A stretch of DNA of 64,000 nt from an uncultured Bacteroidales bacterium (GTDB lineage: Bacteria; Bacteroidota; Bacteroidia; Bacteroidales; Muribaculaceae), in NCBI GenBank assembly GCA_902774055.1, contig CACYGX010000008.1, forward strand, positions 1 through 64,000, in the 5' to 3' direction. Within the stretch, counting starts at the first letter, position 1, and each line of letters opens with the position of its first letter. The notes under the pieces were generated by a model. That model made no database searches. It had not been told where the DNA came from and saw only the letters and a list, made by a program, of their open reading frames with translations. A program made the translations under genes and the position numbers. This document shows positions 1 through 64,000 of the stretch, in pieces.

Positions 1-262
1 GCCTTGACTTGCACAAACCCCAGGGTGCACAGGCCGGAGGTCTGTGAAGCCTGGGGAGCGTCAGGACAGTAAAAACGGGCCCTGAAAGGGGCCACTAACT
101 GCGACATTTCCCTAGCCTGTAGTGTGTGGCCCCCTTCGAGGCCCTTTCCCTTTGGACGCTCTTTCCCCATGCCGCACAGACCTATCGGCCTGTACGCCAT
201 GGGGCTACCTCAATTCAAGGCCGCTGGCCTTGTCAAGGTCTTCGACCTTTTTTGCTGGATAA
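1..262. mobile_element. Transposase-less palindromic (REP/MITE-like) element, possibly cut by the window edge
   Basis: Two large imperfect palindromes lie close together. One has outer arms CCCCAGG (18-24) and CCTGGGG (50-56) around ACAGGCC/GGTCTGT. The other has CCCCATG (165-171) and CATGGGG (198-204) around ACAGACC/GGCCTGT. Both resemble the sequences bounding the HUH transposase at 11471-11917: compare CCCCAGG/CCTGGGG at 11394-11432 and the GGCC-rich block at 11985-12115. The motif CCTTGACTTG/CCTCAATTCAAGG also recurs. Only about 30 bp separate the two halves here, so this is best read as a gene-less derivative of the same family. The left end may continue outside the window. No credible gene is seen; a short open frame across it is repeat sequence. 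Confidence 0.7.
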
Positions 263-620
263 AAATAGCACGGGACACGCCATTTTGCAAAAAACCATGA
301 CGTTAAATCGCTGAATATCAGACAAAATTTATTTTAGCAAAATGTTAATGCGGAAAACATGAATAAACTGGATTATCTGTGGATGTAAGGCCTCGCCCAT
401 AGCATTTCAGTATTTATTGCGGATGCCATTGGATTGGGATAAAAACTCGTGGCAATAGCACTCAAATGGTGTAAAAAAAACATAAAAAGTCTAGGTTTAT
501 AGAAAAGTTGGCAAAATTTTTGCTATCTTTACACGTTCAAAACTTGGACTAGCCTGAATCCATGGATTTGGCATTTGATGGCCGAGGCGCCGCCAAGTTG
601 ATTTAACGCAAAGAACAAGT
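263..620 (+). other. Intergenic region with probable promoter of the sigma factor gene
   Basis: AT-rich DNA with no gene I can support. A TATCTTTA sequence at 524-531 resembles the Bacteroidetes -7 element (TAnnTTTG), with TTG at 508-510, but the 13-bp spacing is shorter than the usual 19-21. The promoter call is therefore weak. Confidence 0.35.
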
Positions 621-1181
621 ATGGCAGCACGAGAGAAATATGATGAGGCTCAAGTCGTTGAGCAGTTGCACAATCAAGCGACTTGCAAGGCTGCATTCGG
701 TAAGGTAATCGAGCATTACAGCTCGCAGCTTTACTGGCAGATACGTCGCATGGTCATCGACCATGACGACGCTAACGACGTGCTGCAGAACACCTTCCTC
801 AAGGCGTGGACAAGCATCGACAACTTCCGCGGCGACGCCAAGCTCTCGACATGGCTTTACAAGATCGCCATCAACGAGAGCATCACGTTTGTCAACAAGA
901 AGAAGGTGATGAACCAGCTTTCTATCGACGATGACGAGAGTTTCCTCGTCAACCAGCTGGAGAGCGACGAGTGGTTCGACGGTGACCAAGCACAAATCAA
1001 TCTGCAGAAGGCCATCGCCACCCTTCCCGAGAAACAGCGGCTGGTGTTCAACCTGCGCTACTACGACGAGATGAAATATGAGGAAATGAGCGAGATTCTG
1101 GGCACTAGCGAGGGCGCGCTCAAGGCCTCTTATCATCATGCCGTGAAGAAAATTGAACAGTACCTGAGTGAAACGGAATAA
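621..1181 (+). CDS. ECF-type RNA polymerase sigma factor
   Basis: A 186-residue protein with the two-domain layout of extracytoplasmic-function sigma factors. Region 2 spans roughly residues 25-95 and includes the AxDVLQNTFLKAW-like core-binding helix. Region 4 spans roughly 130-185 and includes LPEKQRLVFNLRYY followed by a helix-turn-helix. It should direct RNA polymerase to a small regulon. The next gene, 52 bp downstream, encodes a small membrane protein typical of anti-sigma partners, and a periplasmic Spy/CpxP-like protein follows, so the three probably form an envelope-stress module. The ATG at 621 fits the family length. The regulon is unknown. Confidence 0.9.
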   Translation: MAAREKYDEAQVVEQLHNQATCKAAFGKVIEHYSSQLYWQIRRMVIDHDDANDVLQNTFLKAWTSIDNFRGDAKLSTWLYKIAINESITFVNKKKVMNQLSIDDDESFLVNQLESDEWFDGDQAQINLQKAIATLPEKQRLVFNLRYYDEMKYEEMSEILGTSEGALKASYHHAVKKIEQYLSETE

Positions 1182-1233
1182 TTTTTTGTTCACCGATTAA
1201 ACTTTTTTGACAATTACGAGTCAAACAAGCGTT

Positions 1234-1638
1234 ATGAAACACGAGGACTCCACAATATTGACCAAATACGGTAAGGATCCGGGCTTTAAAGTGCCGGAGA
1301 ATTACTTTGATGATTTCAATAAGCGCATGGTTGACATGCTGCCCGACGTTGAAATCACCCCCGTCGATGTCAAGCCCACCATGTGGCAGCGCGTCAAGCC
1401 GCTGGTCTATATGGCTGCGATGTTTGCAGGCGTGTGGTGCATGATGTCGGTATTCAGTCACTTCGGCGGCTCGAACAACGGATTAAGAATCAACGAGATT
1501 GCCGAGAAGATGCAAGAAGACAACAGCAATGTCGAGGATTTCATCATGAGTGGCTCGGTAAGCGAGTACGACATTCTCAACTACGAGGACTCGGTCATGA
1601 TGAGCAACGAGGAAGAAATTCCCGACGACAAGCAGTAA
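1234..1638 (+). CDS. Small single-pass membrane protein, probable anti-sigma factor
   Basis: A 134-residue protein read from the ATG at 1234; an upstream TTG in frame is less likely. The N-terminal 55 residues are soluble and charged. One hydrophobic segment follows (VYMAAMFAGVWCMMSVF, about residues 57-73), then an acidic C-terminal tail. This layout, directly after an ECF sigma gene, matches Bacteroidales anti-sigma-like proteins that hold the sigma factor at the membrane. I see no zinc-binding HxxxCxxC motif, so it is not a classical ZAS-type anti-sigma. The function is inferred from position and topology. Confidence 0.6.
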   Translation: MKHEDSTILTKYGKDPGFKVPENYFDDFNKRMVDMLPDVEITPVDVKPTMWQRVKPLVYMAAMFAGVWCMMSVFSHFGGSNNGLRINEIAEKMQEDNSNVEDFIMSGSVSEYDILNYEDSVMMSNEEEIPDDKQ

Positions 1639-1665
1639 AACTCCATTTAGAAAAGGAACTGAGCT

Positions 1666-2103
1666 ATGAAAAGGATAGTTTCTATAGTAATCTTGATCAT
1701 CGCCATCACGGCAGCGGCTACAGCACAAAACGGGCGCACCAAGTTTGCGACCGACATGTACCAGGCCAAGCATGAGATGATCATCCAAGAGTTGGGATTG
1801 ACCCAGACGCAGCAAAAGCAGTTCATGCCCCTCTATGAGCAGATGGAACGCGAAATCTATCAAGTGAACCGCAACGCCAGGGCTCTCGCCGGTGAGATCG
1901 AGAAAAAGACCAATCCAACCGACCGCGATTATGAAGTTGCAGCATCGGCATTGTCCAACACCCGACTGCGTGAAGGCGAAATTGAGGCTAAATACTTCGA
2001 GAAATTCAGTAAAATCCTTTCCAAGAAGCAGTTGTTCCAACTCAAGATGACCGAAGCCAAGTTCACCCGCGAGATGCTAGCCAAGAAACGCAACAAGAAG
2101 TAG
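1666..2103 (+). CDS. Exported Spy/CpxP-like helical protein
   Basis: A 145-residue protein with a clear signal peptide (MKRIVSIVILIIAITAAATAQ) and an all-helical, charged mature part. It contains LGLTQTQQKQFMPLYEQM, resembling the LTxxQ-type motif of periplasmic Spy/CpxP chaperones and metal sensors. It lies 27 bp after the presumed anti-sigma gene and is probably co-transcribed. Such proteins bind misfolded envelope proteins or damp envelope-stress signalling. The assignment is based on fold type and motif, and substrate specificity cannot be read from the sequence. Confidence 0.6.
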   Translation: MKRIVSIVILIIAITAAATAQNGRTKFATDMYQAKHEMIIQELGLTQTQQKQFMPLYEQMEREIYQVNRNARALAGEIEKKTNPTDRDYEVAASALSNTRLREGEIEAKYFEKFSKILSKKQLFQLKMTEAKFTREMLAKKRNKK

Positions 2104-2228
2104 CATTACTCCATCCGGGAGACAAAATATAGAGTTCCGCTATATCAATAACAGATATGGCGGAACATTTTTTATGGTAAACGACAACCTGGAGGGTGTC
2201 ACAAAACTCCACTTGTCGCAGTTATCAT

Positions 2229-2313
2229 CGGCCTAACGGCCGAGAAATCAAAAAAATGTATTAACTCTTTATTATTGTTTTATTAATAATTTTGATTTCT
2301 CGCGCGTAGCGCG
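2229..2313. repeat. Gene-less hairpin-ended inverted repeat element (same ends as the GxxExxY cassette)
   Basis: The left end has the hairpin CGGCC/GGCCG (2229-2233/2238-2242) running directly into GAGAAATCAAA. The right end is TTTGATTTCTC followed by the hairpin CGCGC/GCGCG (2301-2305/2309-2313). The AT-rich interior of about 40 bp has no open frame. The same arrangement, with different hairpin bases, bounds the GxxExxY gene at 53106-53603. This appears to be a non-coding member of that family. Confidence 0.75.
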
Positions 2314-2381
2314 ATCATTTATAAGAGACATGAGTTTTGCAAAACCCTCCAGTCGTCTAGGAAAATGGATTCTTGTCCTTG

Positions 2382-2672
2382 TTACTTACCTGGATTGAGA
2401 TAATCACGCAGGGTCTCAACATAGGTTTCAAAGGCCTTGAGACCCGTGGGGGTAATGCGGCACACGGTACACGGGCGCTTGCCTTTGAAGGTCTTCTCCA
2501 CCGTGATGTAGTCCGCTGTGGCGAGTTTGTCGAGCTGCACGCTCAGGTTGCCCGCCGTGGCCCCCGTCTGCTCCTTGATATAGGGGAACTCGGCCGACTC
2601 GATGCCCACGAGAAGCGACATGACTGCCAGCCGCAACTCGCTGTGCAACAATGGATCTAATGGCTTGAACAT
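2382..2672 (-). CDS. Winged-helix transcriptional regulator (HTH_34/MarR-like)
   Basis: A 96-residue single-domain winged-helix protein. It has the pattern of the short transcriptional regulators annotated as winged helix DNA-binding: LDPLLHSELRLAVMSLL, then a recognition helix around TGATAGNLSVQLDKL, then the wing YITVEKTFKGKRP. Its start is 6 bp after the stop of the upstream membrane-protein gene (2679-3314), so the two form an operon. Such regulators are commonly encoded with the membrane protein whose expression they control. The ligand is unknown. Confidence 0.8.
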   Translation of the reverse strand: MFKPLDPLLHSELRLAVMSLLVGIESAEFPYIKEQTGATAGNLSVQLDKLATADYITVEKTFKGKRPCTVCRITPTGLKAFETYVETLRDYLNPGK

Positions 2673-2678
2673 AACTCC

Positions 2679-3314
2679 TTAGTTTTTGCTTTGGAAATGA
2701 ATAATCAGGCCAGGAATCACGAGACCTATCAACGCCACAAGGGCCATCACATACATCTGATGCATCGGGAAATACAGAGCGGCAAAGAAACCGCCGAAGC
2801 CGGCTACCAGACCACAGACCTGAATAGGACGGTTCTGGAGGATAAGGCCCATAATCGTCGATGCGATACCAAAGCACAACGAAATGATGCTCGTGATATT
2901 CATATAGACTAGACAAGAGACGTAGGCGTCAGGAACAACACAATACACAGGAATCACACCGCAGCCGACGAGCCCGAGTATCAGGCCGAGGCCACCGCAA
3001 AAGATGCCAAACGTGCTCCACACGTGACCGATGGTCTTGCCGACAAAGGTCGTGGGAACTGTCTCAGTCTTCTTGTCGATAACACGATTGCCGATATACC
3101 CGACAACCCACATCACAAACCACAGCAAGTTCCATGCGGGACCGCCATGATTCTTCCACAGGTATTCGATCAACAAAGCAAATACCACAACACAAATGCC
3201 CCACCACATCAGTGGCAGGCCCGAGTTCTTGGCTATCGTGCGCTGGCTGCGCTCAATCGATTCGCGGATGATTTCCAGACTGCGCTCAGCAGTCAAATTC
3301 ATATTCTCTTCCAT
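2679..3314 (-). CDS. Multi-pass membrane protein of unknown function
   Basis: A 211-residue protein with a soluble helical N-terminus (about 30 residues) followed by about six hydrophobic segments, the first being LPLMWWGICVVVFALLIEYLW. There are no recognisable catalytic motifs. It is the first gene of a two-gene operon with a winged-helix regulator, a pairing frequent in Bacteroidales. A well-spaced minus-strand promoter lies at 3430-3461. I do not recognise the family by name; a role as the regulator's target is inference. Confidence 0.7.
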   Translation of the reverse strand: MEENMNLTAERSLEIIRESIERSQRTIAKNSGLPLMWWGICVVVFALLIEYLWKNHGGPAWNLLWFVMWVVGYIGNRVIDKKTETVPTTFVGKTIGHVWSTFGIFCGGLGLILGLVGCGVIPVYCVVPDAYVSCLVYMNITSIISLCFGIASTIMGLILQNRPIQVCGLVAGFGGFFAALYFPMHQMYVMALVALIGLVIPGLIIHFQSKN

Positions 3315-3429
3315 AACTGTTCAACTTGATTTTAAAAACTATTAATAAGATGGCTAACAATACTTTGCGGCGCTCCCCTCACCCCTGCAGAAGGCTCGGT
3401 TCGCACCATTTGTGTTTCGAATCACGATG

Positions 3430-3461
3430 CAAAGATAAATTAGTTTATTTTATAAACCAAA
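3430..3461 (-). promoter_or_regulatory. Bacteroidetes-type promoter for the 3314-2382 operon
   Basis: On the minus strand, TTTG (3461-3458), a 20-bp gap and TATCTTTG (3437-3430) match the -33/-7 consensus. The predicted start of transcription lies about 110 bp upstream of the membrane protein start codon. Confidence 0.65.
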
Positions 3462-3946
3462 TAATTTTGTAAATTATTTTTACGAAGTCCAACTATTTAA
3501 CATTTCGCAACACTTCAACCCATCGACTCTTGAACATCAAAAATGGGCTTCGGGGAATAAAAAACATACACCCAAAAACTGAATTACCACGAAATGACCT
3601 TTTTGTTTTGTATATAGTTAAAAATCAGTGCTTTAGGTTTTAAAAAATGATCATCAAATGCCAGCACTTTTTCAATATTCTGTTATAACTTTGCCAGCGA
3701 GAGTTAGCCCCTTTTATCAACCTAAAAAAGTGACTGATATGAAAAATTTCAATAATGATTCATTTGAGACAAGCAGGATAGTCCTTCTTGTGTGCTTTAT
3801 GTCTATCTGCTATGGCATTGATGTTGTCCAAGTATGAAAAACCGCTTTGGACGTTAATTATTGCAAAATGTTGAGCTTTGGCTAGGGTTTTGCACATTAT
3901 TATATTAATTTTGGAGTTATAATAACAAATCAAACACCGAACAGCT
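3462..3946. other. Intergenic region upstream of the alpha-2-macroglobulin gene
   Basis: AT-rich, with no supported gene. TAACTTTG at 3686-3693 matches a -7 element on the plus strand but has no good -33 match at normal spacing. If used, it would give an unusually long leader of about 250 nt. A 67-residue minus-strand frame here has no coding character. Confidence 0.4.
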
Positions 3947-6900
3947 ATGAAACAGATAATCATTCACATTCTATCTATAGTATTACTCATCATGGCATTC
4001 CCATTTCATTCATCGGGAAACGGAAAAATGATAGACTTCAATTTCCCGCAGGACGTTTCCAAGGCGGCGCTTATCGACCTAGACCAAGCGCTCAAGTCGG
4101 GCGACGGCGAATTGACCGTTGACGCCCTTGTGCGGTACAGTGTCGCGCAGAGCGGCATTTCTCAGGACAATATGCCTGAAATCATCAACCGCATAGAGAC
4201 GATCACCAACAAGGAGAAACAGCCCCATATCAAGGCTTTACTCAATCATCTCGAGGCGCTAATCTATCAGGGCTACCGAGACCGCTATGCGCGCTGGAGC
4301 GACCGCAACAACCCCGTCGAGGAGACACCTGCCGACGTGAGCGAGTGGGATCGCAATCAGTTTGACAAGAAGATCATCGAACTCATCGAGAAGAGCCTCG
4401 CCGAGCCTGCAGCGCTCAAGCAGGTTGCCGTCACCTCTCTGCCCGGCATCATCAGATGCAATAAGCTGGGAACCACCTACATCCCCACCCTGCACGAATT
4501 CCTGCTGACGAAGGGCATTGAGATGGTCAATAATACACATGCCGACAACGAGGACCTGCAGGAGCGCTTCAAGGCCGACTGGCTAGCCACTACCGAGGGC
4601 AACGTTCCCGCCCATATCTATGCGTTGACACAAACCCAGGGCGCTTTCTCCCTCGAGACCTACCAGCAGTATCAGGACAATGAGCATTGCGCCCTCATAC
4701 TGGACAACATGGCGTGGGAAAACGACAAGCAGGCATACAAAATGTATCAAGAGTACGTCGAGCGTTTCCCCAACTCAATCCACACGGCTGATGTGAAAAA
4801 CGCTATTACTCATCTAGAAAGCAAGAACGTACATCTCGCTTATCCTGATTTGCGTTCCTCTAGCGACAGCATCACCGTCAAGGCCGACGTCAAAAACGCC
4901 AACTCCTTCGCCATTGAGGTGTACCGCATTCCCGATAGCCAGTTGAAGGATTATCGCCTGAACAAGAGCAAGATGGAACTGGTGTCCAGTTACCCCGTCA
5001 AGGTGCAAGGCTCTGTGCCATTTAACGCCGAGGACGTGGTCACCACACTGCCCCCCCTACCCTACGGCGCGTATGTCATCTGCCCCGCCATTGACGGCGG
5101 CAATACCGCTAGTCACGACATATACAGCCATGACATCATTCGCGTGACCGATATTGCCATATTCACCATCAGCCGCGACGACCACAAGGACCGCGTCGCT
5201 GCCGTTGACATCAATACCGGCAAACCCATGGCTGGCGTTACCATCAAGACCGAAAATGGGCAAACAGTTGGCACCACGGGCACCGATGGAACCATTGCGA
5301 TTAACCGCACTAACCCCCAGAATGACATCATCCTGCGGGGTAACGCAGAATTGTCGGCCATCAAGGGTAACGACCGCTACGGCAAGTCTATCTGGTACAA
5401 CACCATCGAGAACCGCAGCAACAGCAACAATTCAGCCACGGTATATACCGACCTTGGCGTGTATCGTCCTGGCGAGACCATCCACTGGGCAGCCATCGTC
5501 TATAATACATCAGACAAGGGACGCCGTGTACTCGCCGACAAGGAAGTAGAGGCCATCTTCATGGACTCCAACCGAGAGCCGATCGACACCGTCAAATTGA
5601 CGACGGACGAGTATGGCCGCATCGAGGGCTCCTTTGTCGTTCCCAAGGACCGCATGAACGGCCAGTTCATCATTCAACTGAAGGAACAAGGCAGTCGCCG
5701 CTATGATCACCTTGCCTGGCGCAACGTGAGCGTGAGCGAGTACAAGACGCCCACGTTTGAGGTCACCTTCCCCGACCCACGCTACAGTTACGTCGCAGGC
5801 CAGCCCGTCAAAGTGGTTGGTAAGGCGATGACCTACAGTGGTTTGCCCGTCCAGAACACCGAAGTGCGCCTGTCGCTCATCCAGAACGAGTGGTCCTGGT
5901 GGCGAATGAGCAATAACGGAGGTAACCACCTGATGGACACGACAATCATGACCGACGAACAGGGCAATTTCACCATCGAGTTCCCTGCCGAGTTGTTCAA
6001 AGAGAATATCGGCTACAGGCCCGGCAGGCGCTGTTGGGCACGCTACAACTACGAGGTCATTGCCACTGTCACGACCGACGCTGGCGAGACCCACGAGGAG
6101 AGCACCTCGTTTATCGTGGGTACGCGCCGCGGCATCGAACTGGGCAGCGTCAACAACGACATCTACCTCAACGACAAGCCCATCAAGTTGCCGTTGAAGT
6201 ACAACACGACCGACGAGGAGAACCCCAACACCTACTGCACTTGGGAAATCACACCCGTTGACGCCAAGAATCCCGTCAAGACCGGTAACCTCAACACCGC
6301 CGACCCGACCATCGACCTCACCAGCCTGCCCTCGGGCCAATATAGGCTTAAAATTCACATCCTCGATGCCGAGGAGGGCGAGCAGGACGTGGACGTGGAG
6401 CGCGTGATTACCCTCTACCGCAAGGGCGACAAGACCGCACCCGTCAAGGATTGCCCGCTGTGGCTTAATCCGCTGGAGCAGAGCGTGGACAAGAACAACG
6501 TGGGCCACATCACCATTGGTGTTTCCTCGCCCAAGGCCTATATTTACTATGTGGCCTCGACATGCGACGAGGTTATCGCCCAGGGTTGGCTTAACTACAA
6601 CAAGGGTATGCACGATTTCACCGTTTTGTTGCCCAAAGTGGCTGGAAAAGACGTAAAAGTGACATTTATCACCCACTACGACACCAAGTTATGGGAAAAC
6701 ACCGTCATGCTGCCGAACCCCTACAAGGCTGAAGCCGTGAAGATTACTGCGACATCGTTCCGCGACAAACTCGTGCCTGGCGACATGGAGCACTGGACAT
6801 TCACGCTTACCGACCAGAACGGCAAGCCTCACCGTGGCGCGATGCTGCTCGACATGTTTGACAAGGCGATTGCCAGCATCCAGAGCAATGACTGGAACTT

Positions 6901-9541
6901 CAGCAACTGGCAGTCCTACTATCGCCCAGTGAGAGTCAACACCAACAACCTGGGCGGCTATTGCAGCACCTGGTCGAGCTGGACGGGGCGGATGCTGGAG
7001 ATTCCCGATGATGCCCACGCCCTGCTGCCGTCACTATTCACCTACAACCAAAGCTTCTTCGGATACACCTACGGTCACGAAAGGATGCTGATGAAGACTC
7101 AGCGCAGTTTGGGCATGGCAGCTCCGACAGCGGTTAACGAAGAGGCGAGGTCACTCAACGACATGGCCTATGAATCGCCGGCCGACGAAGCCACCTTGAG
7201 CGCTACCGAAGAATTGGCTGTGGTCGAGGATTCAAAAGTTGGCGTCGAGGTTAACGAGAAGAACTTCGACAAGGTGACTTTGCGTGAAAGCGATGTCAAG
7301 ACCGCCCTGTGGCAACCCATGCTCACCAGTGACGACAAAGGCAACATCAGCGTCGAGTTTGAGGCTCCCAACTTCAACACGACCTGGATCACCCAGGCGG
7401 TTGCATGGGACCAGAAGATGATTGGCTCGACCTGGATGGCCGAGGTCTTGACCCAGAAACCCCTGATGGTGCGCTCCAACATGCCGCGCTTCCTGCGTCA
7501 GGGCGACAAGGCACAACTGGCTGCCACGGTACAAAACGCTACCGACGAGGCCGCGACCTGTGACGCCATCATCGAACTGTTCGATCCGCGCTCGGGAGAC
7601 ATCTACGCCAGCCGCAACTTCAACCTGCAACTTGCCCCCAGCGGCAGCCAGGCAGTGACCATCGACTGGCAAGTGCCCGACACCGTGGCTATGGTGGGCT
7701 TCCGCATCAAGGCCGCCAACGACCGTTTTGGCGACGGTGAGCAAGTAATGGTGCCCGTGCTGACTACTATTTCGCCTGTCATCGAGACCGAACCGTTCTA
7801 CATCGAGGCCGGACAGCCCCACCACGAGGTGTCACTGCCCCAGTTCCCCGAGGATGCCCGTGTGACGCTCGAGTATTGCGACAACCCCACCTGGTACTGC
7901 GTGCTGGCGCTGCCCACCATCTTCAGCGAGGAGTACTTCATCGCCACCCATGCGGCGCACAGCTTGTTTGCCTTGATGGTAGCGCAAGGCGTCGCTAAGG
8001 AGCAACCCCTTATCAAGGAGGCCGTTACCTATTGGAAACAGCATAACGAGGACAGCACTCTCGTATCGATGCTGCAAAAGAATCAAGACCTCAAAATCGG
8101 CACCCTGCTGGCATCGCCATGGATGCGCGAAGCTGACCGCCAGACGCTTAGGATGTCGAAGTTAAACGAACTCTTTGACGATGCCATCGTCAAGAAGGAG
8201 TACGAGAAGATCATCATCACCCTGCAGTCGTTGCAGATGAGCGACGGAGGCTTCACATGGTTCCGCCATCCTGGCTGCAAGTCCAACGTGTGGACGACAG
8301 GCACCGTGCTCGAGCTCCTCGGCGAAATCAGGCATCTGGGTTATCTGCCCGATGACAGCCGCCTGACTACGATGATCAACCGCGCAGTCGCATACTTTGA
8401 CAACGAGAACGTGCGCCTGTTCAACGAAATGAAGCGCTACAACAAGGAGCCTTATGGCCAGTTCACCAGCTATGCCTATGTGCGCACCCTCTTCCCCGAG
8501 GTCAAGCAGCAGTCTAGCGCCAGCGCCGACCTCTTCAAGAAGGTTGTGAAATTCATGGACAAGAACTGGAATAAGGGCATAACCCTCAAGCAGAAAGCCT
8601 ATTATGCCATGACGCTCAACCGCAACGGCTACAAGAAGACCGCCCGCAACATCGTCGAGAGCATCCGCCAGTTCGCGATAGTGAAACCGTCACTGGGCAT
8701 GTACTGGGATAACCTGCAGACAGGCTATGGCTGGTGGGAGCACGACAAGGTGGCCTATACCAGCACCATCCTGCAGGCCATGAACGAGGTAGATCCCCGA
8801 CAGCAGGAGATTGACCAGATTCGCAAGTGGATGCTGCTCATGAAGCAGAGCAATGACTGGGGCAGCTACAGCCTTGCCGCCGATGCCGTTTATAGCATCT
8901 TGAGCACCGGCAGCCAGTGGCTCGAGCGCGGCACCACGCCCTCGATCACCATAGCCGGCCAGCCCGTCAACCTCGACAAGATGGCCCAATGGCTGGGTTA
9001 CTTCCGCACCTCATTACCAGCAACAACCGCCGGCAGTGTCGTCATCGACCGCACGGGCAAGGGACCCGCTTGGGGTGCAGTTTATAGCCAATTCAAGGCT
9101 CCGATGACCCAGATCCAGGAAAAGGCCATCGAGGAAGTCTCCATCAGCAAGGAATACTACGTCTATGCCCAAGACGGCAGCCTGCATCAAGCCTCATCGT
9201 TCAAGGTGGGCGACAAAGTAAAGGTTCGTCTTGTCATCAAGACCAATAAGGACATGGACTTTGTCACCGTGACCGATGAGCGTGCAGCCTGCTTCGAGCC
9301 TGTTGACCAACTCTCAGGCTACCGCAGTGAGGATAACACCTGGTTATACCAGGAGACCAAAGACACCCAAACCAACGTCTTCGTCACCAGCCTCAATAAG
9401 GGCACACACATCATCGGCTACGACGTGTGGGTTACCAACCCCGGCGAGTTCACATCAGGCATCGCCACCATCCAGTGCCAGTATGCCCCGCAGCTGAGTG
9501 CACACAGCGCAGGCAAGAAAATCCTTACCGAAGACAAATAA
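3947..9541 (+). CDS. Bacterial alpha-2-macroglobulin family protein, lacking the thioester motif
   Basis: A 1864-residue exported protein with an N-terminal signal peptide (about residues 1-25). An MG2-like macroglobulin domain lies near residues 490-590 (begins YTDLGVYRPGETIHWAA). The A2M core domain lies near 1111-1200 (ALWQPMLTSDDKGNISVEF). A helical toroid follows from about 1320 to 1650. Family members trap proteases at the cell surface or in the periplasm. The CxEQ thioester normally at the start of the toroid is not present; the equivalent stretch reads PTIFSEEYFIATHA (about 1323-1336). It should therefore act, if at all, by a non-covalent mechanism. No penicillin-binding protein 1C gene is adjacent, unlike the enterobacterial pair. 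A terminator follows at 9559-9598. Confidence 0.9.
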   Translation: MKQIIIHILSIVLLIMAFPFHSSGNGKMIDFNFPQDVSKAALIDLDQALKSGDGELTVDALVRYSVAQSGISQDNMPEIINRIETITNKEKQPHIKALLNHLEALIYQGYRDRYARWSDRNNPVEETPADVSEWDRNQFDKKIIELIEKSLAEPAALKQVAVTSLPGIIRCNKLGTTYIPTLHEFLLTKGIEMVNNTHADNEDLQERFKADWLATTEGNVPAHIYALTQTQGAFSLETYQQYQDNEHCALILDNMAWENDKQAYKMYQEYVERFPNSIHTADVKNAITHLESKNVHLAYPDLRSSSDSITVKADVKNANSFAIEVYRIPDSQLKDYRLNKSKMELVSSYPVKVQGSVPFNAEDVVTTLPPLPYGAYVICPAIDGGNTASHDIYSHDIIRVTDIAIFTISRDDHKDRVAAVDINTGKPMAGVTIKTENGQTVGTTGTDGTIAINRTNPQNDIILRGNAELSAIKGNDRYGKSIWYNTIENRSNSNNSATVYTDLGVYRPGETIHWAAIVYNTSDKGRRVLADKEVEAIFMDSNREPIDTVKLTTDEYGRIEGSFVVPKDRMNGQFIIQLKEQGSRRYDHLAWRNVSVSEYKTPTFEVTFPDPRYSYVAGQPVKVVGKAMTYSGLPVQNTEVRLSLIQNEWSWWRMSNNGGNHLMDTTIMTDEQGNFTIEFPAELFKENIGYRPGRRCWARYNYEVIATVTTDAGETHEESTSFIVGTRRGIELGSVNNDIYLNDKPIKLPLKYNTTDEENPNTYCTWEITPVDAKNPVKTGNLNTADPTIDLTSLPSGQYRLKIHILDAEEGEQDVDVERVITLYRKGDKTAPVKDCPLWLNPLEQSVDKNNVGHITIGVSSPKAYIYYVASTCDEVIAQGWLNYNKGMHDFTVLLPKVAGKDVKVTFITHYDTKLWENTVMLPNPYKAEAVKITATSFRDKLVPGDMEHWTFTLTDQNGKPHRGAMLLDMFDKAIASIQSNDWNFSNWQSYYRPVRVNTNNLGGYCSTWSSWTGRMLEIPDDAHALLPSLFTYNQSFFGYTYGHERMLMKTQRSLGMAAPTAVNEEARSLNDMAYESPADEATLSATEELAVVEDSKVGVEVNEKNFDKVTLRESDVKTALWQPMLTSDDKGNISVEFEAPNFNTTWITQAVAWDQKMIGSTWMAEVLTQKPLMVRSNMPRFLRQGDKAQLAATVQNATDEAATCDAIIELFDPRSGDIYASRNFNLQLAPSGSQAVTIDWQVPDTVAMVGFRIKAANDRFGDGEQVMVPVLTTISPVIETEPFYIEAGQPHHEVSLPQFPEDARVTLEYCDNPTWYCVLALPTIFSEEYFIATHAAHSLFALMVAQGVAKEQPLIKEAVTYWKQHNEDSTLVSMLQKNQDLKIGTLLASPWMREADRQTLRMSKLNELFDDAIVKKEYEKIIITLQSLQMSDGGFTWFRHPGCKSNVWTTGTVLELLGEIRHLGYLPDDSRLTTMINRAVAYFDNENVRLFNEMKRYNKEPYGQFTSYAYVRTLFPEVKQQSSASADLFKKVVKFMDKNWNKGITLKQKAYYAMTLNRNGYKKTARNIVESIRQFAIVKPSLGMYWDNLQTGYGWWEHDKVAYTSTILQAMNEVDPRQQEIDQIRKWMLLMKQSNDWGSYSLAADAVYSILSTGSQWLERGTTPSITIAGQPVNLDKMAQWLGYFRTSLPATTAGSVVIDRTGKGPAWGAVYSQFKAPMTQIQEKAIEEVSISKEYYVYAQDGSLHQASSFKVGDKVKVRLVIKTNKDMDFVTVTDERAACFEPVDQLSGYRSEDNTWLYQETKDTQTNVFVTSLNKGTHIIGYDVWVTNPGEFTSGIATIQCQYAPQLSAHSAGKKILTEDK

Positions 9542-9558
9542 AACATCCAATGCTACCT

Positions 9559-9598
9559 ATCCAAGTCAGGGAAACCTTATCCTTGACTTGGATTTTTT
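9559..9598 (+). terminator. Intrinsic terminator after the alpha-2-macroglobulin gene
   Basis: ATCCAAGTCA (9559-9568) pairs perfectly with TGACTTGGAT (9584-9593), followed by a T-run. Confidence 0.8.
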
Positions 9599-10011
9599 AC
9601 GTAAAAAAAAGTCCAAAAACAGGGTTGAATTTTATTACCATTATTTGTATTTTTATATGTCTGTAAAACAGAGTGTTAACGATTTAAATGGTCACTTTTT
9701 GACAAATTTGAGGTAAAAAAAACAACAATACTTACAAATGATTTTCGTGTTTTTTCATAATTGAATATCGCTAGTGGTATTACTTTTGTGGTGCAAATAG
9801 CATTTCTCCAAATATTTTTTTTGAATAGTACGAGAACTTTCTCGACTACTAGGTTGAGAAAACAATATAACACTAAGAAAAATCTTTTGATGGTAGTTAA
9901 TGTTGATTAAATGATTATTTAGCCCGACCTTAAATTCTATATCCTATCAAAAAACCGCAAGCAATAAAAAAACATGAGAATTAACGGTGTCTGCGTGAGT
10001 AGCCACCGTTT
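9599..10011. other. AT-rich intergenic region without recognisable genes
   Basis: About 410 bp of AT-rich DNA between a terminator and the pfkA promoter. I see no gene, no strong palindrome and no tRNA-like fold. Confidence 0.5.
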
Positions 10012-10044
10012 TTTGTTTGTGTTAAGAAAAAAATATTATCTTTG
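10012..10044 (+). promoter_or_regulatory. Promoter of pfkA
   Basis: TTTG at 10012-10015 (or 10016-10019) and TATCTTTG at 10037-10044, spaced 21 or 17 bp, match the Bacteroidetes primary sigma consensus. The predicted leader is about 30 nt. Confidence 0.7.
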
Positions 10045-10076
10045 CAGTCGAGACTAAAAAACCAAATAAATAGTAG

Positions 10077-11063
10077 ATGAATATGGCAGCAATCAAGACT
10101 ATCGGCGTGTTGACCTCGGGCGGAGACGCTCCCGGCATGAACGCGGCAATACGTGCCGTGACACGTACAGCAATTTACAACGGATTTAAGGTTAAAGGCA
10201 TCTACCGAGGCTATAAGGGCCTGGTAGAGGACGAAATCGTTGAGTTCAAGACCCAAAACGTTTCCAACATCATCCATCACGGAGGCACCATCCTGAAGAC
10301 GGCGCGTTGCAAGGAGTTCAAGACTGTCGAGGGCCGCCAGACAGCCTATGAAAACATCAAGAAACACGGCATCGACGCCCTGGTGGTCATCGGAGGTGAC
10401 GGCTCACTGAGCGGCGCCAGACAATTTGCCAGCGAGTATGACTTTCCCATTGTGGGAATTCCGGGCACCATCGACAACGACCTGAGCGGCACTGACCACA
10501 CCATCGGCTATGACACGGCGCTGAACACCATCATGTGGTGTGTGGACCGCATCCGTGATACCGCCAGCAGCCACGAGCGCCTGTTCTTCATCGAGGTGAT
10601 GGGACGTGAGGCAGGCTTCCTGGCCCTGAACGGAGCCATAGCCTCAGGAGCCGAGGCAGCCATTATCCCCGAGATTGCGCCCGAGGTGGACCAACTCAAG
10701 GAACTGATCAGGAGCGGTTTCCGCAAGACCAAAAACTCATCGATCGTGCTGGTTGCCGAGAGCCCCATCACGGGTGGCGCCATGGGTCTAGCCGAGCGTG
10801 TTCGCAAGGAGTACCCCAAGTATGACGTGAGGGTGACCATCCTGGGCCACCTGCAGCGCGGCGGTTCGCCCACTGCTCAGGACCGTATCTTGGCTTCACG
10901 CATGGGCGCTGCAGCCATCGATGCTCTGATGGAAGGCCAGCGCAATATCATGATCGGCGACGATGACGAGAGAATCATCTACGTGCCCTTCTCTAAGGCC
11001 ATCCGCAAGGACAAGCCCATCGACCGACAACTCATGGAACTCATCAACCACCTGTCTCACTAA
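10077..11063 (+). CDS. pfkA: ATP-dependent 6-phosphofructokinase
   Basis: A 328-residue enzyme phosphorylating fructose 6-phosphate to fructose 1,6-bisphosphate, the committed step of glycolysis in the cytoplasm. It shows the nucleotide loop [17 protein letters not shown] near the N-terminus, the GGDGS motif, and the catalytic PGTIDND motif. A Gly follows GGDGS-type loops as in ATP-using enzymes rather than PPi-dependent ones, but this was judged by eye. Length is typical of bacterial PfkA (about 320). It is monocistronic, with its own promoter at 10012-10044. Confidence 0.96.
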
Positions 11064-11208
11064 CCCAACAGGTTTCAATAGGCGTGGGGCTATCACTATG
11101 TAATCTGTTTAAAACTGTTTGTGGCTAAAAACCACACCAAAGCATGTATACAACGACATAAGTAGCAGGCAAACGGTCACCCGAAACCAATAGGCAAACG
11201 TCGCATGT

Positions 11209-11374
11209 AGCAGGCCGCAGGTCTGCACAAGGCCAGAAACAAGCCGACATGAACAGCAGGCCGCAGGTCTGCACAAGGCCAGAAACAAGCTGACATAACC
11301 AGCAGGCCGCAGGTCTGCACAAGGCCAGAAACAAGCTGACATAACCAGCAGGCCGCAGGTCTGCACAAGGCCAG
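11209..11374. repeat. Tandem array of a 46-bp palindrome-containing repeat (four copies)
   Basis: Copies begin at 11209, 11255, 11301 and 11347, the last one shortened. Each starts AGCAGGCCGCAGGTCTGCAC, in which GCAGGCCGCAGGTCTGC is a near-palindrome, followed by AAGGCCAGAAACAAGC. The array abuts the repeat left of the HUH transposase, whose palindrome has a similar core. It looks like local expansion of a REP-type unit. There are no unique spacers, so it is not CRISPR. Confidence 0.85.
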
Positions 11375-11470
11375 AGGCCTTGAATTGAAGTAACCCCAGG
11401 GCGCACAGGCCGAAGGTCTGTGTGGCCTGGGGTACAAGGCACCAAAAGGACGGGCCTCGAAGAGGGCCAA
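11375..11470. repeat. Left REP-like palindrome of the HUH transposase element
   Basis: CCCCAGG (11394-11400) pairs with CCTGGGG (11426-11432) around an inner ACAGGCC/GGTCTGT stem. A GGGCCTCGAAGAGGGCC palindrome follows, running into the stop of the transposase gene. It matches the left half of the element at 1-100. Confidence 0.75.
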
Positions 11471-11917
11471 TCACGTCAAGCGATAGCTATTCCATTCAAT
11501 TCCAGCATTCTTTAGATGTTTGCGGTATTCATCTTCAAAAGTTTCTCGCTGATGATGAATGCGCTGATTCTTGATGTAATTGGCTACCATTTCTTTGTCT
11601 CGCAATGCGTAGGTAAAGGCTCCGTACTCCTTACCCCAACCTTTGAATTGAGGAAAAGTGTCCCGATTTTGCTTAATCCACTGACTTGTTGACAGTTTTA
11701 TATCACGCACAAGATCGGATAAACGCACCGAAGGATGAAGATTGACCAACATGTGGATGTGATTCTCAATGCCATTAATGGCATAAAGCGTCGATTGTGA
11801 ATTCCCAATAACTCGAGCGATGTATCGGTATAACTGGTCGCACGATTCGATCGGCAACGTCATCTCACGCCTGTAGGTGTTGATGACAATGTGATAAATG
11901 GCTATTACTGCACTCAT
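11471..11917 (-). CDS. IS200-like HUH (Y1) transposase
   Basis: A 148-residue protein read from the ATG at 11917; the open frame extends upstream but only through repeat DNA. It has the single-tyrosine HUH nuclease signature: NHIHML with HIH at residues 53-55, and a candidate nucleophile Tyr at about 114 (VANYIKNQ). Family members cut single-stranded DNA at subterminal hairpins. The gene sits between REP-like palindromes, which are the expected substrates. It aligns residue for residue with the transposase at 36316-36759 but has different flanking repeats. It appears intact. There is no tnpB/iscB partner. Confidence 0.88.
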   Translation of the reverse strand: MSAVIAIYHIVINTYRREMTLPIESCDQLYRYIARVIGNSQSTLYAINGIENHIHMLVNLHPSVRLSDLVRDIKLSTSQWIKQNRDTFPQFKGWGKEYGAFTYALRDKEMVANYIKNQRIHHQRETFEDEYRKHLKNAGIEWNSYRLT

Positions 11918-11984
11918 GATATCTCCGTTTTGCGTTGACAAAGTTACGACAAAACTAGTAGCAAACCAAATGAAGGATTGCCGA

Positions 11985-12120
11985 TGTGAGTGGCCCCCTC
12001 TGGGGCCCATACACTTATATCCCTCATTCCCCACGCCCCGCGGGTCTCCGACCCACGTGCCATGGGGTTTCCTCAAGTCAAGGCCGAATGGCCTTGTGCA
12101 GACCTACGGCCTGCATCTCA
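11985..12120. repeat. Right REP-like palindrome block of the HUH transposase element
   Basis: This block contains GTGGCCCCCTCTGGGGCCCA, a GGGTCTCCGACCC palindrome, GCCATGGGGTTTCCTCAAGT and AAGGCCGAATGGCCTT. It parallels 120-245 near the start of the window (GTGGCCCCCTTCGAGGCCCT, GCCATGGGGCTACCTCAATT and AAGGCCGCTGGCCTT). Beyond it, up to the DUF805 stop, an 8-bp hairpin GGGCGCAG/CTGCGCCC lies at 12203-12237. Confidence 0.75.
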
Positions 12121-12280
12121 CCATGTATTCCTATGGCTTTCGATGACTAATTTTAGTGACTGAGCTCATTCAACCCCACTTTAACTAAGCCATTAGCATT
12201 GTGGGCGCAGTTGGCTGATTATGAACATCCTGCGCCCGGCGTGAAGCATTCGTGCGCACAAGAAAAAACTACTGGGCCGA

Positions 12281-12904
12281 TTATTGGTATTTGGGAGATG
12301 GGCCGTACTTGTTCTCACCCCACTTGCTGTCAATGATGGTGAAAATGAGAAGGACAAGGGTCAAGAGGAGGACGCCGAGAGCACATGCCGACATGATGGT
12401 AGCCAGCATGGGAGATGCCTGGATAGCGTCAACTATTTCGGAGGCCATGCCCATGATGTCCTCAACATTAGTGCTTGAAGCCAGAGCTGTGAAATTCGAG
12501 CCTATAAGGGCAATTGCCGACCCATAATAACCAACCAACAAGATGGCCATGAGGACAACCCACCAAGTGCCACGATTGGTGTCGTGAAGGCGACGAGACA
12601 AGGCCGCCAAAACCGGAATAATCATGACCAGGGTAAAAGCCCAACTCACGTAGCCGACAAATGGCATAATCATGCCAAGATAAGACAATCCTGACGAAAT
12701 AATAAAGCCAAAGAGCATGAACCACCAGAACTCGCTGCGGCGAGCGCGGCCCGTGAAGTCAAAGTACTTCTTGAAACATGTTTTTACTGCCGTGATGGGG
12801 TCCATCATCGGTGATACAGTCACACGCGGCTGATAGGGCTGCGCAGGGGGCTGAATCTGCGGTTGATTGAACACAGGGGGTTGTGGTTGTTGATTCTGTT
12901 CCAT
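12281..12904 (-). CDS. DUF805 family membrane protein
   Basis: A 207-residue protein read from the ATG at 12904. The N-terminal 35 residues are Pro/Gln-rich and probably cytoplasmic. The DUF805 core begins at FKKYFDFTGRARRSEFWWFMLF, with the typical Gly-Arg-x-x-Arg-x-(E/Y)-(F/Y)-W motif. Three further hydrophobic segments follow, including one with the conserved LSRRLHDTNRGTWW. DUF805 proteins are inner-membrane proteins of unknown function. It is divergent from menA, with 123 bp between start codons. I see no catalytic residues. Confidence 0.88.
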   Translation of the reverse strand: MEQNQQPQPPVFNQPQIQPPAQPYQPRVTVSPMMDPITAVKTCFKKYFDFTGRARRSEFWWFMLFGFIISSGLSYLGMIMPFVGYVSWAFTLVMIIPVLAALSRRLHDTNRGTWWVVLMAILLVGYYGSAIALIGSNFTALASSTNVEDIMGMASEIVDAIQASPMLATIMSACALGVLLLTLVLLIFTIIDSKWGENKYGPSPKYQ

Positions 12905-13027
12905 ATCTAATTGATTTTTAGGTTGATTTCTAAAAGCATAATATCTTGCAGCCACAAAAATAAGTATTTTTCTCGACCTCACAACAATCTTTTTGTAATT
13001 TTGCACCCAATTTATAGCAATCAGACA

Positions 13028-13939
13028 ATGAAACGACAATTGAAGATATGGCTGGAGTGCTTCAGGCTCCGCACCTTGCCCGTCTCGTTGAGCGGCGTGA
13101 TCATCGCCATCGGCGTGGCAAAATGGCAACAAGAGTTCAGATGGGTACCGGCTTTGCTGTGCGTAGTGTTCGCACTTTTGGCACAAATCGTATCCAACAC
13201 CGCCAACGAATATTTTGACTACTTGCAAGGCTCCGACAAGCCCGGACGCGTGGGACCCCGCCGTGGCGTCACCGAGGGCGACATCAAGCCCACAACGCTG
13301 CGCAACGTCACTTTCGGGCTGCTGGTTCTGGCCGGCGCCGTGGGTTGCTGCCTCATCCCCTATGGCGGCTGGTGGCTCTTGCCTGCGGGCATTGTCATTG
13401 CCCTGGCGGCGCTAGCCTACAGCACTGGTCCCTACCCCCTATCCTACCACGGCCTGGGCGAATTGATGGTGTTCATCTTTTTCGGCATCGTGCCCGTCAA
13501 CTTGACCTACTATGTAATGTCGTTGCGGTTTGACCCGCTAGTGGTTTTGTTCTCCATCACCATCGGACTGCTGGGAGTCAATGTGCTGCTGGTCAACAAC
13601 TATCGTGACATGGAAGATGACCTGGAGGCAGGAAAGCGCACATCGGTGGTCATTTTTGGACGCAAGGCGGCTGCTCTGGCCTATCTCATTAACGGATATG
13701 CCGGCATGGGTATGCTCAGCGCCTTGTGGGTCATGATTGCAGCGCGCTGGGGCATGGGAGGCACATTGCCCGTGTGGACACTCGTCATTCCCGTGATTTA
13801 CCTCGTGATGCACACTGCTACATGGTATAAACTCACCCGCCGCCAGGGGACCGCTTTGAACCCGCTACTGGGCGAGACGGCCCGCAATATGCTCATCTTC
13901 ACCTTATTATTAACTATTGTATTCATCATTTACTCATAA
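13028..13939 (+). CDS. menA: 1,4-dihydroxy-2-naphthoate polyprenyltransferase (menaquinone synthesis)
   Basis: A 303-residue UbiA-superfamily membrane enzyme that attaches the polyprenyl chain to DHNA, giving demethylmenaquinone. The first Asp-rich motif is in NTANEYFDYLQGSDKPGR and the second in NNYRDMEDDLEAGK; eight or nine hydrophobic segments surround them. The start at 13028 (MKRQLKIWLECFRLRTLP) matches the family N-terminus. TAATTTTG at 12996-13003 is a likely -7 element. queA follows 5 bp downstream and is probably co-transcribed. Menaquinone serves anaerobic respiration (fumarate) in Bacteroidales. Confidence 0.93.
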   Translation: MKRQLKIWLECFRLRTLPVSLSGVIIAIGVAKWQQEFRWVPALLCVVFALLAQIVSNTANEYFDYLQGSDKPGRVGPRRGVTEGDIKPTTLRNVTFGLLVLAGAVGCCLIPYGGWWLLPAGIVIALAALAYSTGPYPLSYHGLGELMVFIFFGIVPVNLTYYVMSLRFDPLVVLFSITIGLLGVNVLLVNNYRDMEDDLEAGKRTSVVIFGRKAAALAYLINGYAGMGMLSALWVMIAARWGMGGTLPVWTLVIPVIYLVMHTATWYKLTRRQGTALNPLLGETARNMLIFTLLLTIVFIIYS

Positions 13940-13944
13940 CACAC

Positions 13945-15177
13945 ATGGCACTGATTGACGACATCCAAGCCCTGAGAATCGCCGACTTTGACTATCCCCT
14001 GCCCGACGAACGCATCGCCAAGCACCCGCTAGCCCAGCGCGAGCAGTGCAAACTGCTATATTATAAAGGAGGAACCATCGAGGAGCGGAAATTTTGGGAA
14101 GTTCCATCGCTGCTCCCCGAACGCTCGACACTCATCTATAATAATACGCGCGTGATCAATGCCCGTCTCAGGTTCCGCAAGGAGACAGGCTCGACGATTG
14201 AGATCTTCTGCCTCGAGCCGGTGCTGCCACGCGACTACGAACAGATTTTCCAGACCACAGGCCACTGCGTGTGGCAGTGCCTGGTGGGCAACAGCAAGCG
14301 TTGGAAACAAGGCGCGCTGATCCAGACCGTCACCATCGAGGGCCGCGAGGTCACCCTTGCTGCCACACGAGGCGAACAGCGTGGGAATGCGTGGGAAATT
14401 GCCTTTGACTGGGATGGCGACGGGCAATGCACCTTTGCCGACGTACTTGACGCCATCGGTGAGATTCCCATTCCTCCCTACTTGAACCGTGGCACCGAGG
14501 AGAGCGACTCCACCGACTATCAGACGGTCTATAGTCACATCGACGGCAGTGTTGCCGCCCCGACAGCCGGGCTGCACTTTACCGACGAAGTGCTGGCCGA
14601 ATGTGACGCCCGTGGCATCTTGCGCCGCGAAATCACCCTCCATGTGGGTGCCGGCACCTTCCAGCCCGTCAAGAGCGAGCACATTGGCGACCACCCCATG
14701 CACTACGAGTTCATCAACGTGCCGCGCAGCGTGATTGAGGACATCATCAACGCCAACGGGCCGATTATTGCCGTGGGCACCACCAGCGTGCGCACCCTCG
14801 AGAGCCTGTATTACATCGGACAAATACTTGAGGACAACCCCGATGCCGACGAAGAGGCCCTCACCGTGACCCAATGGATGCCCTACACCACCCCGTGCGA
14901 GATTTCCACCCGACAAGCCCTGCAGAACATCGTCGATTACCTGGATCGGCACCATGCTGCCACCTATATGGGCAGCACCCAACTGATGATTGCCCCAGGC
15001 TTCCAATACCGCATTGTCAACGGCATGATTACCAACTTCCACCAGCCCCAATCCACCCTGCTGCTGCTCGTGGCAGCCTTTGTGGGCCAGGACAAGTGGC
15101 GCGGCATGTATGACTACGCGATGGACCACGATTTCCGCTTCCTGAGCTACGGCGACGCCCAACTGCTGATGCACTAA
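13945..15177 (+). CDS. queA: S-adenosylmethionine:tRNA ribosyltransferase-isomerase (queuosine synthesis)
   Basis: A 410-residue enzyme transferring and isomerising the ribosyl group of SAM onto preQ1 in the tRNA anticodon to form epoxyqueuosine. The N-terminus (FDYPLPDERIAKHPLAQRE) is family-typical. AAPTAGLHFTDEVL, HVGAGTFQPVKSE and the C-terminal NFHQPQSTLLLLVAAFVG are hallmark motifs. At 410 residues it is longer than the usual 340-360, owing to insertions around residues 75-130 and 285-310. It is the second gene of the menA-queA pair, and a terminator follows at 15201-15223. Confidence 0.96.
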   Translation: MALIDDIQALRIADFDYPLPDERIAKHPLAQREQCKLLYYKGGTIEERKFWEVPSLLPERSTLIYNNTRVINARLRFRKETGSTIEIFCLEPVLPRDYEQIFQTTGHCVWQCLVGNSKRWKQGALIQTVTIEGREVTLAATRGEQRGNAWEIAFDWDGDGQCTFADVLDAIGEIPIPPYLNRGTEESDSTDYQTVYSHIDGSVAAPTAGLHFTDEVLAECDARGILRREITLHVGAGTFQPVKSEHIGDHPMHYEFINVPRSVIEDIINANGPIIAVGTTSVRTLESLYYIGQILEDNPDADEEALTVTQWMPYTTPCEISTRQALQNIVDYLDRHHAATYMGSTQLMIAPGFQYRIVNGMITNFHQPQSTLLLLVAAFVGQDKWRGMYDYAMDHDFRFLSYGDAQLLMH

Positions 15178-15200
15178 TATTTTAATAAAAAACAATAAAA

Positions 15201-15232
15201 ATGGATACCAAATTGGTGTCCATTTAATTTTT
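15201..15232 (+). terminator. Intrinsic terminator after queA
   Basis: ATGGATACCAA pairs with TTGGTGTCCAT (15201-15223, one wobble pair), followed by TTAATTTTTT. It separates menA-queA from the toxin-antitoxin operon, which has TACCTTTG at 15239-15246 as a probable -7 element. Confidence 0.8.
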
Positions 15233-15273
15233 TATCACTACCTTTGCAACAAGATAAACAATAACACAAGATT

Positions 15274-15540
15274 ATGATAATAGTATCAGGAAGAGATTTT
15301 AGGGCCAATCAGTCAAAGTACATCACTGAAGCCTATAATGGTGAGGACGTGATCATCACGTCCCGAGTTGGCAATGTCAGGCTGGTGCCTATCGTGCAAA
15401 GCGATGTCATAGTGAACACCGAAGAAATCAGCCCCGAATTGGCCGCCACTATAGAGAAAGCCCGCCAGGAATTCATTGAGGGCAAAACATTGACCCTATC
15501 ATCACACGAGGAGATTGATAAGTTCTTTGAATCACTATGA
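15274..15540 (+). CDS. Phd/YefM family antitoxin
   Basis: An 88-residue protein with the Phd/YefM N-terminal DNA-binding fold (VSGRDFRANQSKYITEA, then GEDVIITSRVGNVRLVPI) and a C-terminal acidic helix for toxin binding (ATIEKARQEFIEGK). It overlaps the toxin start by 4 bp (ATGA), indicating translational coupling. It should neutralise the YoeB-like toxin and repress the operon. Confidence 0.9.
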   Translation: MIIVSGRDFRANQSKYITEAYNGEDVIITSRVGNVRLVPIVQSDVIVNTEEISPELAATIEKARQEFIEGKTLTLSSHEEIDKFFESL

Positions 15541-15812
15541 GCTATCAAGTGAATGTAACCACCGAGGTTCAGAACGTGCTCAAAAAGTGGAAAAAATCAA
15601 ACCCACAACTGCTCAAGAAATTCCAAAAAATATTTCACGAACTTGTCGAGCATCCCACCACTGGAACAGGACACCCCGAGCCATTAAAAGGTGGCAAGGG
15701 GATTACTTATTCCAGACGTTTATCGGCTCACGACCGCATCATCTATGACATCTATGAAAACATCATAACAGTACTTGTCATCAAGGTTGAGGGCCATTAT
15801 AACGACAAATAG
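15537..15812 (+). CDS. YoeB/Txe family ribosome-dependent mRNA endonuclease toxin
   Basis: A 91-residue RelE-superfamily toxin. The signature HPTTGTGHPEPLKGGKGITYSRRLSAHDRIIYDI and the terminal VEGHY contain the expected catalytic set: a Glu at about 46, the Arg of SRRL, and the C-terminal His-Tyr. YoeB toxins cut mRNA in the ribosomal A site. The sequence is full length and appears functional. It is immediately downstream of, and overlapping, its antitoxin. Confidence 0.9.
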   Translation: MSYQVNVTTEVQNVLKKWKKSNPQLLKKFQKIFHELVEHPTTGTGHPEPLKGGKGITYSRRLSAHDRIIYDIYENIITVLVIKVEGHYNDK

Positions 15813-15984
15813 GCATCAAAATCAACCTCTGATTTATCTATAAAAAACGACGATTGGTCGCAGTTTTTGTCCAATAGGGCAGAAATGCGGCCTCTTACCG
15901 TTTTTGGGGGTTAAACTCGGCACATGAGTTGCAGTCTAAAAGACAAAGAAAAAACATTGTTGAACATTTTAAAACAACACAATT

Positions 15985-17532
15985 ATGAAAACTTCTGTTA
16001 CAAAAATGATGATGAGCTTCGCGCTCATGGGATGCCTGATCATCGGCGCATCCGACGCCTCGGCCCAGGGCCGCAGTCGTTCTCAGGGAGGCAGCACCAG
16101 CAGCAGAAGCCAGACGGCAGCTGTCTCACGTTCAAGCAACACCGTGGCTCCGGCGGCAACACGAAGCACAAGCACTAGCACCGTTAGCCGCAGCACGAGC
16201 GCTACGACACCACAAGTGACCCGTAGCACTACCTCGACGACGAGCCGCGCCACTACGACACCGCAGGTGACCCGTAGAACCAGCAGCGACCGCACCACTA
16301 CAACGACGAGTCGCAGCACTACGACACCTCAAGTGACCCGCAGCACCACTGGCAGCAGCGCAGTGACGCCCAGCACCTCGGGCCGCACGACTAGCACTAC
16401 GACGACCAGCCGCAGCACTACGACGCCTCAGGTGACCCGCAGCACCACTGGCAGCAGCGCAGTGACGCCCAGCACCTCGGGACGCACAACCAGCACCACT
16501 ACGACCAGCCGCAGCACTACGACGCCTCAGGTGACCCGTAGCACCACTGGCAGCAGCACGAGAACGGTGGCTCCCAGCACGTCAGGCCGCACGACCAGCA
16601 CCACTACGACGCAGGTCAGCAAGCCCTCGACGAGCCATCAGAGCACCACGACCACTATCAACAACGGCGGCACCGCTTCGAGCCGCGCGACCGGAGGCGC
16701 TTCGACCCGTGACAACGTGGGCAGCAAGGTGACCCGTAGCAATGACATGGGTTCACGCGCGGACACCGACATCAAGGGTCGCACCACCAGCCGCACCTCA
16801 CCTGACATCAGCGGCCACAATCGCGGTGACAAGGACGACAAGGGCAGCAGGCCTGGCGGCAACGGCAACGGCAGACACGACAACGACGGCAAGCCGGGCA
16901 ATGGCGGCAATCACGACAATGGCGGCAAGCCCGGTAGAGGCCACCAGGGAGGCTATGGAGGTTCGCACAATCACTACGACTATGCCAACCATCACTACCG
17001 CAACGAGTTCAGCTGGAACTATAGTCATCACAACTGGAGTCGCGCATGTCCTCCCCCCTCTCGTCCCTATCGTCCCGCTCCCATCGTATGGTATCGCCCT
17101 GTAATTCCCGTTGGCTGGTATCCCTACGCAGGTGCTCCCCTCATCGACAGGATCCTGGGCATGAACTTCGGAATGCTCTTTGACTTATCACTCGACTATC
17201 TGTACTACAACGGTTATGAGATCGACGGTTATGCCGACCACGTGATCTACCTGAGAAATGTGCGCCTGCTTAACTACCTCTGGGACGATGTCATGCTCTG
17301 CTACGATAGTCACAACCAACTGGTCAATGCACAGTTTGTATTCCTGAGCAGCAGCTACGGCCGCAACCACTTCAACAGGATTTACAATAGCCTGTGCCGG
17401 GTTTACGGTTATCCCTTCACCAACAGCGACGGAAGCTATAGCTGGTACGGTGGCAACAACACTGGCTGGGTTACCCTCTCGTCGCACCACAATCTGGGAC
17501 ACAGCTACACGACCCTGTCGATTGGCTACTAA
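15985..17532 (+). CDS. Exported Thr/Ser-rich repeat protein of unknown function
   Basis: A 515-residue protein with a signal peptide ending near SDASAQ (residue 28). Residues 30-225 are low-complexity Ser/Thr/Arg with a 33-residue repeat present about three times (core RSTTTPQVTRSTTGSS), encoded by a 99-bp DNA tandem repeat. Residues 250-330 are Gly/Asn/Asp-rich. The C-terminal 175 residues are a distinct aromatic-rich domain (PVIPVGWYPYAGAPLIDRIL onward) that I do not recognise. The repeat region could be a cell-wall-spanning or heavily O-glycosylated stalk; this is inference. A strong terminator follows at 17583-17618. Confidence 0.7.
   Translation: MKTSVTKMMMSFALMGCLIIGASDASAQGRSRSQGGSTSSRSQTAAVSRSSNTVAPAATRSTSTSTVSRSTSATTPQVTRSTTSTTSRATTTPQVTRRTSSDRTTTTTSRSTTTPQVTRSTTGSSAVTPSTSGRTTSTTTTSRSTTTPQVTRSTTGSSAVTPSTSGRTTSTTTTSRSTTTPQVTRSTTGSSTRTVAPSTSGRTTSTTTTQVSKPSTSHQSTTTTINNGGTASSRATGGASTRDNVGSKVTRSNDMGSRADTDIKGRTTSRTSPDISGHNRGDKDDKGSRPGGNGNGRHDNDGKPGNGGNHDNGGKPGRGHQGGYGGSHNHYDYANHHYRNEFSWNYSHHNWSRACPPPSRPYRPAPIVWYRPVIPVGWYPYAGAPLIDRILGMNFGMLFDLSLDYLYYNGYEIDGYADHVIYLRNVRLLNYLWDDVMLCYDSHNQLVNAQFVFLSSSYGRNHFNRIYNSLCRVYGYPFTNSDGSYSWYGGNNTGWVTLSSHHNLGHSYTTLSIGY
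16312..16608 (+). repeat. Three-copy 99-bp tandem repeat inside the Thr/Ser-rich gene
   Basis: Copies begin CGCAGCACTACGAC at 16312, 16411 and 16510. The period is a multiple of three, so copy-number change would alter stalk length without a frameshift. The third copy diverges at its end. Confidence 0.9.
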
Positions 17533-17582
17533 GAATAACTGACAACAACTTTTTTCATACGCACATACGATAATCTTTTTTT

Positions 17583-17632
17583 CGAGAGGCGGGCGCCCGA
17601 CTGGCAGCCCGCCTCTCGCATGTTTACACCCC
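17583..17632 (+). terminator. Strong GC-rich hairpin terminator (copy 1 of a repeated 47-bp sequence)
   Basis: CGAGAGGCGGGC (17583-17594) pairs perfectly with GCCCGCCTCTCG (17607-17618). The 47 bases from 17586 to 17632 are identical to 20260-20306, another intergenic terminator position. Confidence 0.8.
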
Positions 17633-17716
17633 CCTAAAACTTATGCCTCTGCTCCAAGGTTTGCAAAGCTACGCCTCTGCATTCGGCCTAATTGAATGAA
17701 AAAACTTGGACGGTTT

Positions 17717-17747
17717 TTTGCCGCATGCAATTAAAGCTGTAATTTTG
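17717..17747 (+). promoter_or_regulatory. Promoter of the YfhO family gene
   Basis: TTTG (17717-17720), a 19-bp gap and TAATTTTG (17740-17747) form a consensus Bacteroidetes promoter. The predicted leader is about 65 nt. Confidence 0.75.
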
Positions 17748-17818
17748 CAGAAATCAACTATAAACTTCTTGACTATTCACCTTAACTGTCAAGTGTTTAT
17801 ACAAGGAAAGTCCAAGTT

Positions 17819-20134
17819 ATGAAAAAATTGTGCATACTGATTGTGCTGATTACAATTGTCGGTATCCTACCGTCATTGTTACAATACGGATGCTTTGTGC
17901 TCGCAACCGACATGGCCGCTCAGGAAGTGCCTTTCATTATCGAGACCAAGAGGATGCTGATGAGTGGATACCCGTTTTGGAGTTGGAACCACTTTTTGGG
18001 CGACAACTTCATTGGGAGTTACTCTTTTTATACCCTCACCAGCCCCTTTGTATGGATCAACTGCCTCTTTCCTGACCAATGGATGCTATATGGCATCACT
18101 TTCACACTGATGCTCAAGATGCTCTGCACGGGGCTTGCCTGCTACTGCTTCCTGAGAAAGATGTCAGTCTCTACCGAATCGTCTATCATTGGCTCGCTGA
18201 TGTACACATTCTCGTCCTATGCCGTGAGCAATCTGTTCTATTACCATTTTCTTGAGCCGATGATTGTTTTCCCATTACTGCTGATGGCCATTGAGCGTTT
18301 TCTCAGGAGGGAGCCTTACGGTGGAGTGTGCTTGACCTTGGCATCGTTTCTCATGTTTTTTATCAATTTCTATTTCGCTGCATGCAGCATGATTGCCGCA
18401 TTCATCTATACGGTCTGCAGGATGTGTTCAAGAGAAATCCATGTTACGACAGGGCGAACCATCTATGGCATGTTGCTTGTGGGTCTAGGGCTGCTGTTAA
18501 GCAGTTTCATTCTGCTTCCCACTGTCATGCACATTGCGGGCAACCCGCGGCAGTCGCCAGACCTGAATCTAACGGCCACACATGCGGTCATCTGCATCGA
18601 GCGGCTTTACACGCTGTTCGAGCCCAAACTGATTGAGGGCACCAATACAGCCATTATGATGAACCACTTTTGCAGTAACGCAGCAAACGTTCCCGTGGTC
18701 GGCCTGTTGCTGGCAGGATTATATGCATGGCGACGTAAAGGATGGATCGGGGCCCTGGTTGCCGTGTCTGTGTTCCTCTACCTGACGCCCCTAAACGGCG
18801 TATTCTCGTTATTCACCAATCCTGAATATACCAGATGGGCCTATGCACTCACGCTGTTTATCATTTTGGCTAGCGTGAAGTTCGTCGATGAGGGACAGCC
18901 GTTGAAGATGCGACACTTCTGGATCTACACTGCCATCTGCTGCTTTGGCATCATGATCTCCTACGGTCTCGCCATGTACTACTACCACACAACCTTCGGC
19001 GTGCTGTACGACCCGTTGATGGTCAATCTCAATTTGATCATCAAGGCGCTGTTCCTGCTACAGATGTGTTTATTGTTTGCCTATGTGAAGCACAACACAC
19101 CATCCGTGTTGCTGAAGTGCGTAGTGCTGATGTCGTTGGTTTATTTCCCCGTCAGGGTAATGATGAACACCGACGTCATCAACAAGGACATATACCGCAC
19201 AACAGGATACAACAACATGCAGTTCTACCTGCTTGACAACCCCTTGCCCTATCATGAAGGTGACTTTGAATGGCGCACCGACTTCTTGTCATTGTACACA
19301 AATGTGACATTAACCAAGAACAGGCCTTCGGTTGCAATATTCAACTCCATACAAAACAAGAAGACATCCAAGTTGATCAAGGCCATCGGTAGTACTATCG
19401 GCACCAGCACGATAAAACCTAGAAAGAACATTGCATCATTTGATGCGCTAATGTCGGTCAAGGAGATTGTCGAGTATGACAACTACCTGCAATGGTGTGA
19501 TTCACTTAACAATCACATGCAGTGGATTGAGCCATCAAGAGCATCGTGCATGGGGAAAAAGCGCGTGAACAGTGGATACACCATCCACGACAACAAGTAT
19601 TATATCCCCATGGGCTTCACCTATGACAGTTACGTTCCCCAAAGCGAAATTGATTCTCTCATGGCAGCAGATCAACAAGCCGACATAACGCTACAACTGC
19701 TGGCAAACCTCGCCATTCCCGACTCGCTCTCCAATGTGGCAGGCACCGTCATGACGAGAGGCTCATTAAGTAACAACCTGTCGATAGACAGCATTGTGAC
19801 CGAGCGGCGCAAGAACGTATGCTCAAGTTTCTCGGGAAACACCCGTGGATTCAAGGCCACGGTCTCGTTGCCCAAGAAGAATTTGCTTTTCTTCAGTGTC
19901 GTGAGTGACGATGGTTTTACTGCCCGTGTGGACGGCACGCCGACCACTATTTATCCAGTCAATCTGGGACTGTCGGCCATCATGGTGGATCAGGGCAACC
20001 ACAAGATTGAATTCACGTATTTGCCTGCCGGATTTAGAGAGGGTTTGCTCTTGACGCTCGCGGGTGTATTGCTTACCTTGTTTGTACTCGTCATCGACAA
20101 GAGAACTTGTCGCAAGAACCGTCGGGGCTACTAA
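17819..20134 (+). CDS. YfhO family multi-pass membrane protein
   Basis: A 771-residue integral membrane protein with about a dozen hydrophobic segments in residues 1-430. A large extracytoplasmic domain follows (about 430-735), then a last transmembrane helix before the basic tail KRTCRKNRRGY. The opening block (DMAAQEVPFIIETKRMLMSG with PFWSWNHFLGDNFIG) is typical of YfhO proteins, GT-C-like enzymes tied to sugar modification of envelope polymers. The substrate here is unknown. It is monocistronic, between a consensus promoter and a terminator. Confidence 0.82.
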   Translation: MKKLCILIVLITIVGILPSLLQYGCFVLATDMAAQEVPFIIETKRMLMSGYPFWSWNHFLGDNFIGSYSFYTLTSPFVWINCLFPDQWMLYGITFTLMLKMLCTGLACYCFLRKMSVSTESSIIGSLMYTFSSYAVSNLFYYHFLEPMIVFPLLLMAIERFLRREPYGGVCLTLASFLMFFINFYFAACSMIAAFIYTVCRMCSREIHVTTGRTIYGMLLVGLGLLLSSFILLPTVMHIAGNPRQSPDLNLTATHAVICIERLYTLFEPKLIEGTNTAIMMNHFCSNAANVPVVGLLLAGLYAWRRKGWIGALVAVSVFLYLTPLNGVFSLFTNPEYTRWAYALTLFIILASVKFVDEGQPLKMRHFWIYTAICCFGIMISYGLAMYYYHTTFGVLYDPLMVNLNLIIKALFLLQMCLLFAYVKHNTPSVLLKCVVLMSLVYFPVRVMMNTDVINKDIYRTTGYNNMQFYLLDNPLPYHEGDFEWRTDFLSLYTNVTLTKNRPSVAIFNSIQNKKTSKLIKAIGSTIGTSTIKPRKNIASFDALMSVKEIVEYDNYLQWCDSLNNHMQWIEPSRASCMGKKRVNSGYTIHDNKYYIPMGFTYDSYVPQSEIDSLMAADQQADITLQLLANLAIPDSLSNVAGTVMTRGSLSNNLSIDSIVTERRKNVCSSFSGNTRGFKATVSLPKKNLLFFSVVSDDGFTARVDGTPTTIYPVNLGLSAIMVDQGNHKIEFTYLPAGFREGLLLTLAGVLLTLFVLVIDKRTCRKNRRGY

Positions 20135-20259
20135 GCACGGTACCGAAGGCCCAAAGCGGATGAAACCAACGTATAGAATTTAAAAAATCTCCCAAGAGCA
20201 CAATATCAGTCATCACGCCAAGTGCTCTTGTGCGTGATAACCTGATGATAATCTTCTGT

Positions 20260-20306
20260 GAGGCGGGCGCCCGACTGGCAGCCCGCCTCTCGCATGTTTA
20301 CACCCC
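20260..20306 (+). terminator. GC-rich hairpin terminator after the YfhO gene (copy 2 of the 47-bp sequence)
   Basis: GAGGCGGGC (20260-20268) pairs with GCCCGCCTC (20281-20289). It is identical over 47 bp to 17586-17632. Confidence 0.8.
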
Positions 20307-20406
20307 TAAAATGGCACAAAAAACAGCGTAATTATCACTATTAAAAATCATAGGGCGCACATTTAACAATTTTTCAAGACAATTTTACAAATATTAGAGT
20401 CAAATA

Positions 20407-20438
20407 TTTGCCCAAAACCCATAAACCGCATAACTTTG
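20407..20438 (+). promoter_or_regulatory. Upstream promoter of the TPR gene / candidate short RNA
   Basis: TTTG (20407-20410), a 20-bp gap and TAACTTTG (20431-20438) are a perfect consensus match. The expected transcript starts near 20445 and meets a terminator-like hairpin at 20480-20514. Confidence 0.75.
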
Positions 20439-20444
20439 CACCAA

Positions 20445-20514
20445 GTTTTTTCATAGGATTAGATTTTTAAGGTTTAAAGTGTATGGTTGTTGGGAAACAT
20501 CCATACATTTTTTT
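20445..20514 (+). ncRNA. Candidate ~70-nt leader or small RNA ending in a terminator hairpin
   Basis: Downstream of the consensus promoter, TGTATGG (20480-20486) pairs with CCATACA (20501-20507). An inner TGTT/AACA stem closes a GGGA loop, and seven T residues follow. A second possible promoter (TTTG 20512-20515, TACCTTTG 20533-20540) lies after it and before the TPR gene. The segment could be an attenuated leader or a free small RNA. No open frame lies inside. Confidence 0.5.
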
Positions 20515-20563
20515 GTTTTCAGCTTTTATGATTACCTTTGCCCGATAAAACTAACGACAACTC

Positions 20564-22243
20564 ATGAATAAGATGAAAAAACTATCGTGGATAACTGCCT
20601 TCATGGTGAGCTTCACGCTCAGCCTGGGCGCACAACAGCAGGGCATCGTCAGGACACTGGAACGCCCCGGGAAAGCTAGTGAGGGAATCACTGGTGTGAC
20701 AATCAGCGTGCTTGAGTACCCCAATGCCATCGTGAGCAAGAAGGGCGGCAAGTTTGCTTTTACTCTCGAGGGAAAACGCCAGGGTGACCCTTTCACGGTC
20801 TCCAGGGTGCAGAAAAAAGGCTATTCCCTCGTGGACAAGCAGCTGAAGGGAAGGCGGTTTGCCTACTCCTCATCGGTGCCGGTGGAAATCGTCATGATCG
20901 CTGACGCCCAACTCGAAAACGACAAGAAACGCATCGAGGACAAGGCCTATGACAAGGCTAAGAAAAACTACGACCAAAAAGTAGCAGCCCTCGAGAAGCA
21001 GTTGAAGCAAAAAACCATCAGCGAGAAGGAATACCGCGCCAAATACGAGGAATTGAATGCCAATTACAACAACTACGTCCAACTCATCGACCAGATGGCC
21101 GAGCGCTATGCCACTACCGACTACAAGGGCATGAGCGACATCAGCCGCGAGACGCAGGAGTGCATCGAAAACGCCGACCTTGAACGCGCCGACGAACTCA
21201 TCAACAGCAAGGGCAGCTTTGACAAGCGCGAAGAGGAACTGCTCAACAAACAGCAGCTCAAAGAGAAATCAGAGCAACTTTCCCAACAACTGGAGGAAGA
21301 CATCGAGCAAGAACTCGCCGACCTTGTCCACGACTACTACAACAAGTTCACCATCCACGCGTCCAACTACCAGAACGACTCGGCAGCCTACTATCTGGAA
21401 CGCATCGTGCGCCTCGACACCACCAATGTGGATATGCTAAAATATACCGCCTCGTTCATCGACCGCTACCTCATGGACTACCCACGGGCTTTGGGTTACT
21501 ATCAACGGGCATTGTTACACGCTCAGGAACAATATGGAATGGTCAGCAACCAAACCGGCTTTATCAGTGAATTCATCGGTCTGACCTATGACCACATGGG
21601 AGACATGGACAAGTCGCTAGAATGGCATCACAAGGCGCTGGACATCTATGAGCAATCCGAAGGGCTTGACAATCCTGATGCAGCCCTGGTCTATACTCAC
21701 ATCGGAAGAATTTACATCAGCAAAGACAGTCTCGAGAAGGCTCTGGAATACACCCTGAAAGGGCTCGATATCAGAAACCGCACCATCACCGACAAGGACG
21801 ATTTATATTTCTCACAGTCCTACAACAACCTGGGCGTCATTTACACCAGTATGGGCGACTACGAGAAAGCGATGGAATACCACATGAAGGCGCTCGAACA
21901 GCGCGAACGTGTGCTTGGCCCGAATGCTGACGGCACGGCCCTATCCTATTACAACATCGGCTTGCTTTATTACAAACTTGAGGATAATAGCAATTCTCTC
22001 ATCTACATTCAAAAAGCTCATGATGCCTATCAAGCCGTCTTTGGGCCAACACATCCCTACGTCATCAACACCTTGACTAGCATGGCTGGAATTTATTATG
22101 AGCAGGAGGAATTGGGAAAGGCTTTAGAATACTACAAGCAAGCTTTGGCGGCTTGTGAACAATTCTATGGTGTAGATCATTCCACTACCCAACAGTATAG
22201 AGATTTCATCGCCACGATAGAAGAGAAGATTAAGCAGCAATAG
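20564..22243 (+). CDS. Exported tetratricopeptide-repeat protein
   Basis: A 559-residue protein with a signal peptide (residues 1-25, ending SLGAQQQG). A short carboxypeptidase-regulatory-like beta region follows (about 30-100), then a long charged coiled coil (about 105-250). At least six kinesin-light-chain-type TPRs occupy 270-540, for example FSQSYNNLGVIYTSMGDYEK. Such proteins act as scaffolds in the periplasm, and the partner cannot be inferred. The start could also be the ATG at 20573. The next gene, RNase Z, begins 5 bp after the stop. Confidence 0.82.
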   Translation: MNKMKKLSWITAFMVSFTLSLGAQQQGIVRTLERPGKASEGITGVTISVLEYPNAIVSKKGGKFAFTLEGKRQGDPFTVSRVQKKGYSLVDKQLKGRRFAYSSSVPVEIVMIADAQLENDKKRIEDKAYDKAKKNYDQKVAALEKQLKQKTISEKEYRAKYEELNANYNNYVQLIDQMAERYATTDYKGMSDISRETQECIENADLERADELINSKGSFDKREEELLNKQQLKEKSEQLSQQLEEDIEQELADLVHDYYNKFTIHASNYQNDSAAYYLERIVRLDTTNVDMLKYTASFIDRYLMDYPRALGYYQRALLHAQEQYGMVSNQTGFISEFIGLTYDHMGDMDKSLEWHHKALDIYEQSEGLDNPDAALVYTHIGRIYISKDSLEKALEYTLKGLDIRNRTITDKDDLYFSQSYNNLGVIYTSMGDYEKAMEYHMKALEQRERVLGPNADGTALSYYNIGLLYYKLEDNSNSLIYIQKAHDAYQAVFGPTHPYVINTLTSMAGIYYEQEELGKALEYYKQALAACEQFYGVDHSTTQQYRDFIATIEEKIKQQ

Positions 22244-22248
22244 TCAGA

Positions 22249-23166
22249 ATGACACGGCTGGAACTGAACATACTGGGATGCGGAAGCGCGACGATGACGC
22301 CGCGCCACCAGCCGTCATGCCAGGTGCTTAACGTGCGCGACAACCTGATGATGATTGACTGCGGCGAGGGCGCCCAGCTGGCCGTGCGCCGCATGGGGCT
22401 GAAGCTGATGAGGCTCAACCACATTTTCATCAGCCACCTGCACGGCGACCACTGCTTCGGCCTGCCAGGCCTTGTCTCGACGATGGCGTTGCTCAACCGC
22501 ACCAACTCGTTGACGATCCACACCTTCAAGGACGGGGCCGAACTGTTCGGGCAGATGCTGGACTACTTTTGCCGCGAGCGCCCGTTTGAGGTGCGCTTCA
22601 ACATCATCGACACCCACAAGCGCGTCATCCACGAGGACGACGCCATGACGGTCACCACCTTCCCGCTCGTGCACCGCGTGCCAGCGGTGGGATTTCTATT
22701 TCGCGAGAAACCCAAGCTGCGCCACATCATCGGTGACGAGGTCAAGCGCCTGGGCGTGCCGCACTACGCCATGAACGCCCTGCGCCAGGGAGAGGATTGG
22801 GTGAGCCCCGAGGGCATTGTCATCCCCAACAGCCAACTGACGACCGAAGCCGACCCTTCGGTCAGTTACGCCTACTGCAGCGACACCAAGTTCTCCAAGC
22901 GCGTCATTAAATATGTTGAAGGCGTGGACTGGCTCTACCACGAGGCCACCTATGACGACAGCCTGAGGGTCAAGGCCCACAAGCGCTACCACAGCACCGC
23001 GCTGGAAGCCGCCACCGTCGCCCACGAGGCCGGCGTGAAGCAACTCATCCTGGGGCACTTCTCCAAGCGCTATCTTGACGAGACGCCCCTGCTCGACGAG
23101 GCCTGCAGCATCTTCCCCGCCACACGCCTGGCCAACGAAGGCATGACCATCGACCTCAACGTGTAA
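22249..23166 (+). CDS. rnz: Ribonuclease Z (tRNA 3'-processing endonuclease)
   Basis: A 305-residue metallo-beta-lactamase-fold nuclease that trims tRNA 3' ends. The metal-binding motif HLHGDH lies at residues 63-68. The N-terminal LGCGSATMTPRHQPS and the C-terminal HYHSTALEAATVA-like and LILGHFSKRY motifs are typical of the short-form enzyme. It is closely spaced with the upstream TPR gene. The 317 bp downstream before acpP contain no gene. Confidence 0.95.
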   Translation: MTRLELNILGCGSATMTPRHQPSCQVLNVRDNLMMIDCGEGAQLAVRRMGLKLMRLNHIFISHLHGDHCFGLPGLVSTMALLNRTNSLTIHTFKDGAELFGQMLDYFCRERPFEVRFNIIDTHKRVIHEDDAMTVTTFPLVHRVPAVGFLFREKPKLRHIIGDEVKRLGVPHYAMNALRQGEDWVSPEGIVIPNSQLTTEADPSVSYAYCSDTKFSKRVIKYVEGVDWLYHEATYDDSLRVKAHKRYHSTALEAATVAHEAGVKQLILGHFSKRYLDETPLLDEACSIFPATRLANEGMTIDLNV

Positions 23167-23483
23167 TTTTTTCTGTTGGGACGTTAAACCTTGTGGAAGG
23201 GGAATAGTCCAATGGGTGTTTTTGCTCCGGGAAGGCTTTTTGGCGGAAAAAAAGCACAAAGGGCAAAGGTTGAAGTTTTTTACATTTATTAACAGGCTAA
23301 CGAAGTAAAAACTTTAAAAATATGTTTAAAAAGATTGCGTTTTATTTCGTAAAAGCCTAAAAATCCCCAATGAGGCGCAAATTAAGTAAATTTTTCTTTA
23401 TTGTTTGAAGAAAAAGTATTTCCTTTGCAGTCGCAAAAAACGCGAGAACAACATTTTTACATAACAATTTAAATTTTACGACT
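23167..23483. other. Intergenic region before acpP
   Basis: No gene is seen. TTCCTTTG at 23420-23427 resembles a -7 element for acpP, in the context CCTTTGCAGTCG shared with the pfkA promoter, but the -33 element is weak. Confidence 0.4.
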
Positions 23484-23735
23484 ATGTCAGAAATTGAAGA
23501 AAGAGTAAAACAAATTATCGTTGACAAGTTAGGTGTTAGCGAGTCTGAGGTAACGCCCGAGGCTACTTTTAGCCAGGATCTGGGTGCTGATAGTCTTGAT
23601 ACCGTCGAGCTGATCATGGAATTTGAGAAGCAGTTCGACATCAAGATCCCCGATGACAAGTCTGAGACCATCCAAAACGTAGGCGACGCCATCAAAAAAC
23701 TCTTACAGGTGGATACCATGATTGGGCCCCCATGA
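23484..23735 (+). CDS. acpP: Acyl carrier protein
   Basis: An 83-residue acidic helical protein with the phosphopantetheine attachment motif [15 protein letters not shown] (Ser37). It carries growing acyl chains in type II fatty acid synthesis. The body matches the family, but the last residues (VDTMIGPP) are atypical because the coding end runs into a long hairpin (23707-23761). fabF and rnc follow, the classical acpP-fabF-rnc order. Confidence 0.97.
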
Positions 23736-23766
23736 CGGGGTGTTATTCATGGCATCCACCTTTTTA
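23707..23766 (+). promoter_or_regulatory. Hairpin overlapping the acpP stop codon (attenuator/terminator)
   Basis: AGGTGGAT (23707-23714) pairs with ATCCACCT (23754-23761). CCATGA (23716-23721) pairs with TCATGG (23747-23752), and CCCC (23727-23730) with GGGG (23737-23740). A T-run follows. The structure begins within acpP and ends 20 bp before fabF. It would lower fabF expression relative to acpP. Confidence 0.75.
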
Positions 23767-23784
23767 TAATCTTCCAACTACCAC

Positions 23785-25068
23785 ATGGAATTAAAGCGAG
23801 TAGTGGTAACAGGTCTGGGCGCCATAACTCCTATAGGTATGGACGTTGAAACCACTTGGAACAACGCCCTTAAAGGAGAGAGCGGTGCGGGACCTATTAC
23901 TCATTTTGATACTACACTGTTCAAGACCAAGTTTGCTTGCGAGCTCAAGGGTTTTGATCCGCTCAACTACGTGAGTGACCCCAACGACCGCCGTGAGGTG
24001 AAGGACTTCAAGCGCAACGACCTGTACACCCAGTACGCGTTGGCTTGTGCCAAGCAGGCCGTTGAGGACGCCAACCTGCTGGCCGAGGGTATCGACCGCA
24101 ACGAGGTGGGTGTCATCTTCTCATCGGGTATCGGCGGACTTCACACCTTTGAGGAGCAATCAGGTGATTACGCCAGGAATCCCGAGCGCGGCCCCATGTA
24201 CAGCCCGTTCTTTATCCCAACGATGATTGCCGACATTGCTGCCGGCCAGATTTCCATCAAGTACGGCTTCCGCGGTCCCAACTTCGGTGTTGTTTCAGCA
24301 TGTGCAACATCAACCAACGCCCTTATCGACGCGTTCAACTACGTGCGTCTGGGCAAGGCCAAGGCCATCGTTACCGGCGGTAGCGAGGCCCCCTTGTTCC
24401 CTGCTGGCGTGGGTGGTTTCAATGCCATGAAGGCCATTTCGCTTCGCAACGATGACCCCAAGGGTGCTTCAAGGCCCTTCAGCGCTTCGCGCGACGGTTT
24501 CGTCATGGGTGAGGGTGGCGTGTGCCTCGTGTTTGAGGAACTCGAGCATGCCCTGGCCCGCGGTGCCAAAATCTATGGTGAGGTCATCGGTGGCGGCATG
24601 AGTGCCGACGCCTATCACATCACCGCCAGCCATCCCGAGGGTCTGGGCGCTAAGCTCGTGATGCAGCGCGCCATCGAGGATGCCGGCATCAAGCCCGAGG
24701 ACATCGACTACGTCAATGCCCATGGCACATCGACTCCTGTGGGTGACCTCAGCGAGGCTCAGGCCGTGAAGGACGTCTTCGGCGAGCACGCCTATAAGCT
24801 CAACGTGAGCAGTACCAAGTCGATGACTGGCCACATGCTCGGCGCTACCGGCGCTATGGAGGCCGTCTTCTGCCTGCTCGCATGCCGTGACGACATCGTG
24901 CCCCCGACCATCAACCATGCCGATGGCGATGAGGACGAGAACATCGACTACAAGATGAACTTCACCTTCAACAAGGCACAGAAGCGAACAGTTAACATTG
25001 CCCTTTCCAACACGTTTGGTTTCGGCGGACACAATGCCAGCATCATCGTCAAGAAATACCAGAAATAA
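23785..25068 (+). CDS. fabF: Beta-ketoacyl-ACP synthase II
   Basis: A 427-residue condensing enzyme elongating acyl-ACP with malonyl-ACP. The catalytic Cys is at about 173 (SACATSTNAL). Catalytic His residues are in VNAHGTSTPVGD (about 312) and GHMLGATGAMEAVF (about 350), with the C-terminal NTFGFGGHNAS loop. Length is typical (about 415). It lies between acpP and rnc, downstream of the acpP hairpin. Confidence 0.97.
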   Translation: MELKRVVVTGLGAITPIGMDVETTWNNALKGESGAGPITHFDTTLFKTKFACELKGFDPLNYVSDPNDRREVKDFKRNDLYTQYALACAKQAVEDANLLAEGIDRNEVGVIFSSGIGGLHTFEEQSGDYARNPERGPMYSPFFIPTMIADIAAGQISIKYGFRGPNFGVVSACATSTNALIDAFNYVRLGKAKAIVTGGSEAPLFPAGVGGFNAMKAISLRNDDPKGASRPFSASRDGFVMGEGGVCLVFEELEHALARGAKIYGEVIGGGMSADAYHITASHPEGLGAKLVMQRAIEDAGIKPEDIDYVNAHGTSTPVGDLSEAQAVKDVFGEHAYKLNVSSTKSMTGHMLGATGAMEAVFCLLACRDDIVPPTINHADGDEDENIDYKMNFTFNKAQKRTVNIALSNTFGFGGHNASIIVKKYQK

Positions 25069-25083
25069 CCCACTGGGAAATAG

Positions 25084-25866
25084 ATGAAAGCGATGCTTGC
25101 TAGCAACGCCATATCACTCATAAAGCTCCTTTTCGTCAAGGATAAGGAGCTTTATGTTTTTATTCATCGCATCACCGGCTATTACCCGCGGGACATCAAG
25201 CCCTATCAACTGGCGATGGTGCACCGCTCCAAGCCCGTTAAACTCCCCGACGGCCATTGGGCCAACAACGAGCGCCTGGAGTTCCTGGGCGACGCGGTGC
25301 TCGACACTGTGGTCGCCGACTTTCTCTTCTCCACTTTCCCCAACAAGCACGAGGGATTTCTCACCTCGACCCGAGCCAAGATCGTCCAGCGCGAAAGCCT
25401 GAACCGCATCGGCAACTCGCTGCATCTCGACACCCACGTTCATGCCCTGACACACTCTTCGACCCATAACAGCTACATCTGCGGCAACGCTCTGGAGGCC
25501 CTTGTGGGCGCCGTCTATCTGGACCAGGGCTACAACCGCTGCCGCAAGTTCATCATCGAACGGCTGATCAAAAAGCATTTCAACCTCAACGACCTGGTCA
25601 AGACCGAGCAGAACTTCAAGTCGCGCCTCATCGAGTGGACACAGAAGTACAGGGTGACCATCGAGTTTGAACTGGTGGACACCTACAGCGACAACGACAA
25701 GAATCCCGTCTTCCGCACGGCCATCATCCTGGGAGGCATCTATGCCAGCGACGCCGTGGGCTACAGCAAGAAGGAGTCCCACCAGAGCGCATCCAAGAAA
25801 GCCCTCGAGCGGCTCCAGCAAGACCCGCAATTCTGCGAACAGGTCCTTTCGACCGCAACGGTCTGA
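25084..25866 (+). CDS. rnc: Ribonuclease III
   Basis: A 260-residue double-strand-specific RNase. The signature NERLEFLGDAVLD (from about residue 62) and the second acidic cluster GNALEALVGAVYLDQG (about 138-153) form the catalytic centre. A C-terminal double-stranded RNA-binding domain spans about 185-255. It processes rRNA precursors and structured mRNAs. It starts 15 bp after fabF, so the three genes form an operon. Confidence 0.96.
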   Translation: MKAMLASNAISLIKLLFVKDKELYVFIHRITGYYPRDIKPYQLAMVHRSKPVKLPDGHWANNERLEFLGDAVLDTVVADFLFSTFPNKHEGFLTSTRAKIVQRESLNRIGNSLHLDTHVHALTHSSTHNSYICGNALEALVGAVYLDQGYNRCRKFIIERLIKKHFNLNDLVKTEQNFKSRLIEWTQKYRVTIEFELVDTYSDNDKNPVFRTAIILGGIYASDAVGYSKKESHQSASKKALERLQQDPQFCEQVLSTATV

Positions 25867-26044
25867 ACGCCCGACAAGGACAAAAATGGGACTACTGCAA
25901 GGGTTAAAGGATGAACAACCGCTAGCAGAGTAAATAAAGGTCAATAAGTGTAAAAAATGGTTTCATTTCGGGCGAGTTTCATCATAATTATGTAACTTCG
26001 CCAATCTTTGCGCTCGATAATAGCGCTTTTAACTACTGAATAAC

Positions 26045-26707
26045 ATGAGACCTATCACCAATATATTGCTTGTGCTGGCCCTCATCTGCTACGTGTTCCT
26101 GCCGTTCTACGTCTTGTCGTTGTATGGCACGGTCACGGGGCTGCAATTCACTGCGGGAACCATTTCACAAGCCATTTCGCTGGGTAGCGTTGTAAAGGCG
26201 CTACTGCCCTTTATCGCCGTCTTTGGAGCCATCGGATTCAACTGCCTCAAGAGCCGCTGGTGGGTGTTGCTGAGCATCGCCTTCATCATCTTGGGCATCT
26301 GGTTCTTTAAGGATACGGGCAGCATGCATGACGTGATGCTGCGCCATGAGCCCGACGTGACTCCCGACAACGATTTGGGCGAGGGTTTCTCCATCATCGG
26401 GCTTGGCATCGGCTACAAGTTGTCCTACGTGTTGACCGCACTGTCGCTTGTGTCGGCCATCGTCTCCATGTTGCCATTCAAGTTCAACGAGACCATCGAG
26501 CGCGCTGTTGATGACGCCTACGAGGACGGACGACGCCACGTGCGAAAGGAATTTAACCGTCTGGAGAACAATTTACACAAGCCTCACCGCGCCGCCAAAC
26601 ATGATGTGACTCAATCTGCCGCTACACCACAAGACAACAACGAGCCCCCTGTCGCTCCCATCGAGGAAGACAAGGAAGACCCGGCACGTTTCATGCCCAA
26701 GGAATAA
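26045..26707 (+). CDS. Membrane protein of unknown function
   Basis: A 220-residue protein with four hydrophobic segments in the first 150 residues (NILLVLALICYVFLPFYVLSL; SVVKALLPFIAVFGAIGF; WVLLSIAFIILGIWFF; LSYVLTALSLVSAIVSML). A hydrophilic tail of about 70 residues is rich in acidic and Pro residues. I see no catalytic motif and do not recognise the family. It converges with mtgA, with only 12 bp between stop codons. Confidence 0.65.
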   Translation: MRPITNILLVLALICYVFLPFYVLSLYGTVTGLQFTAGTISQAISLGSVVKALLPFIAVFGAIGFNCLKSRWWVLLSIAFIILGIWFFKDTGSMHDVMLRHEPDVTPDNDLGEGFSIIGLGIGYKLSYVLTALSLVSAIVSMLPFKFNETIERAVDDAYEDGRRHVRKEFNRLENNLHKPHRAAKHDVTQSAATPQDNNEPPVAPIEEDKEDPARFMPKE

Positions 26708-26719
26708 TCAATAGTCGAT

Positions 26720-27412
26720 TTACTCAGCGCACACGTCGCGCGGGAACTGGTCAATCTGTCCCATGCGCTTCTTGATTGTTTTTTGCATCCTGGTCATTTT
26801 GGAACTGGGATGACCGCTGTCGCGCTCTCGCGGATTGGGCAACGACACAGCGATATAGGCACTCTGGGAACGCGTTAGTTTATCGGGGGTGGTACCGAAG
26901 TTGATGCGCGCCACCGCATCGGCGCCATAGATGTTGCGTCCCATCTCGATGGAGTTGAGATAGACCTCCATAATGCGTTCCTTTCCCCAAATCTTCTCGA
27001 TCAAGAACGTAAAATAAGCCTCCAAGCCCTTACGGAACCAAGAACGATGCTGCCACAGGAAGACGTTGCGCGCCGTCTGCTGGCTGATTGTGCTGGCGCC
27101 GCGTTGCCGTTTCCCCTCCTGTGCCTCAATCTGGGCTTTTTGTATCTGTTCCAAGTCAAAGCCGCTGTGTTTCAGGAACAGGTTGTCCTCGCTGGCCATC
27201 ACGGCTTGCGGCAGGTTGTGGTTAATCTTATCCAGCGGCACCCAGTGGTGGTTGATGGCTGGAGTATCACCATCGATGACCGCCTCAACGCAGCGGATGA
27301 GCATCAGCGGCGTGATGTACACAGGTATGTACTTGAGGATCACCACCGCCAAAATTGTCGAGGTAAAGAAGAAAATCAATATGTTGCGTATCCAGCGGCT
27401 TACTTTCTTCAT
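26720..27412 (-). CDS. mtgA: Monofunctional biosynthetic peptidoglycan transglycosylase
   Basis: A 230-residue GT51 enzyme, read from the ATG at 27412, that polymerises lipid II into glycan strands. One N-terminal membrane anchor (RNILIFFFTSTILAVVILKYI) precedes the GT51 motifs: AVMASEDNLFLKHSGFD (catalytic Glu), RGASTISQQTARNVFLW, KIWGKERIMEVYLNSIEMG and the Tyr-Gly-Ala-Asp region. It lacks a transpeptidase domain. It is the last gene of the DUF3822-rsmD-fur-mtgA cluster on the minus strand. Confidence 0.94.
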   Translation of the reverse strand: MKKVSRWIRNILIFFFTSTILAVVILKYIPVYITPLMLIRCVEAVIDGDTPAINHHWVPLDKINHNLPQAVMASEDNLFLKHSGFDLEQIQKAQIEAQEGKRQRGASTISQQTARNVFLWQHRSWFRKGLEAYFTFLIEKIWGKERIMEVYLNSIEMGRNIYGADAVARINFGTTPDKLTRSQSAYIAVSLPNPRERDSGHPSSKMTRMQKTIKKRMGQIDQFPRDVCAE

Positions 27413-27429
27413 GATCAGTTGTGAGTTTT

Positions 27430-27894
27430 TTAGTTTCGGCTGCAAATACAATCTCTGTCGCCAGCACACTCGGGACACAAGCCCTTGAGCACATAGTTGA
27501 TGCTATGAACCTGAAAATTACCGGGCAGCGAGACCAGCGGGACCTGGGTCGTCTGCAGGCAGAAGGTGCGACCGCATTTCTCGCAGTTGAAATGGGCGTG
27601 CATGTGGTCGATGGCGCCATCATCCTCGCCACAATGGCAATCGGGACTGCACACGGCATACTTGAACATGCCCGTGCCATCATCGATGGCGTGGATGAGG
27701 TGATGGGTGAGGAACAAGGTGATGGTGCGGTAGATGGTCGATTTATCCACCGTCTCGAGTTCGTCCTCAAGGCTCTGGAGCGAGAAAGCGTCCTCATGCG
27801 CCATCATCGTGCGCAGCAGCAAGATGCGCAATGCGGTGGGCTTGACGTCGTGCTGCTCCAGCCTCGCGATATATCTACTCTCGTCCGTCATCAT
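27430..27894 (-). CDS. Fur family metal-responsive transcriptional repressor
   Basis: A 154-residue protein read from the ATG at 27894. A TTG 36 bp upstream would overlap rsmD further. The winged-helix domain (KPTALRILLLRTMM, then KSTIYRTITLF) is followed by a dimerisation domain with structural zinc cysteines in NCEKCGRTF and CPECAGDRDCIC. It could be Fur, Zur or PerR; the sequence alone does not decide. Its start is 2 bp past the rsmD stop. Confidence 0.9.
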   Translation of the reverse strand: MMTDESRYIARLEQHDVKPTALRILLLRTMMAHEDAFSLQSLEDELETVDKSTIYRTITLFLTHHLIHAIDDGTGMFKYAVCSPDCHCGEDDGAIDHMHAHFNCEKCGRTFCLQTTQVPLVSLPGNFQVHSINYVLKGLCPECAGDRDCICSRN

Positions 27895-27895
27895 G

Positions 27896-28453
27896 TTACT
27901 GCTCCCCCTGGGGTCTGGAATTAACCTCAAAAATCGAGAAATTCACCTTGCCATAGACACGCTGTTGCGAGAAATGAGGCAGGGCGCTGAAGTCGTGTTC
28001 GCGCGGATGCTCCATGATGAACAATGTGCCGTCATGAACCAGGGGTGAATCGAGCACCATCTGGGGAATCTCGCCGAAGCGCGGCAAGTCATAGGGCGGA
28101 TCGGCAAAGATAATGTCAAACGAATGGCGGCAAGTGGAGATGAACTTGAATACATCACCGCGTATGAGCGTCAGGTTGGGGTCGGCCAGTTGTTGCTGCA
28201 CCTTCTTGATAAACTCGGCCTGGGTGCGGGCTTTTTCCACCGCGGTCACATGGGCGCAGCCGCGGGACAGGAATTCAAAACTCATGGCTCCTGTGCCGGC
28301 AAACAGGTCCAGCACCGTCTTTTCGTCCAGGTCAATAATATTACCCAGGACGTTGAACAGGTTTTCACGCGCCATGTCGGTCGTTGGGCGCGCGGTGATA
28401 TTAGTGGGCACGTCAAAACGTCGGCGCCCGTATTTTCCACTGATTATTCGCAT
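27896..28453 (-). CDS. rsmD: 16S rRNA (guanine(966)-N2)-methyltransferase
   Basis: A 185-residue SAM-dependent methyltransferase. The N-terminus MRIISGKYGRRRFDVP and the following RPTTDMARENLFNVL are diagnostic. The SAM motif DLFAGTGAMSFEFLSRG and the catalytic ADPPYDLP (about residue 118) are intact. It methylates G966 of 16S rRNA during small-subunit assembly. It overlaps the end of the DUF3822 gene by 10 bp. Confidence 0.95.
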   Translation of the reverse strand: MRIISGKYGRRRFDVPTNITARPTTDMARENLFNVLGNIIDLDEKTVLDLFAGTGAMSFEFLSRGCAHVTAVEKARTQAEFIKKVQQQLADPNLTLIRGDVFKFISTCRHSFDIIFADPPYDLPRFGEIPQMVLDSPLVHDGTLFIMEHPREHDFSALPHFSQQRVYGKVNFSIFEVNSRPQGEQ

Positions 28454-29253
28454 AGGGCCAGTAATATTAAGTCTAACGGTGCTTGCATCGCATTGCGGCC
28501 CAACTGCATTGCGGCAGCAGGATACACAGCGGGCATCACATACTTGACATATTCACGCAGCAACGGCGTCATCTGGGCACGTAGGTCGCCATCGCCCGAG
28601 AGCTGTAACTCGTCGGTCAACTGGTCCATGCCGTTGGTGCGCCAAGCGTTCAGGGCAAAATAGACGGCATCCTGAGCGCTGGTGAAGGGATACGTGTTGG
28701 CGCACTGGAACTCGCCGTCGCGATAGATGGCCATGTCCATAGCGCCCGCTTGCAGGTTCAGGAACATGCCGGCAATGCCGTGGCCACGGTCCGCCTCCTT
28801 GAAATACCCGCACAGCGGCACCAGATGATGGAACACCGTGGGATAGTTGAATGTTCGTCCCAAGAAGGCCCCCATACCATGAGGCAACATGTAGGCCAGT
28901 TTCACGCCACATGACTGCAATGAGTTCACGGCCACATCACCATCATCACCTGGGAAAGCCTGACGCACAAGTTCCTGACAAACCTCGTCATCGGTTTCCA
29001 CAGGCAGAAACACAAAATGCGGAGAATTGATCACCACCCTCACCCGCTTGTATTCATTCAACAGTTCGGGGGTATCATAGATGGCATCCTCCAGCGACTG
29101 CAACGAGTCGTCGGTACGAGCCACCTCGCCGACAATGAGCGAATTGGCCACAGTCGGCGTGTACAGGATGTAGTTCACCTGCTTGTCATCAATCGACACA
29201 AGCAATTCCCACGCCTCGGGGTGCTGGATGTTTATTCTCTCTTCTCCTTCCAT
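28444..29253 (-). CDS. DUF3822 family protein
   Basis: A 269-residue soluble protein of the Bacteroidetes-specific DUF3822 family. The fold resembles an actin-like/ASKHA half (for example AGMFLNLQAGAMDMAIYRDGEFQCANTYPF). Its function is unknown. In this phylum it is habitually next to rsmD, as here. It is the first gene of the minus-strand operon, and a consensus promoter lies at 29261-29293. Confidence 0.88.
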   Translation of the reverse strand: MEGEERINIQHPEAWELLVSIDDKQVNYILYTPTVANSLIVGEVARTDDSLQSLEDAIYDTPELLNEYKRVRVVINSPHFVFLPVETDDEVCQELVRQAFPGDDGDVAVNSLQSCGVKLAYMLPHGMGAFLGRTFNYPTVFHHLVPLCGYFKEADRGHGIAGMFLNLQAGAMDMAIYRDGEFQCANTYPFTSAQDAVYFALNAWRTNGMDQLTDELQLSGDGDLRAQMTPLLREYVKYVMPAVYPAAAMQLGRNAMQAPLDLILLALCE

Positions 29254-29260
29254 AACCCCG

Positions 29261-29293
29261 CAAAATTACAAAAATCTCCCTAATCATTCCAAA
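29261..29293 (-). promoter_or_regulatory. Promoter of the DUF3822-rsmD-fur-mtgA operon
   Basis: On the minus strand, TTTG (29293-29290), a 21-bp gap and TAATTTTG (29268-29261). The -7 element lies only 8 bp before the start codon, so the message is nearly leaderless. Confidence 0.65.
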
Positions 29294-29308
29294 AAAACTA
29301 TGCTTCTC

Positions 29309-29339
29309 TTGCTCGTGATTATCAAAACGCATACCTTTG
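29309..29339 (+). promoter_or_regulatory. Promoter of the first lipoprotein gene
   Basis: TTG (29309-29311), a 20-bp gap and TACCTTTG (29332-29339). It is divergent from the DUF3822 promoter. Confidence 0.6.
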
Positions 29340-29394
29340 CACACATCATATCACGATAAACAAAACCCAATAATTTCCTGAAAATAACAATTCT

Positions 29395-30447
29395 ATGACG
29401 TTTAAAAACATCATTTGGACTATCACTATACTGCTGGCGGGCGCTCTGCAAGCGTGCTCTGGGGGCGGCAAAGTGCAGGAGGGGCATTTCGCCTTCCTTG
29501 ATGAATTGGGAATAACCATCAATGACAAGTTGCTGCTGGGCGACTCCTTGACGATGCCCGATATCTATTGCGGCGACCCTGAACAGACCATCGATGACCT
29601 GAAAGGCAAACGACTTGACGAAAAACAGTATCAAGCCCTCATTGTTCCCGTGGGGAACGGCATACCCGACCCGATGAGCAACTGGCTGCTGCTGGGCGTG
29701 CGCGACATGGGTGACGGCATCACCCTGGCGGCCTACTATGCATGCAACGGTTTGGGCTACTGTGTGGATCTTGTCACCTATGACAAGCAGGGACATCCCC
29801 TCGACGCTATCAACACGCGAGAGATGCACCTGCTGTGGCGGCGTGACTTGTCCAAAGCTGATGACGATAACGCCCATACCCTCGACAGCCACATCACCTT
29901 CGACGGCGCGGGTGGCATGACGCTTCACCGCGTGATGGGGCGTTGCCTGATGAACTTCGAGGACGACCTCAAGAGCAAGCCACAATGGCAACAGGCATGG
30001 GAACAAACCTATAGCATCGACGCCAAGGGGCAGTTTGTCCTATTGGGGCAGCAAGTCGTTAAGGAGCAGGGCATGGTGGATTACTATGCCGCCATGGATT
30101 TCAAGACATGGGACCTGCTGGTGTGCTCACTGCATGACCCCGGCGTGATGGACACGTGGAACGCGTTTGTGCCTCAAGTCGAGGCCACCTACGCCGCCGA
30201 TTATGAGTACAACCCCTTCGCTCTCGATGTCGCCCAACTCTACAAGTCCAATCCGCAACGCTTCCTAGCGTGGATGGCAGCACATCGCGACAACGGCAAC
30301 AACTTGCTGCGCTACTTCAAGTTACCATCCGTTGACCGCCCTGCCCTGCTTCACGAGATAGCCCGCCTCGACAACCCGTCGGCCCGCCAGTGGCTCACGG
30401 CCCTTGTCAACTCATGGGACGACACTCCCCTGACCAAGCACCTGTAA
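29395..30447 (+). CDS. Putative lipoprotein, paralogue of 33059-34072
   Basis: A 350-residue protein with a lipoprotein signal (ITILLAGALQACSGGG; lipobox Cys at about residue 22). The mature part has no recognised domain. It shares layout and scattered motifs with the lipoprotein at 33059-34072: an N-terminal GDSLT/SL-type segment, a WLLLGVRDMGDGITLAAYY block against SVWGVKDYPDKGITLLLGH, and a C-terminal helical part. The two look like diverged duplicates separated by the four-helix-bundle unit and ettA. Function unknown. Confidence 0.65.
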   Translation: MTFKNIIWTITILLAGALQACSGGGKVQEGHFAFLDELGITINDKLLLGDSLTMPDIYCGDPEQTIDDLKGKRLDEKQYQALIVPVGNGIPDPMSNWLLLGVRDMGDGITLAAYYACNGLGYCVDLVTYDKQGHPLDAINTREMHLLWRRDLSKADDDNAHTLDSHITFDGAGGMTLHRVMGRCLMNFEDDLKSKPQWQQAWEQTYSIDAKGQFVLLGQQVVKEQGMVDYYAAMDFKTWDLLVCSLHDPGVMDTWNAFVPQVEATYAADYEYNPFALDVAQLYKSNPQRFLAWMAAHRDNGNNLLRYFKLPSVDRPALLHEIARLDNPSARQWLTALVNSWDDTPLTKHL

Positions 30448-30506
30448 TCCAAGACTAGTATTACTACTAATTTGTAACCTTTTGGTGATTATTGAGTTTT
30501 ACAGCA

Positions 30507-30558
30507 GTTCTCCGAGTTCTCCGAGGTCTCTGAGGTCTCCGAGATCTCAGAGTTCTCC
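30507..30558 (+). repeat. Left array of 9-bp AGNTCTCCG repeats flanking the four-helix-bundle gene
   Basis: About six tandem units of the form AG-N-N-CTCCG (AGTTCTCCG, AGTTCTCCG, AGGTCTCTG, AGGTCTCCG, AGATCTCAG, AGTTCTCC), ending CTCCTTTAAAA. Each GAGNNCTC is a small palindrome. The same type of array, in the same orientation, follows the gene. Confidence 0.85.
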
Positions 30559-30578
30559 TTTAAAAATAACGGGAAAAA

Positions 30579-30610
30579 GTTGCTGATATGCTGGTTTTAA
30601 AGTAAATTTG
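30579..30610 (+). promoter_or_regulatory. Promoter of the four-helix-bundle gene
   Basis: GTTG (30579-30582), a 20-bp gap and TAAATTTG (30603-30610), inside the repeat-bounded unit. Confidence 0.6.
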
Positions 30611-30636
30611 CGAAAAAATACAATCAGTGACTCATT

Positions 30637-31194
30637 ATGGAGGGGAAAAGGGAGTTCTTGCCACAACGCGGGAATTATGAAAATCTGGCGGTTTACAAGT
30701 TGGCGACATGCATCTATGCCGTCACCTTTCATTTCGCCAACACCTATTTCTCCAGGGGCGATCGGACGATAGACCAGATGGTGCAGGCTGCTCGCAGCGG
30801 GAAGCAGAATATCGCTGAAGCTAGCGTTGACGGCAACACCTCAACAGAGATGGAAATCAAACTCATGAATGTTGCGCGTGGCAGTATGCACGAGCTCAAA
30901 GCCGATTATGAGGACTACTTGATGCATCATGAACTAGAATGTTGGGGCGGTAATGACCCGAGAACAAATGCCACAAGAAAGTTCTGCAAGGCCAACAATG
31001 ATCCCAACGTGTATATCGCCAAATGTAAAGAACGTTCCCCAGAGACCATTGCCAACATTGCCTTGACGATGATACACCAATATGATTTCCTGATGGTAAG
31101 GCTCATCGAGAGCATCAAGCGGCGATTCCTTGAACAAGGCGGTATCAAGGAACAAATGTTCCAAGCCCGCAAAGAACACCGCTATAAAAAATAG
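30637..31194 (+). CDS. Four-helix-bundle protein (23S rRNA intervening-sequence protein family, suffix type)
   Basis: A 185-residue protein. NLAVYKLATCIYAVTFHFANTYF followed by TIDQMVQAARSGKQNIAEA is the classical four-helix-bundle (S23-like) pattern. A C-terminal extension (about residues 130-185) is of the kind called the suffix domain. The biochemical function is unknown; relatives are encoded inside rRNA intervening sequences or as solitary genes. It is bounded by 9-bp repeat arrays on both sides and has its own promoter, which suggests a self-contained mobile or repeat-associated unit inserted between the lipoprotein gene and ettA. Confidence 0.85.
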   Translation: MEGKREFLPQRGNYENLAVYKLATCIYAVTFHFANTYFSRGDRTIDQMVQAARSGKQNIAEASVDGNTSTEMEIKLMNVARGSMHELKADYEDYLMHHELECWGGNDPRTNATRKFCKANNDPNVYIAKCKERSPETIANIALTMIHQYDFLMVRLIESIKRRFLEQGGIKEQMFQARKEHRYKK

Positions 31195-31238
31195 AGACCC
31201 CCGAGAACTCCGAGATCTCCGAGACCTCCGAGAGCTCC
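31193..31238 (+). repeat. Right array of 9-bp AGNNCTCCG repeats flanking the four-helix-bundle gene
   Basis: AGACCCCCG, AGAACTCCG, AGATCTCCG, AGACCTCCG and AGAGCTCC, ending CTCCTTAAAA. Same unit, same orientation and same terminal CTCCTT(T)AAAA as the left array, so the arrays are direct rather than inverted. Confidence 0.85.
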
Positions 31239-31273
31239 TTAAAACCGACTCAATTAAAACTAAATAAAGAATT

Positions 31274-32968
31274 ATGGCAACAGTTGACGACAAGAAAATC
31301 ATCTTCTCGATGGTGGGCGTGAGCAAAACCATCCAGCAGAACCAGAAGCAAATCCTCAAGAACATCTACCTCTCGTTCTACTATGGCGCCAAAATCGGCA
31401 TCATCGGCTTGAACGGTGCCGGTAAATCCACCCTGATGAAAATCATCGCAGGCTTGGAGACACAGTACCAAGGACAAGTGGTATTTGCCCCAGGCTACTC
31501 GGTGGGCTACCTGCCCCAGGACCCGCAACTTGACCCGACCAAGACGGTCAAGGAGGTGGTACAAGAAGGCGTGCAGCACGTGGTGGACACGTTGAAGGAA
31601 TTTGAGGAAATCAACCTCAAGTTCGGTCTGCCGGAGTACTACGAGGATCCCGAGAAGATGGATAAACTTTTTGCCCGTCAAGCCGAATTGCAGGACATCA
31701 TCGACGCCACCGACGCGTGGAATCTCGATAGCCGCCTGGAACGTGCGATGGACGCCCTGCGCTGTCCCGAGGGTGACCAGTTGACTGAGCACCTGAGCGG
31801 TGGTGAACGACGCCGAGTGGCCCTGTGCCGCCTGCTGTTGCAGAAACCCGATGTCCTCTTGCTCGATGAGCCCACCAACCACCTCGACGCTGAGTCCATC
31901 GACTGGCTGGAGCAGCACCTGCAGCAATATGAAGGCACCGTTATCGCCGTGACCCACGACCGCTACTTCCTCGACCATGTGGCAGGATGGATCCTTGAAC
32001 TTGACCGCGGCGAGGGCATCCCCTGGAGGGGCAACTACAGCAGCTGGCTGGAGCAGAAGACCCAACGCCTTGCCATGGAAGAGAAAACCGAGAGCAAGCG
32101 CCAGAAGACCCTGCAACGCGAGTTGGAATGGGTGCGCATGGCGCCTAAAGCCCGTCAAGCCAAGGGAAAGGCGCGCTTGAACAGTTACGATAAACTGCTG
32201 AACGAGACCGTCAAGGAAAAAGAGGAAAAACTCGAAATCTTCATTCCCAACGGCCCCCGCCTGGGCAACAAAGTCATCGAGGCACAGCATGTGGCTAAAT
32301 CCTTTGGCGACAAATTGCTGTTTGACGACCTCAACTTCATGTTGCCGCCCAACGGCATCGTGGGCGTTATCGGTCCCAACGGCGCTGGCAAGACAACGCT
32401 GTTCCGCCTGATTATGGGGCTGGAGAAACCCGATAGCGGCGTGTTTGAGGTCGGTGAGACGGTCAAGGCTGTCTATGTCGATCAGCAGCACACGAGCATT
32501 GACCCCGACAAGACGGTGTATGAGGTTATCTCGGGCGGAGTGGAGCTGCTACGCATGGGAGGTCGCGACGTCAATGCCCGCGCCTACCTGTCGCGTTTCA
32601 ACTTCAGCGGCGTGGACCAGCAGAAGAAGTGCGGCGTCCTCTCGGGCGGTGAGCGCAACCGCCTGCAGCTGGCATTGGCGCTCAAGGAAGAGGGCAACGT
32701 CCTCTTGCTCGATGAGCCCACCAACGACATCGACGTGAACACCCTGCGTGCACTGGAGGAAGGTCTGGAAGACTTCGCCGGCTGTGCTGTGGTCATCAGC
32801 CACGACCGCTGGTTCCTGGACCGCATCTGCACCCACATCCTGGCCTTCGAGGGCAACAGCAACGTGTTCTTCTTTGAAGGCAGCTACAGTGAATACGAGG
32901 AAAACAAGCTCAAGCGTCTGGGCAAGGAAGAACCGACGCGCGTGCGTTACCGCAAACTGGAGAATTAA
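31274..32968 (+). CDS. ettA: Energy-dependent translational throttle protein (ABC-F ATPase)
   Basis: A 564-residue protein with two ABC ATPase domains and no membrane segments. Walker A motifs are GLNGAGKST (about residue 49) and GPNGAGKTT. Signatures are LSGGERRRVALC and LSGGERNRLQLA. Walker B motifs are VLLLDEPTNHLD and VLLLDEPTNDID. The linker between the domains carries the basic P-site-tRNA-interaction motif region. EttA gates the first translation step according to ATP/ADP level. Length and spacing match EttA better than Uup or drug-resistance ABC-F members. Confidence 0.95.
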   Translation: MATVDDKKIIFSMVGVSKTIQQNQKQILKNIYLSFYYGAKIGIIGLNGAGKSTLMKIIAGLETQYQGQVVFAPGYSVGYLPQDPQLDPTKTVKEVVQEGVQHVVDTLKEFEEINLKFGLPEYYEDPEKMDKLFARQAELQDIIDATDAWNLDSRLERAMDALRCPEGDQLTEHLSGGERRRVALCRLLLQKPDVLLLDEPTNHLDAESIDWLEQHLQQYEGTVIAVTHDRYFLDHVAGWILELDRGEGIPWRGNYSSWLEQKTQRLAMEEKTESKRQKTLQRELEWVRMAPKARQAKGKARLNSYDKLLNETVKEKEEKLEIFIPNGPRLGNKVIEAQHVAKSFGDKLLFDDLNFMLPPNGIVGVIGPNGAGKTTLFRLIMGLEKPDSGVFEVGETVKAVYVDQQHTSIDPDKTVYEVISGGVELLRMGGRDVNARAYLSRFNFSGVDQQKKCGVLSGGERNRLQLALALKEEGNVLLLDEPTNDIDVNTLRALEEGLEDFAGCAVVISHDRWFLDRICTHILAFEGNSNVFFFEGSYSEYEENKLKRLGKEEPTRVRYRKLEN

Positions 32969-33058
32969 TAGAGTTAATAGAGTTAATAGTTAATAGAGAA
33001 TAGTTAATAGTTGGCATCCGCCTTCTCAATTGATAATTAACAATCAACAACTGAAAAT
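32969..33058. repeat. Short tandem GTTAATAG-type repeat
   Basis: The sequence TAATAGAGT/TAATAG is reiterated several times over about 45 bp immediately after the ettA stop, a low-complexity intergenic repeat. Similar GATTAGAG-type runs occur after panC (about 40830-40860) and after the GT2 gene (59098-59145). Confidence 0.7.
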
Positions 33059-34072
33059 ATGAGACATTTTGTTTTAATTATCCTGGCGTTGGCCATTGTA
33101 TCGTGCACGAGCAAGTGGCAACCGGGCGACAGCATCAACAACGGTCACGACTTCTTGTGCAGTGCAGGCATCTGCGACGACTCACTGACGCTTAGCGGCA
33201 ATGACCTCCGCTATGACAACGATGGCGAAAATTTTCCCCACATGTTACTCGACTTGGCTACCTGTGAGGCCATTGGCCTTGACAAGGTGATGTACGTGGA
33301 CACAATGAACACAATTGTCAGTGTGTGGGGCGTGAAGGACTACCCTGACAAGGGCATTACCCTGCTGCTGGGACATACGTCCTACAGCGACATGCGCACA
33401 GGTTGGCTGGCAACCTATGGCAAGGACGGCATGATTGACTTTATGCGTCTGGGCGAGTGCGGCGGTGCAGTGAACCTGTCCTACTGGGACGACGTCGATG
33501 AGCACACGCGCCACATGGGTATCGACTCGATGCGCATGGTCATGCCCGACAAGTGGGGCAAACCCATCAATATCAGCCGCTGGATTTCCTACAATGTGCA
33601 GCGCGACGGCGTGGACACCGACTCCACCCTGTGGTTTATCCACAACGAGGTGCCTGTCACCATTGGTAATGATGGCAACTTCACCATCGGCAAGATCGGC
33701 ACTGTCTTTAGTGCCGACACGACACTGCTGACCAACTACTGGCGCGACAAGCGTGCTCTCGAGGTACTCTCATGGACACCGTTGAGCGACAAGACCTTCT
33801 ATGATAGAGTCGATGCCTTCCTCAACGAGGCCCAGGCACACATCACCGAGCCGGCTCAACTGCTGGGCGATTTCCACGTCCTCGTGTCAAACCGCCTCTA
33901 CTGCGACACACAAGGCATGATGCAGTGGTGCTGTGACCATCCCGATACCCAACTCACCCGTGGCCTGGTAAAAAGTTTCAAGGACATCAGCCCCGAGTGG
34001 ATCCTCAACGAATTGAACAACATCAAGGACCCCACCCTACTCGATCGCGCCAAGAAACTATTTGGACTGTAA
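33059..34072 (+). CDS. Putative lipoprotein, paralogue of 29395-30447
   Basis: A 337-residue protein with a lipoprotein signal (LIILALAIVSCTSKW; Cys at about residue 16). No recognised domain. It shares architecture with the lipoprotein upstream of the four-helix-bundle gene. The C-terminal 80 residues are helical. Function unknown. The downstream palindrome at 34107-34140 can terminate transcripts from both strands. Confidence 0.65.
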   Translation: MRHFVLIILALAIVSCTSKWQPGDSINNGHDFLCSAGICDDSLTLSGNDLRYDNDGENFPHMLLDLATCEAIGLDKVMYVDTMNTIVSVWGVKDYPDKGITLLLGHTSYSDMRTGWLATYGKDGMIDFMRLGECGGAVNLSYWDDVDEHTRHMGIDSMRMVMPDKWGKPINISRWISYNVQRDGVDTDSTLWFIHNEVPVTIGNDGNFTIGKIGTVFSADTTLLTNYWRDKRALEVLSWTPLSDKTFYDRVDAFLNEAQAHITEPAQLLGDFHVLVSNRLYCDTQGMMQWCCDHPDTQLTRGLVKSFKDISPEWILNELNNIKDPTLLDRAKKLFGL

Positions 34073-34106
34073 TCTTTAACAGAGAGAACGGATATAACGG
34101 ATGTGA

Positions 34107-34140
34107 CGGAGGGAACGGACAAATCAACCCGTTCCCTCCG
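34107..34140. terminator. Palindrome between converging genes
   Basis: CGGAGGGAACGG (34107-34118) pairs perfectly with CCGTTCCCTCCG (34129-34140). It sits within a wider run of CGGA/TCCG-type units (34085-34168), between the lipoprotein stop and the minus-strand sigma operon end. There is no clear T-run. Confidence 0.55.
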
Positions 34141-34179
34141 TTATATCCGTTCTATCCGTCACATCCACTATCAGGCAGG

Positions 34180-34497
34180 CTACACGTCGGCAGCATGGAG
34201 AAACGAGGCGATGGTCTGCCACAGGATGGTGAGGGTGACGACGCCCATCATCGCGTTATAGAGGATGTCGCGCACGGTGACGGCGCCCCAATCCTGTCCA
34301 CGCCACATCACGAGCCAGCAGACGGCACATGCCACCAGGGCGAAGGCATACAGGACCGTCGTGGCCCATGAGCTGCGAGGTTGCTTCTCAGGCAACTTGT
34401 TGAGCACACGGCGGGTGAACCAGGGATTCTCCCCAGGGTCATGGGCACCCTGCTTGAGCACCTGCGCCAGTTTCTTATCTTCATCAATGGTATTCAT
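34180..34497 (-). CDS. Small two-TM membrane protein next to a sigma factor, possible anti-sigma
   Basis: A 105-residue protein. A soluble N-terminus of about 45 residues (NPWFTRRVLNKLPEKQ) is followed by two hydrophobic segments (ATTVLYAFALVACAVCWLVMW and ILYNAMMGVVTLTILWQTIASFL). It starts 14 bp after the sigma factor stop. Position and topology suggest a membrane-bound regulator of that sigma factor; no anti-sigma motif is evident. Confidence 0.6.
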   Translation of the reverse strand: MNTIDEDKKLAQVLKQGAHDPGENPWFTRRVLNKLPEKQPRSSWATTVLYAFALVACAVCWLVMWRGQDWGAVTVRDILYNAMMGVVTLTILWQTIASFLHAADV

Positions 34498-34511
34498 ATC
34501 TTAGTAACGTT

Positions 34512-35042
34512 TTATTGGTCGATAAATTGTTTCATCTTGCCCTTGGCACGGAAAATTAGAGACTTTACTGAGCCTTCGGGCATCTGCATGATCTTGGCCA
34601 CCTGCTTGAGAGGTTGATCCTCGATGTAGAACAGGGTGACTGCCACGCGCTCGTTGTCGTTGAGTCGCGCCAAGGCCTCCTGAACGGTCATCATGGCGTC
34701 GATGGCATCGGTAGCGGCAGTGGAGACATCACCCATGCGAGAGATGTCCTCGACATGATCTTCTTGGTGACGGCGGGTATGGTTATAGAACTCATTGTAG
34801 GCGATGCGGTATAGCCAGGTGCCGAAAGACGAAAGCCCCTTGAACCCGCGTATGCCCACATAGGCCTTGATGAACGTCTCCTGTGCCAGGTCGTCGGTCA
34901 GCATCTCGTCGCCCATGGTCAGGTTCAGCAAGAACCGACGCACACGCGGCTGATAGGCTTCGACGAGCCGGCCGAATGCGTCCCGGTTGTCGGCCAGGGC
35001 GCATTGCGACAGCAGTCTTATTTCATCAAGCTTGGATAACAT
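34512..35042 (-). CDS. ECF-type RNA polymerase sigma factor
   Basis: A 176-residue sigma-70 family protein. Region 2 is at about 20-90 (LTDDLAQETFIKAYVGIRGF, then SSFGTWLYRIAYNEF). Region 4 is at about 120-172 (LNDNERVAVTLFYIEDQPLKQVAKIM plus a helix-turn-helix). It is the middle gene of a three-gene minus-strand operon, 12 bp after the upstream exported protein gene and 14 bp before a small membrane protein. It differs clearly from the sigma factor at 621-1181. Confidence 0.9.
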   Translation of the reverse strand: MLSKLDEIRLLSQCALADNRDAFGRLVEAYQPRVRRFLLNLTMGDEMLTDDLAQETFIKAYVGIRGFKGLSSFGTWLYRIAYNEFYNHTRRHQEDHVEDISRMGDVSTAATDAIDAMMTVQEALARLNDNERVAVTLFYIEDQPLKQVAKIMQMPEGSVKSLIFRAKGKMKQFIDQ

Positions 35043-35054
35043 CAGTAGAGATGA

Positions 35055-35951
35055 TTAGTAGGGTTGGTAGGGAGTGTTTTCGTCATCCTTGTAATCGTCG
35101 TCAAGGGGTGGAGGCACGGGGATGCCTTCGCGCATGGGCTCCTGTTGGGAGTGCATCTGGCCTGAACGCTTCCAGGCCTCCTGCAATGCCTTTTGCTCCT
35201 TATAGAGGATAAATCCCTTGCACAGACCCACAAACATCAGTGCCAAACCAATGAACGTGAACGGGTCATCACCGCCAGCAACAAACATGCCGAACAATGC
35301 AAGGAATAAACCCCAACCCAGCACCCTGACTGCGGGCATCATCGCACGCCAGTTGACCATGTCGGTCATCACGATGGGATTATCAGGGGTCTGACCCTGG
35401 AGCGGCGAACCCACGGGCACCTGACCAGGCTGCGAAACTTGCGTTACGACAGGCTGCTGCACATAGATGGCACTGCGCTTGGCGTCGTTGAGTGAGATCT
35501 CATTGAGCGGGTAGTTATTCTCAATCGCCTTCTCGATGACGCGGTACTTGTTACGGCGGTTCAGGAAGCGGAACAGCAGCACGAGCAGCACCAGAGCCAG
35601 CAGACCCGCGATTGAAGCATAAGCAATCTGCTTAGCCACTTCGCCCCAGTGGTCGCTCATGTACTTGATATCCTCGGGCGAAAGATCACCCTTGTGGCCA
35701 TCAATTTCCACCGAAGTGCCAGAGCCAGCGGTCAGCGTGTCGTCGAGCGCCTCGTTGATCCGGTCACGCACCTTCTGCATCTCGGGCAGTCCACTCACGG
35801 TCACCGATTTGTCGCCCTCGGTAACGACGATCGAGTCGCCCTTGAATTCCACATTGGTCTTGCTGGCAGGAGTCGCCTTCACGTTTGGCCCTGCGGTGGC
35901 CAAGAGCGCCATGGCCAGCATCATCACTAATGTTAAAATCGTCTTTCTCAT
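35055..35951 (-). CDS. Exported membrane protein of unknown function (DUF6249-like)
   Basis: A 298-residue protein with a signal peptide (MRKTILTLVMMLAMALLATAGP). A short beta-rich segment follows, then a first transmembrane helix (IAGLLALVLLVLLFRFLNRRNKYRVIEKAI), a Gln/Pro linker, and two or three more hydrophobic segments. The C-terminal tail is Pro/Asp-rich. The topology resembles Bacteroidales DUF6249 proteins found with sigma factor genes. It is the first gene of the operon with the sigma factor. Function unknown. Confidence 0.6.
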   Translation of the reverse strand: MRKTILTLVMMLAMALLATAGPNVKATPASKTNVEFKGDSIVVTEGDKSVTVSGLPEMQKVRDRINEALDDTLTAGSGTSVEIDGHKGDLSPEDIKYMSDHWGEVAKQIAYASIAGLLALVLLVLLFRFLNRRNKYRVIEKAIENNYPLNEISLNDAKRSAIYVQQPVVTQVSQPGQVPVGSPLQGQTPDNPIVMTDMVNWRAMMPAVRVLGWGLFLALFGMFVAGGDDPFTFIGLALMFVGLCKGFILYKEQKALQEAWKRSGQMHSQQEPMREGIPVPPPLDDDYKDDENTPYQPY

Positions 35952-36015
35952 TTTTATTTCTTTTTTAAGTCGTTGTTAATTGTTAGTGGCTGTAAGCCGT
36001 TTTCATGCATTAGAC

Positions 36016-36064
36016 GCAACATCGCTTCAAAAAAGTTGCACAAAGATGAAAAAAATTTTGGAAA
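36016..36064 (+). repeat. 49-bp direct repeat, copy 1
   Basis: GCAACATCGCTTCAAAAAAG through TTTTGGAAA is identical to 36964-37012, which lies just upstream of the GH10-like gene. The two copies bracket the HUH transposase unit. A partial third copy (CTTCAAAAAAGTTGCACAAAG without its first base) lies near 36158-36177. Confidence 0.9.
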
Positions 36065-36117
36065 AACCTCAAAAAAGGCTGATTACTAATGCAAAGGTAA
36101 CTCAAATATCGGCATCT

Positions 36118-36315
36118 ACAACCCGATTGCTCTCATCAGGGCTCTTTCTGCAATTCACTTCAAAAAAGTTGCACAAAGTTTTCGTCGTCGGTTCTCCTCG
36201 AAGAGGTAGACGGGTCGAAGGCCCGGCTTTGTTGAGTAACACCATGCAAGTGGGTCGAAGGCCCACGCCGCTTGGTGCTTTGCTGATCGTATTGAAAGTG
36301 CCTCGTAGAGGAACT
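36118..36315. repeat. Left repeat block of the second HUH transposase element
   Basis: This block contains ACCCGATTGCTCT...GGCTCTTTCTGC, partly matching 36936-36965 on the other side. It also holds the palindromes CGGGTCGAAGGCCCG and GTGGGTCGAAGGCCCAC, and CCTCGTAGAGG just before the transposase stop. The palindromes are the likely REP-type substrates of the adjacent enzyme. Confidence 0.7.
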
Positions 36316-36759
36316 TCAAGTTAGGCGATAATCATTCCACTCAATTCCTGACAGATCGAGCATGGTCCTGTACTCTTCCTCAAACGATTCTGTTTTGTGA
36401 TGTTCACGTTGATTGATAATGTAATTGGTGATAGATTCTTTGTCTCGAGAACTGCAGGAAAAAGCGCCATATTCCTTTCCCCAACCACTGAACTGTGGGA
36501 AATAGGCTTGCTGTTTTGCCCACTTGCTGCTACCCTGCTTAATATCTCGCACGAGATCACTCAACGCTACTGTTGGGGCCAACTCAACGAGCATGTGTAT
36601 ATGGTTACCGATGCCATTGATGCGATAAAGGCGACAACCACGGCTCTTTACTATTGACCAAATATAACGATAAAGATGCTCACTAGTCTCATCTGGGATT
36701 GTCATCTGACGACGATAAGTGTTGATGACTATATGATACATTGAACTAACTGCACTCAT
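36316..36759 (-). CDS. IS200-like HUH (Y1) transposase, second copy type
   Basis: A 147-residue protein read from the ATG at 36759. HIH lies at residues 53-55 (NGIGNHIHMLVEL) and the candidate nucleophile Tyr at about 113 (TNYIINQREHH). It shares the same length and blocks (GWGKEYGAF, SDLVRDIK) with the transposase at 11471-11917 but is clearly diverged, and its flanking repeats are different. It appears intact. It inserted between two copies of a 49-bp direct repeat, upstream of the GH10-like gene. Confidence 0.87.
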   Translation of the reverse strand: MSAVSSMYHIVINTYRRQMTIPDETSEHLYRYIWSIVKSRGCRLYRINGIGNHIHMLVELAPTVALSDLVRDIKQGSSKWAKQQAYFPQFSGWGKEYGAFSCSSRDKESITNYIINQREHHKTESFEEEYRTMLDLSGIEWNDYRLT

Positions 36760-36829
36760 AACAACTCTGAATAATCGGATTGAAATGCAAAGGTAACTCA
36801 AATAACCCTCTGTCGCAAATGCTGAATTG

Positions 36830-36963
36830 GACGAAGTTCGTCTTCGACGCACTTCTCTGACAGCTCTTCAGCACCAAGCTGCGCGCATCCTCGATGCGCT
36901 TGCATGGTGTTTCTCATTGAAATCGGGATCTTCGACCCGATTACCCTCTTCGAGGCTCTTTCA
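36830..36963. repeat. Right repeat block of the second HUH transposase element
   Basis: GACGAAGTTCGTCTTCG, GCGCGCATCCTCGATGCGC and AATCGGGATCTTCGACCCGATT are successive palindromes, ending at the 49-bp direct repeat. Confidence 0.7.
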
Positions 36964-37012
36964 GCAACATCGCTTCAAAAAAGTTGCACAAAGATGAAAA
37001 AAATTTTGGAAA
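36964..37012 (+). repeat. 49-bp direct repeat, copy 2
   Basis: Identical to 36016-36064. It is followed directly by TAACTTTG (37020-37027), a probable -7 element for the GH10-like gene, which copy 1 lacks. This suggests copy 2 is the original upstream region. Confidence 0.85.
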
Positions 37013-37077
37013 TATTCGCTAACTTTGTGGCTGATAAGCTAAAAAATAATTTCCAACCTCTAAAAAAACGTCGATAT

Positions 37078-39750
37078 ATGAAACGTATCATCATGCTGCT
37101 CGTCGCCCTTGCTGTGACAGCAGGTCTTTGTGCCAACGCCGAGGAGGCGATCAAGCGCGAAATGCGCGCCGCATGGGTCGCCACCGTCTATCGTATTGAC
37201 TGGCCGACATCAGTCAATAATGCCAGTGCTCAAAAGGCCGAACTGAATGCCTATCTCGATAACCTGCAAGCCCAGAACTTTAATGCCATCTTCCTGCAGG
37301 TGCGCACCATGTGTGACGCGTTCTACCAGTCCAGTTATGAGCCCTGGTCGAGCTACTTGACGGGCACTCGAGGCAAGCATCCCGGCTACGATCCACTGGA
37401 ATATGCCGTCCAGCAGTGCCATGCCCGCGGCATCCAGTGCCATGCATGGATTAACCCCTACCGCTGGAGCACGGGCACCAACTGGAATACGCCACAAGAT
37501 CAAGAGTTAAAGGACGCTGGCATGCTCCTGTCATACACCAACGGCTCTACCACCTACACGATTCTCAACCCCGGCCTTCCCGAGACTCGCCAGCGCATCG
37601 TGAACGTCATCAAGGAGATTATCACCAACTATGACGTGGACGGTATCGTCTTTGATGACTACTTCTATCCTAACGGTATCCCCACCAACAGCAGTGCTGG
37701 AGACTACAAACTGTGGAACGACTCGGGCGTGGATATGACCTTAGCCGACTGGCGCCGCAACAACGTCAACATGATGGTCAGGGATGTCTATAACATGATT
37801 CAGGACAACAAGCCCGAGGTGCGTTTCGGCATCAGCCCTGCAGGAGTGGCGGGCACTGCAAGCACATCGGCAGGACAACATGGCGTCACCCCCTGCCCCA
37901 CTGGCAGCGACTGGCAGTACAACGGCATCTTCAGCGACCCGCTGGCCTGGTTGGAACAGGGTACCATCGACTATATTTCACCACAACTATACTGGAAGAC
38001 GACCCACTCGACCAATCCCTTTGGCCCGCTGACGCAGTGGTGGAGCTACATCGCCAGGCATTATGGCCGTCACCATTTTGCCAGCCACAGCATCTCGTTC
38101 CTGGCCGAGGGCAACAACACGAGCAACGACTGGGCCGAAATCACCAAACAAATCAACTATTCTCGCCAATACACCGAGAACAACGCGCCTGGAGCCGTGC
38201 TCTACAGCGCAAAGAATATCAACGGCAACAACGGCGGCGTCAGCGGTCTTGGCAACTACCTGGCAAACAACACCTTCCAGCACCCTGCTATAATTCCCGC
38301 CGTGACATGGAAGCAAGCGCCTGGATATGGTGCGCCCGCCAACCTCGCCATGAACGGCGCCGACCTCACATGGACGGTTCAGCCCGGCACGCTGGTAAAG
38401 TATTCGGTCTATGCGGTGCCCAGCGACCTGACACCGGCACAGGCCATGATCACCGCCTATGAGGGCATCAAGAGCGATTACCTGCTAGGCATCACTTATC
38501 GACCCGAATATACTTTACCCAATGCCTATCAGAGCGGTTATTGGTATGCGGTGTGTGTCATTGACGGATATGGCAATGAGAGTGAACCGGCCTACCTGGG
38601 CATCAGTGATCCTATTGACCCAGATCCCGACCAGCCCACGCCTGTCACCTACAGCATCAATAAAGTGTGGGAAATCAACAACCTCAACTTCTTCACTACG
38701 ACCAATGTGCGCCAGGGCTTCGGCATGGACGGCAAGTTCTACATCAATGATAGGAACGCTTCGACAATTCTCGTGGTAGACCAGAATGGCTTGACGGGAG
38801 CGAGCTATACGGGCGGTCACAACGTGGGACTCACCCGCGACGAAGCCGGCAACCTCGTTGTCAGCGACGCCCAGTTCTCTCATCCCTGGAACACCAGCAG
38901 TCCCACCATCAAGGTTATCAATCCCGCTACTGGCCAAGTCGTGACTCATGTCCTGCCAGCCGAGGTCACCAACTTTGGGCGCTGCGACCTGTTGGGCTAT
39001 GCAAGAGGTAACCTTATGGAAAATGGCGAATTCTTCCTCGTCGGCGCCAACAGTGGCTCTAGTATTAGCCGTATCACCATCACTGGGGGCCAAGTGGACG
39101 AAGATTACACTTATCTGGCTTATTGCGATGGCGTTAACGCCACATCAGGAACGGTGCTCAATGCCTATACCGATGCTAACGGTAACAAGGCGGTGCTCTA
39201 CGTTAACCGCTCCAGCGAAACAATCGTCAAGATGGAGCCCGAAGGCGAAAATTTTGTCGGCACCGACATCTCGGTGCCCAACAAGGGCAACTGCAACGGC
39301 GCATTCCCCTTTGTGTGGAACGGCAAGGATTATGTGCTCTACCCCACTATCAATAATTACCTGGACGGCTTTGCCGTGGCCGAGCCCAATGAGGCCGAGC
39401 CCATCGTGTATGTCCCGCAGACAGTTAACGCCAACGCCAACGAATTCCAAGCCAACTGGCTCAATGCCGAGGTCATCGATAACCGCAACGTCATCATCTA
39501 CCAGTATTATCCAGGAGGACATATCACCGTCTGGAAACTCACCAAGGAGGGGGGAATACTGCGCGGTGACGTGGATTGCAGTGGCGAGGTCAATATCGCT
39601 GATGTCAGCGCGCTTATCGACTACCTGCTGAGCGGAGATCCAGCAGGCATTGATGCGGTGAACGCTAACTGCAACACTGACGACGAAATCAGTATCGCCG
39701 ACGTCAGTGCCCTCATCGACTACCTGCTGAGCGGCACCTGGCCCGAGTAA
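37078..39750 (+). CDS. Secreted glycosyl-hydrolase-like (GHL10/DUF187) protein with C-terminal dockerin
   Basis: An 890-residue protein read from the ATG at 37078 (MKRIIMLLVALAVTAGLCANA signal peptide). Residues 25-400 are the GHL10 family barrel: MRAAWVATVYRIDWPTS, FNAIFLQVRTMCDAFYQS, CHAWINPYRWS and VDGIVFDDYFYP. A fibronectin-like segment (about 425-515) and a beta-propeller-like region (about 525-815) follow. A pair of dockerin repeats ends the protein (about 828-888: GDVDCSGEVNIADVSALIDYL and its partner). It probably acts on glycan at the cell surface; related enzymes include peptidoglycan-directed activities. The terminator is at 39773-39811. Confidence 0.88.
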   Translation: MKRIIMLLVALAVTAGLCANAEEAIKREMRAAWVATVYRIDWPTSVNNASAQKAELNAYLDNLQAQNFNAIFLQVRTMCDAFYQSSYEPWSSYLTGTRGKHPGYDPLEYAVQQCHARGIQCHAWINPYRWSTGTNWNTPQDQELKDAGMLLSYTNGSTTYTILNPGLPETRQRIVNVIKEIITNYDVDGIVFDDYFYPNGIPTNSSAGDYKLWNDSGVDMTLADWRRNNVNMMVRDVYNMIQDNKPEVRFGISPAGVAGTASTSAGQHGVTPCPTGSDWQYNGIFSDPLAWLEQGTIDYISPQLYWKTTHSTNPFGPLTQWWSYIARHYGRHHFASHSISFLAEGNNTSNDWAEITKQINYSRQYTENNAPGAVLYSAKNINGNNGGVSGLGNYLANNTFQHPAIIPAVTWKQAPGYGAPANLAMNGADLTWTVQPGTLVKYSVYAVPSDLTPAQAMITAYEGIKSDYLLGITYRPEYTLPNAYQSGYWYAVCVIDGYGNESEPAYLGISDPIDPDPDQPTPVTYSINKVWEINNLNFFTTTNVRQGFGMDGKFYINDRNASTILVVDQNGLTGASYTGGHNVGLTRDEAGNLVVSDAQFSHPWNTSSPTIKVINPATGQVVTHVLPAEVTNFGRCDLLGYARGNLMENGEFFLVGANSGSSISRITITGGQVDEDYTYLAYCDGVNATSGTVLNAYTDANGNKAVLYVNRSSETIVKMEPEGENFVGTDISVPNKGNCNGAFPFVWNGKDYVLYPTINNYLDGFAVAEPNEAEPIVYVPQTVNANANEFQANWLNAEVIDNRNVIIYQYYPGGHITVWKLTKEGGILRGDVDCSGEVNIADVSALIDYLLSGDPAGIDAVNANCNTDDEISIADVSALIDYLLSGTWPE

Positions 39751-39772
39751 GTGCTCCTTCCTATTACTAAAC

Positions 39773-39811
39773 AAGCCCCATGTTTGATTCATTGTCCCAA
39801 ACATGGGGCTT
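39773..39811 (+). terminator. Intrinsic terminator after the GH10-like gene
   Basis: AAGCCCCATGTTTG (39773-39786) pairs perfectly with CAAACATGGGGCTT (39798-39811). Confidence 0.8.
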
Positions 39812-39922
39812 TAGCGTTGCCATTTGCAAATAGGGTGTTGGTCGCATAACGCAATTGGGAACATTCTTTTAGACGACGGCAAAGATTAAAAACCAATTTT
39901 ATGAAATAAATTTGGCACGCAA

Positions 39923-39954
39923 TTTGCTAGTGTGGGTTTTGCATAGTAATTTTG
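39923..39954 (+). promoter_or_regulatory. Promoter of panC-panD
   Basis: TTTG (39923-39926), a 20-bp gap and TAATTTTG (39947-39954) form a full consensus match. The leader is about 25 nt. Confidence 0.8.
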
Positions 39955-39983
39955 CAGATTAAATCCAAAAATTAAAATTGACA

Positions 39984-40829
39984 ATGAAAATTATCAGCAA
40001 GGTCAATGAGTTGCGCGAGGCCGTTCAGGCTTTCCGCGAGGCAGGTAAGTCAGTAGGTCTGGTGCCCACGATGGGCGCCTTGCACGAGGGTCACAAGTCG
40101 CTCGTTGATCGGGCACGTAAGGAGAACGACGCCGTTGCGGTGAGTTGTTTCCTGAACCCGACCCAATTTAACAACAAGGAAGACCTGCGCACCTATCCCC
40201 GCACCGCCGAGCGTGATGCCGCGATGCTTGAAGCCTGTGGCGTTGACGTGGCCTTCATGCCCACCGTCGAGGAAATCTATCCCGAGCCCGATACCCGCGT
40301 GTTTGACCTCGGCCCCGTCCAGCAGGTGATGGAAGGCGCCATGCGCCCTGGCCACTTCAATGGCGTGTGCCAAATCGTGAGCAAACTCTTCTCGTGGGTG
40401 ATGCCCGACCGTGCCTACTTCGGCGAGAAAGACTTCCAGCAGATTGCTGTCATCCGCGCGATGATCAAGCAACTGGGCTTTAATCTCGACATCGTGCAAT
40501 GTCCGTGCATCCGCGAGGATGACGGCCTGGCCAAGAGCAGCCGCAACGTGCGCCTTACCCCCGAGGTGCGCAAGGTCGCCCCACAAATCTATGCCACCCT
40601 GCAGCGCAGCTTGGAGTTTGCCAAAGACCATACTGTTGAGCAGACCCACGATTGGGTAGTTGCCACTATTAACGCATGGCCCGAGATGGAAACCGAGTAT
40701 TTCTCGATTTGTGACGGCATCACTTTGCAGCCTGTCACCAGCTGGGACGACAGCGATTATATCGTTGGCTGTATCACCGTCTATTGCGGGGACGTGCGCG
40801 AGATTGACAACATCACCTATAAGAAGTGA
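39984..40829 (+). CDS. panC: Pantothenate synthetase
   Basis: A 281-residue enzyme, read from the ATG at 39984, ligating pantoate and beta-alanine with ATP. The HIGH-type motif is PTMGALHEGHKSL. GHFNGVCQIVSKLF, RAYFGEKDFQQ and the SSRNVRL loop are family hallmarks. panD, which supplies beta-alanine, follows 49 bp downstream, so the pair covers the last steps of pantothenate synthesis. Confidence 0.96.
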   Translation: MKIISKVNELREAVQAFREAGKSVGLVPTMGALHEGHKSLVDRARKENDAVAVSCFLNPTQFNNKEDLRTYPRTAERDAAMLEACGVDVAFMPTVEEIYPEPDTRVFDLGPVQQVMEGAMRPGHFNGVCQIVSKLFSWVMPDRAYFGEKDFQQIAVIRAMIKQLGFNLDIVQCPCIREDDGLAKSSRNVRLTPEVRKVAPQIYATLQRSLEFAKDHTVEQTHDWVVATINAWPEMETEYFSICDGITLQPVTSWDDSDYIVGCITVYCGDVREIDNITYKK

Positions 40830-40878
40830 TTAGAGTTTAGGGATTAGAGATTAGTGAAAGTTTAAAACTAGAGAAGAT

Positions 40879-41238
40879 ATGTATATCCAGGTCATGAAAT
40901 CCAAGATTCACCGCGTTACGGTGACCGATGCTAACCTCAACTACATCGGTAGCATCACTATCGACCAGGACCTCATGGATGCCGCCGGCATCATCGAGGG
41001 AGAACGCGTGTATATCGTTGACGTGAACAATGGTGAGCGACTGGACACCTACACCATCGCCGGTGAGCGCGGCAGCGGCACAATCTGCTTGAACGGTGCT
41101 GCAGCGCGCAAGGTAGAGGTAGGCGATATCATCATCATTATGGCTTATGCTATCGTCACCCCCGAGGAAGGCCGTAACTTCAAACAGCAAATCGTCTTCC
41201 CCGACACTGCAACCAACAAGTTGATTAAGAAGAAATAA
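40879..41238 (+). CDS. panD: Aspartate 1-decarboxylase proenzyme
   Basis: A 119-residue pyruvoyl enzyme that makes beta-alanine from aspartate. The self-cleavage site Gly24-Ser25 (NYIGSITID) is present, as are [14 protein letters not shown] and [16 protein letters not shown]. Length is typical. It is co-transcribed with panC. A short GATTAGAG-type tandem run lies between the two genes. Confidence 0.96.
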
Positions 41239-41356
41239 TAATCATATAGTAATAACCTGCGAGTTCCGCGAGCCTTTAACTCGACGAAGATGGGTTTATT
41301 CGTTTATACAGCGCAATTCGTAGTTTAACATCCAGAAATCAAAAACCGCCAAAATA

Positions 41357-42706
41357 ATGTTTGAGAATTTATCTGAGAAACTTGAACGGTCATTTAAAGT
41401 CCTGAAAGGACAAGGCCGAATCACCGAAATCAATGTAGCATCAACCCTGAAAGAGGTGCGCCGCGCGCTCGTGGACGCCGACGTCAGCTATCCCGTGGCC
41501 AAGAAGTTCGTCGATGACGTCAAGAACAAAGCCATGGGCCAGAACGTCATCAACGCTGTTAACCCCAGCCAGTTGATGGTGAAAATCGTTCACGATGAAC
41601 TGACAGCCCTGATGGGTGGCGAGGAAGCCTCATTCAGCATCGAGGGTAATCCCGCCATCATCTTGATGTCGGGTCTGCAAGGTTCCGGTAAGACCACATT
41701 CACTGGCAAACTTGCCAACCGCCTCAAGACCGGTAAAGAAAAACGCAAACCGCTGCTTGTCGCCTGCGACGTTTACCGTCCCGCCGCCATCGAGCAGTTG
41801 AAGACCATCGCCGAGCAGATCGACGTGCCCGTCTATAGCGAGCCCGAGAGTAAGGATCCCGTTGCTATCGCCCAGCACGCCATCGAGCATGCCAAGCAGA
41901 ATGGCTTTGACCTGGTGATTGTCGATACCGCTGGTCGCCTTGCCGTTGACGAGGCCATGATGGTCGAGATCAAGGCCATCAAGGATGCCATCCACCCCAA
42001 CGAGACCCTGTTTGTTGTGGACTCCATGACAGGTCAGGATGCCGTGAACACTGCCAAGGCCTTTAACGAGCGTCTGGACTTTGACGGCGTTGTACTTACC
42101 AAACTCGATGGTGACACCCGAGGTGGTGCTGCCCTGTCGATCCGCGCCGTTGTCGATAAGCCCATCAAGTTTGTGGGTATCGGCGAGAAGATGACCGACC
42201 TTGACCCCTTCCGTCCGTCAGGTATGGCCGACCGCATCTTGGGCATGGGCGACATCGTGTCGTTTGTTGACCGCATGCAACAGCAGTATGACGAGGCCGA
42301 AGCCGAGAAGCTGGAGAAGAAAATCAAGCAGAACAAGTTTGACTTTGATGACTTCATCAAGCAAATCAAGCAAATCAAGAAGATGGGTAACCTCAAGAGC
42401 CTGGCTGCGATGATTCCCGGCGTGGGCAAGGCTATCAAGGATATTGATATACCCGACGACGCATTCAAGGGTGTTGAAGCCATCATCGGCTCGATGACGC
42501 CCCAGGAGCGCGCCAATCCCGACATTATCGACGCCAGCCGCCGCAAGCGCATTGCCGCCGGTAGCGGCACCAGCGTTGAGGAAGTCAACCGCCTGTTGAA
42601 GCAATTCCTGCAGATGCGCAAGGTGATGCACCAGGTATCGACCAATCCCATGCAGATGATGCGCGCCGCCAAGGCCAACGCCAAGGCCACCAAGCGCGGA
42701 CGCTAA
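41357..42706 (+). CDS. ffh: Signal recognition particle protein Ffh
   Basis: A 449-residue SRP54 GTPase. An N-domain precedes the G-domain with GLQGSGKTT (about residue 106), the ACDVYRPAAIEQL box, DTAGRL, TKLDGDTRGG and the GIGEK motif. A Met-rich M-domain (about 325-440) binds 4.5S RNA and signal peptides. It targets inner-membrane proteins to SecYEG. A long hairpin at 42735-42792 follows. Confidence 0.97.
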   Translation: MFENLSEKLERSFKVLKGQGRITEINVASTLKEVRRALVDADVSYPVAKKFVDDVKNKAMGQNVINAVNPSQLMVKIVHDELTALMGGEEASFSIEGNPAIILMSGLQGSGKTTFTGKLANRLKTGKEKRKPLLVACDVYRPAAIEQLKTIAEQIDVPVYSEPESKDPVAIAQHAIEHAKQNGFDLVIVDTAGRLAVDEAMMVEIKAIKDAIHPNETLFVVDSMTGQDAVNTAKAFNERLDFDGVVLTKLDGDTRGGAALSIRAVVDKPIKFVGIGEKMTDLDPFRPSGMADRILGMGDIVSFVDRMQQQYDEAEAEKLEKKIKQNKFDFDDFIKQIKQIKKMGNLKSLAAMIPGVGKAIKDIDIPDDAFKGVEAIIGSMTPQERANPDIIDASRRKRIAAGSGTSVEEVNRLLKQFLQMRKVMHQVSTNPMQMMRAAKANAKATKRGR

Positions 42707-42734
42707 CCTGCCAAAGATAACTTTTTAATGCTTA

Positions 42735-42792
42735 TTTTCACGAATTTGACCCAATATCATGTGATTTCATCCATTGGTTAAATTCGTGAAAA
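42735..42792 (+). terminator. Long-loop hairpin after ffh
   Basis: TTTTCACGAATTT (42735-42747) pairs perfectly with AAATTCGTGAAAA (42780-42792), with a 32-nt loop, followed by TTTGTTTTT. Confidence 0.65.
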
Positions 42793-42835
42793 TTTGTTTT
42801 TGCCCCGTGGGGCACCACTTATAACTACTTGCCAG

Positions 42836-43894
42836 ATGAACCTTCTTTCCATATTGATGTTGTCGGTCGTGTCGTTGCTTCAGAGCAATCACACGGTCAA
42901 CCTGATGTTTGTGGGCGACGCAATGCAACATGCTCCACAACTCACCGCAGCCCAGCAGCCCGACGGGACCTACGACTACACGCCGTGTTTCCAGTATATC
43001 CAGGACGACGTCCAGTGGGCCGATCTAGCTGTCGTCAATCTGGAGTGTCCGTTGGGTGGCAAGCCCTACACGGGATATCCATGCTTTAGTGCGCCCGACA
43101 GCTATGCCCAGCGGCTGCGAGACGTGGGTTTCGACCTGTTCCTGACCGCCAACAACCATTGTCTGGACCGCCGTGACAAAGGCTTGGTACGCACCTATCA
43201 CGCATTGGATTCTATGGGTATAGCCCACATCGGCACCTATCCCAATGACCAGGAACGAGCTCAGCGCATCCCTTACATTGTCAATGTCAAGGGTATGAAA
43301 ATCGCTTTTCTAGACTACACCTATGGCACTAACGGCATCCCCATCCAGGGGAACGTCGTTGTAGATTTCATCGACCAACAACAGATTGCCAACGACATCG
43401 CGCTGGCACGGGAACGCGGTGCACACGCCATCTGCGTGAACCTGCATTGGGGCATCGAGTACCAACTCAAGCCCGTGGCCTCGCAGCGCACCCTTGCCGA
43501 CTGGCTTGTCACTCAAGGCGTTGACCTCATCATCGGCGGCCATCCCCATGTCGTTGAGCCGATGGAGATGCGCTATAGCCAGGAATATGGCAAAAACGTG
43601 CTGCTCGTCTATAGCATGGGTAATTTCATCAGCAACCAGAGTGATATCGACACTCGCGGCGGTGCCATGGTGAAAGTCTCGTTAAGGATGGAAAACGGCC
43701 ACGCCGTCGTTGTGGAACCACGCTACAAGCTCTTCTTTGTCCAGAAGCCTGTTGCCAGTGGCCAAAACTACGTTCTCATCCCCGAGTCGCGTCCTGACCT
43801 CCTGCGCCCCGACTCCAAAGCCGAGTTTGCACGCTTCATGACCCGCACCCACGACCTTGTCATGACCCATAACATCGACGTCCCCGCCGAATAA
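42836..43894 (+). CDS. CapA family protein (metallophosphatase-like)
   Basis: A 352-residue protein read from the ATG at 42836, with a short signal-like N-terminus. The CapA/PgsA-type calcineurin-like fold is shown by NLMFVGDAMQH, ADLAVVNLECPLGG, DLFLTANNHCLDR, HWGIEYQ and LIIGGHPHVVEPME. Relatives take part in poly-gamma-glutamate capsule synthesis, but most Bacteroidales members are uncharacterised and there are no capB/capC neighbours here. The specific function is open. Confidence 0.88.
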   Translation: MNLLSILMLSVVSLLQSNHTVNLMFVGDAMQHAPQLTAAQQPDGTYDYTPCFQYIQDDVQWADLAVVNLECPLGGKPYTGYPCFSAPDSYAQRLRDVGFDLFLTANNHCLDRRDKGLVRTYHALDSMGIAHIGTYPNDQERAQRIPYIVNVKGMKIAFLDYTYGTNGIPIQGNVVVDFIDQQQIANDIALARERGAHAICVNLHWGIEYQLKPVASQRTLADWLVTQGVDLIIGGHPHVVEPMEMRYSQEYGKNVLLVYSMGNFISNQSDIDTRGGAMVKVSLRMENGHAVVVEPRYKLFFVQKPVASGQNYVLIPESRPDLLRPDSKAEFARFMTRTHDLVMTHNIDVPAE

Positions 43895-43931
43895 TCGCCA
43901 TCACAGATAAACGCCGACGACCCTGCGGGTC

Positions 43932-43991
43932 TAATGCGAATTTCACTCAGTCATCAAATAGTAATACGTTTAATTAGCGAAATTCGCATTA
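43932..43991. terminator. Palindrome after the CapA-like gene
   Basis: TAATGCGAATTTC (43932-43944) pairs with GAAATTCGCATTA (43979-43991). The long-loop layout is similar to the hairpin after ffh. Confidence 0.6.
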
Positions 43992-44016
43992 AAACGTCCA
44001 TATTTATTCAAAATAT

Positions 44017-44053
44017 AAAACCGGAACCGCATACTCAAGGCGATTCCGGTTTT
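44017..44053 (-). terminator. Terminator of the minus-strand dockerin protein gene
   Basis: AAAACCGGAA (44017-44026) pairs with TTCCGGTTTT (44044-44053). On the minus strand the stem is followed by a T-rich tract. Confidence 0.75.
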
Positions 44054-44074
44054 ACTGTTCAGTTAACAACTTGA

Positions 44075-44995
44075 TTACCAGGCACCAGACAGCAGATAAT
44101 CGATGAGTGCCGAAACGTCGGCAATGCTAATGCCGTCCTCACTCAGGTCGCAATTGGCAGCCTCGGCGTCAAACGGATCAACCTCATTACCCAAGAGGTA
44201 GTCAATAAGAGCCGATACATCGGCGATGGAAACTTCGTGATCCTTGTTCACATCACCACGCAGGCTCTCTGATCCGCCCTCGGTATAGGTGTACCCGATG
44301 AGGGTCACGGGCAGTTCAACATTGGTACCACAACCCAGCACTGCTGTGGCATTGGGGAAGTCGCTACCCTCAGCATATTCCAAGAAACTGGTCCAATTGT
44401 CGGTATAGGTCATCGCCTTGCCCCTGATGCCTGAAGTGTAGAAGGGAGCATAGTCTGAACCCATCGTGCAGTTATCATCGTCCTGGGCATCAAAGGTAAT
44501 TGTCACGAGAAGGCCCTTGCCAGGAGTAATCGCAAACGGAGCAGACATCGTCACAACAATCTCACAATCCTCACCGTAGCTATTCAACATCTCGATGCTA
44601 TAGTCACCCGTAAAGGCCAAATCGCCAAAGTTAAAGAACTGCTTGATGCCATCTTGATTAACAGCAAATTGCACTGCGTCGGTTTCCTGAAGATAAACCT
44701 TCATGTCGCGGTAAATATCTTCAAAACTCTCACAATAGAACTTGAATCTCAATTCAGTAATCTTCACGTTTTCCTTGCCCTCAAAGTCTGAGAGCAAGTC
44801 GGGCGTAAAGATCATTTGTGCTCCAGTGTGAGCCAGATAGAAATTGGTTGGAGCCATGTCAAAGTAAGAGCCGTTGTAGATCTCGGTAGCGTTCTCGTAA
44901 TCGCCTACCTGAATGGCACCGCTCATCACTTCCTGGGCCTGGGCACACATGCAAAATGCAGCAATCGCTGCGATAAAAAGAGTCAGTTTTTTCAT
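44075..44995 (-). CDS. Secreted protein with C-terminal dockerin
   Basis: A 306-residue protein read from the ATG at 44995 (MKKLTLFIAAIAAFCMCAQAQ signal peptide). Residues 25-230 are a beta-rich domain of unknown function. Two dockerin repeats end the protein (about 245-305: GDVNKDHEVSIADVSALIDYL and DLSEDGISIADVSALIDYLL). The dockerin closely resembles that of the GH10-like protein at 37078. No enzymatic motif is visible. The promoter is at 45042-45073 on the minus strand. Confidence 0.8.
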   Translation of the reverse strand: MKKLTLFIAAIAAFCMCAQAQEVMSGAIQVGDYENATEIYNGSYFDMAPTNFYLAHTGAQMIFTPDLLSDFEGKENVKITELRFKFYCESFEDIYRDMKVYLQETDAVQFAVNQDGIKQFFNFGDLAFTGDYSIEMLNSYGEDCEIVVTMSAPFAITPGKGLLVTITFDAQDDDNCTMGSDYAPFYTSGIRGKAMTYTDNWTSFLEYAEGSDFPNATAVLGCGTNVELPVTLIGYTYTEGGSESLRGDVNKDHEVSIADVSALIDYLLGNEVDPFDAEAANCDLSEDGISIADVSALIDYLLSGAW

Positions 44996-45041
44996 AATAA
45001 ACCTGTAATTTAAAGAGAACAAATACTAATAAAACCGTTGC

Positions 45042-45073
45042 AAAAATACTTAAAACAATCCAATCTCATCAAG
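45042..45073 (-). promoter_or_regulatory. Promoter of the dockerin protein gene
   Basis: On the minus strand, TTG (45073-45071), a 21-bp gap and TATTTTTG (45049-45042). Confidence 0.55.
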
Positions 45074-45137
45074 TAAAATTCAAAAAAAGACATGAAACGC
45101 ATGTCCCATGTCCTTTAATGCAGGTCTGATAAACGCT

Positions 45138-46067
45138 TTAGCGCGTCAGGAATTCTTTCACATCGAGGGCGGCGCGGCAGCCTCCAGCAGCAGCCACGAT
45201 GGCCTGACGATAGTGCGGGTCGGCCACGTCACCGGCAGCAAACACACCTTCGACATTGGTTGCGGTATTATGGCCCGTCAACTTGATGTAGCCCAGTTCG
45301 TCAAGGTCGATCTGGCCACCCAAGAACTCGGTGTTGGGACGGTGACCAATGGCGAGGAAGAAGCCATCAATAGCGATATCGAACAATTCCTCCTTGTCAG
45401 TGCCCTTGAAGCGCACGAGGTGAGCTCCCTCAACACCATTGTCGCCAAAGAGGCCCACGGTATTGGTATTGAATAAGATCTCGATTTTCTCGTTCTCCTT
45501 GACGCGTTGCTGCATTGCCTCGCTGGCGCGCAGGTAGTCCTTGCGCACGATGAGATACACCTTATTGGCAAGGTGGCTCAGGTAATCGGCCTCCTCACAT
45601 GCGGTGTCACCGCCGCCCACAACGGCAACGACCTTCTTGCGGTAGAAGAAGCCGTCGCAGGTAGCGCATGCCGAAACGCCCTGGCCCGCATATTTCGTCT
45701 CATCGGGCAAGCCCAGATACTTGGCAGTAGCGCCGGTGGCCACAATCACGGTGTCGGCAGTGAGTTGCTCGCCACCGTCGAGGGTAACGAGGAACGGGCG
45801 CTGGCTCATGTCGATACCAGCCACGAGGCCCGACTTCATCTTCGCCCCCAGATTCACGGCCTGCTGACGCATGTTTTCCATCAACTGGAAACCATCAACC
45901 CCCTCAGGAAAACCCGGGAAATTCTCGATAGTGGTCGTCTGAGTCAACTGTCCGCCCACCTGCAAGCCCTCGATGAGCAAGCAGTCAATGGCCGAACGCA
46001 CCAAATAAATCGCAGCCGTGTAGCCCGCAGGGCCCGAGCCGATAATCAAACACTTAGTATGTTCCAT
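45138..46067 (-). CDS. trxB: Thioredoxin-disulfide reductase
   Basis: A 309-residue FAD/NADPH enzyme. The FAD-binding motif is GSGPAGYTAAIYLVRS. The redox-active CATC lies at about 134-137 (ACATCDGFFYRKK). The NADPH motif is VGGGDTACEEA, and the C-terminal GVFAAGDVADPHYRQ is intact. It reduces cytoplasmic thioredoxin, feeding electrons to DsbD-type relays such as the one at 51020. It follows a membrane protein gene by 29 bp. Confidence 0.96.
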   Translation of the reverse strand: MEHTKCLIIGSGPAGYTAAIYLVRSAIDCLLIEGLQVGGQLTQTTTIENFPGFPEGVDGFQLMENMRQQAVNLGAKMKSGLVAGIDMSQRPFLVTLDGGEQLTADTVIVATGATAKYLGLPDETKYAGQGVSACATCDGFFYRKKVVAVVGGGDTACEEADYLSHLANKVYLIVRKDYLRASEAMQQRVKENEKIEILFNTNTVGLFGDNGVEGAHLVRFKGTDKEELFDIAIDGFFLAIGHRPNTEFLGGQIDLDELGYIKLTGHNTATNVEGVFAAGDVADPHYRQAIVAAAGGCRAALDVKEFLTR

Positions 46068-46096
46068 TTTGTTATATCTTTTAGTTGTTGTTAGTT

Positions 46097-46930
46097 CTAT
46101 TTCTTATTTCCTTTATTCTTATGTCCATGATCCTCATTGGGATACATGGTGGCTCTATTTTTACGGAAATTCTTCTTTGCTTCAATTTTCTTGGTCATAT
46201 TTTGCGTGTATTCTTCATCTATCACCTCGTATAGTGAATCAAGGTCTTCTTGATCAAAAGCGACCATATTGGAAGAGAACTCTTCAAGGTCCTTGTCTGA
46301 AATCTCCATGATACGCTTATTCAACTCATTGGCACTCTTGATTTCATTGATTAATCCAGATGAGCAAGCCACATAATAGTCAGATTCAATCTCCAGCAAG
46401 TCATCTAAAGGAATTAAATCCAGGTTCTCATTGGGATAAATCTGCTTGTATAAAGCATCAATAACCTCCTTCTGGTACATAGCACGAATGATGTAACAGC
46501 CGCTCACGTTGTCGATGAAGTCCACCTTACCAATTGTGCTCCATGTGTCCACATTGGAAGTGAAGATGTGCTCGGTCGTTGAGGCAAATTTCACTTCATC
46601 GGGGTCATTGTTTGTCAGGTCAATCCATGCGAGCTCTAAGGGATCGCTGTACTTGCCCTCGAATATCGTGAGTTGCACATCACGGAAACACCTAATGAGG
46701 CTATCGACCTTCTCCATTTGCTTAATACTCCGGTCGATGTCATGGATGACCATCATCGCCATTCGGCGCTGAGTCACCTTCTTATGATAATCCTCTATCA
46801 GATTGGCTGTGCCAAACGTAAGCACAATCGAGATGCTGGTGGCGACAATGGTCAACAGCAGCTCCTTTACCCAACTGCGATTCACATTTGGCTTTTTGCC
46901 AAATTTTGGCATTCTGACCTTGACATTCAT
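46097..46930 (-). CDS. Single-pass membrane protein of unknown function
   Basis: A 277-residue protein. A basic N-terminus is followed by one hydrophobic segment (ELLLTIVATSISIVLTFGTANLI, about residues 24-46). A long helical, charged extracytoplasmic part begins YHKKVTQRRMAMMVIHDIDRSI. The pattern is like Bacteroidetes DUF6090-type proteins, though I cannot assign it firmly. It lies upstream of trxB on the same strand. Confidence 0.6.
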   Translation of the reverse strand: MNVKVRMPKFGKKPNVNRSWVKELLLTIVATSISIVLTFGTANLIEDYHKKVTQRRMAMMVIHDIDRSIKQMEKVDSLIRCFRDVQLTIFEGKYSDPLELAWIDLTNNDPDEVKFASTTEHIFTSNVDTWSTIGKVDFIDNVSGCYIIRAMYQKEVIDALYKQIYPNENLDLIPLDDLLEIESDYYVACSSGLINEIKSANELNKRIMEISDKDLEEFSSNMVAFDQEDLDSLYEVIDEEYTQNMTKKIEAKKNFRKNRATMYPNEDHGHKNKGNKK

Positions 46931-46984
46931 TTCGGTTGACTGTTTTTGTTTTCAGCTGGCAGATCTGAAATCTGACAAACTCAA

Positions 46985-48097
46985 TTATTGCAAAACTTTG
47001 TCGAGGAAGTCGTAGAAACCGGGAGATTCACCCACAACAACCTTGGCGACCTTGCCCTCGGGGTCAATGATGATCTTAGTGGGAAAGTTATCCACATGAT
47101 ACAACTCCAGCGGGTTGTCGCCCTTCTCCTTGTCCCAATAGACATGGAGCCAGGGCAGCTCGTGCTTGGCAACGGCGCCTTTCCACTTCTCGACGGTGTC
47201 GTTGCAGTCCACGCCCAGGATTTCGAGTTTGTCCTGATACTTGGCATAGTATTCCTTCATCTTGGGCATGCCCTTGATGCACCAGACGCACCACGAGCCC
47301 CAGAAGTCGATAACCACCCACTTGCCACGCAGGCTGCTCAACGACAATGGCTTGCCATTAATATCCATGAGCGTAAAATCGGTTGCCTCGCTACCCTTCT
47401 TGGCATGCTTTGCCGCCTCATTTTGGGCCTTTTCCAGTTTTTTCTTGTACAGGTGGGCCGCCACACTGCCACGGGCACGTTCGGTCAACAGGGCCTCAGC
47501 AGGTTCGAGGAGGTCGAGTTCCTCAGGCAATTCAGCAATCAGTGCAGCAGCGGCATCCTGGTCAGGATGAGCCTTGACATAGCCCATCACGGCATTGTTT
47601 AAATTCTCAAGCAATACCGGAACTTTGGCCTGATACAATTCCATCAGTTGAGCCTCAGGAACGCCAGCCGCCATTTTGTCCATGAGTTCCTTCATAAATG
47701 CATCACCCTCCTTGTTGACAGGATCCACCACTTTTCGGGCCTCGTTGTAATCCACATAGAATTGCGAGCCACTCAAGTGAAGGTCACCATTCACATCGGC
47801 TGTGACGACGAGCGTCTCGCCTGGGATTGCAGGAAAAGTGACATCGCCTTTCTCCTCATTACCGCGCCCTTTAAACCAGCGTCCAATGGTAATCTCGGTC
47901 GCATCCTTGAGGTCAAACGACACCTCAAGCATTTCGCCAGTGACAGCGCGTGATTCTCCAACGCCAAGGTCACGCAATAAGAAATGTACCGAGTCACCGA
48001 CGTGTTTAAAGGTTCCCCTTACCGTGAATTTACCGTCCTGGGCCATAGCGCCCAGCATCATCAAGCCCATCATCAGGGCCAAAAACACTTTCTTCAT
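46985..48097 (-). CDS. TlpA-like thioredoxin with N-terminal DUF4369 domain
   Basis: A 370-residue protein read from the ATG at 48097, with signal peptide MKKVFLALMMGLMMLGAMAQ. The DUF4369 beta domain spans about 22-120, with a helical linker at 120-225. The thioredoxin domain has WGSWCVWCIKGMP (about residue 266). It is probably a periplasmic disulfide reductase or envelope thioredoxin reduced by DsbD. It is a close paralogue of the next gene upstream. Confidence 0.9.
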   Translation of the reverse strand: MKKVFLALMMGLMMLGAMAQDGKFTVRGTFKHVGDSVHFLLRDLGVGESRAVTGEMLEVSFDLKDATEITIGRWFKGRGNEEKGDVTFPAIPGETLVVTADVNGDLHLSGSQFYVDYNEARKVVDPVNKEGDAFMKELMDKMAAGVPEAQLMELYQAKVPVLLENLNNAVMGYVKAHPDQDAAAALIAELPEELDLLEPAEALLTERARGSVAAHLYKKKLEKAQNEAAKHAKKGSEATDFTLMDINGKPLSLSSLRGKWVVIDFWGSWCVWCIKGMPKMKEYYAKYQDKLEILGVDCNDTVEKWKGAVAKHELPWLHVYWDKEKGDNPLELYHVDNFPTKIIIDPEGKVAKVVVGESPGFYDFLDKVLQ

Positions 48098-48165
48098 ATC
48101 CGTATTCATATCTGTTAATACTGTTTCTGCTACCCCAAATCGCGGGTACCATTTCATCCTATTTT

Positions 48166-49281
48166 TTACTTCAAGATTTCGTCAAGGTACTCATAGAAAA
48201 CGGGATCCTCGCCCTTAACAATCTTGGTCACCTTGCCCTCGGGGTCAATGACAATCTTGGTGGGAAAACCGCGAACGCTATACAGTTTAAAGGGGTTGTT
48301 CTCCTTAGCGTTAATGTCGCAATAGACGTGCTGCCATGACAATCCATGCTCGGCGACAGCCTCTTTCCACTTCTCGACGGTGTCTCTGCAGTCCACACCC
48401 AGGATTTCGAGTTTATCTTGATACTTGGCATAGTACTCCTTCATCTGCGGCACGCCCTGGATGCACCACTTGCACCATGAGCCCCAGAAGTCGATAACCA
48501 CCCACTTGCCGCGCAGGCTACTCAGCGACAACGGGTTGCCATTGATATCCTCGAGTGTAAAGTCAGGCGCCTCGTCGCCCTCATTTACATTCTGGTGAGC
48601 CTGTAATTTGCGTTTGAGCCCGTCACGTGCCACACATTCTTTATAAAGATCTGCTGCACTGCTATTGCGGACACGCTCGGTGAGGCAAGCTTCCAGCGCT
48701 TTGATATCCTCGATTTTAGTCTTAGCGCCTACTTCCCCGACGAACATAATCAGTGCTGCAGAGGCTTCCTGGTCAGGATGAGCCTTGACATAGGCAGTCA
48801 TCGCATCAAGAAAATCCTGATAGGCCGCATTAAACTGATTCACCTCGTTCTCGTCGGCATCTCTACTTGGCACCCTCATGTTCATCACCTTGATAGCAGG
48901 CTCCATAATGCTCTCTTGAGCCACGTCATAGTCCAGATAGAACTGTGACCCCCTCAAGTGAGTAACAGGGGCTCCGTCGCGGTAGAACTCGACCTCTTCG
49001 CCAGGTATGGCAGGAGCGTTCATGTACCCTTTATTGCCGTTCCCACTCAATTCCACATAAAGCATCTCTGCCTTTTTGAGATCAAACGACACTTCGAGCA
49101 TTTCGCCCGTGATGGCACGTATCTCGCTCATGATTGGCTTTCTGGTGAACGGATCGACTACCACAAATTTCACCGAGTCTCCACGTCCCTCAAACGTCCC
49201 CTTGACTGTGAATTTTCCGCCCTGGGCCGCCGCTCCAAGCAGCATCATGCCCATGAGCATGGATAAAAGCAATTTTTTCAT
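48166..49281 (-). CDS. TlpA-like thioredoxin with N-terminal DUF4369 domain (paralogue)
   Basis: A 371-residue protein with signal peptide MKKLLLSMLMGMMLLGAAAQ. It has the same architecture as the gene at 46985-48097, with active site WGSWCKWCIQGVP (about residue 265). The two proteins share long identical blocks around the thioredoxin core (LSSLRGKWVVIDFWGSWC), indicating recent tandem duplication. They are separated by 68 bp. The N-terminal domains are more diverged. A -7-like TAGCTTTG lies at 49329-49322. Confidence 0.9.
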   Translation of the reverse strand: MKKLLLSMLMGMMLLGAAAQGGKFTVKGTFEGRGDSVKFVVVDPFTRKPIMSEIRAITGEMLEVSFDLKKAEMLYVELSGNGNKGYMNAPAIPGEEVEFYRDGAPVTHLRGSQFYLDYDVAQESIMEPAIKVMNMRVPSRDADENEVNQFNAAYQDFLDAMTAYVKAHPDQEASAALIMFVGEVGAKTKIEDIKALEACLTERVRNSSAADLYKECVARDGLKRKLQAHQNVNEGDEAPDFTLEDINGNPLSLSSLRGKWVVIDFWGSWCKWCIQGVPQMKEYYAKYQDKLEILGVDCRDTVEKWKEAVAEHGLSWQHVYCDINAKENNPFKLYSVRGFPTKIVIDPEGKVTKIVKGEDPVFYEYLDEILK

Positions 49282-49385
49282 ATTTCTATCTTCTTTGAAT
49301 GATCCTTCAACTAATAAACGGCAAAGCTACAGAAAAAAGTGCACACTCATCACCAATCAACCGAAAAAAAATAACCCGGAAAAAA

Positions 49386-49745
49386 GGGACGGTTCTTTTG
49401 ATGTAATTTTTCAATAGAACGGGTGCTATCAGTTGGGACGGTTCTTTTGACTGGCGAAAGCGAAGCGGTGCCATCAACAAGACCCGTCCCAATGATGCAC
49501 CGCCCTTGCATCTTCCACCGCCCTGTTTCCGTCAAAAAGCAACGGGCATTTTTTATCTCCATTTTTACAACATATTGATTTTCAACACTTCCTTTGCATT
49601 CACCACACAAAACAGGGTGGAGCGGAACTGTTAATGAACTGTTAAAAGCAATATTGATCCTCACATTGCAAAAGTAGAACAACTGCCATCATCCCACCAT
49701 GCCAAAAAGGTGAAAATAGGGACGGTTCTTTTGATGTAATTTTTA
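49386..49745 (+). repeat. Left REP block of the RAYT element
   Basis: Three GGGACGGTTCTTTTGA units in plus orientation start at 49386, 49435 and 49719; the first and last continue TGTAATTTTT. The segment 49421-49509 is an 89-bp inverted copy of 50674-50762 with about three mismatches. Within it, GGGACGG...CCCGTCCC can fold back on itself. No gene is present between 49282 and 49816. Confidence 0.9.
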
Positions 49746-49758
49746 CAAAAAAACCGCT

Positions 49759-49787
49759 TGAAATCAAAAAATAGTGCTTAACTTTGC
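49759..49787 (+). promoter_or_regulatory. Promoter of the RAYT gene
   Basis: TTG (49759-49761), an 18-bp gap and TAACTTTG (49780-49787), 30 bp before the start codon. Confidence 0.6.
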
Positions 49788-49816
49788 CAAATAGTAACAT
49801 TTATACCCTCTTAATC

Positions 49817-50626
49817 ATGCCACGCAGAAATCGAGAACATAGCGATACCGGCGTTTACCACGTGATGATGCGTGGTATTGACCGCCGTGACATCTTTGCC
49901 GATGATCAGGACCGCGGCAAGTTCCTAAAGATCCTTCGCACCGTTACAGCTCCTAAGGACCGCGACGGCAAGCCGTTGCCACCCTACTGCCACATCCACG
50001 CCTACTGCTTGATGGACAACCACATCCATCTGCTCATTGCCGAAGGCGCCGAGGACATTGGCACAGTCATGAAACGCATTGGCGTGTCATACGTCAGCTA
50101 TTACAACAAGCGGCACGAGCGTTTAGGCCCCTTGTTCCATGACCGCTTCCGCAGTGAGCCCGTCGGCAGCACGGACTATTTCATCACCCTGTTGCGTTAT
50201 ATCCACCAAAATCCCGTCGAGGCCGAGATGGTCGCCAGCCCTTACCAATACCGCTGGAGCAGTTGGCACGAGTACACGGCAACGCCTCCCACGCCCGACC
50301 AAACCATCTGCACCAAGGAACTGCCCTTCGCCGCGCTGCCATGGAATAAGCTGTGCGAAATGGTGCTCAACGTCAGCGCTGGGCACATCCAACCGCATTC
50401 CAGAATCGAACAAGGCCGAATGACAGACAATGAGGCACGCAAGACGTTGGAAAACCTGTGTGGATGCGACATCAACAACGTCCCCACGATGCCAAAAACT
50501 GATCGGAAGTTGCTCATCCGCAAAGCCATAGCACGCGGAGTCAACATGAGACAGCTCTCTCGCTTAACAGGCATTGAATACAGATCCATCTATAACGTAA
50601 TAAACGCAAAGCCGAAAAAGGGATAA
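49817..50626 (+). CDS. REP-associated tyrosine transposase (RAYT)
   Basis: A 269-residue protein read from the ATG at 49817. The HUH motif HIH lies at about 69-71 (YCLMDNHIHLLI), and the catalytic Tyr at about 128 in LLRYIHQNPVEA, the RAYT hallmark. A C-terminal helix-turn-helix-like region (RKAIARGVNMRQLSRLTGIE) may bind DNA. RAYTs are domesticated single-strand nucleases linked to REP palindrome spread. This one lies centrally between mirror-image REP blocks. It is much longer than, and distinct from, the two 148-residue HUH proteins in the window. Confidence 0.9.
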   Translation: MPRRNREHSDTGVYHVMMRGIDRRDIFADDQDRGKFLKILRTVTAPKDRDGKPLPPYCHIHAYCLMDNHIHLLIAEGAEDIGTVMKRIGVSYVSYYNKRHERLGPLFHDRFRSEPVGSTDYFITLLRYIHQNPVEAEMVASPYQYRWSSWHEYTATPPTPDQTICTKELPFAALPWNKLCEMVLNVSAGHIQPHSRIEQGRMTDNEARKTLENLCGCDINNVPTMPKTDRKLLIRKAIARGVNMRQLSRLTGIEYRSIYNVINAKPKKG

Positions 50627-50916
50627 AAAATTACATCAAAAGAACCGTCCCTTTTTTACACGAGGTGAAGGCAGCAAGGGCGGTGCATCATTGGGACGGG
50701 TCTTGTTGATGGCTACGCTTCGCTTTCGCCAGTCAAAAGAACCGTCCCAGCTGATAGCACCCGGGAAAAGCAAGAGTATCGCCGCCTCGCGTCCCGGCTG
50801 ATACAACGTAATAACCCCCAAACCGAAAAAGGAGATGAAAAATTACATCAAAAGAACCGTCCCTTTTTTCCGCAAAGCCGAAAAGAGGAGAAAAATTACA
50901 TCAAAAGAACCGTCCC
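50626..50916 (-). repeat. Right REP block of the RAYT element
   Basis: Units AAAAATTACATCAAAAGAAC-CGTCCC lie in minus orientation at 50626-50651, 50838-50863 and 50891-50916. The 89-bp inverted partner of the left block is at 50674-50762. The first unit begins at the last base of the RAYT stop codon. The rest of the 50627-50948 interval has no gene. Confidence 0.9.
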
Positions 50917-50948
50917 TTTTTTCGGGGATTCAGAAATGCTTAAAGAAA

Positions 50949-50980
50949 TTTGGCATTTCATTTGAGTTGCATTAATTTTG
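50949..50980 (+). promoter_or_regulatory. Promoter of dsbD
   Basis: TTTG (50949-50952), a 20-bp gap and TAATTTTG (50973-50980) form a full consensus match. Confidence 0.8.
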
Positions 50981-51019
50981 CGGATTAAAACTACCATAAG
51001 ACTAAAACTGAAATAGAAG

Positions 51020-53098
51020 ATGAAGAAGATTGCGACATTGTTGACGATGGTGACGGTGGCCATGATAGCCGTTGCCCAGATGGCTAATCCCGTCACGTTT
51101 ACTTCCCAACTCAAGACCACCAACGGCTCCAGCGAGGGCGAGATTGTCTTTACAGGTAAAATCGACAAGGGCTGGCATGTGTATTCCACCAACCTGGGCG
51201 ATGCAGGTCCCACCGAGGCCGGCATTACCTTCCACAAGAAGGACGGTGTGGAACCAGTGGGTAAACTTAAGGCTGTAGGCAAGGAAATCTCTAAGTTCGA
51301 CGAGATGTTCGGCGCCAAACTTCGTTACTTTGAAAATAACGTGCAGTTTGTGCAGAAGGTGAAGTTCACCAAGCCCAACTATGATATTGATGCCGACCTG
51401 GAGTACGGCGCATGCAACGACCAGTCGTGCCTGCCGCCGTCGAGCGTGAGCCTGAAGAAGGCTGGCAAGTCGCCCGCTGTTGACGGTGAGGCCGACAAGA
51501 ATAAGGCAGAACAGGAAAAAGCTGATGCCGAGGCGCTTGCCAAGGCCAAAGCAGACTCCCTCGCAGCCCTGGCAGCCGCAGCGGCCGACAGTGCCGCCAT
51601 GGGAGCCCCTGTGGATAGCGCTGCTCTTGCCGCGCTGGACCATGACGCATTGTGGAAACCCGTCGTTGGCGACGTTCAGCGCATGGACGGCACCGATGGC
51701 GGCAGTGGCAGCCGCTCGTTGTGGTACATCTTCCTGCTGGGTCTGATCGGCGGACTGGTGGCGTTGTTCACACCCTGTGTGTGGCCCATCATCCCCATGA
51801 CGGTAAGTTTCTTCCTCAAGCGTGCCAAGAATGACAAGAAGAAAGGTATAAAGGACGCTATCACCTATGGCATCTCGATTGTGGTCATCTATCTGGCCCT
51901 CGGCTTGATCGTGACCGCCATCTTTGGCCCCAGCGCGCTGAATGCCCTCTCGACCAATGCGGTATTCAACATCTTCCTGTGCCTGTTGCTGGTGGTCTTT
52001 GCGCTGTCGTTCTTCGGCATGTTCGAGATCAAGTTGCCCAGCAAGTGGTCTAACGCCGTTGACAACAAGGCCAGCAACACCAGCGGCCTGCTGTCCATCT
52101 TCCTGATGGCCTTCACGCTGGCGTTGGTTTCCTTCTCGTGCACGGGTCCCATCATCGGCTTCTTGCTGGTAGATTTCGCTACCAGCGGTAACTTCTGGGG
52201 TCCCGCCATCGGCATGTTGGGCTTCGCACTGGCCCTAGCATTGCCATTCACGCTGTTTGCCTTGTTCCCCTCATGGCTCAAGTCGGCCCCCAAGTCTGGC
52301 GGCTGGATGAATATCCTCAAGGTGACGCTCGGCTTTATCGAGCTGGCCTTTGCCTGCAAGTTCTTCTCGGTTGCCGACCTGGCCTACGGCTGGCACCTGA
52401 TGGACCGTGAAGTCTTCCTGTGCCTGTGGATCGCCATCTTTGGCCTGCTGGGACTTTACCTGATTGGCAAACTCAAGTTCAAGAGCGATATTGTCGAGCC
52501 AGGTGATGAGACCAAGCCCATGCCCGTGATCTGCATCATGGGCGGACTGATTTCGCTGGCATTCGCCATCTATATGATTCCAGGCCTGTGGGGCGCACCG
52601 TGTAAGGCAGTAAGCGCCTTTGCGCCGCCCATGAACACTCAGGACTTCAACCTCAACACCAAGGAGGTGCGCGCCGCCTATACCGACTATGAGCAAGGTA
52701 TGGCCGCTGCTGCCGCTGCCGGCAAACCCGTCTTCCTGGACTTTACAGGCTTTGGCTGCGTAAACTGCCGCAAGATGGAAGCCGCCGTGTGGACTGATCC
52801 CAGCGTGGCCGACAAGTTGAACAAAGACTATGTGCTCATCTCGCTCTTTGTCGATGACAAGCGCCCGCTGCCCGAGCCCATCGAGGTGACCGAGGCCACT
52901 GGCGAGAAGCGCACGCTGCGCACCATCGGCGACAAGTGGAGCTACCTGCAACGCTACAAGTTCGGCAGCAACACGCAGCCGTTCTACGTCTGCGTTGACC
53001 CGCAGGGCAACGCCATGAGCGGCTCGTTCAGCTACAAGGAGGACGTCCCCGCCTTCCTCGAATTCCTGGACGGCGGCCTGACCAAATTCCGACAATAA
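51020..53098 (+). CDS. dsbD: Thiol:disulfide interchange protein DsbD
   Basis: A 692-residue electron-relay protein. The signal peptide is followed by the N-terminal DsbD-alpha immunoglobulin-like domain (about 25-150, with YGACNDQSCLPP). An Ala-rich linker leads to the eight-helix CcdA-like membrane core with paired cysteines in TPCVWPIIP (about 253) and SFSCTGPIIG (about 373). The C-terminal thioredoxin domain carries GCVNCRKME (about 580). It moves reducing power from cytoplasmic thioredoxin to the periplasm, plausibly serving the TlpA-like proteins at 46985-49281. Confidence 0.94.
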   Translation: MKKIATLLTMVTVAMIAVAQMANPVTFTSQLKTTNGSSEGEIVFTGKIDKGWHVYSTNLGDAGPTEAGITFHKKDGVEPVGKLKAVGKEISKFDEMFGAKLRYFENNVQFVQKVKFTKPNYDIDADLEYGACNDQSCLPPSSVSLKKAGKSPAVDGEADKNKAEQEKADAEALAKAKADSLAALAAAAADSAAMGAPVDSAALAALDHDALWKPVVGDVQRMDGTDGGSGSRSLWYIFLLGLIGGLVALFTPCVWPIIPMTVSFFLKRAKNDKKKGIKDAITYGISIVVIYLALGLIVTAIFGPSALNALSTNAVFNIFLCLLLVVFALSFFGMFEIKLPSKWSNAVDNKASNTSGLLSIFLMAFTLALVSFSCTGPIIGFLLVDFATSGNFWGPAIGMLGFALALALPFTLFALFPSWLKSAPKSGGWMNILKVTLGFIELAFACKFFSVADLAYGWHLMDREVFLCLWIAIFGLLGLYLIGKLKFKSDIVEPGDETKPMPVICIMGGLISLAFAIYMIPGLWGAPCKAVSAFAPPMNTQDFNLNTKEVRAAYTDYEQGMAAAAAAGKPVFLDFTGFGCVNCRKMEAAVWTDPSVADKLNKDYVLISLFVDDKRPLPEPIEVTEATGEKRTLRTIGDKWSYLQRYKFGSNTQPFYVCVDPQGNAMSGSFSYKEDVPAFLEFLDGGLTKFRQ

Positions 53099-53105
53099 AT
53101 TTGAT

Positions 53106-53603
53106 CGTGCTACGCACGAGAAATCAAAAAAATATTTATTAATGACAGCCGAGGAATATAACCATCGATATGCCTTCTTTCAAGATATAACAGGGAGAGC
53201 AATGCAAGTTCACACTGAATATCACGGCGGGCTTTTAGAATCTGCTTATGAAGCGGCCCTCACCTACCTGCTGACACAGGATGGCTATCAGGTTGAGAGG
53301 CAAGTATTCCTGCCTATTTATTGGAAAGAGGTCAAGCTCAACCAGAACTACCGTATGGACCTGGTTATCAATCATGAAGTTATCATAGAGCTCAAAGCAA
53401 TGAACTTTACCGGTCTTGAGCATCGCAAACAATTGTGGAACTACATGAACCTGACTCATATGCCTTTTGGAATGCTGATTAACTTCAGTCCTAGAGGACT
53501 CTATTCCGAATGGTATCACCGCCATCAAAATGGTGAAATGGAACAGATAAAGGTCCGAAAAGAATAATTAAAAAAAAGTATTTGATTTCTCGCGCAAAGC
53601 GCG
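53106..53603. mobile_element. Hairpin-ended cassette containing the GxxExxY gene
   Basis: The left end is the hairpin CGTGC/GCACG (53106-53110/53114-53118) running into GAGAAATCAAA. The right end is TTTGATTTCTC (53581-53591) running into CGCGC/GCGCG (53591-53595/53599-53603). The ends are inverted relative to each other, with compensatory changes that keep the stems paired. The gene starts 14 bp after the left motif and ends 14 bp before the right one. A gene-less relative is at 2229-2313. Confidence 0.75.
53142..53567 (+). CDS. GxxExxY family protein (PD-(D/E)XK nuclease-like)
   Basis: A 141-residue protein with the defining motif G-L-L-E-S-A-Y at residues 30-36 (preceded by HTEYHG). A PD-(D/E)XK-like core follows: Asp73 in YRMDLVINH, and Glu83 and Lys85 in IIELKAM. 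The C-terminus LWNYMNLTHMPFGMLINF is family-typical. No biochemical function is established for the family that I know of; the motif suggests nuclease activity. It is immediately enclosed by hairpin-bearing inverted ends, so it appears to be the only gene of a small cassette between dsbD and the cyuA-like gene. Confidence 0.88.
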   Translation: MTAEEYNHRYAFFQDITGRAMQVHTEYHGGLLESAYEAALTYLLTQDGYQVERQVFLPIYWKEVKLNQNYRMDLVINHEVIIELKAMNFTGLEHRKQLWNYMNLTHMPFGMLINFSPRGLYSEWYHRHQNGEMEQIKVRKE

Positions 53604-53642
53604 ATCCAAATTAAGATAATAACCGATTGCCATTAAAGAAAT

Positions 53643-54935
53643 ATGATTGAAGAGAAGACTAGAGAGCGGATTATCGCGTTGATGAAGCGCGAAGTTGTCC
53701 CTGCTGTGGGTTGCACCGAGCCCATGGCAGTGGCATTGTGTGTTAGTCGTGCTACCGAGGAGCTGGGCTTCATCCCAGAGAAAATCACCGTCCTGCTGAG
53801 CGCCAACATCCTCAAGAACGCCATGGGTGTGGGCATTCCCGGCACGGGAATGATCGGCCTGCCCATCGCCATCGCCCTGGGTGCCATCGTCGGCAATTCG
53901 GACTACAAACTCGAGGTGCTCAAGGATATCACCCCCGAGGCCCTGGAGCAGGGCAAGCAGTACATCAACGAGGGACGCATCGACATCCAACTGAAGCAGG
54001 ATTGCTGCGACAAACTGTATGTCGAAGCCATCTGCGAGGGCCAAGGCCACACCGCCAGCGCCATTATCCAGGGCTCGCACACCTGCTTTGTTAGAATCTC
54101 TTATGATGACAGGACCATGCTCATCGACCCCATGCCCGACGGCTTTATCGGCGATGACGACAGCAATGACATCAGCCTGAAGCTGCGCCTGGTCTATGAC
54201 TTCGCCATGGAGGCACCGCTCGACGACATCCGCTTCATCCTCGAGACCCGCGACTATAACCTCAAGGCCGCCCAGGAGTCCATCAAGGGCAACTACGGGC
54301 ATTGCCTGGGTAAGACGATGGATAGGCCGCTGAGCCACGGCATCTTTGGCAACACCATCTTCTCACGCATTCTCTCCAAGACCGCCCTGGCGACCGATGC
54401 CCGCATGGGCGGCGCCTTGATTCCCGTGATGAGCAACAGCGGCTCGGGCAATCAGGGCATCTGCGCCACAAACCCCGTCGCCGTCTATGCGATGGAGAAC
54501 GAGAACACTGAGGAGGAACTCATCCGAGCCCTCACGCTGAGCCACCTGACCGCCATCTATATCAAGCAGAGCCTGGGCAAGCTGAGTGCCCTGTGTGGCT
54601 GCGTCGTGGCCTCGATAGGCAGCAGTTGCGGCATTACCTACCTGATGGGCGGCGACTTTAACCGCATCTGCTATGCGGTGAAGAACATGATTGCCAACTT
54701 GACGGGCATGATTTGTGACGGTGCCAAGCCCAGCTGCGCCCTGAAGATCGCGTCGGGCGTATCGACGGCCCTGCTGTCGGCCGTTCTCGCCATCGAGGGC
54801 CGCCACGTCACCAGCGCCGAGGGCATCATCGATGACGATGTGGACCGCTCAATCCGCAACCTCACCATCATTGGTGCCGACGCCATGAACGCTACCGACA
54901 ACATGGTCCTCAACATCATGACCGGCAAGCAATAA
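53643..54935 (+). CDS. UPF0597/L-cysteine desulfidase family protein (CyuA/YhaM-like)
   Basis: A 430-residue protein of the serine dehydratase-alpha-like UPF0597 family. It has VPAVGCTEPMAVALCVSRA, NILKNAMGVGIPGTGM, SNSGSGNQGICATNPV and LCGCVVASIGSSCGITYLMGG. The conserved Cys residues fit an oxygen-sensitive [4Fe-4S] cluster. Characterised members degrade L-cysteine to pyruvate, ammonia and sulfide. Full length and monocistronic. A perfect 28-bp palindrome follows at 55061-55088. Confidence 0.9.
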   Translation: MIEEKTRERIIALMKREVVPAVGCTEPMAVALCVSRATEELGFIPEKITVLLSANILKNAMGVGIPGTGMIGLPIAIALGAIVGNSDYKLEVLKDITPEALEQGKQYINEGRIDIQLKQDCCDKLYVEAICEGQGHTASAIIQGSHTCFVRISYDDRTMLIDPMPDGFIGDDDSNDISLKLRLVYDFAMEAPLDDIRFILETRDYNLKAAQESIKGNYGHCLGKTMDRPLSHGIFGNTIFSRILSKTALATDARMGGALIPVMSNSGSGNQGICATNPVAVYAMENENTEEELIRALTLSHLTAIYIKQSLGKLSALCGCVVASIGSSCGITYLMGGDFNRICYAVKNMIANLTGMICDGAKPSCALKIASGVSTALLSAVLAIEGRHVTSAEGIIDDDVDRSIRNLTIIGADAMNATDNMVLNIMTGKQ

Positions 54936-55060
54936 AATCCTTTATTCAAACAACAAGAACAACGTTGAACAACAGAAAAACAACTTTTTTCTAGGCATCC
55001 GCGCCTTTTGCCTCACGCAAAAGGCATCAAGCCGCAATGTTTTAAGTTGGCATACGAATT

Positions 55061-55088
55061 AAGGAGACGCAAAATTTTGCGTCTCCTT
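55061..55088. terminator. Perfect 28-bp palindrome, bidirectional terminator
   Basis: AAGGAGACGCAAAA (55061-55074) is directly followed by its reverse complement TTTTGCGTCTCCTT and a T-run. It lies between converging genes and can serve both. Confidence 0.8.
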
Positions 55089-55111
55089 TTGTAATGTCTT
55101 GCAAAGACTTA

Positions 55112-55768
55112 TTAATTCTCTAGCAGCCAGTCAATCAAACTAGATACATCAGCGATAGTCACTACTCCATCGGCGTTCAAGTCGGCATTTTGGGAATGGA
55201 ATGACGATTGGCAACCAGCGAGCAGGTAATCGATAAGGAACGAGACGTCTGCGATAGTCACCACGCCGTCACCATTGGCATCTCCTCTCAATTGTTGAGC
55301 CAATAATTGCACTTGGCAGCTCTCTACAGGCAGGACAAACTCTATTCCATCAACTGTAGTGAAAAAACTGTTTTTCAGACCGATGGTTGCTGGACCTGTG
55401 AAATCCTCATCTGCAGTGAGGTTGATGACCACAAGCGCTCCGCTTGAGCCCGAATAGGGTTTCACACTCATGCAGAAAGACTCCACCCTTAACGCTCCGT
55501 CATAACGCAGCTTACTGAGAATAGTCTGGTCACTGGCGTTGCGATTCGTCAAATCAAAAAGATATTCCCCATCATCTTGCACCACAGTAAGCCCCTGCGG
55601 CAGCATCAAGTCGGTCTGAAAAGCAGTGAAGGGTTCATCGTTCTCTAGAATCATCGCCACCTGCATGGTCTCGCCAGCCGCAATGACAAAATCAGGAAGA
55701 TAGAAGCGATTGGTAGCAGTAACACTCAACGCCAGCATCGTCATTATCAAAAATAGGGTATGTTTCAT
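55112..55768 (-). CDS. Secreted cohesin-like plus dockerin protein
   Basis: A 218-residue protein with a signal peptide (MKHTLFLIMTMLALSVTAT). Residues 25-150 have a cohesin-like beta-sandwich pattern (AGETMQVAMILENDEPFTAF, LMLPQGLTV, then SSGALVVINLTA). Residues 158-217 are a dockerin pair (GDANGDGVVTIADVSFLIDYLL and DLNADGVVTIADVSSLIDWLL). The same two modules recur in the adjacent protein at 55780-57672, 11 bp upstream on the same strand. A role in a surface complex is inference. Confidence 0.78.
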   Translation of the reverse strand: MKHTLFLIMTMLALSVTATNRFYLPDFVIAAGETMQVAMILENDEPFTAFQTDLMLPQGLTVVQDDGEYLFDLTNRNASDQTILSKLRYDGALRVESFCMSVKPYSGSSGALVVINLTADEDFTGPATIGLKNSFFTTVDGIEFVLPVESCQVQLLAQQLRGDANGDGVVTIADVSFLIDYLLAGCQSSFHSQNADLNADGVVTIADVSSLIDWLLEN

Positions 55769-55779
55769 TTTCTACTGTT

Positions 55780-57672
55780 TTAACGAATTACCTTGTTGGT
55801 GGTGCGGCTGCCATCGGTGTAGGTTGTGACGACGAGAGTCACGCCAGCCGCAGGTTCAGCCACACACTGGCCTGCAAGGTTAAAGTAGTTGACGCTAGCA
55901 ATTGTCTTTCCTGCGGTCATCTCATTAAGTGCCGTTAAGTGATCAGCAACGACGTTGAAGCCATTCAGATGAACACTTTCACCATTCGGTGTCACAAGTT
56001 CGATGCGATCTACCACGATGTCACCCTTCATGCCGTCCACATTGAACGTCAATACCGAACCCTCGTTACCCATGATGGTTTTTAGGTTAGGGGAATAAGC
56101 GAGGAGACGCACCTTGCCATTACCACGATCTTTCACAATGAGTCCCAAGTCGCTGGCACGCTCGCTCAGGGCAAACTCGCTGGCGGTCAGTCCTTCGGGC
56201 AAAGTCAAATCCATTTGGAGGGCTGTATAATCCGCCTCATTGTCCAGATTGATGCCGACGGTATTGTTGAAAGACTCGCCACTCATACGGTCGCCAGCCA
56301 CATTAGGCGCCATCATCCGCATAGTTTCTGGTTCTGGATAGTCCTGGTCGAGCACCAAGTTAGCAATTTTCACCACGTCAGTAATGGTAATGTTCCCGTC
56401 GCCATTCATATCCGCTGCCTCAAACACAAAAGGCTCTGGATTGTAATTCAAGATATAACGGGCAGTAGTTACCACATCAGCGACCGTTATCGTTCCGCTG
56501 TTGTTCACATCACCCATCTTATAGTTATAGACTTTCACATTGCTTAATGCATCAAGCGCATAGAGTTCTTCCTCATCAGTTGAAGTCAATATCGTATTCC
56601 TGAGCCATATGGGATAAGTGCCACTCGCGCCCTCGGGCACTTTCACCGAAATATAGAACAACTCACCCTCATTGTTCTTAAAGGGTTTTAATGTAGGAGA
56701 ATAACTCAATACTCTTATAGCGCCATCAGGAGCATCATTCACCATGATGACATGGTCACGCGCTTTGCGGTCTGACAAACTCACAACATAATCGCCGTTA
56801 TGCTGAACCAGCTCAAATTCCTCCGGCAAATAAACATCCGTCTGGAAAGCAGTAATCTCACTCTCATTTTGCATCGACACTGGAATCACAATCGTGTCAC
56901 CATGGAAAGTCGTGTTATCAGGCACCGAGAAAGAATCATTCCCAAACCCATAAACATTAATAAAGTAGTTCCATGGATACGTTGTCCTATATAAATCAAC
57001 CGATTCTTTAGGAACATAAAGTTTTGCTGTGCTATTTGGAAAGCCGCTTGCAGAAGGAGGTGTTGTTGCCAAACAAGTGATAGACGAAAGAGGGCAACCA
57101 TAGAACACGTCACTTGTACCGCCTATTGATGTTACAGAACTGCCTATAACAATGGTAGCCAAATTCGAACAATAATAGAACGCTTGAGCTCCAATAGATG
57201 TTATTGAGATGGGAATAATCATATGAGATAAGCCTGAACAATTCATAAACGCATTGTTACCTATTGAAGTAACAGAAACGGGAATGGTAATGTTCTTTAG
57301 TCCTGAACAATTAAAAAACGCACAACTGCCAATTGAAGTGACTGTACCAGGTATCGATATACTAGTTAAAGCGGTGGATGAATACCGATTATAAAATGCG
57401 TTGTCACCAATAGCTGTCACAGTGTACGTTTTTCCGTTATAAGTGACTGTCTCGGGAATAGTAACATCACCCACACAATCATTTTGATAATAATGATAAG
57501 TGTATCCGCCAGAGTACTCAGTGTAATGCCTCAAATAAGTTACTGTGGCTTCATCACCATTTATATTGTAGTAAATGCCATTCACATACATGTCGTAGGC
57601 AAGGGTGGTGGTTGTGCTGACGAGGGCGAGGGTCAGCAGGATAGTGCGTAAGGTTAAGTTTAGTGTTTTCAT
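55780..57672 (-). CDS. BspA-like LRR protein with cohesin-like, dockerin and T9SS-type tail modules
   Basis: A 630-residue exported protein, modules in order. A signal peptide covers 1-25. BspA-type leucine-rich repeats lie at about 60-200 (LTSISIPGTVTSIGSCAF and similar). The first cohesin-like module is at about 245-385, the dockerin pair at about 390-450 (GDVNNSGTITVADVVTTARYI), and the second cohesin-like module at about 465-570. The tail resembles a type IX secretion sorting domain (VNYFNLAGQCV, then TDGSRTTNKVIR). It was probably exported and surface anchored. It has a consensus promoter and an unusually long leader, and is likely co-transcribed with the gene at 55112. Confidence 0.82.
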   Translation of the reverse strand: MKTLNLTLRTILLTLALVSTTTTLAYDMYVNGIYYNINGDEATVTYLRHYTEYSGGYTYHYYQNDCVGDVTIPETVTYNGKTYTVTAIGDNAFYNRYSSTALTSISIPGTVTSIGSCAFFNCSGLKNITIPVSVTSIGNNAFMNCSGLSHMIIPISITSIGAQAFYYCSNLATIVIGSSVTSIGGTSDVFYGCPLSSITCLATTPPSASGFPNSTAKLYVPKESVDLYRTTYPWNYFINVYGFGNDSFSVPDNTTFHGDTIVIPVSMQNESEITAFQTDVYLPEEFELVQHNGDYVVSLSDRKARDHVIMVNDAPDGAIRVLSYSPTLKPFKNNEGELFYISVKVPEGASGTYPIWLRNTILTSTDEEELYALDALSNVKVYNYKMGDVNNSGTITVADVVTTARYILNYNPEPFVFEAADMNGDGNITITDVVKIANLVLDQDYPEPETMRMMAPNVAGDRMSGESFNNTVGINLDNEADYTALQMDLTLPEGLTASEFALSERASDLGLIVKDRGNGKVRLLAYSPNLKTIMGNEGSVLTFNVDGMKGDIVVDRIELVTPNGESVHLNGFNVVADHLTALNEMTAGKTIASVNYFNLAGQCVAEPAAGVTLVVTTYTDGSRTTNKVIR

Positions 57673-57945
57673 ACAAATGTGTCTCCTGTTGCCGGTGCAG
57701 TCCTCAAGGGCGGTTTAAATGGTATAACTAAAGCGTGAACTGAATCGCCAAACCTCTAACAGATGGTCGTAGGATACCAGCAGACGAAGATATGGAAATT
57801 GCAGCCCACGCCGTAGCGTGGAAGCCGCATCGCCATACTTACGTCTTTTAGAAAATTTCCTACGTTTTCTGTTACAAGTAAAAGCAATACGCTTCTTTTC
57901 AATTCAACGATGTCTTGCGGAGCGCAGCCTATGGTCACGCACCCA
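57673..57945 (-). ncRNA. Long structured 5' leader of the LRR/dockerin gene (candidate cis-RNA)
   Basis: About 270 nt separate the predicted start of transcription from the ATG at 57672. On the minus strand the leader has the perfect stem CCACGC/GCGTGG near 57815-57833, the inverted GCTGCGCTCCGCA segment near 57916-57930, and a long conserved-looking tract leading to GGCAACAGGAGACACATTTG before the ATG. No open frame is evident. I do not recognise a named riboswitch. Confidence 0.4.
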
Positions 57946-57950
57946 CGTTG

Positions 57951-57982
57951 CAAAGGTAAACCTATATTCTTAAAAAAGCAAA
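57951..57982 (-). promoter_or_regulatory. Promoter of the LRR/dockerin operon
   Basis: On the minus strand, TTTG (57982-57979), a 20-bp gap and TACCTTTG (57958-57951) form a full consensus match about 280 bp upstream of the start codon. Confidence 0.75.
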
Positions 57983-58081
57983 TAGTGATGTTATTTTTAT
58001 TTCGTAAAATTCGCGTAATTCGTAGTTCAAAAAAAGGAAAATTTGTAATTTTGTGGGATAATAGCAAAAGTCAGATTTATA

Positions 58082-59077
58082 ATGCCTTATTTTTCAGTAA
58101 TTGTGCCGGTGTATAACCGGAGGGACGAGGTGGAGGACCTGTTGAGGAGCCTGACCCGCCAGACCAACAAAGATTTTGAGATCATACTGGTGGAGGACGG
58201 TTCGAGTGAGCCGTGCGAGGACATTGCCTTGCGCTATGCCAGCGAGTTGGACCTTCGCTATTTCTATAAAACCAACGAGGGACGCTCCATTGCCCGAAAC
58301 TATGGCCTGGAACACGCCACGGGCAATTATTTTGTCTTTTTTGACAGCGACTGCGTTATCCCGCCCGACTACTTCAAGACGCTGGTCGAGGAGTTGGCCA
58401 ACGAGTACGTGCCATGCTTCGGCGGCCCCGATGCGGCAAGTGACGACTTTACTGATGTACAAAAAGCTATCTCCTTCTCGATGACGTCGCTGCTGACCAC
58501 GGGCGGAATACGCGGTGGTAAAGTTCAGATGGAGAAATTCGTTCCGCGCTCGTTCAACATGGGCTATTCGCGCGAAGTGTATGAGAAGGTGGGCGGTTTC
58601 CGTGAAATGTTCAGCGAAGACATCGACATGAGCACACGCGTGCGCCAGGCAGGGTTCAACATCCGCCTGATTCGTCCCGCGTTTGTCTATCACAAGCGTC
58701 GCACCAGCATCAGCAAGTTCGCACGCCAGACCTACGTCTTCGGCATGTCACGTATCACGTTGAAACTGCTCTACCCCGATAGCCTTAAGCTCGTGCACTG
58801 CCTGCCCGCCGTGTTCACCTTGGGCTGTGCATTATTGCTGTTGCTCTCGTTGTGGAAGTGGTGGTTCCTGCTGCCCATCCTGCTCTATGCCGCAATGCTG
58901 TGGATTGCCGCCCTGATCGAGACACGCAGCCTGAAGATTGCCTGCATGGCGGTGGTGACGAGTTTCACGCAGTTGTGCAGCTATGGTTGGGGCTTTATCA
59001 AAGCCTATGTGTGGAAAATCCTGTTGAAGCATGGTCGCGACATCAACGAGGAAGTAGCGATGAGAAAGGGGAAGTAA
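58082..59077 (+). CDS. Family 2 glycosyltransferase
   Basis: A 331-residue inverting glycosyltransferase. The GT-A fold starts PYFSVIVPVYNRRDEVEDLL. The nucleotide-sugar Asp is in ILVEDGSSEP, the metal-binding FFDSDCVIPPDYF follows, and the catalytic acid region is FSEDIDMSTRVRQAG. Two C-terminal hydrophobic segments (about 245-295) suggest membrane association. The acceptor is unknown, probably an envelope polysaccharide or lipid. TAATTTTG at 58046-58053 is a probable -7 element. Confidence 0.92.
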   Translation: MPYFSVIVPVYNRRDEVEDLLRSLTRQTNKDFEIILVEDGSSEPCEDIALRYASELDLRYFYKTNEGRSIARNYGLEHATGNYFVFFDSDCVIPPDYFKTLVEELANEYVPCFGGPDAASDDFTDVQKAISFSMTSLLTTGGIRGGKVQMEKFVPRSFNMGYSREVYEKVGGFREMFSEDIDMSTRVRQAGFNIRLIRPAFVYHKRRTSISKFARQTYVFGMSRITLKLLYPDSLKLVHCLPAVFTLGCALLLLLSLWKWWFLLPILLYAAMLWIAALIETRSLKIACMAVVTSFTQLCSYGWGFIKAYVWKILLKHGRDINEEVAMRKGK

Positions 59078-59098
59078 AAATCGCTAGCGATTTTTACT
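59073..59098. terminator. Perfect 26-bp palindrome at the GT2 stop codon
   Basis: AGTAAAAATCGCT (59073-59085) is followed by its exact reverse complement AGCGATTTTTACT. It overlaps the stop codon and is followed by a GATTAGTG/GGTTAGAG tandem run to 59145. Confidence 0.7.
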
Positions 59099-59148
59099 GA
59101 TTAGAGATTAGTGATTAGTGATTAGAGGTTAGAGGTTAGAGATTTGGG

Positions 59149-59874
59149 ATGGAAGAGAAAGAGAATAGCAAGTTGATGGGCAGTCGCAACATCAAGGAGA
59201 CGGTGCCTGAGGAGGACCGCCCGCGCGAGAAGGCCAAGAAGCATGGCTTCGGCAGCCTGTCCACGGCCGAACTGCTCGCCATCCTGCTGAGGGTGGGCAC
59301 ACAGGGTGAGTCGGTCGTTGACCTGTGTCAGCGCATCCTGCGCGACAACGACGACAAACTCTACCTCATCGCCCGCAAGGGCATCAACAACCTGGTGAAG
59401 AATTACCACGGCATCGGCGAGGTCAAGGCCATCGAAATCCTTGCCGCTCTGGAGCTGGCACGCCGTTACCAGCAGGAGGAATTCCAGGAGCGTTTCAAGA
59501 TCACGAGCAGCGATGACGCCTACAATTACCTGCGTCCCCGCATGGAGCACCTTGACCACGAGGAAATCATGGTCGTGCTGCTCAACCACGCCAAGCAGGT
59601 CGAGGAGTGTGTGCGCATCAGTAGTGGAGGAACGGCGATGACGGTGGCCGACATCAAGATGATTCTGCGCCCTGCCATCGAACGCCTGTCATCGGGCATC
59701 ATCCTGGCCCACAACCATCCCAGCGACAACCCCAAGCCCAGCCAACAGGACGACCGCCTCACCGAGCGCGTCCACCAGGCCTGTAAGGTGATGGACATCC
59801 AGCTCGTTGACCACATCATCGTGTGCCGCGGCGGCCACTACTACAGCTACAACGACCACGGCCGCCTGCTGTAA
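59149..59874 (+). CDS. radC: RadC family JAB-domain protein
   Basis: A 241-residue protein. An N-terminal helix-hairpin-helix-like part (STAELLAILLRVGTQG, then GIGEVKAIEILAALE) precedes the JAMM/MPN metalloprotease-like domain. That domain has the HEEIMVVLLNHA Glu and the zinc ligands in LAHNHPSDNPKPSQQD. Despite the historical DNA repair name, the biochemical role of RadC is unsettled. The next gene, a YhcG-type nuclease, begins 26 bp downstream. Confidence 0.94.
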   Translation: MEEKENSKLMGSRNIKETVPEEDRPREKAKKHGFGSLSTAELLAILLRVGTQGESVVDLCQRILRDNDDKLYLIARKGINNLVKNYHGIGEVKAIEILAALELARRYQQEEFQERFKITSSDDAYNYLRPRMEHLDHEEIMVVLLNHAKQVEECVRISSGGTAMTVADIKMILRPAIERLSSGIILAHNHPSDNPKPSQQDDRLTERVHQACKVMDIQLVDHIIVCRGGHYYSYNDHGRLL

Positions 59875-59900
59875 CCCATCGACTTGTGACAATAGACAAT

Positions 59901-60980
59901 ATGGAAGAGAAGAAGAATATCGTACAAACGCAAAACAATCAAGTTCTGCCACAACAATTAGTTGACGACGTTAAACTGATTGTGGAACATGGCCTGCGCG
60001 AAGCCTACCGATCGGTAAACTCTGCCTCAATTCTTACATACTGGAATGTGGGTAAACGAATTGTGGAAGAAGAGCAGCATGGTGAAAGTCGCGCCGAATA
60101 TGGAATCGGACTGATGAAGGGGCTTGCAGATATTTTCCAGCCACTTTACGGAAGTGCCTATTCTTTGCGCAATCTGCAATATATGCGCCAGTTTTACCTG
60201 TATTTCAGGGACTTGGAAAAAGTGAACACGCGTGTTCACAATCTATCATGGTCTCATTACCGTATGTTGCTAAGGGTGCCTGATGAGGATGCTCGGTATT
60301 GGTATTTGCGCGAAGCCTCAGAAGAAATGTGGAGTGTGCGAACATTGAGCAGAAATATCGGCTCACAGTATTATTATCGTTTGCTGCAATCTCCCAAAAA
60401 AGAAAAAGTGATTGCAGAAATGCAAGAATTGACAAGACCATTGCAACAAGACAAGGATGAAATTGTTAAGAATCCTGTTGTGGCAGAGTTTCTTGGGCTA
60501 GGGGCAAATAATGATTACAGCGAAAGTGAACTTGAACAGGCAATCATTGACCATCTGCAAAAGTTCATTATGGAAATGGGCCGCGGGTTTGCACTTGTAG
60601 GGCGCCAAAAGCGCATTGTAACAGATACAGCCGATTACTATATTGACTTGGTTTTCTATAATTTTGAGCTCCAATGCTTTTTCTTAATTGACCTCAAGAC
60701 TGCAACCATCACCCATCAAGATGTGGGACAAATGGACATGTATGTGAGGATGTACGATGAGTTGAATAAAGGCAAGAATCACAACCCAACGATAGGCATT
60801 ATTCTTTGTGCTGAAACCAATAAAGATATTGCCCGTTACTCTATCCTTAATGATAGCAAACAGTTGTTTGCGGCCAAATATCTGACATACCTGCCAACTG
60901 AAGAAGTATTGAGACGAGAGATTGAACAGCAAAAGGAATTATTCTATTTGCAGCATAATAAGAGCAATAACCAAAAGTGA
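59901..60980 (+). CDS. DUF1016 (YhcG) family PD-(D/E)XK nuclease-like protein
   Basis: A 359-residue protein read from the ATG at 59901. The DUF1016 N-terminal helical domain includes VNSASILTYWNVGKRIVEEE and YGIGLMKGLADIF. The C-terminal PD-(D/E)XK domain has YYIDLVFYNFELQCFFLIDLK (Asp, then Asp-x-Lys). Homologues are DNA-associated and accompany restriction or recombination genes; the role here is unknown. AT content and codon choice are higher in A/T than the neighbouring radC, hinting at separate ancestry. It overlaps nothing essential. Confidence 0.88.
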   Translation: MEEKKNIVQTQNNQVLPQQLVDDVKLIVEHGLREAYRSVNSASILTYWNVGKRIVEEEQHGESRAEYGIGLMKGLADIFQPLYGSAYSLRNLQYMRQFYLYFRDLEKVNTRVHNLSWSHYRMLLRVPDEDARYWYLREASEEMWSVRTLSRNIGSQYYYRLLQSPKKEKVIAEMQELTRPLQQDKDEIVKNPVVAEFLGLGANNDYSESELEQAIIDHLQKFIMEMGRGFALVGRQKRIVTDTADYYIDLVFYNFELQCFFLIDLKTATITHQDVGQMDMYVRMYDELNKGKNHNPTIGIILCAETNKDIARYSILNDSKQLFAAKYLTYLPTEEVLRREIEQQKELFYLQHNKSNNQK

Positions 60981-60987
60981 TTTAATC

Positions 60988-61905
60988 ATGAAATTCTGGA
61001 AGTATTGTTTTCGAATTGTGGTAGGCATTTTTGCCCTCATCGGCGTGCTGGCTGTATGTGCCTATTGTTATCTGGCTAGCTCCGAAAAGTATTACATCAG
61101 CATAGGAGAGAACGAGGTCATTACCAAAGAAGCTGAATTTGTTGATTTGCTCAAGCAGTCGCCGTTCAAGGCCGATACTGTTCAGTATCACTTCGCCATA
61201 GTTCAAGACTCGGCCCGTGCAAGTGAGATTATGGACTACTTCAAGCTGGATACGCTCTATCGCGCTAATGCCCCGACGTGGGAAAAAGCGGTGGCCATAT
61301 CGAGGTTTGTCGCTACCAGCATCCCTCATGTAAACTCCGGAAATCTGCCTGAGCATAGAAACGCCATCGACTTGTGGAAGTTCACCAAGGAAGAGGATTC
61401 AGGCTTCAACTGCCGCATGCACGCCATCCTCAACTATGAGTTGATGCAGGCTGCCGGGTTGACGGCCCGTTTTGTGACCTGCATGCCGCAGGACAAGAAT
61501 GATGGCGACTGTCATGTGGTGAACGAGGTGTGGCTGCCCGAACTGGGCAAATGGGCCTTCATTGACTCGGACATGGACGGGCATTATTGCACCGACCAGA
61601 ACGGTACACCGCTCAACCTGCTGGAGATGCGCGACAAGTATGCCGCTGGTGAGCAGATGGTGATGTATCCAGGCTTCGAGAAAGGGACCACCAAGCACGA
61701 CTATTACTATTGCTACATGGCCAAGAACACTTATTGGTTCTCATCTTGGGAAACACTCCATTACTTCCAGGAGGACCGTGCCGATAAGGATTTTGAACCT
61801 GGCCATTATGTCAATATCGTGCCTGAAGGCTTCACACCGTTCGGAAGATCGGACGATGAAGTCGTTACCACCGACGCCAAGAAGTTCTGGACAAATCCAG
61901 AATAA
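60988..61905 (+). CDS. Membrane-anchored transglutaminase-like protein
   Basis: A 305-residue protein read from the ATG at 60988. One N-terminal membrane segment (FRIVVGIFALIGVLAVCAYCYL) precedes a transglutaminase-like cysteine-protease-fold domain. The presumed triad is Cys in SGFNCRMHAILNYELMQAAG, His in DCHVVNEVWLPEL, and Asp in WAFIDSDMDGHY. Family members act as proteases or on peptide crosslinks. It starts 7 bp after the YhcG-type gene. The substrate is unknown. Confidence 0.82.
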   Translation: MKFWKYCFRIVVGIFALIGVLAVCAYCYLASSEKYYISIGENEVITKEAEFVDLLKQSPFKADTVQYHFAIVQDSARASEIMDYFKLDTLYRANAPTWEKAVAISRFVATSIPHVNSGNLPEHRNAIDLWKFTKEEDSGFNCRMHAILNYELMQAAGLTARFVTCMPQDKNDGDCHVVNEVWLPELGKWAFIDSDMDGHYCTDQNGTPLNLLEMRDKYAAGEQMVMYPGFEKGTTKHDYYYCYMAKNTYWFSSWETLHYFQEDRADKDFEPGHYVNIVPEGFTPFGRSDDEVVTTDAKKFWTNPE

Positions 61906-61963
61906 CAAAGGTCATCACTACGCTTGGTACAAATGAATAACCAACTTTATACATTTTGACAAT

Positions 61964-62818
61964 ATGAAAATAATGAAATTAATGATGATCGCTGCACTTG
62001 CTATGATTGTTGCCACCTCATGTAGCCAGAACAGTCTGAGGGCCAAAAAGGGAAAGGCTCCCAAGATGCTGGTACTGTACTACTCCCTGACGTCGAACAC
62101 CAAGACCGTGGCACAGGAAATCGCTACGCGCCTCCATGCCGACATCGAGGAAATTACTCTTGTAGAGCCCTACGACACCGCATTCCAGGCCACAATCGAC
62201 CGTTGCAAGGCCGACCGCGAGAAAGGTATCACCCCTGAAATCAATCCCTTGAAGAGCAAGGTTGCCGACTATGATGTCGTGTTCATCGGCTATCCCATCT
62301 GGTTCGGCACTTATGCTCCCCCCATTGCCACCTTGCTCGATAAGATTGACTTGAGCGGCAAGACGGTAGTGCCGTTCTGCACCTTTGGCAGCGGCGGACT
62401 GGAGTCGAGTTCGAAGGATCTGGCCGCCAAGCAGCCCAAAGCCAAAATTCGACAAGGCTACGGCGTGCGCGCCGCACGCTTGGATGCTGTCACCAAGGAG
62501 GTCGAGGATTTCTTGGCGCGCAACTCCTTTGCTGATGGCAAGTTTGATATGCCTGAGCCCTTCCCCGAGCAGCATCCCGTGAGCGCCGAGGAGGCAGCCA
62601 TCTTTGATGCTGCCGTTGATGGCTATCCCATGCTTAACGCCAAGGCTACTGCGGTTGCTTCACGTAGCATACTTGATGGGGATGGCACTGAATACCAGTT
62701 CACCGCCATGGACAAGCCTCGTGAGGATAAGCCCGATATGCCTCCTGCCAGCGAAATCCAAGTCTATGTGCTCGTCGAGAAGGACAAGGCTCCTGTCTTC
62801 ACACGTGTCGTGAGATAA
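61964..62818 (+). CDS. Flavodoxin-domain lipoprotein
   Basis: A 284-residue protein with a lipoprotein signal (LAMIVATSCSQN; Cys at about residue 20) followed by a flavodoxin domain (about 34-190). The FMN phosphate loop is LYYSLTSNTKTVAQEIA, followed by IGYPIWFGTYAPPIATLL. The C-terminal extension (about 200-284) is unassigned. A flavodoxin outside the cytoplasm is notable; it may act in envelope redox metabolism. A perfect 15-bp stem palindrome follows (62844-62892). Confidence 0.85.
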   Translation: MKIMKLMMIAALAMIVATSCSQNSLRAKKGKAPKMLVLYYSLTSNTKTVAQEIATRLHADIEEITLVEPYDTAFQATIDRCKADREKGITPEINPLKSKVADYDVVFIGYPIWFGTYAPPIATLLDKIDLSGKTVVPFCTFGSGGLESSSKDLAAKQPKAKIRQGYGVRAARLDAVTKEVEDFLARNSFADGKFDMPEPFPEQHPVSAEEAAIFDAAVDGYPMLNAKATAVASRSILDGDGTEYQFTAMDKPREDKPDMPPASEIQVYVLVEKDKAPVFTRVVR

Positions 62819-62843
62819 CCGCTGTCCATACAGCAACAATGAC

Positions 62844-62892
62844 ATTACCCCATGCAAACGGGCGATTTAAGGGCCCATTTGCATGGGGTAAT
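62844..62892. terminator. Perfect 15-bp stem after the flavodoxin gene
   Basis: ATTACCCCATGCAAA (62844-62858) pairs with TTTGCATGGGGTAAT (62878-62892), with a 19-nt loop. No strong T-run follows. Confidence 0.65.
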
Positions 62893-63019
62893 CACTAATA
62901 ATGATGAGGCTAGCAGAAAGAAACCGCCCGATTTTGGGATTTTACATCATCATAAGTAGGTATAATTTTGCACCGTCAATCAGACGAACTATCATAACAG
63001 CAAATTATCGCTACACAAT

Positions 63020-63709
63020 ATGATGACAAAAAAACTATTCATTTCTGCTATTTTCACGATTATGATCGTTGCAGGAGGGAACGCCATACACGCCCAGGAC
63101 TCAACCAAGACATTCGTTCCAATTCTCAACTACACTGCCGACCTGGTCGTTAATACACACGGCGGCATCAAGACCGGCGCCCTCTATCTGGGCTATGGTG
63201 AACTCGGTATTGAAATCAACCCATGGAAAAACGGCCAGTTTAACTTCACCATTGCCTCGACCCACGGCGGCGAGCCGTCAAGCGAACTGGTGGGCGACTG
63301 GCAGGTATTTGACAACATCGAGGCGGGAAATCACATTTTTGCTCTTAATGCATGGTATAGTCACACCATCAACAAGGTTACCGTCAAAGCAGGTTTACAG
63401 GATGTCAACGACAGTTACTCGGCGTGTGACGCGGCTGGTAACATGCTGAACACTTCCTTCGGCGGGAACCAGGTGCTGCTCTCGGCCGGCAACGTGCCCA
63501 CAATGCCTTGTAATGGACTGGGTATCAATGCGGAATGGAAAATCAGCAAGTCGCTTACATGGCAAGCCGGCATCTTTGATGGTGGAGTTATCGATCTAGA
63601 TGACGGCAACAAGTTCAACCTGAGACACGAGTTGAGTAGCAGCAAGGGATATGTAATTGTCACCGAGGCGGCTCTCAGTCCTGCTGATGCGCTTTTACTC
63701 AAGGCATGA
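63020..63709 (+). CDS. OprB-like carbohydrate porin, upstream part ending at an in-frame TGA
   Basis: 229 codons with a signal peptide (FTIMIVAGGNAIHAQ). Beta-barrel-like sequence follows: LNYTADLVVNTHGGIKTGAL, NGQFNFTIASTHGGEPS, LNAWYSHTINKVTVKAGLQD and WQAGIFDGG. This matches the carbohydrate-selective porin pattern. The frame stops at TGA 63707-63709 in LLLKA-stop-AFYHTG, yet the same frame continues as convincing porin sequence to the window end. A single GGA to TGA change would explain it, so the gene is probably a recent pseudogene or carries a sequencing error. TAATTTTG at 62963-62970 is a probable -7 element. Confidence 0.7.
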   Translation: MMTKKLFISAIFTIMIVAGGNAIHAQDSTKTFVPILNYTADLVVNTHGGIKTGALYLGYGELGIEINPWKNGQFNFTIASTHGGEPSSELVGDWQVFDNIEAGNHIFALNAWYSHTINKVTVKAGLQDVNDSYSACDAAGNMLNTSFGGNQVLLSAGNVPTMPCNGLGINAEWKISKSLTWQAGIFDGGVIDLDDGNKFNLRHELSSSKGYVIVTEAALSPADALLLKA

Positions 63710-64000
63710 GCCTTCTATCACACTGGGCTTGAAAACAATGGATACTACGCTTCCTGTGAGAAATTATTCCAGATGCAGGGTGAACGCAGCATCAACGCTT
63801 TTGTCACAGGAGGCTATGCCCCTCGAGCCACAGATGCCGCTACTGCCAGCATCACCTGCGGAGCGACACTGACATCACTATTCAGCAAGAGTGGCGCTGA
63901 CGCGTTGTGTGCCGGATTGGCCACCGTGCATCTTGACGGTCAGAAATGGGAAACCGCCATCGAACTGAATTACCGCTACCAGTTGGGCCGCTATTTCTAT
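63710..64000 (+). pseudogene. Continuation of the interrupted porin gene, cut by the window end
   Basis: In the same reading frame as 63020-63709, with no further stop. It reads AFYHTGLENNGYY, INAFVTGGYAPRATDAA, SLFSKSGADALCAGLATVHL and WETAIELNYRYQLGRYFY, alternating beta strands as in the C-terminal half of OprB porins. The reading frame is open at the right edge of the window. Confidence 0.75.

Follow-up and report, generated by a model that had tools for sequence, protein, structure and literature searches.

The window, the whole 64,000-nucleotide stretch of DNA analysed here, contains a 426-bp GxxExxY gene that lies between a dsbD-like gene, with its stop codon at 53096-53098, and a serine-dehydratase-type gene (sdh) starting at 53643 (Table 1). 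Inverted GAAATC tags, each joined to a perfect 6-bp hairpin, frame the gene tightly at 53105-53125 and 53584-53604. The initial annotation had placed these ends at the right coordinates and had noticed that the left and right stems differ in a compensated manner, with pairing kept at both ends of the cassette; its stem length was one pair short, giving 5 bp rather than 6 bp. Outside the hairpins the ends continue into a weak outer pairing, AATTTGATC with GATCCAAATT, which contains one bulge. We also considered a transcription terminator for the window copy and rejected it because no T-run comes after the right hairpin. A search with Rfam at gathering thresholds gave no match in the window, and domain profile searches recognised no transposase gene in the cassette, PDDEXK_3 being the sole match.

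Table 1 Features of the GxxExxY cassette and of a gene-less copy in the window
Feature	Position	Strand	Evidence and remarks
Outer left arm AATTTGAT	53098..53105	+	Inverted-repeat alignment and scan; imperfect pairing with 53604-53612; overlap with the dsbD stop codon
Left hairpin, TCGTGC (53105-53110), TAC loop, GCACGA (53114-53119)	53105..53119	+	Sequence, covariation
Left tag GAAATC and A-rich inner arm, GAAATCAAAAAAA	53120..53132	+	Inverted partner at 53570-53589; genome count
GxxExxY gene, predicted PD-(D/E)XK nuclease (PDDEXK_3), 141 aa	53142..53567	+	Profiles, invariant residues, AlphaFold model, Cas4-type match
Right inner arm and inverted tag GATTTC (53584-53589)	53570..53589	+	Sequence, inverted-repeat alignment
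Right hairpin, TCGCGC (53590-53595), AAA loop, GCGCGA (53599-53604)	53590..53604	+	Sequence, covariation
Outer right arm ATCCAAATT	53604..53612	+	Sequence, inverted-repeat alignment
Gene-less copy, hairpins CGGCC and CGCGC, GAGAAATCAAA tags inward; part of a dispersed element whose outer arms resemble GTGTTGCAAAACTC	2224..2318	.	Motif counts, inverted-repeat scan

The GxxExxY protein is a predicted Cas4-type nuclease

The window protein matches PF13366 with 107.5 bits (cut-off 22) and the GxxExxY profile TIGR04256 with 114.3 bits (cut-off 35). Residues E33, Y36, D73, E83, Q97 and Y101 are invariant among 72 GxxExxY sequences, and G30 and K85 are kept in at least 90% of them. The conservation of the catalytic residues and the profile matches bear out the D...ExK nuclease-like core that had been read from the sequence at the outset. 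The protein combines a PD-(D/E)XK fold with QxxxY, the features asked of a Cas4, and its AlphaFold model is closest in fold to SSO0001, which we take to be a Cas4; by sequence, no solved relative was found at E≤1. Judged from the model and the conserved residues, the GxxExxY protein is a putative Cas4/RecB-type PD-(D/E)XK nuclease with its active site intact. Fold and QxxxY are common to this protein and the Cas4/RecB-type nucleases, whereas the iron-sulphur cysteines of Cas4 are absent: the 141-residue chain contains no cysteine and therefore holds no iron-sulphur cluster. The setting differs too, in that the gene stands alone between inverted ends and its two neighbours are not CRISPR genes.

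GxxExxY matches are present in at least 89 of the 101 genomes of the window's genus and in 101 of 198 genomes across the phylum, and eight further loci were found on viral contigs. These are common orphan genes whose name is used, in the literature searched, by two papers only, PMC8934634 and PMC12085832. A literature search set outside subscription journals and preprints found, in the texts accessible to it, nothing on the ends of GxxExxY genes.

Mirror-image flanks surround GxxExxY genes across the phylum

To each locus we assigned a mirror score by locally aligning 260 bp of its left flank to the reverse complement of 260 bp of its right flank. The genus set comprised 80 loci, made up of the best 30 matches (the window's own included), 48 chosen among the matches listed and the two other copies in the window's genome. 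Their median score was 19.5, compared with 9 for 948 mismatched pairs in which the left flank of one locus was set against the right flank of another. The 95th percentile of the mismatched pairs, in which pairs sharing an end type are included, was 17.5 and was exceeded by 50 of the 80 true pairs; the 99th percentile was 25.5 and was exceeded by 10. In two of the 80 genus loci the mirror was absent. A control of 47 other ORFs of the window gave a median of 8.5, and the five that scored above 18 were three Y1 (HUH) transposases, one 23S-intervening-protein-like gene and one YfhO gene. The expectation that other GxxExxY genes would be framed in the same way is thus borne out. Mirrored arms of several sequence types also occur around GxxExxY genes across the phylum: a search over the whole phylum gave, for its 30 best-scoring loci, a median mirror score of 15.25 (9 for mismatched pairs), with eight of the 30 above the 99th percentile of those pairs.

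Six annotated loci from a plasmid collection were scored in the same way, with high values at L337 (18.0) and L342 (22.5) and low values at L336 (10.5), L339 (8.5), L340 (7.0) and L341 (11.0). Inspected by eye, L338 has a CGCAGAG palindrome downstream while its left arm is not clear, and L343 has no clear arms. In L339, from Sphingomonas parapaucimobilis, the GxxExxY gene (1440-1905) has fabD on one side and fabG on the other. CGCGAAG units make up the left arm, and an inverted right arm falls within the 3' end of the gene's reading frame. The gene of L340, on a Fusobacteria plasmid (1477-1851), is bracketed by two copies of a repeat some 50 bp long, which are direct, not inverted, and a misfit to the model.

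End sequences change between clades and remain paired

The genes of the proteins nearest the window's have a hairpin with GAAAT[CT] tags, in the versions GAGAAATCAAA, GGGAAATTAAACAAA and GGGAAATTTATCAAA, and their left and right ends are similar. Other GxxExxY clades carry inverted arrays of short units, for example CACGAATGNC, ACAACNNNN and ACAATAAGT. We dropped the idea that GC hairpins stand at all GxxExxY ends; hairpins mark the clade of the window gene (clade 1), and other clades have plain arrays. By autocorrelation the arms of the other genus clades have a period of 9-10 bp (0.45-0.47 vs 0.33-0.34 shuffled), those of the window's clade a weak period of 9 (0.36 vs 0.31 shuffled) and those of 23S-intervening-protein genes a period of 7 (0.65 vs 0.33 shuffled). 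The end sequences vary among protein clades, yet pairing persists. On the protein tree, like arm types group together (12 changes vs 18.7 when shuffled, none of 200 shufflings as low); that tree has one row per upstream family, 40 rows in total, 15 of which (the window's included) were left untyped by the motif rule. The same rule gave no arm type for 25 of the 80 loci, the window's own among them.

In the hairpin clade, taken unselected, at least four of five stem pairs were formed at 43 of 83 GAAAT anchors within the arms vs 5 of 49 outside them. Covariation was measured on 30 distinct clade-1 hairpins that had been selected for at least four of five pairs. These selected hairpins had 4.97 Watson-Crick pairs out of 5, compared with 2.50 when the partners were shuffled (maximum 3.37 in 2000), and every stem position was occupied by two to four Watson-Crick pair types. 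Within this selected set the compensatory change first seen between the two ends of a single cassette is thus a general property of the stems.

Selection on a transcript structure should leave more G-U-type than A-C-type mismatches on the gene strand. In the 78 of 80 genus loci that scored high enough, the arms had 141 G-U-type and 165 A-C-type mismatches (p=0.19); the corresponding numbers were 50 and 55 for 26 of the 30 phylum loci and 48 and 44 for 28 23S-intervening-protein loci. Among the 150 stem pairs of the 30 selected hairpins there was no G-T pair. That G-U-type mismatches are not in excess speaks against a function at the RNA level, without excluding pairing there, and this negative result leads us to favour recognition as DNA structure or duplex. 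Of the two possibilities that the initial annotation had left side by side, recognition as DNA or as RNA structure, the former is accordingly favoured and the latter disfavoured.

Sites of the cassette, orientation and turnover

The 80 loci fall beside about 34 upstream gene families, a number in which some ORFs may be spurious, and 74 of them have a same-strand ORF ending at most 400 nt upstream. Where the upstream neighbour is known, 71 of 78 loci are on its strand, compared with 36 of 50 window ORFs. When one locus was taken per upstream family (40 loci), both neighbours were co-directional in 26 cases and both opposite in three; the same measure on window ORFs gave 24 and 2. Orientation is weak evidence because the ordinary genes of the window lie much the same way, and the bias speaks only against random orientation without selection.

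At the dsbD-sdh gap, we classed by eye the 32 loci without an intact cassette. Three of them are empty sites (L116, L119 and L143), and 25 hold a different, gene-less inverted array (11 ACAAT, 2 ACAAC, 9 and 2 of two 7-bp types, and 1 other). L132 is a cassette remnant in which both hairpins are present and the gene is gone, and three loci are ambiguous. On a tree of the flanking dsbD ends with 41 rows, in which inner branches are mostly weak (23 of 38 open) and several genomes supply two loci, the content of the gap changed 27 times vs 26.3 times with shuffled labels. Well-supported sister rows differ in content, L035 having the cassette and L142 a gene-less array. The last dsbD codons of L116-L147 come mainly in two versions, KFKE or KFRQ, which tend to match the array type behind them. 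By eye, element type tends to match these codons, so that part of the turnover resembles a swap of the entire gap, which may have been exchanged along with a bit of the gene.

A second comparison is provided by radA in another genus. In Parabacteroides distasonis only 13 nt separate radA from the next gene, an empty site; in Bacteroides finegoldii the same gap is filled by a cassette that has CACCACAGAGG arms. The choice at this gap is not just between empty and occupied, for in Phocaeicola massiliensis (L344, 910-1606) it contains some 700 bp of other DNA, in which there is a different open frame and nothing that matches GxxExxY. Empty sites thus occur both at dsbD-sdh and at radA. The initial annotation had proposed such comparisons as a way to exact boundaries and a target duplication; they place the insertion point to within a few bases, and by eye no target duplication was seen in the two empty-site comparisons. 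Neither cassette excision nor recent transposition was seen in the sequences compared.

Copies of the ends without the gene

In the 3.17-Mb window genome, GAGAAATCAAA has 22 exact occurrences vs 0 for a reversed control, and 108 vs 32 if one mismatch is allowed. By eye, 17 of the 22 exact sites adjoin a hairpin, two of these imperfect, and five do not; two of the 17 are those of the window cassette. GGGAAATTAAACAAA is present in 30 of 101 genomes, most often in G061 (51 times), and no genome contains its reversed control. In each of 20 stretches of G061 viewed by eye the tag sits on a CCGTGC or CCGCCC hairpin, and the partner end is intact within about 110 nt in 15, interrupted in three and damaged or ambiguous in two (L302, L303). 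ACAAT-type palindromes, which resemble the ends of the window genome's C11 GxxExxY gene (L032), were found in 36 of 101 genomes and the control in none. Gene-less end copies outnumber gene-bearing ones in both genomes examined for them, G000 and G061. The clade-1 cassette is present in 16 of the 30 genomes with the tag and in 21 of the 71 others (p=0.04), a weak co-occurrence.

A further outer inverted repeat, GTGTGTCATAATT / GTGTTGCAAAACTC, surrounds 11 of the 20 G061 copies and 5 of 12 G000 loci, and it is absent from the window cassette. Around the 16 gene-less copies with both outer repeats (11 in G061 and 5 in G000) no target duplication was visible by eye. An insertion sequence bearing the outer repeat was not found in G000, whose assembly is about 94% complete and gave 13 hits with no pair 1-2 kb apart. 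The copies with the outer repeat may have another mobiliser.

Interpretation of the locus

Paired ends with compensatory changes recur around GxxExxY genes with many different neighbours, mostly on the strand of the upstream gene, and both empty sites and gene-less copies exist. We give an even chance to the explanation that the locus is a single-gene mobile cassette of REPtron-like design, with a Cas4-like nuclease in place of the HUH transposase and with ends that are also scattered gene-less; the mirror ends, the empty sites and the gene-less copies carry this estimate. The GxxExxY nuclease, we infer, moves its own ends. In single-stranded or extruded DNA, the hairpins of both ends could, along with the inner arms, draw the ends together, the GxxExxY protein would recognise hairpin and tag and then cut or trim there, and host repair or replication would copy the element into another gap. 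The orientation would suit a GxxExxY gene that is read from its neighbour's promoter. The initial annotation had proposed such a one-gene element, and had named ends unique to this gene or a lack of clean empty sites as findings that would speak against it; structured, co-varying ends around a D...ExK nuclease gene were confirmed, other GxxExxY genes have such framing, and empty sites exist.

The nearest known system is REP/RAYT: according to the accessible text of PMC6006769, a REPtron has a single nuclease gene set among tagged, inverted hairpins that also occur as copies in other places. The features shared with REPtrons and REPINs (TnpA-REP, RAYT) are the small nuclease-type gene, the inverted hairpins, the short tag at the hairpin foot and the gene-less copies. 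In contrast, the window enzyme is PD-(D/E)XK and that of a REPtron HUH Y1, the window tag is GAAAT[CT] (RATTTC read 5' to the foot) and that of a REPtron GT[AG]G 5' to the hairpin foot, and other GxxExxY clades carry inverted short-unit arrays in place of the hairpin. Differing in enzyme and tag, the unit is therefore REPtron-like in its presumed working and not a REPtron. The earlier description 'unlike known insertion sequences' calls for qualification, as the unit would act in the manner of REP/RAYT units with a different enzyme. Like MITEs and insertion sequences, the cassette has inverted ends, dispersed gene-less copies and empty sites; unlike them, it has no recognised transposase gene, and its ends differ between species while still being mutually complementary. 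No target duplication was visible by eye, with boundaries placed to within a few bases. The 23S rRNA intervening sequences with S23/four-helix-bundle genes (TIGR02436) also join a single small gene to inverted ends, whereas the window gene encodes a nuclease, not S23, and its site is a gap between protein genes instead of an rRNA gene; the arms around S23 genes are for the most part tandem arrays with 7-bp units.

The ends could instead be MITE or palindrome DNA that an unseen transposase spreads via the outer repeat and that recombination and template switching reshuffle, with GxxExxY as a passenger or host gene. We regard this as unlikely, though a serious contender: the outer inverted repeats at 11 of 20 G061 copies and 5 of 12 G000 loci speak for it, as do a dsbD-sdh content that changes independently of the flanking gene tree (27 vs 26.3 shuffled) and a cassette orientation resembling that of ordinary genes, but the window cassette has no outer repeat and no insertion sequence carrying that repeat was seen in G000. 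Mirrored arms of several types across the phylum, and the clustering of arm type on the protein tree, likewise argue against a passenger gene. For the gene-less copies, a hidden transposase acting on the outer repeat is possible.

Two further explanations look to other known systems. In the first, HUH Y1 (RAYT) transposases encoded in the same genome would mobilise REP-like ends in trans; REP/RAYT as the nearest known biology (the accessible text of PMC6006769) speaks for it, as do the three Y1 genes in the window and the five in the genome. Within about 1.5 kb on each side of all five Y1 loci, however, a search for three end motifs found no ACAAT or ACAAC arms and one stray GAGAAATC (L189), and strong inverted ends of other sequence were present at three scanned Y1 loci and likewise at the window's third Y1 gene. 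As the five loci do not share the tested motifs, trans-mobilisation by RAYT is unsupported, and we consider it improbable. In the second, the element would act as RNA in the way of the 23S rRNA intervening sequences, its ends pairing and being processed in the transcript with the gene as cargo; this would explain the placement on the upstream gene's strand (71 of 78 loci, against 36 of 50 window ORFs) and the identical mirror-armed layout of 23S-intervening-protein genes (28 loci, median 24.5). The absence of strand asymmetry among arm mismatches and of G-T among the selected stem pairs speaks against it, and we consider it improbable as well.

Returning to the single-gene mobile cassette, the framed cassettes and gene-less ends found at many sites in related bacteria point to very small mobile elements of a type that has been little described. 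More tentatively, and with the balance of our judgement against so broad a claim, GxxExxY proteins could be the enzymes behind a large and so far overlooked class of mobile elements, in which a Cas4-like nuclease, with no transposase, moves DNA with co-evolving inverted structural ends and gene-less copies in trans; the 23S-intervening-protein elements, with mostly 7-bp arms, would form a sister class. If true, the two classes would account for many inverted short-repeat arrays between Bacteroidota genes and for CGCAAAG/CACAGAG-type arrays beyond, giving these unexplained intergenic arrays an origin, and GxxExxY would be the PD-(D/E)XK counterpart to the HUH-based REP system. With this consistent anatomy of mirror ends, gene-less copies, empty sites and an intact nuclease, a family of orphans becomes the subject of a mobile-element hypothesis that can be tested.

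Other elements with inverted ends

The 23S-intervening-protein genes of the genus were represented by L156-L185, with 28 of 30 loci having a usable ORF. All 28 are on the strand of the upstream neighbour, and the arms are mostly inverted 7-bp tandem arrays. By eye, an arm of one of these loci (L168) contains the heptamer TAACTGA. The accessible text of PMC4679880 describes TAACTGA heptamers as direct tandem repeats of 7 bp in the intergenic DNA of Bacteroidetes that may serve in regulation, and the terms S23, four helix and intervening sequence do not occur in its main text. The window itself has a 23S-intervening-protein-like gene at 30637-31194 (PF05635, E 6.3e-6, below cut-off), with inverted arrays of about 9 bp (TCTCCGAGN) on both sides, the layout of the cassette around another gene.

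Two of the window's Y1 genes, at 11471-12010 and 36316-36759, each have their own long, inverted ends made of several hairpins, and the third, at 49817-50626, is flanked by inverted AAATTACATCAAAAGAACCGTCCC-type repeats. A gene-less palindromic array at 34088-34159 consists of ACGGATATA/ACGGAGGGA-type units and is similar to the arms of other elements. The YfhO gene is flanked on both sides by palindromic GCGGGCGCCCGACTGGCAGCCCGC, at 17583-17618 and downstream of 20134.
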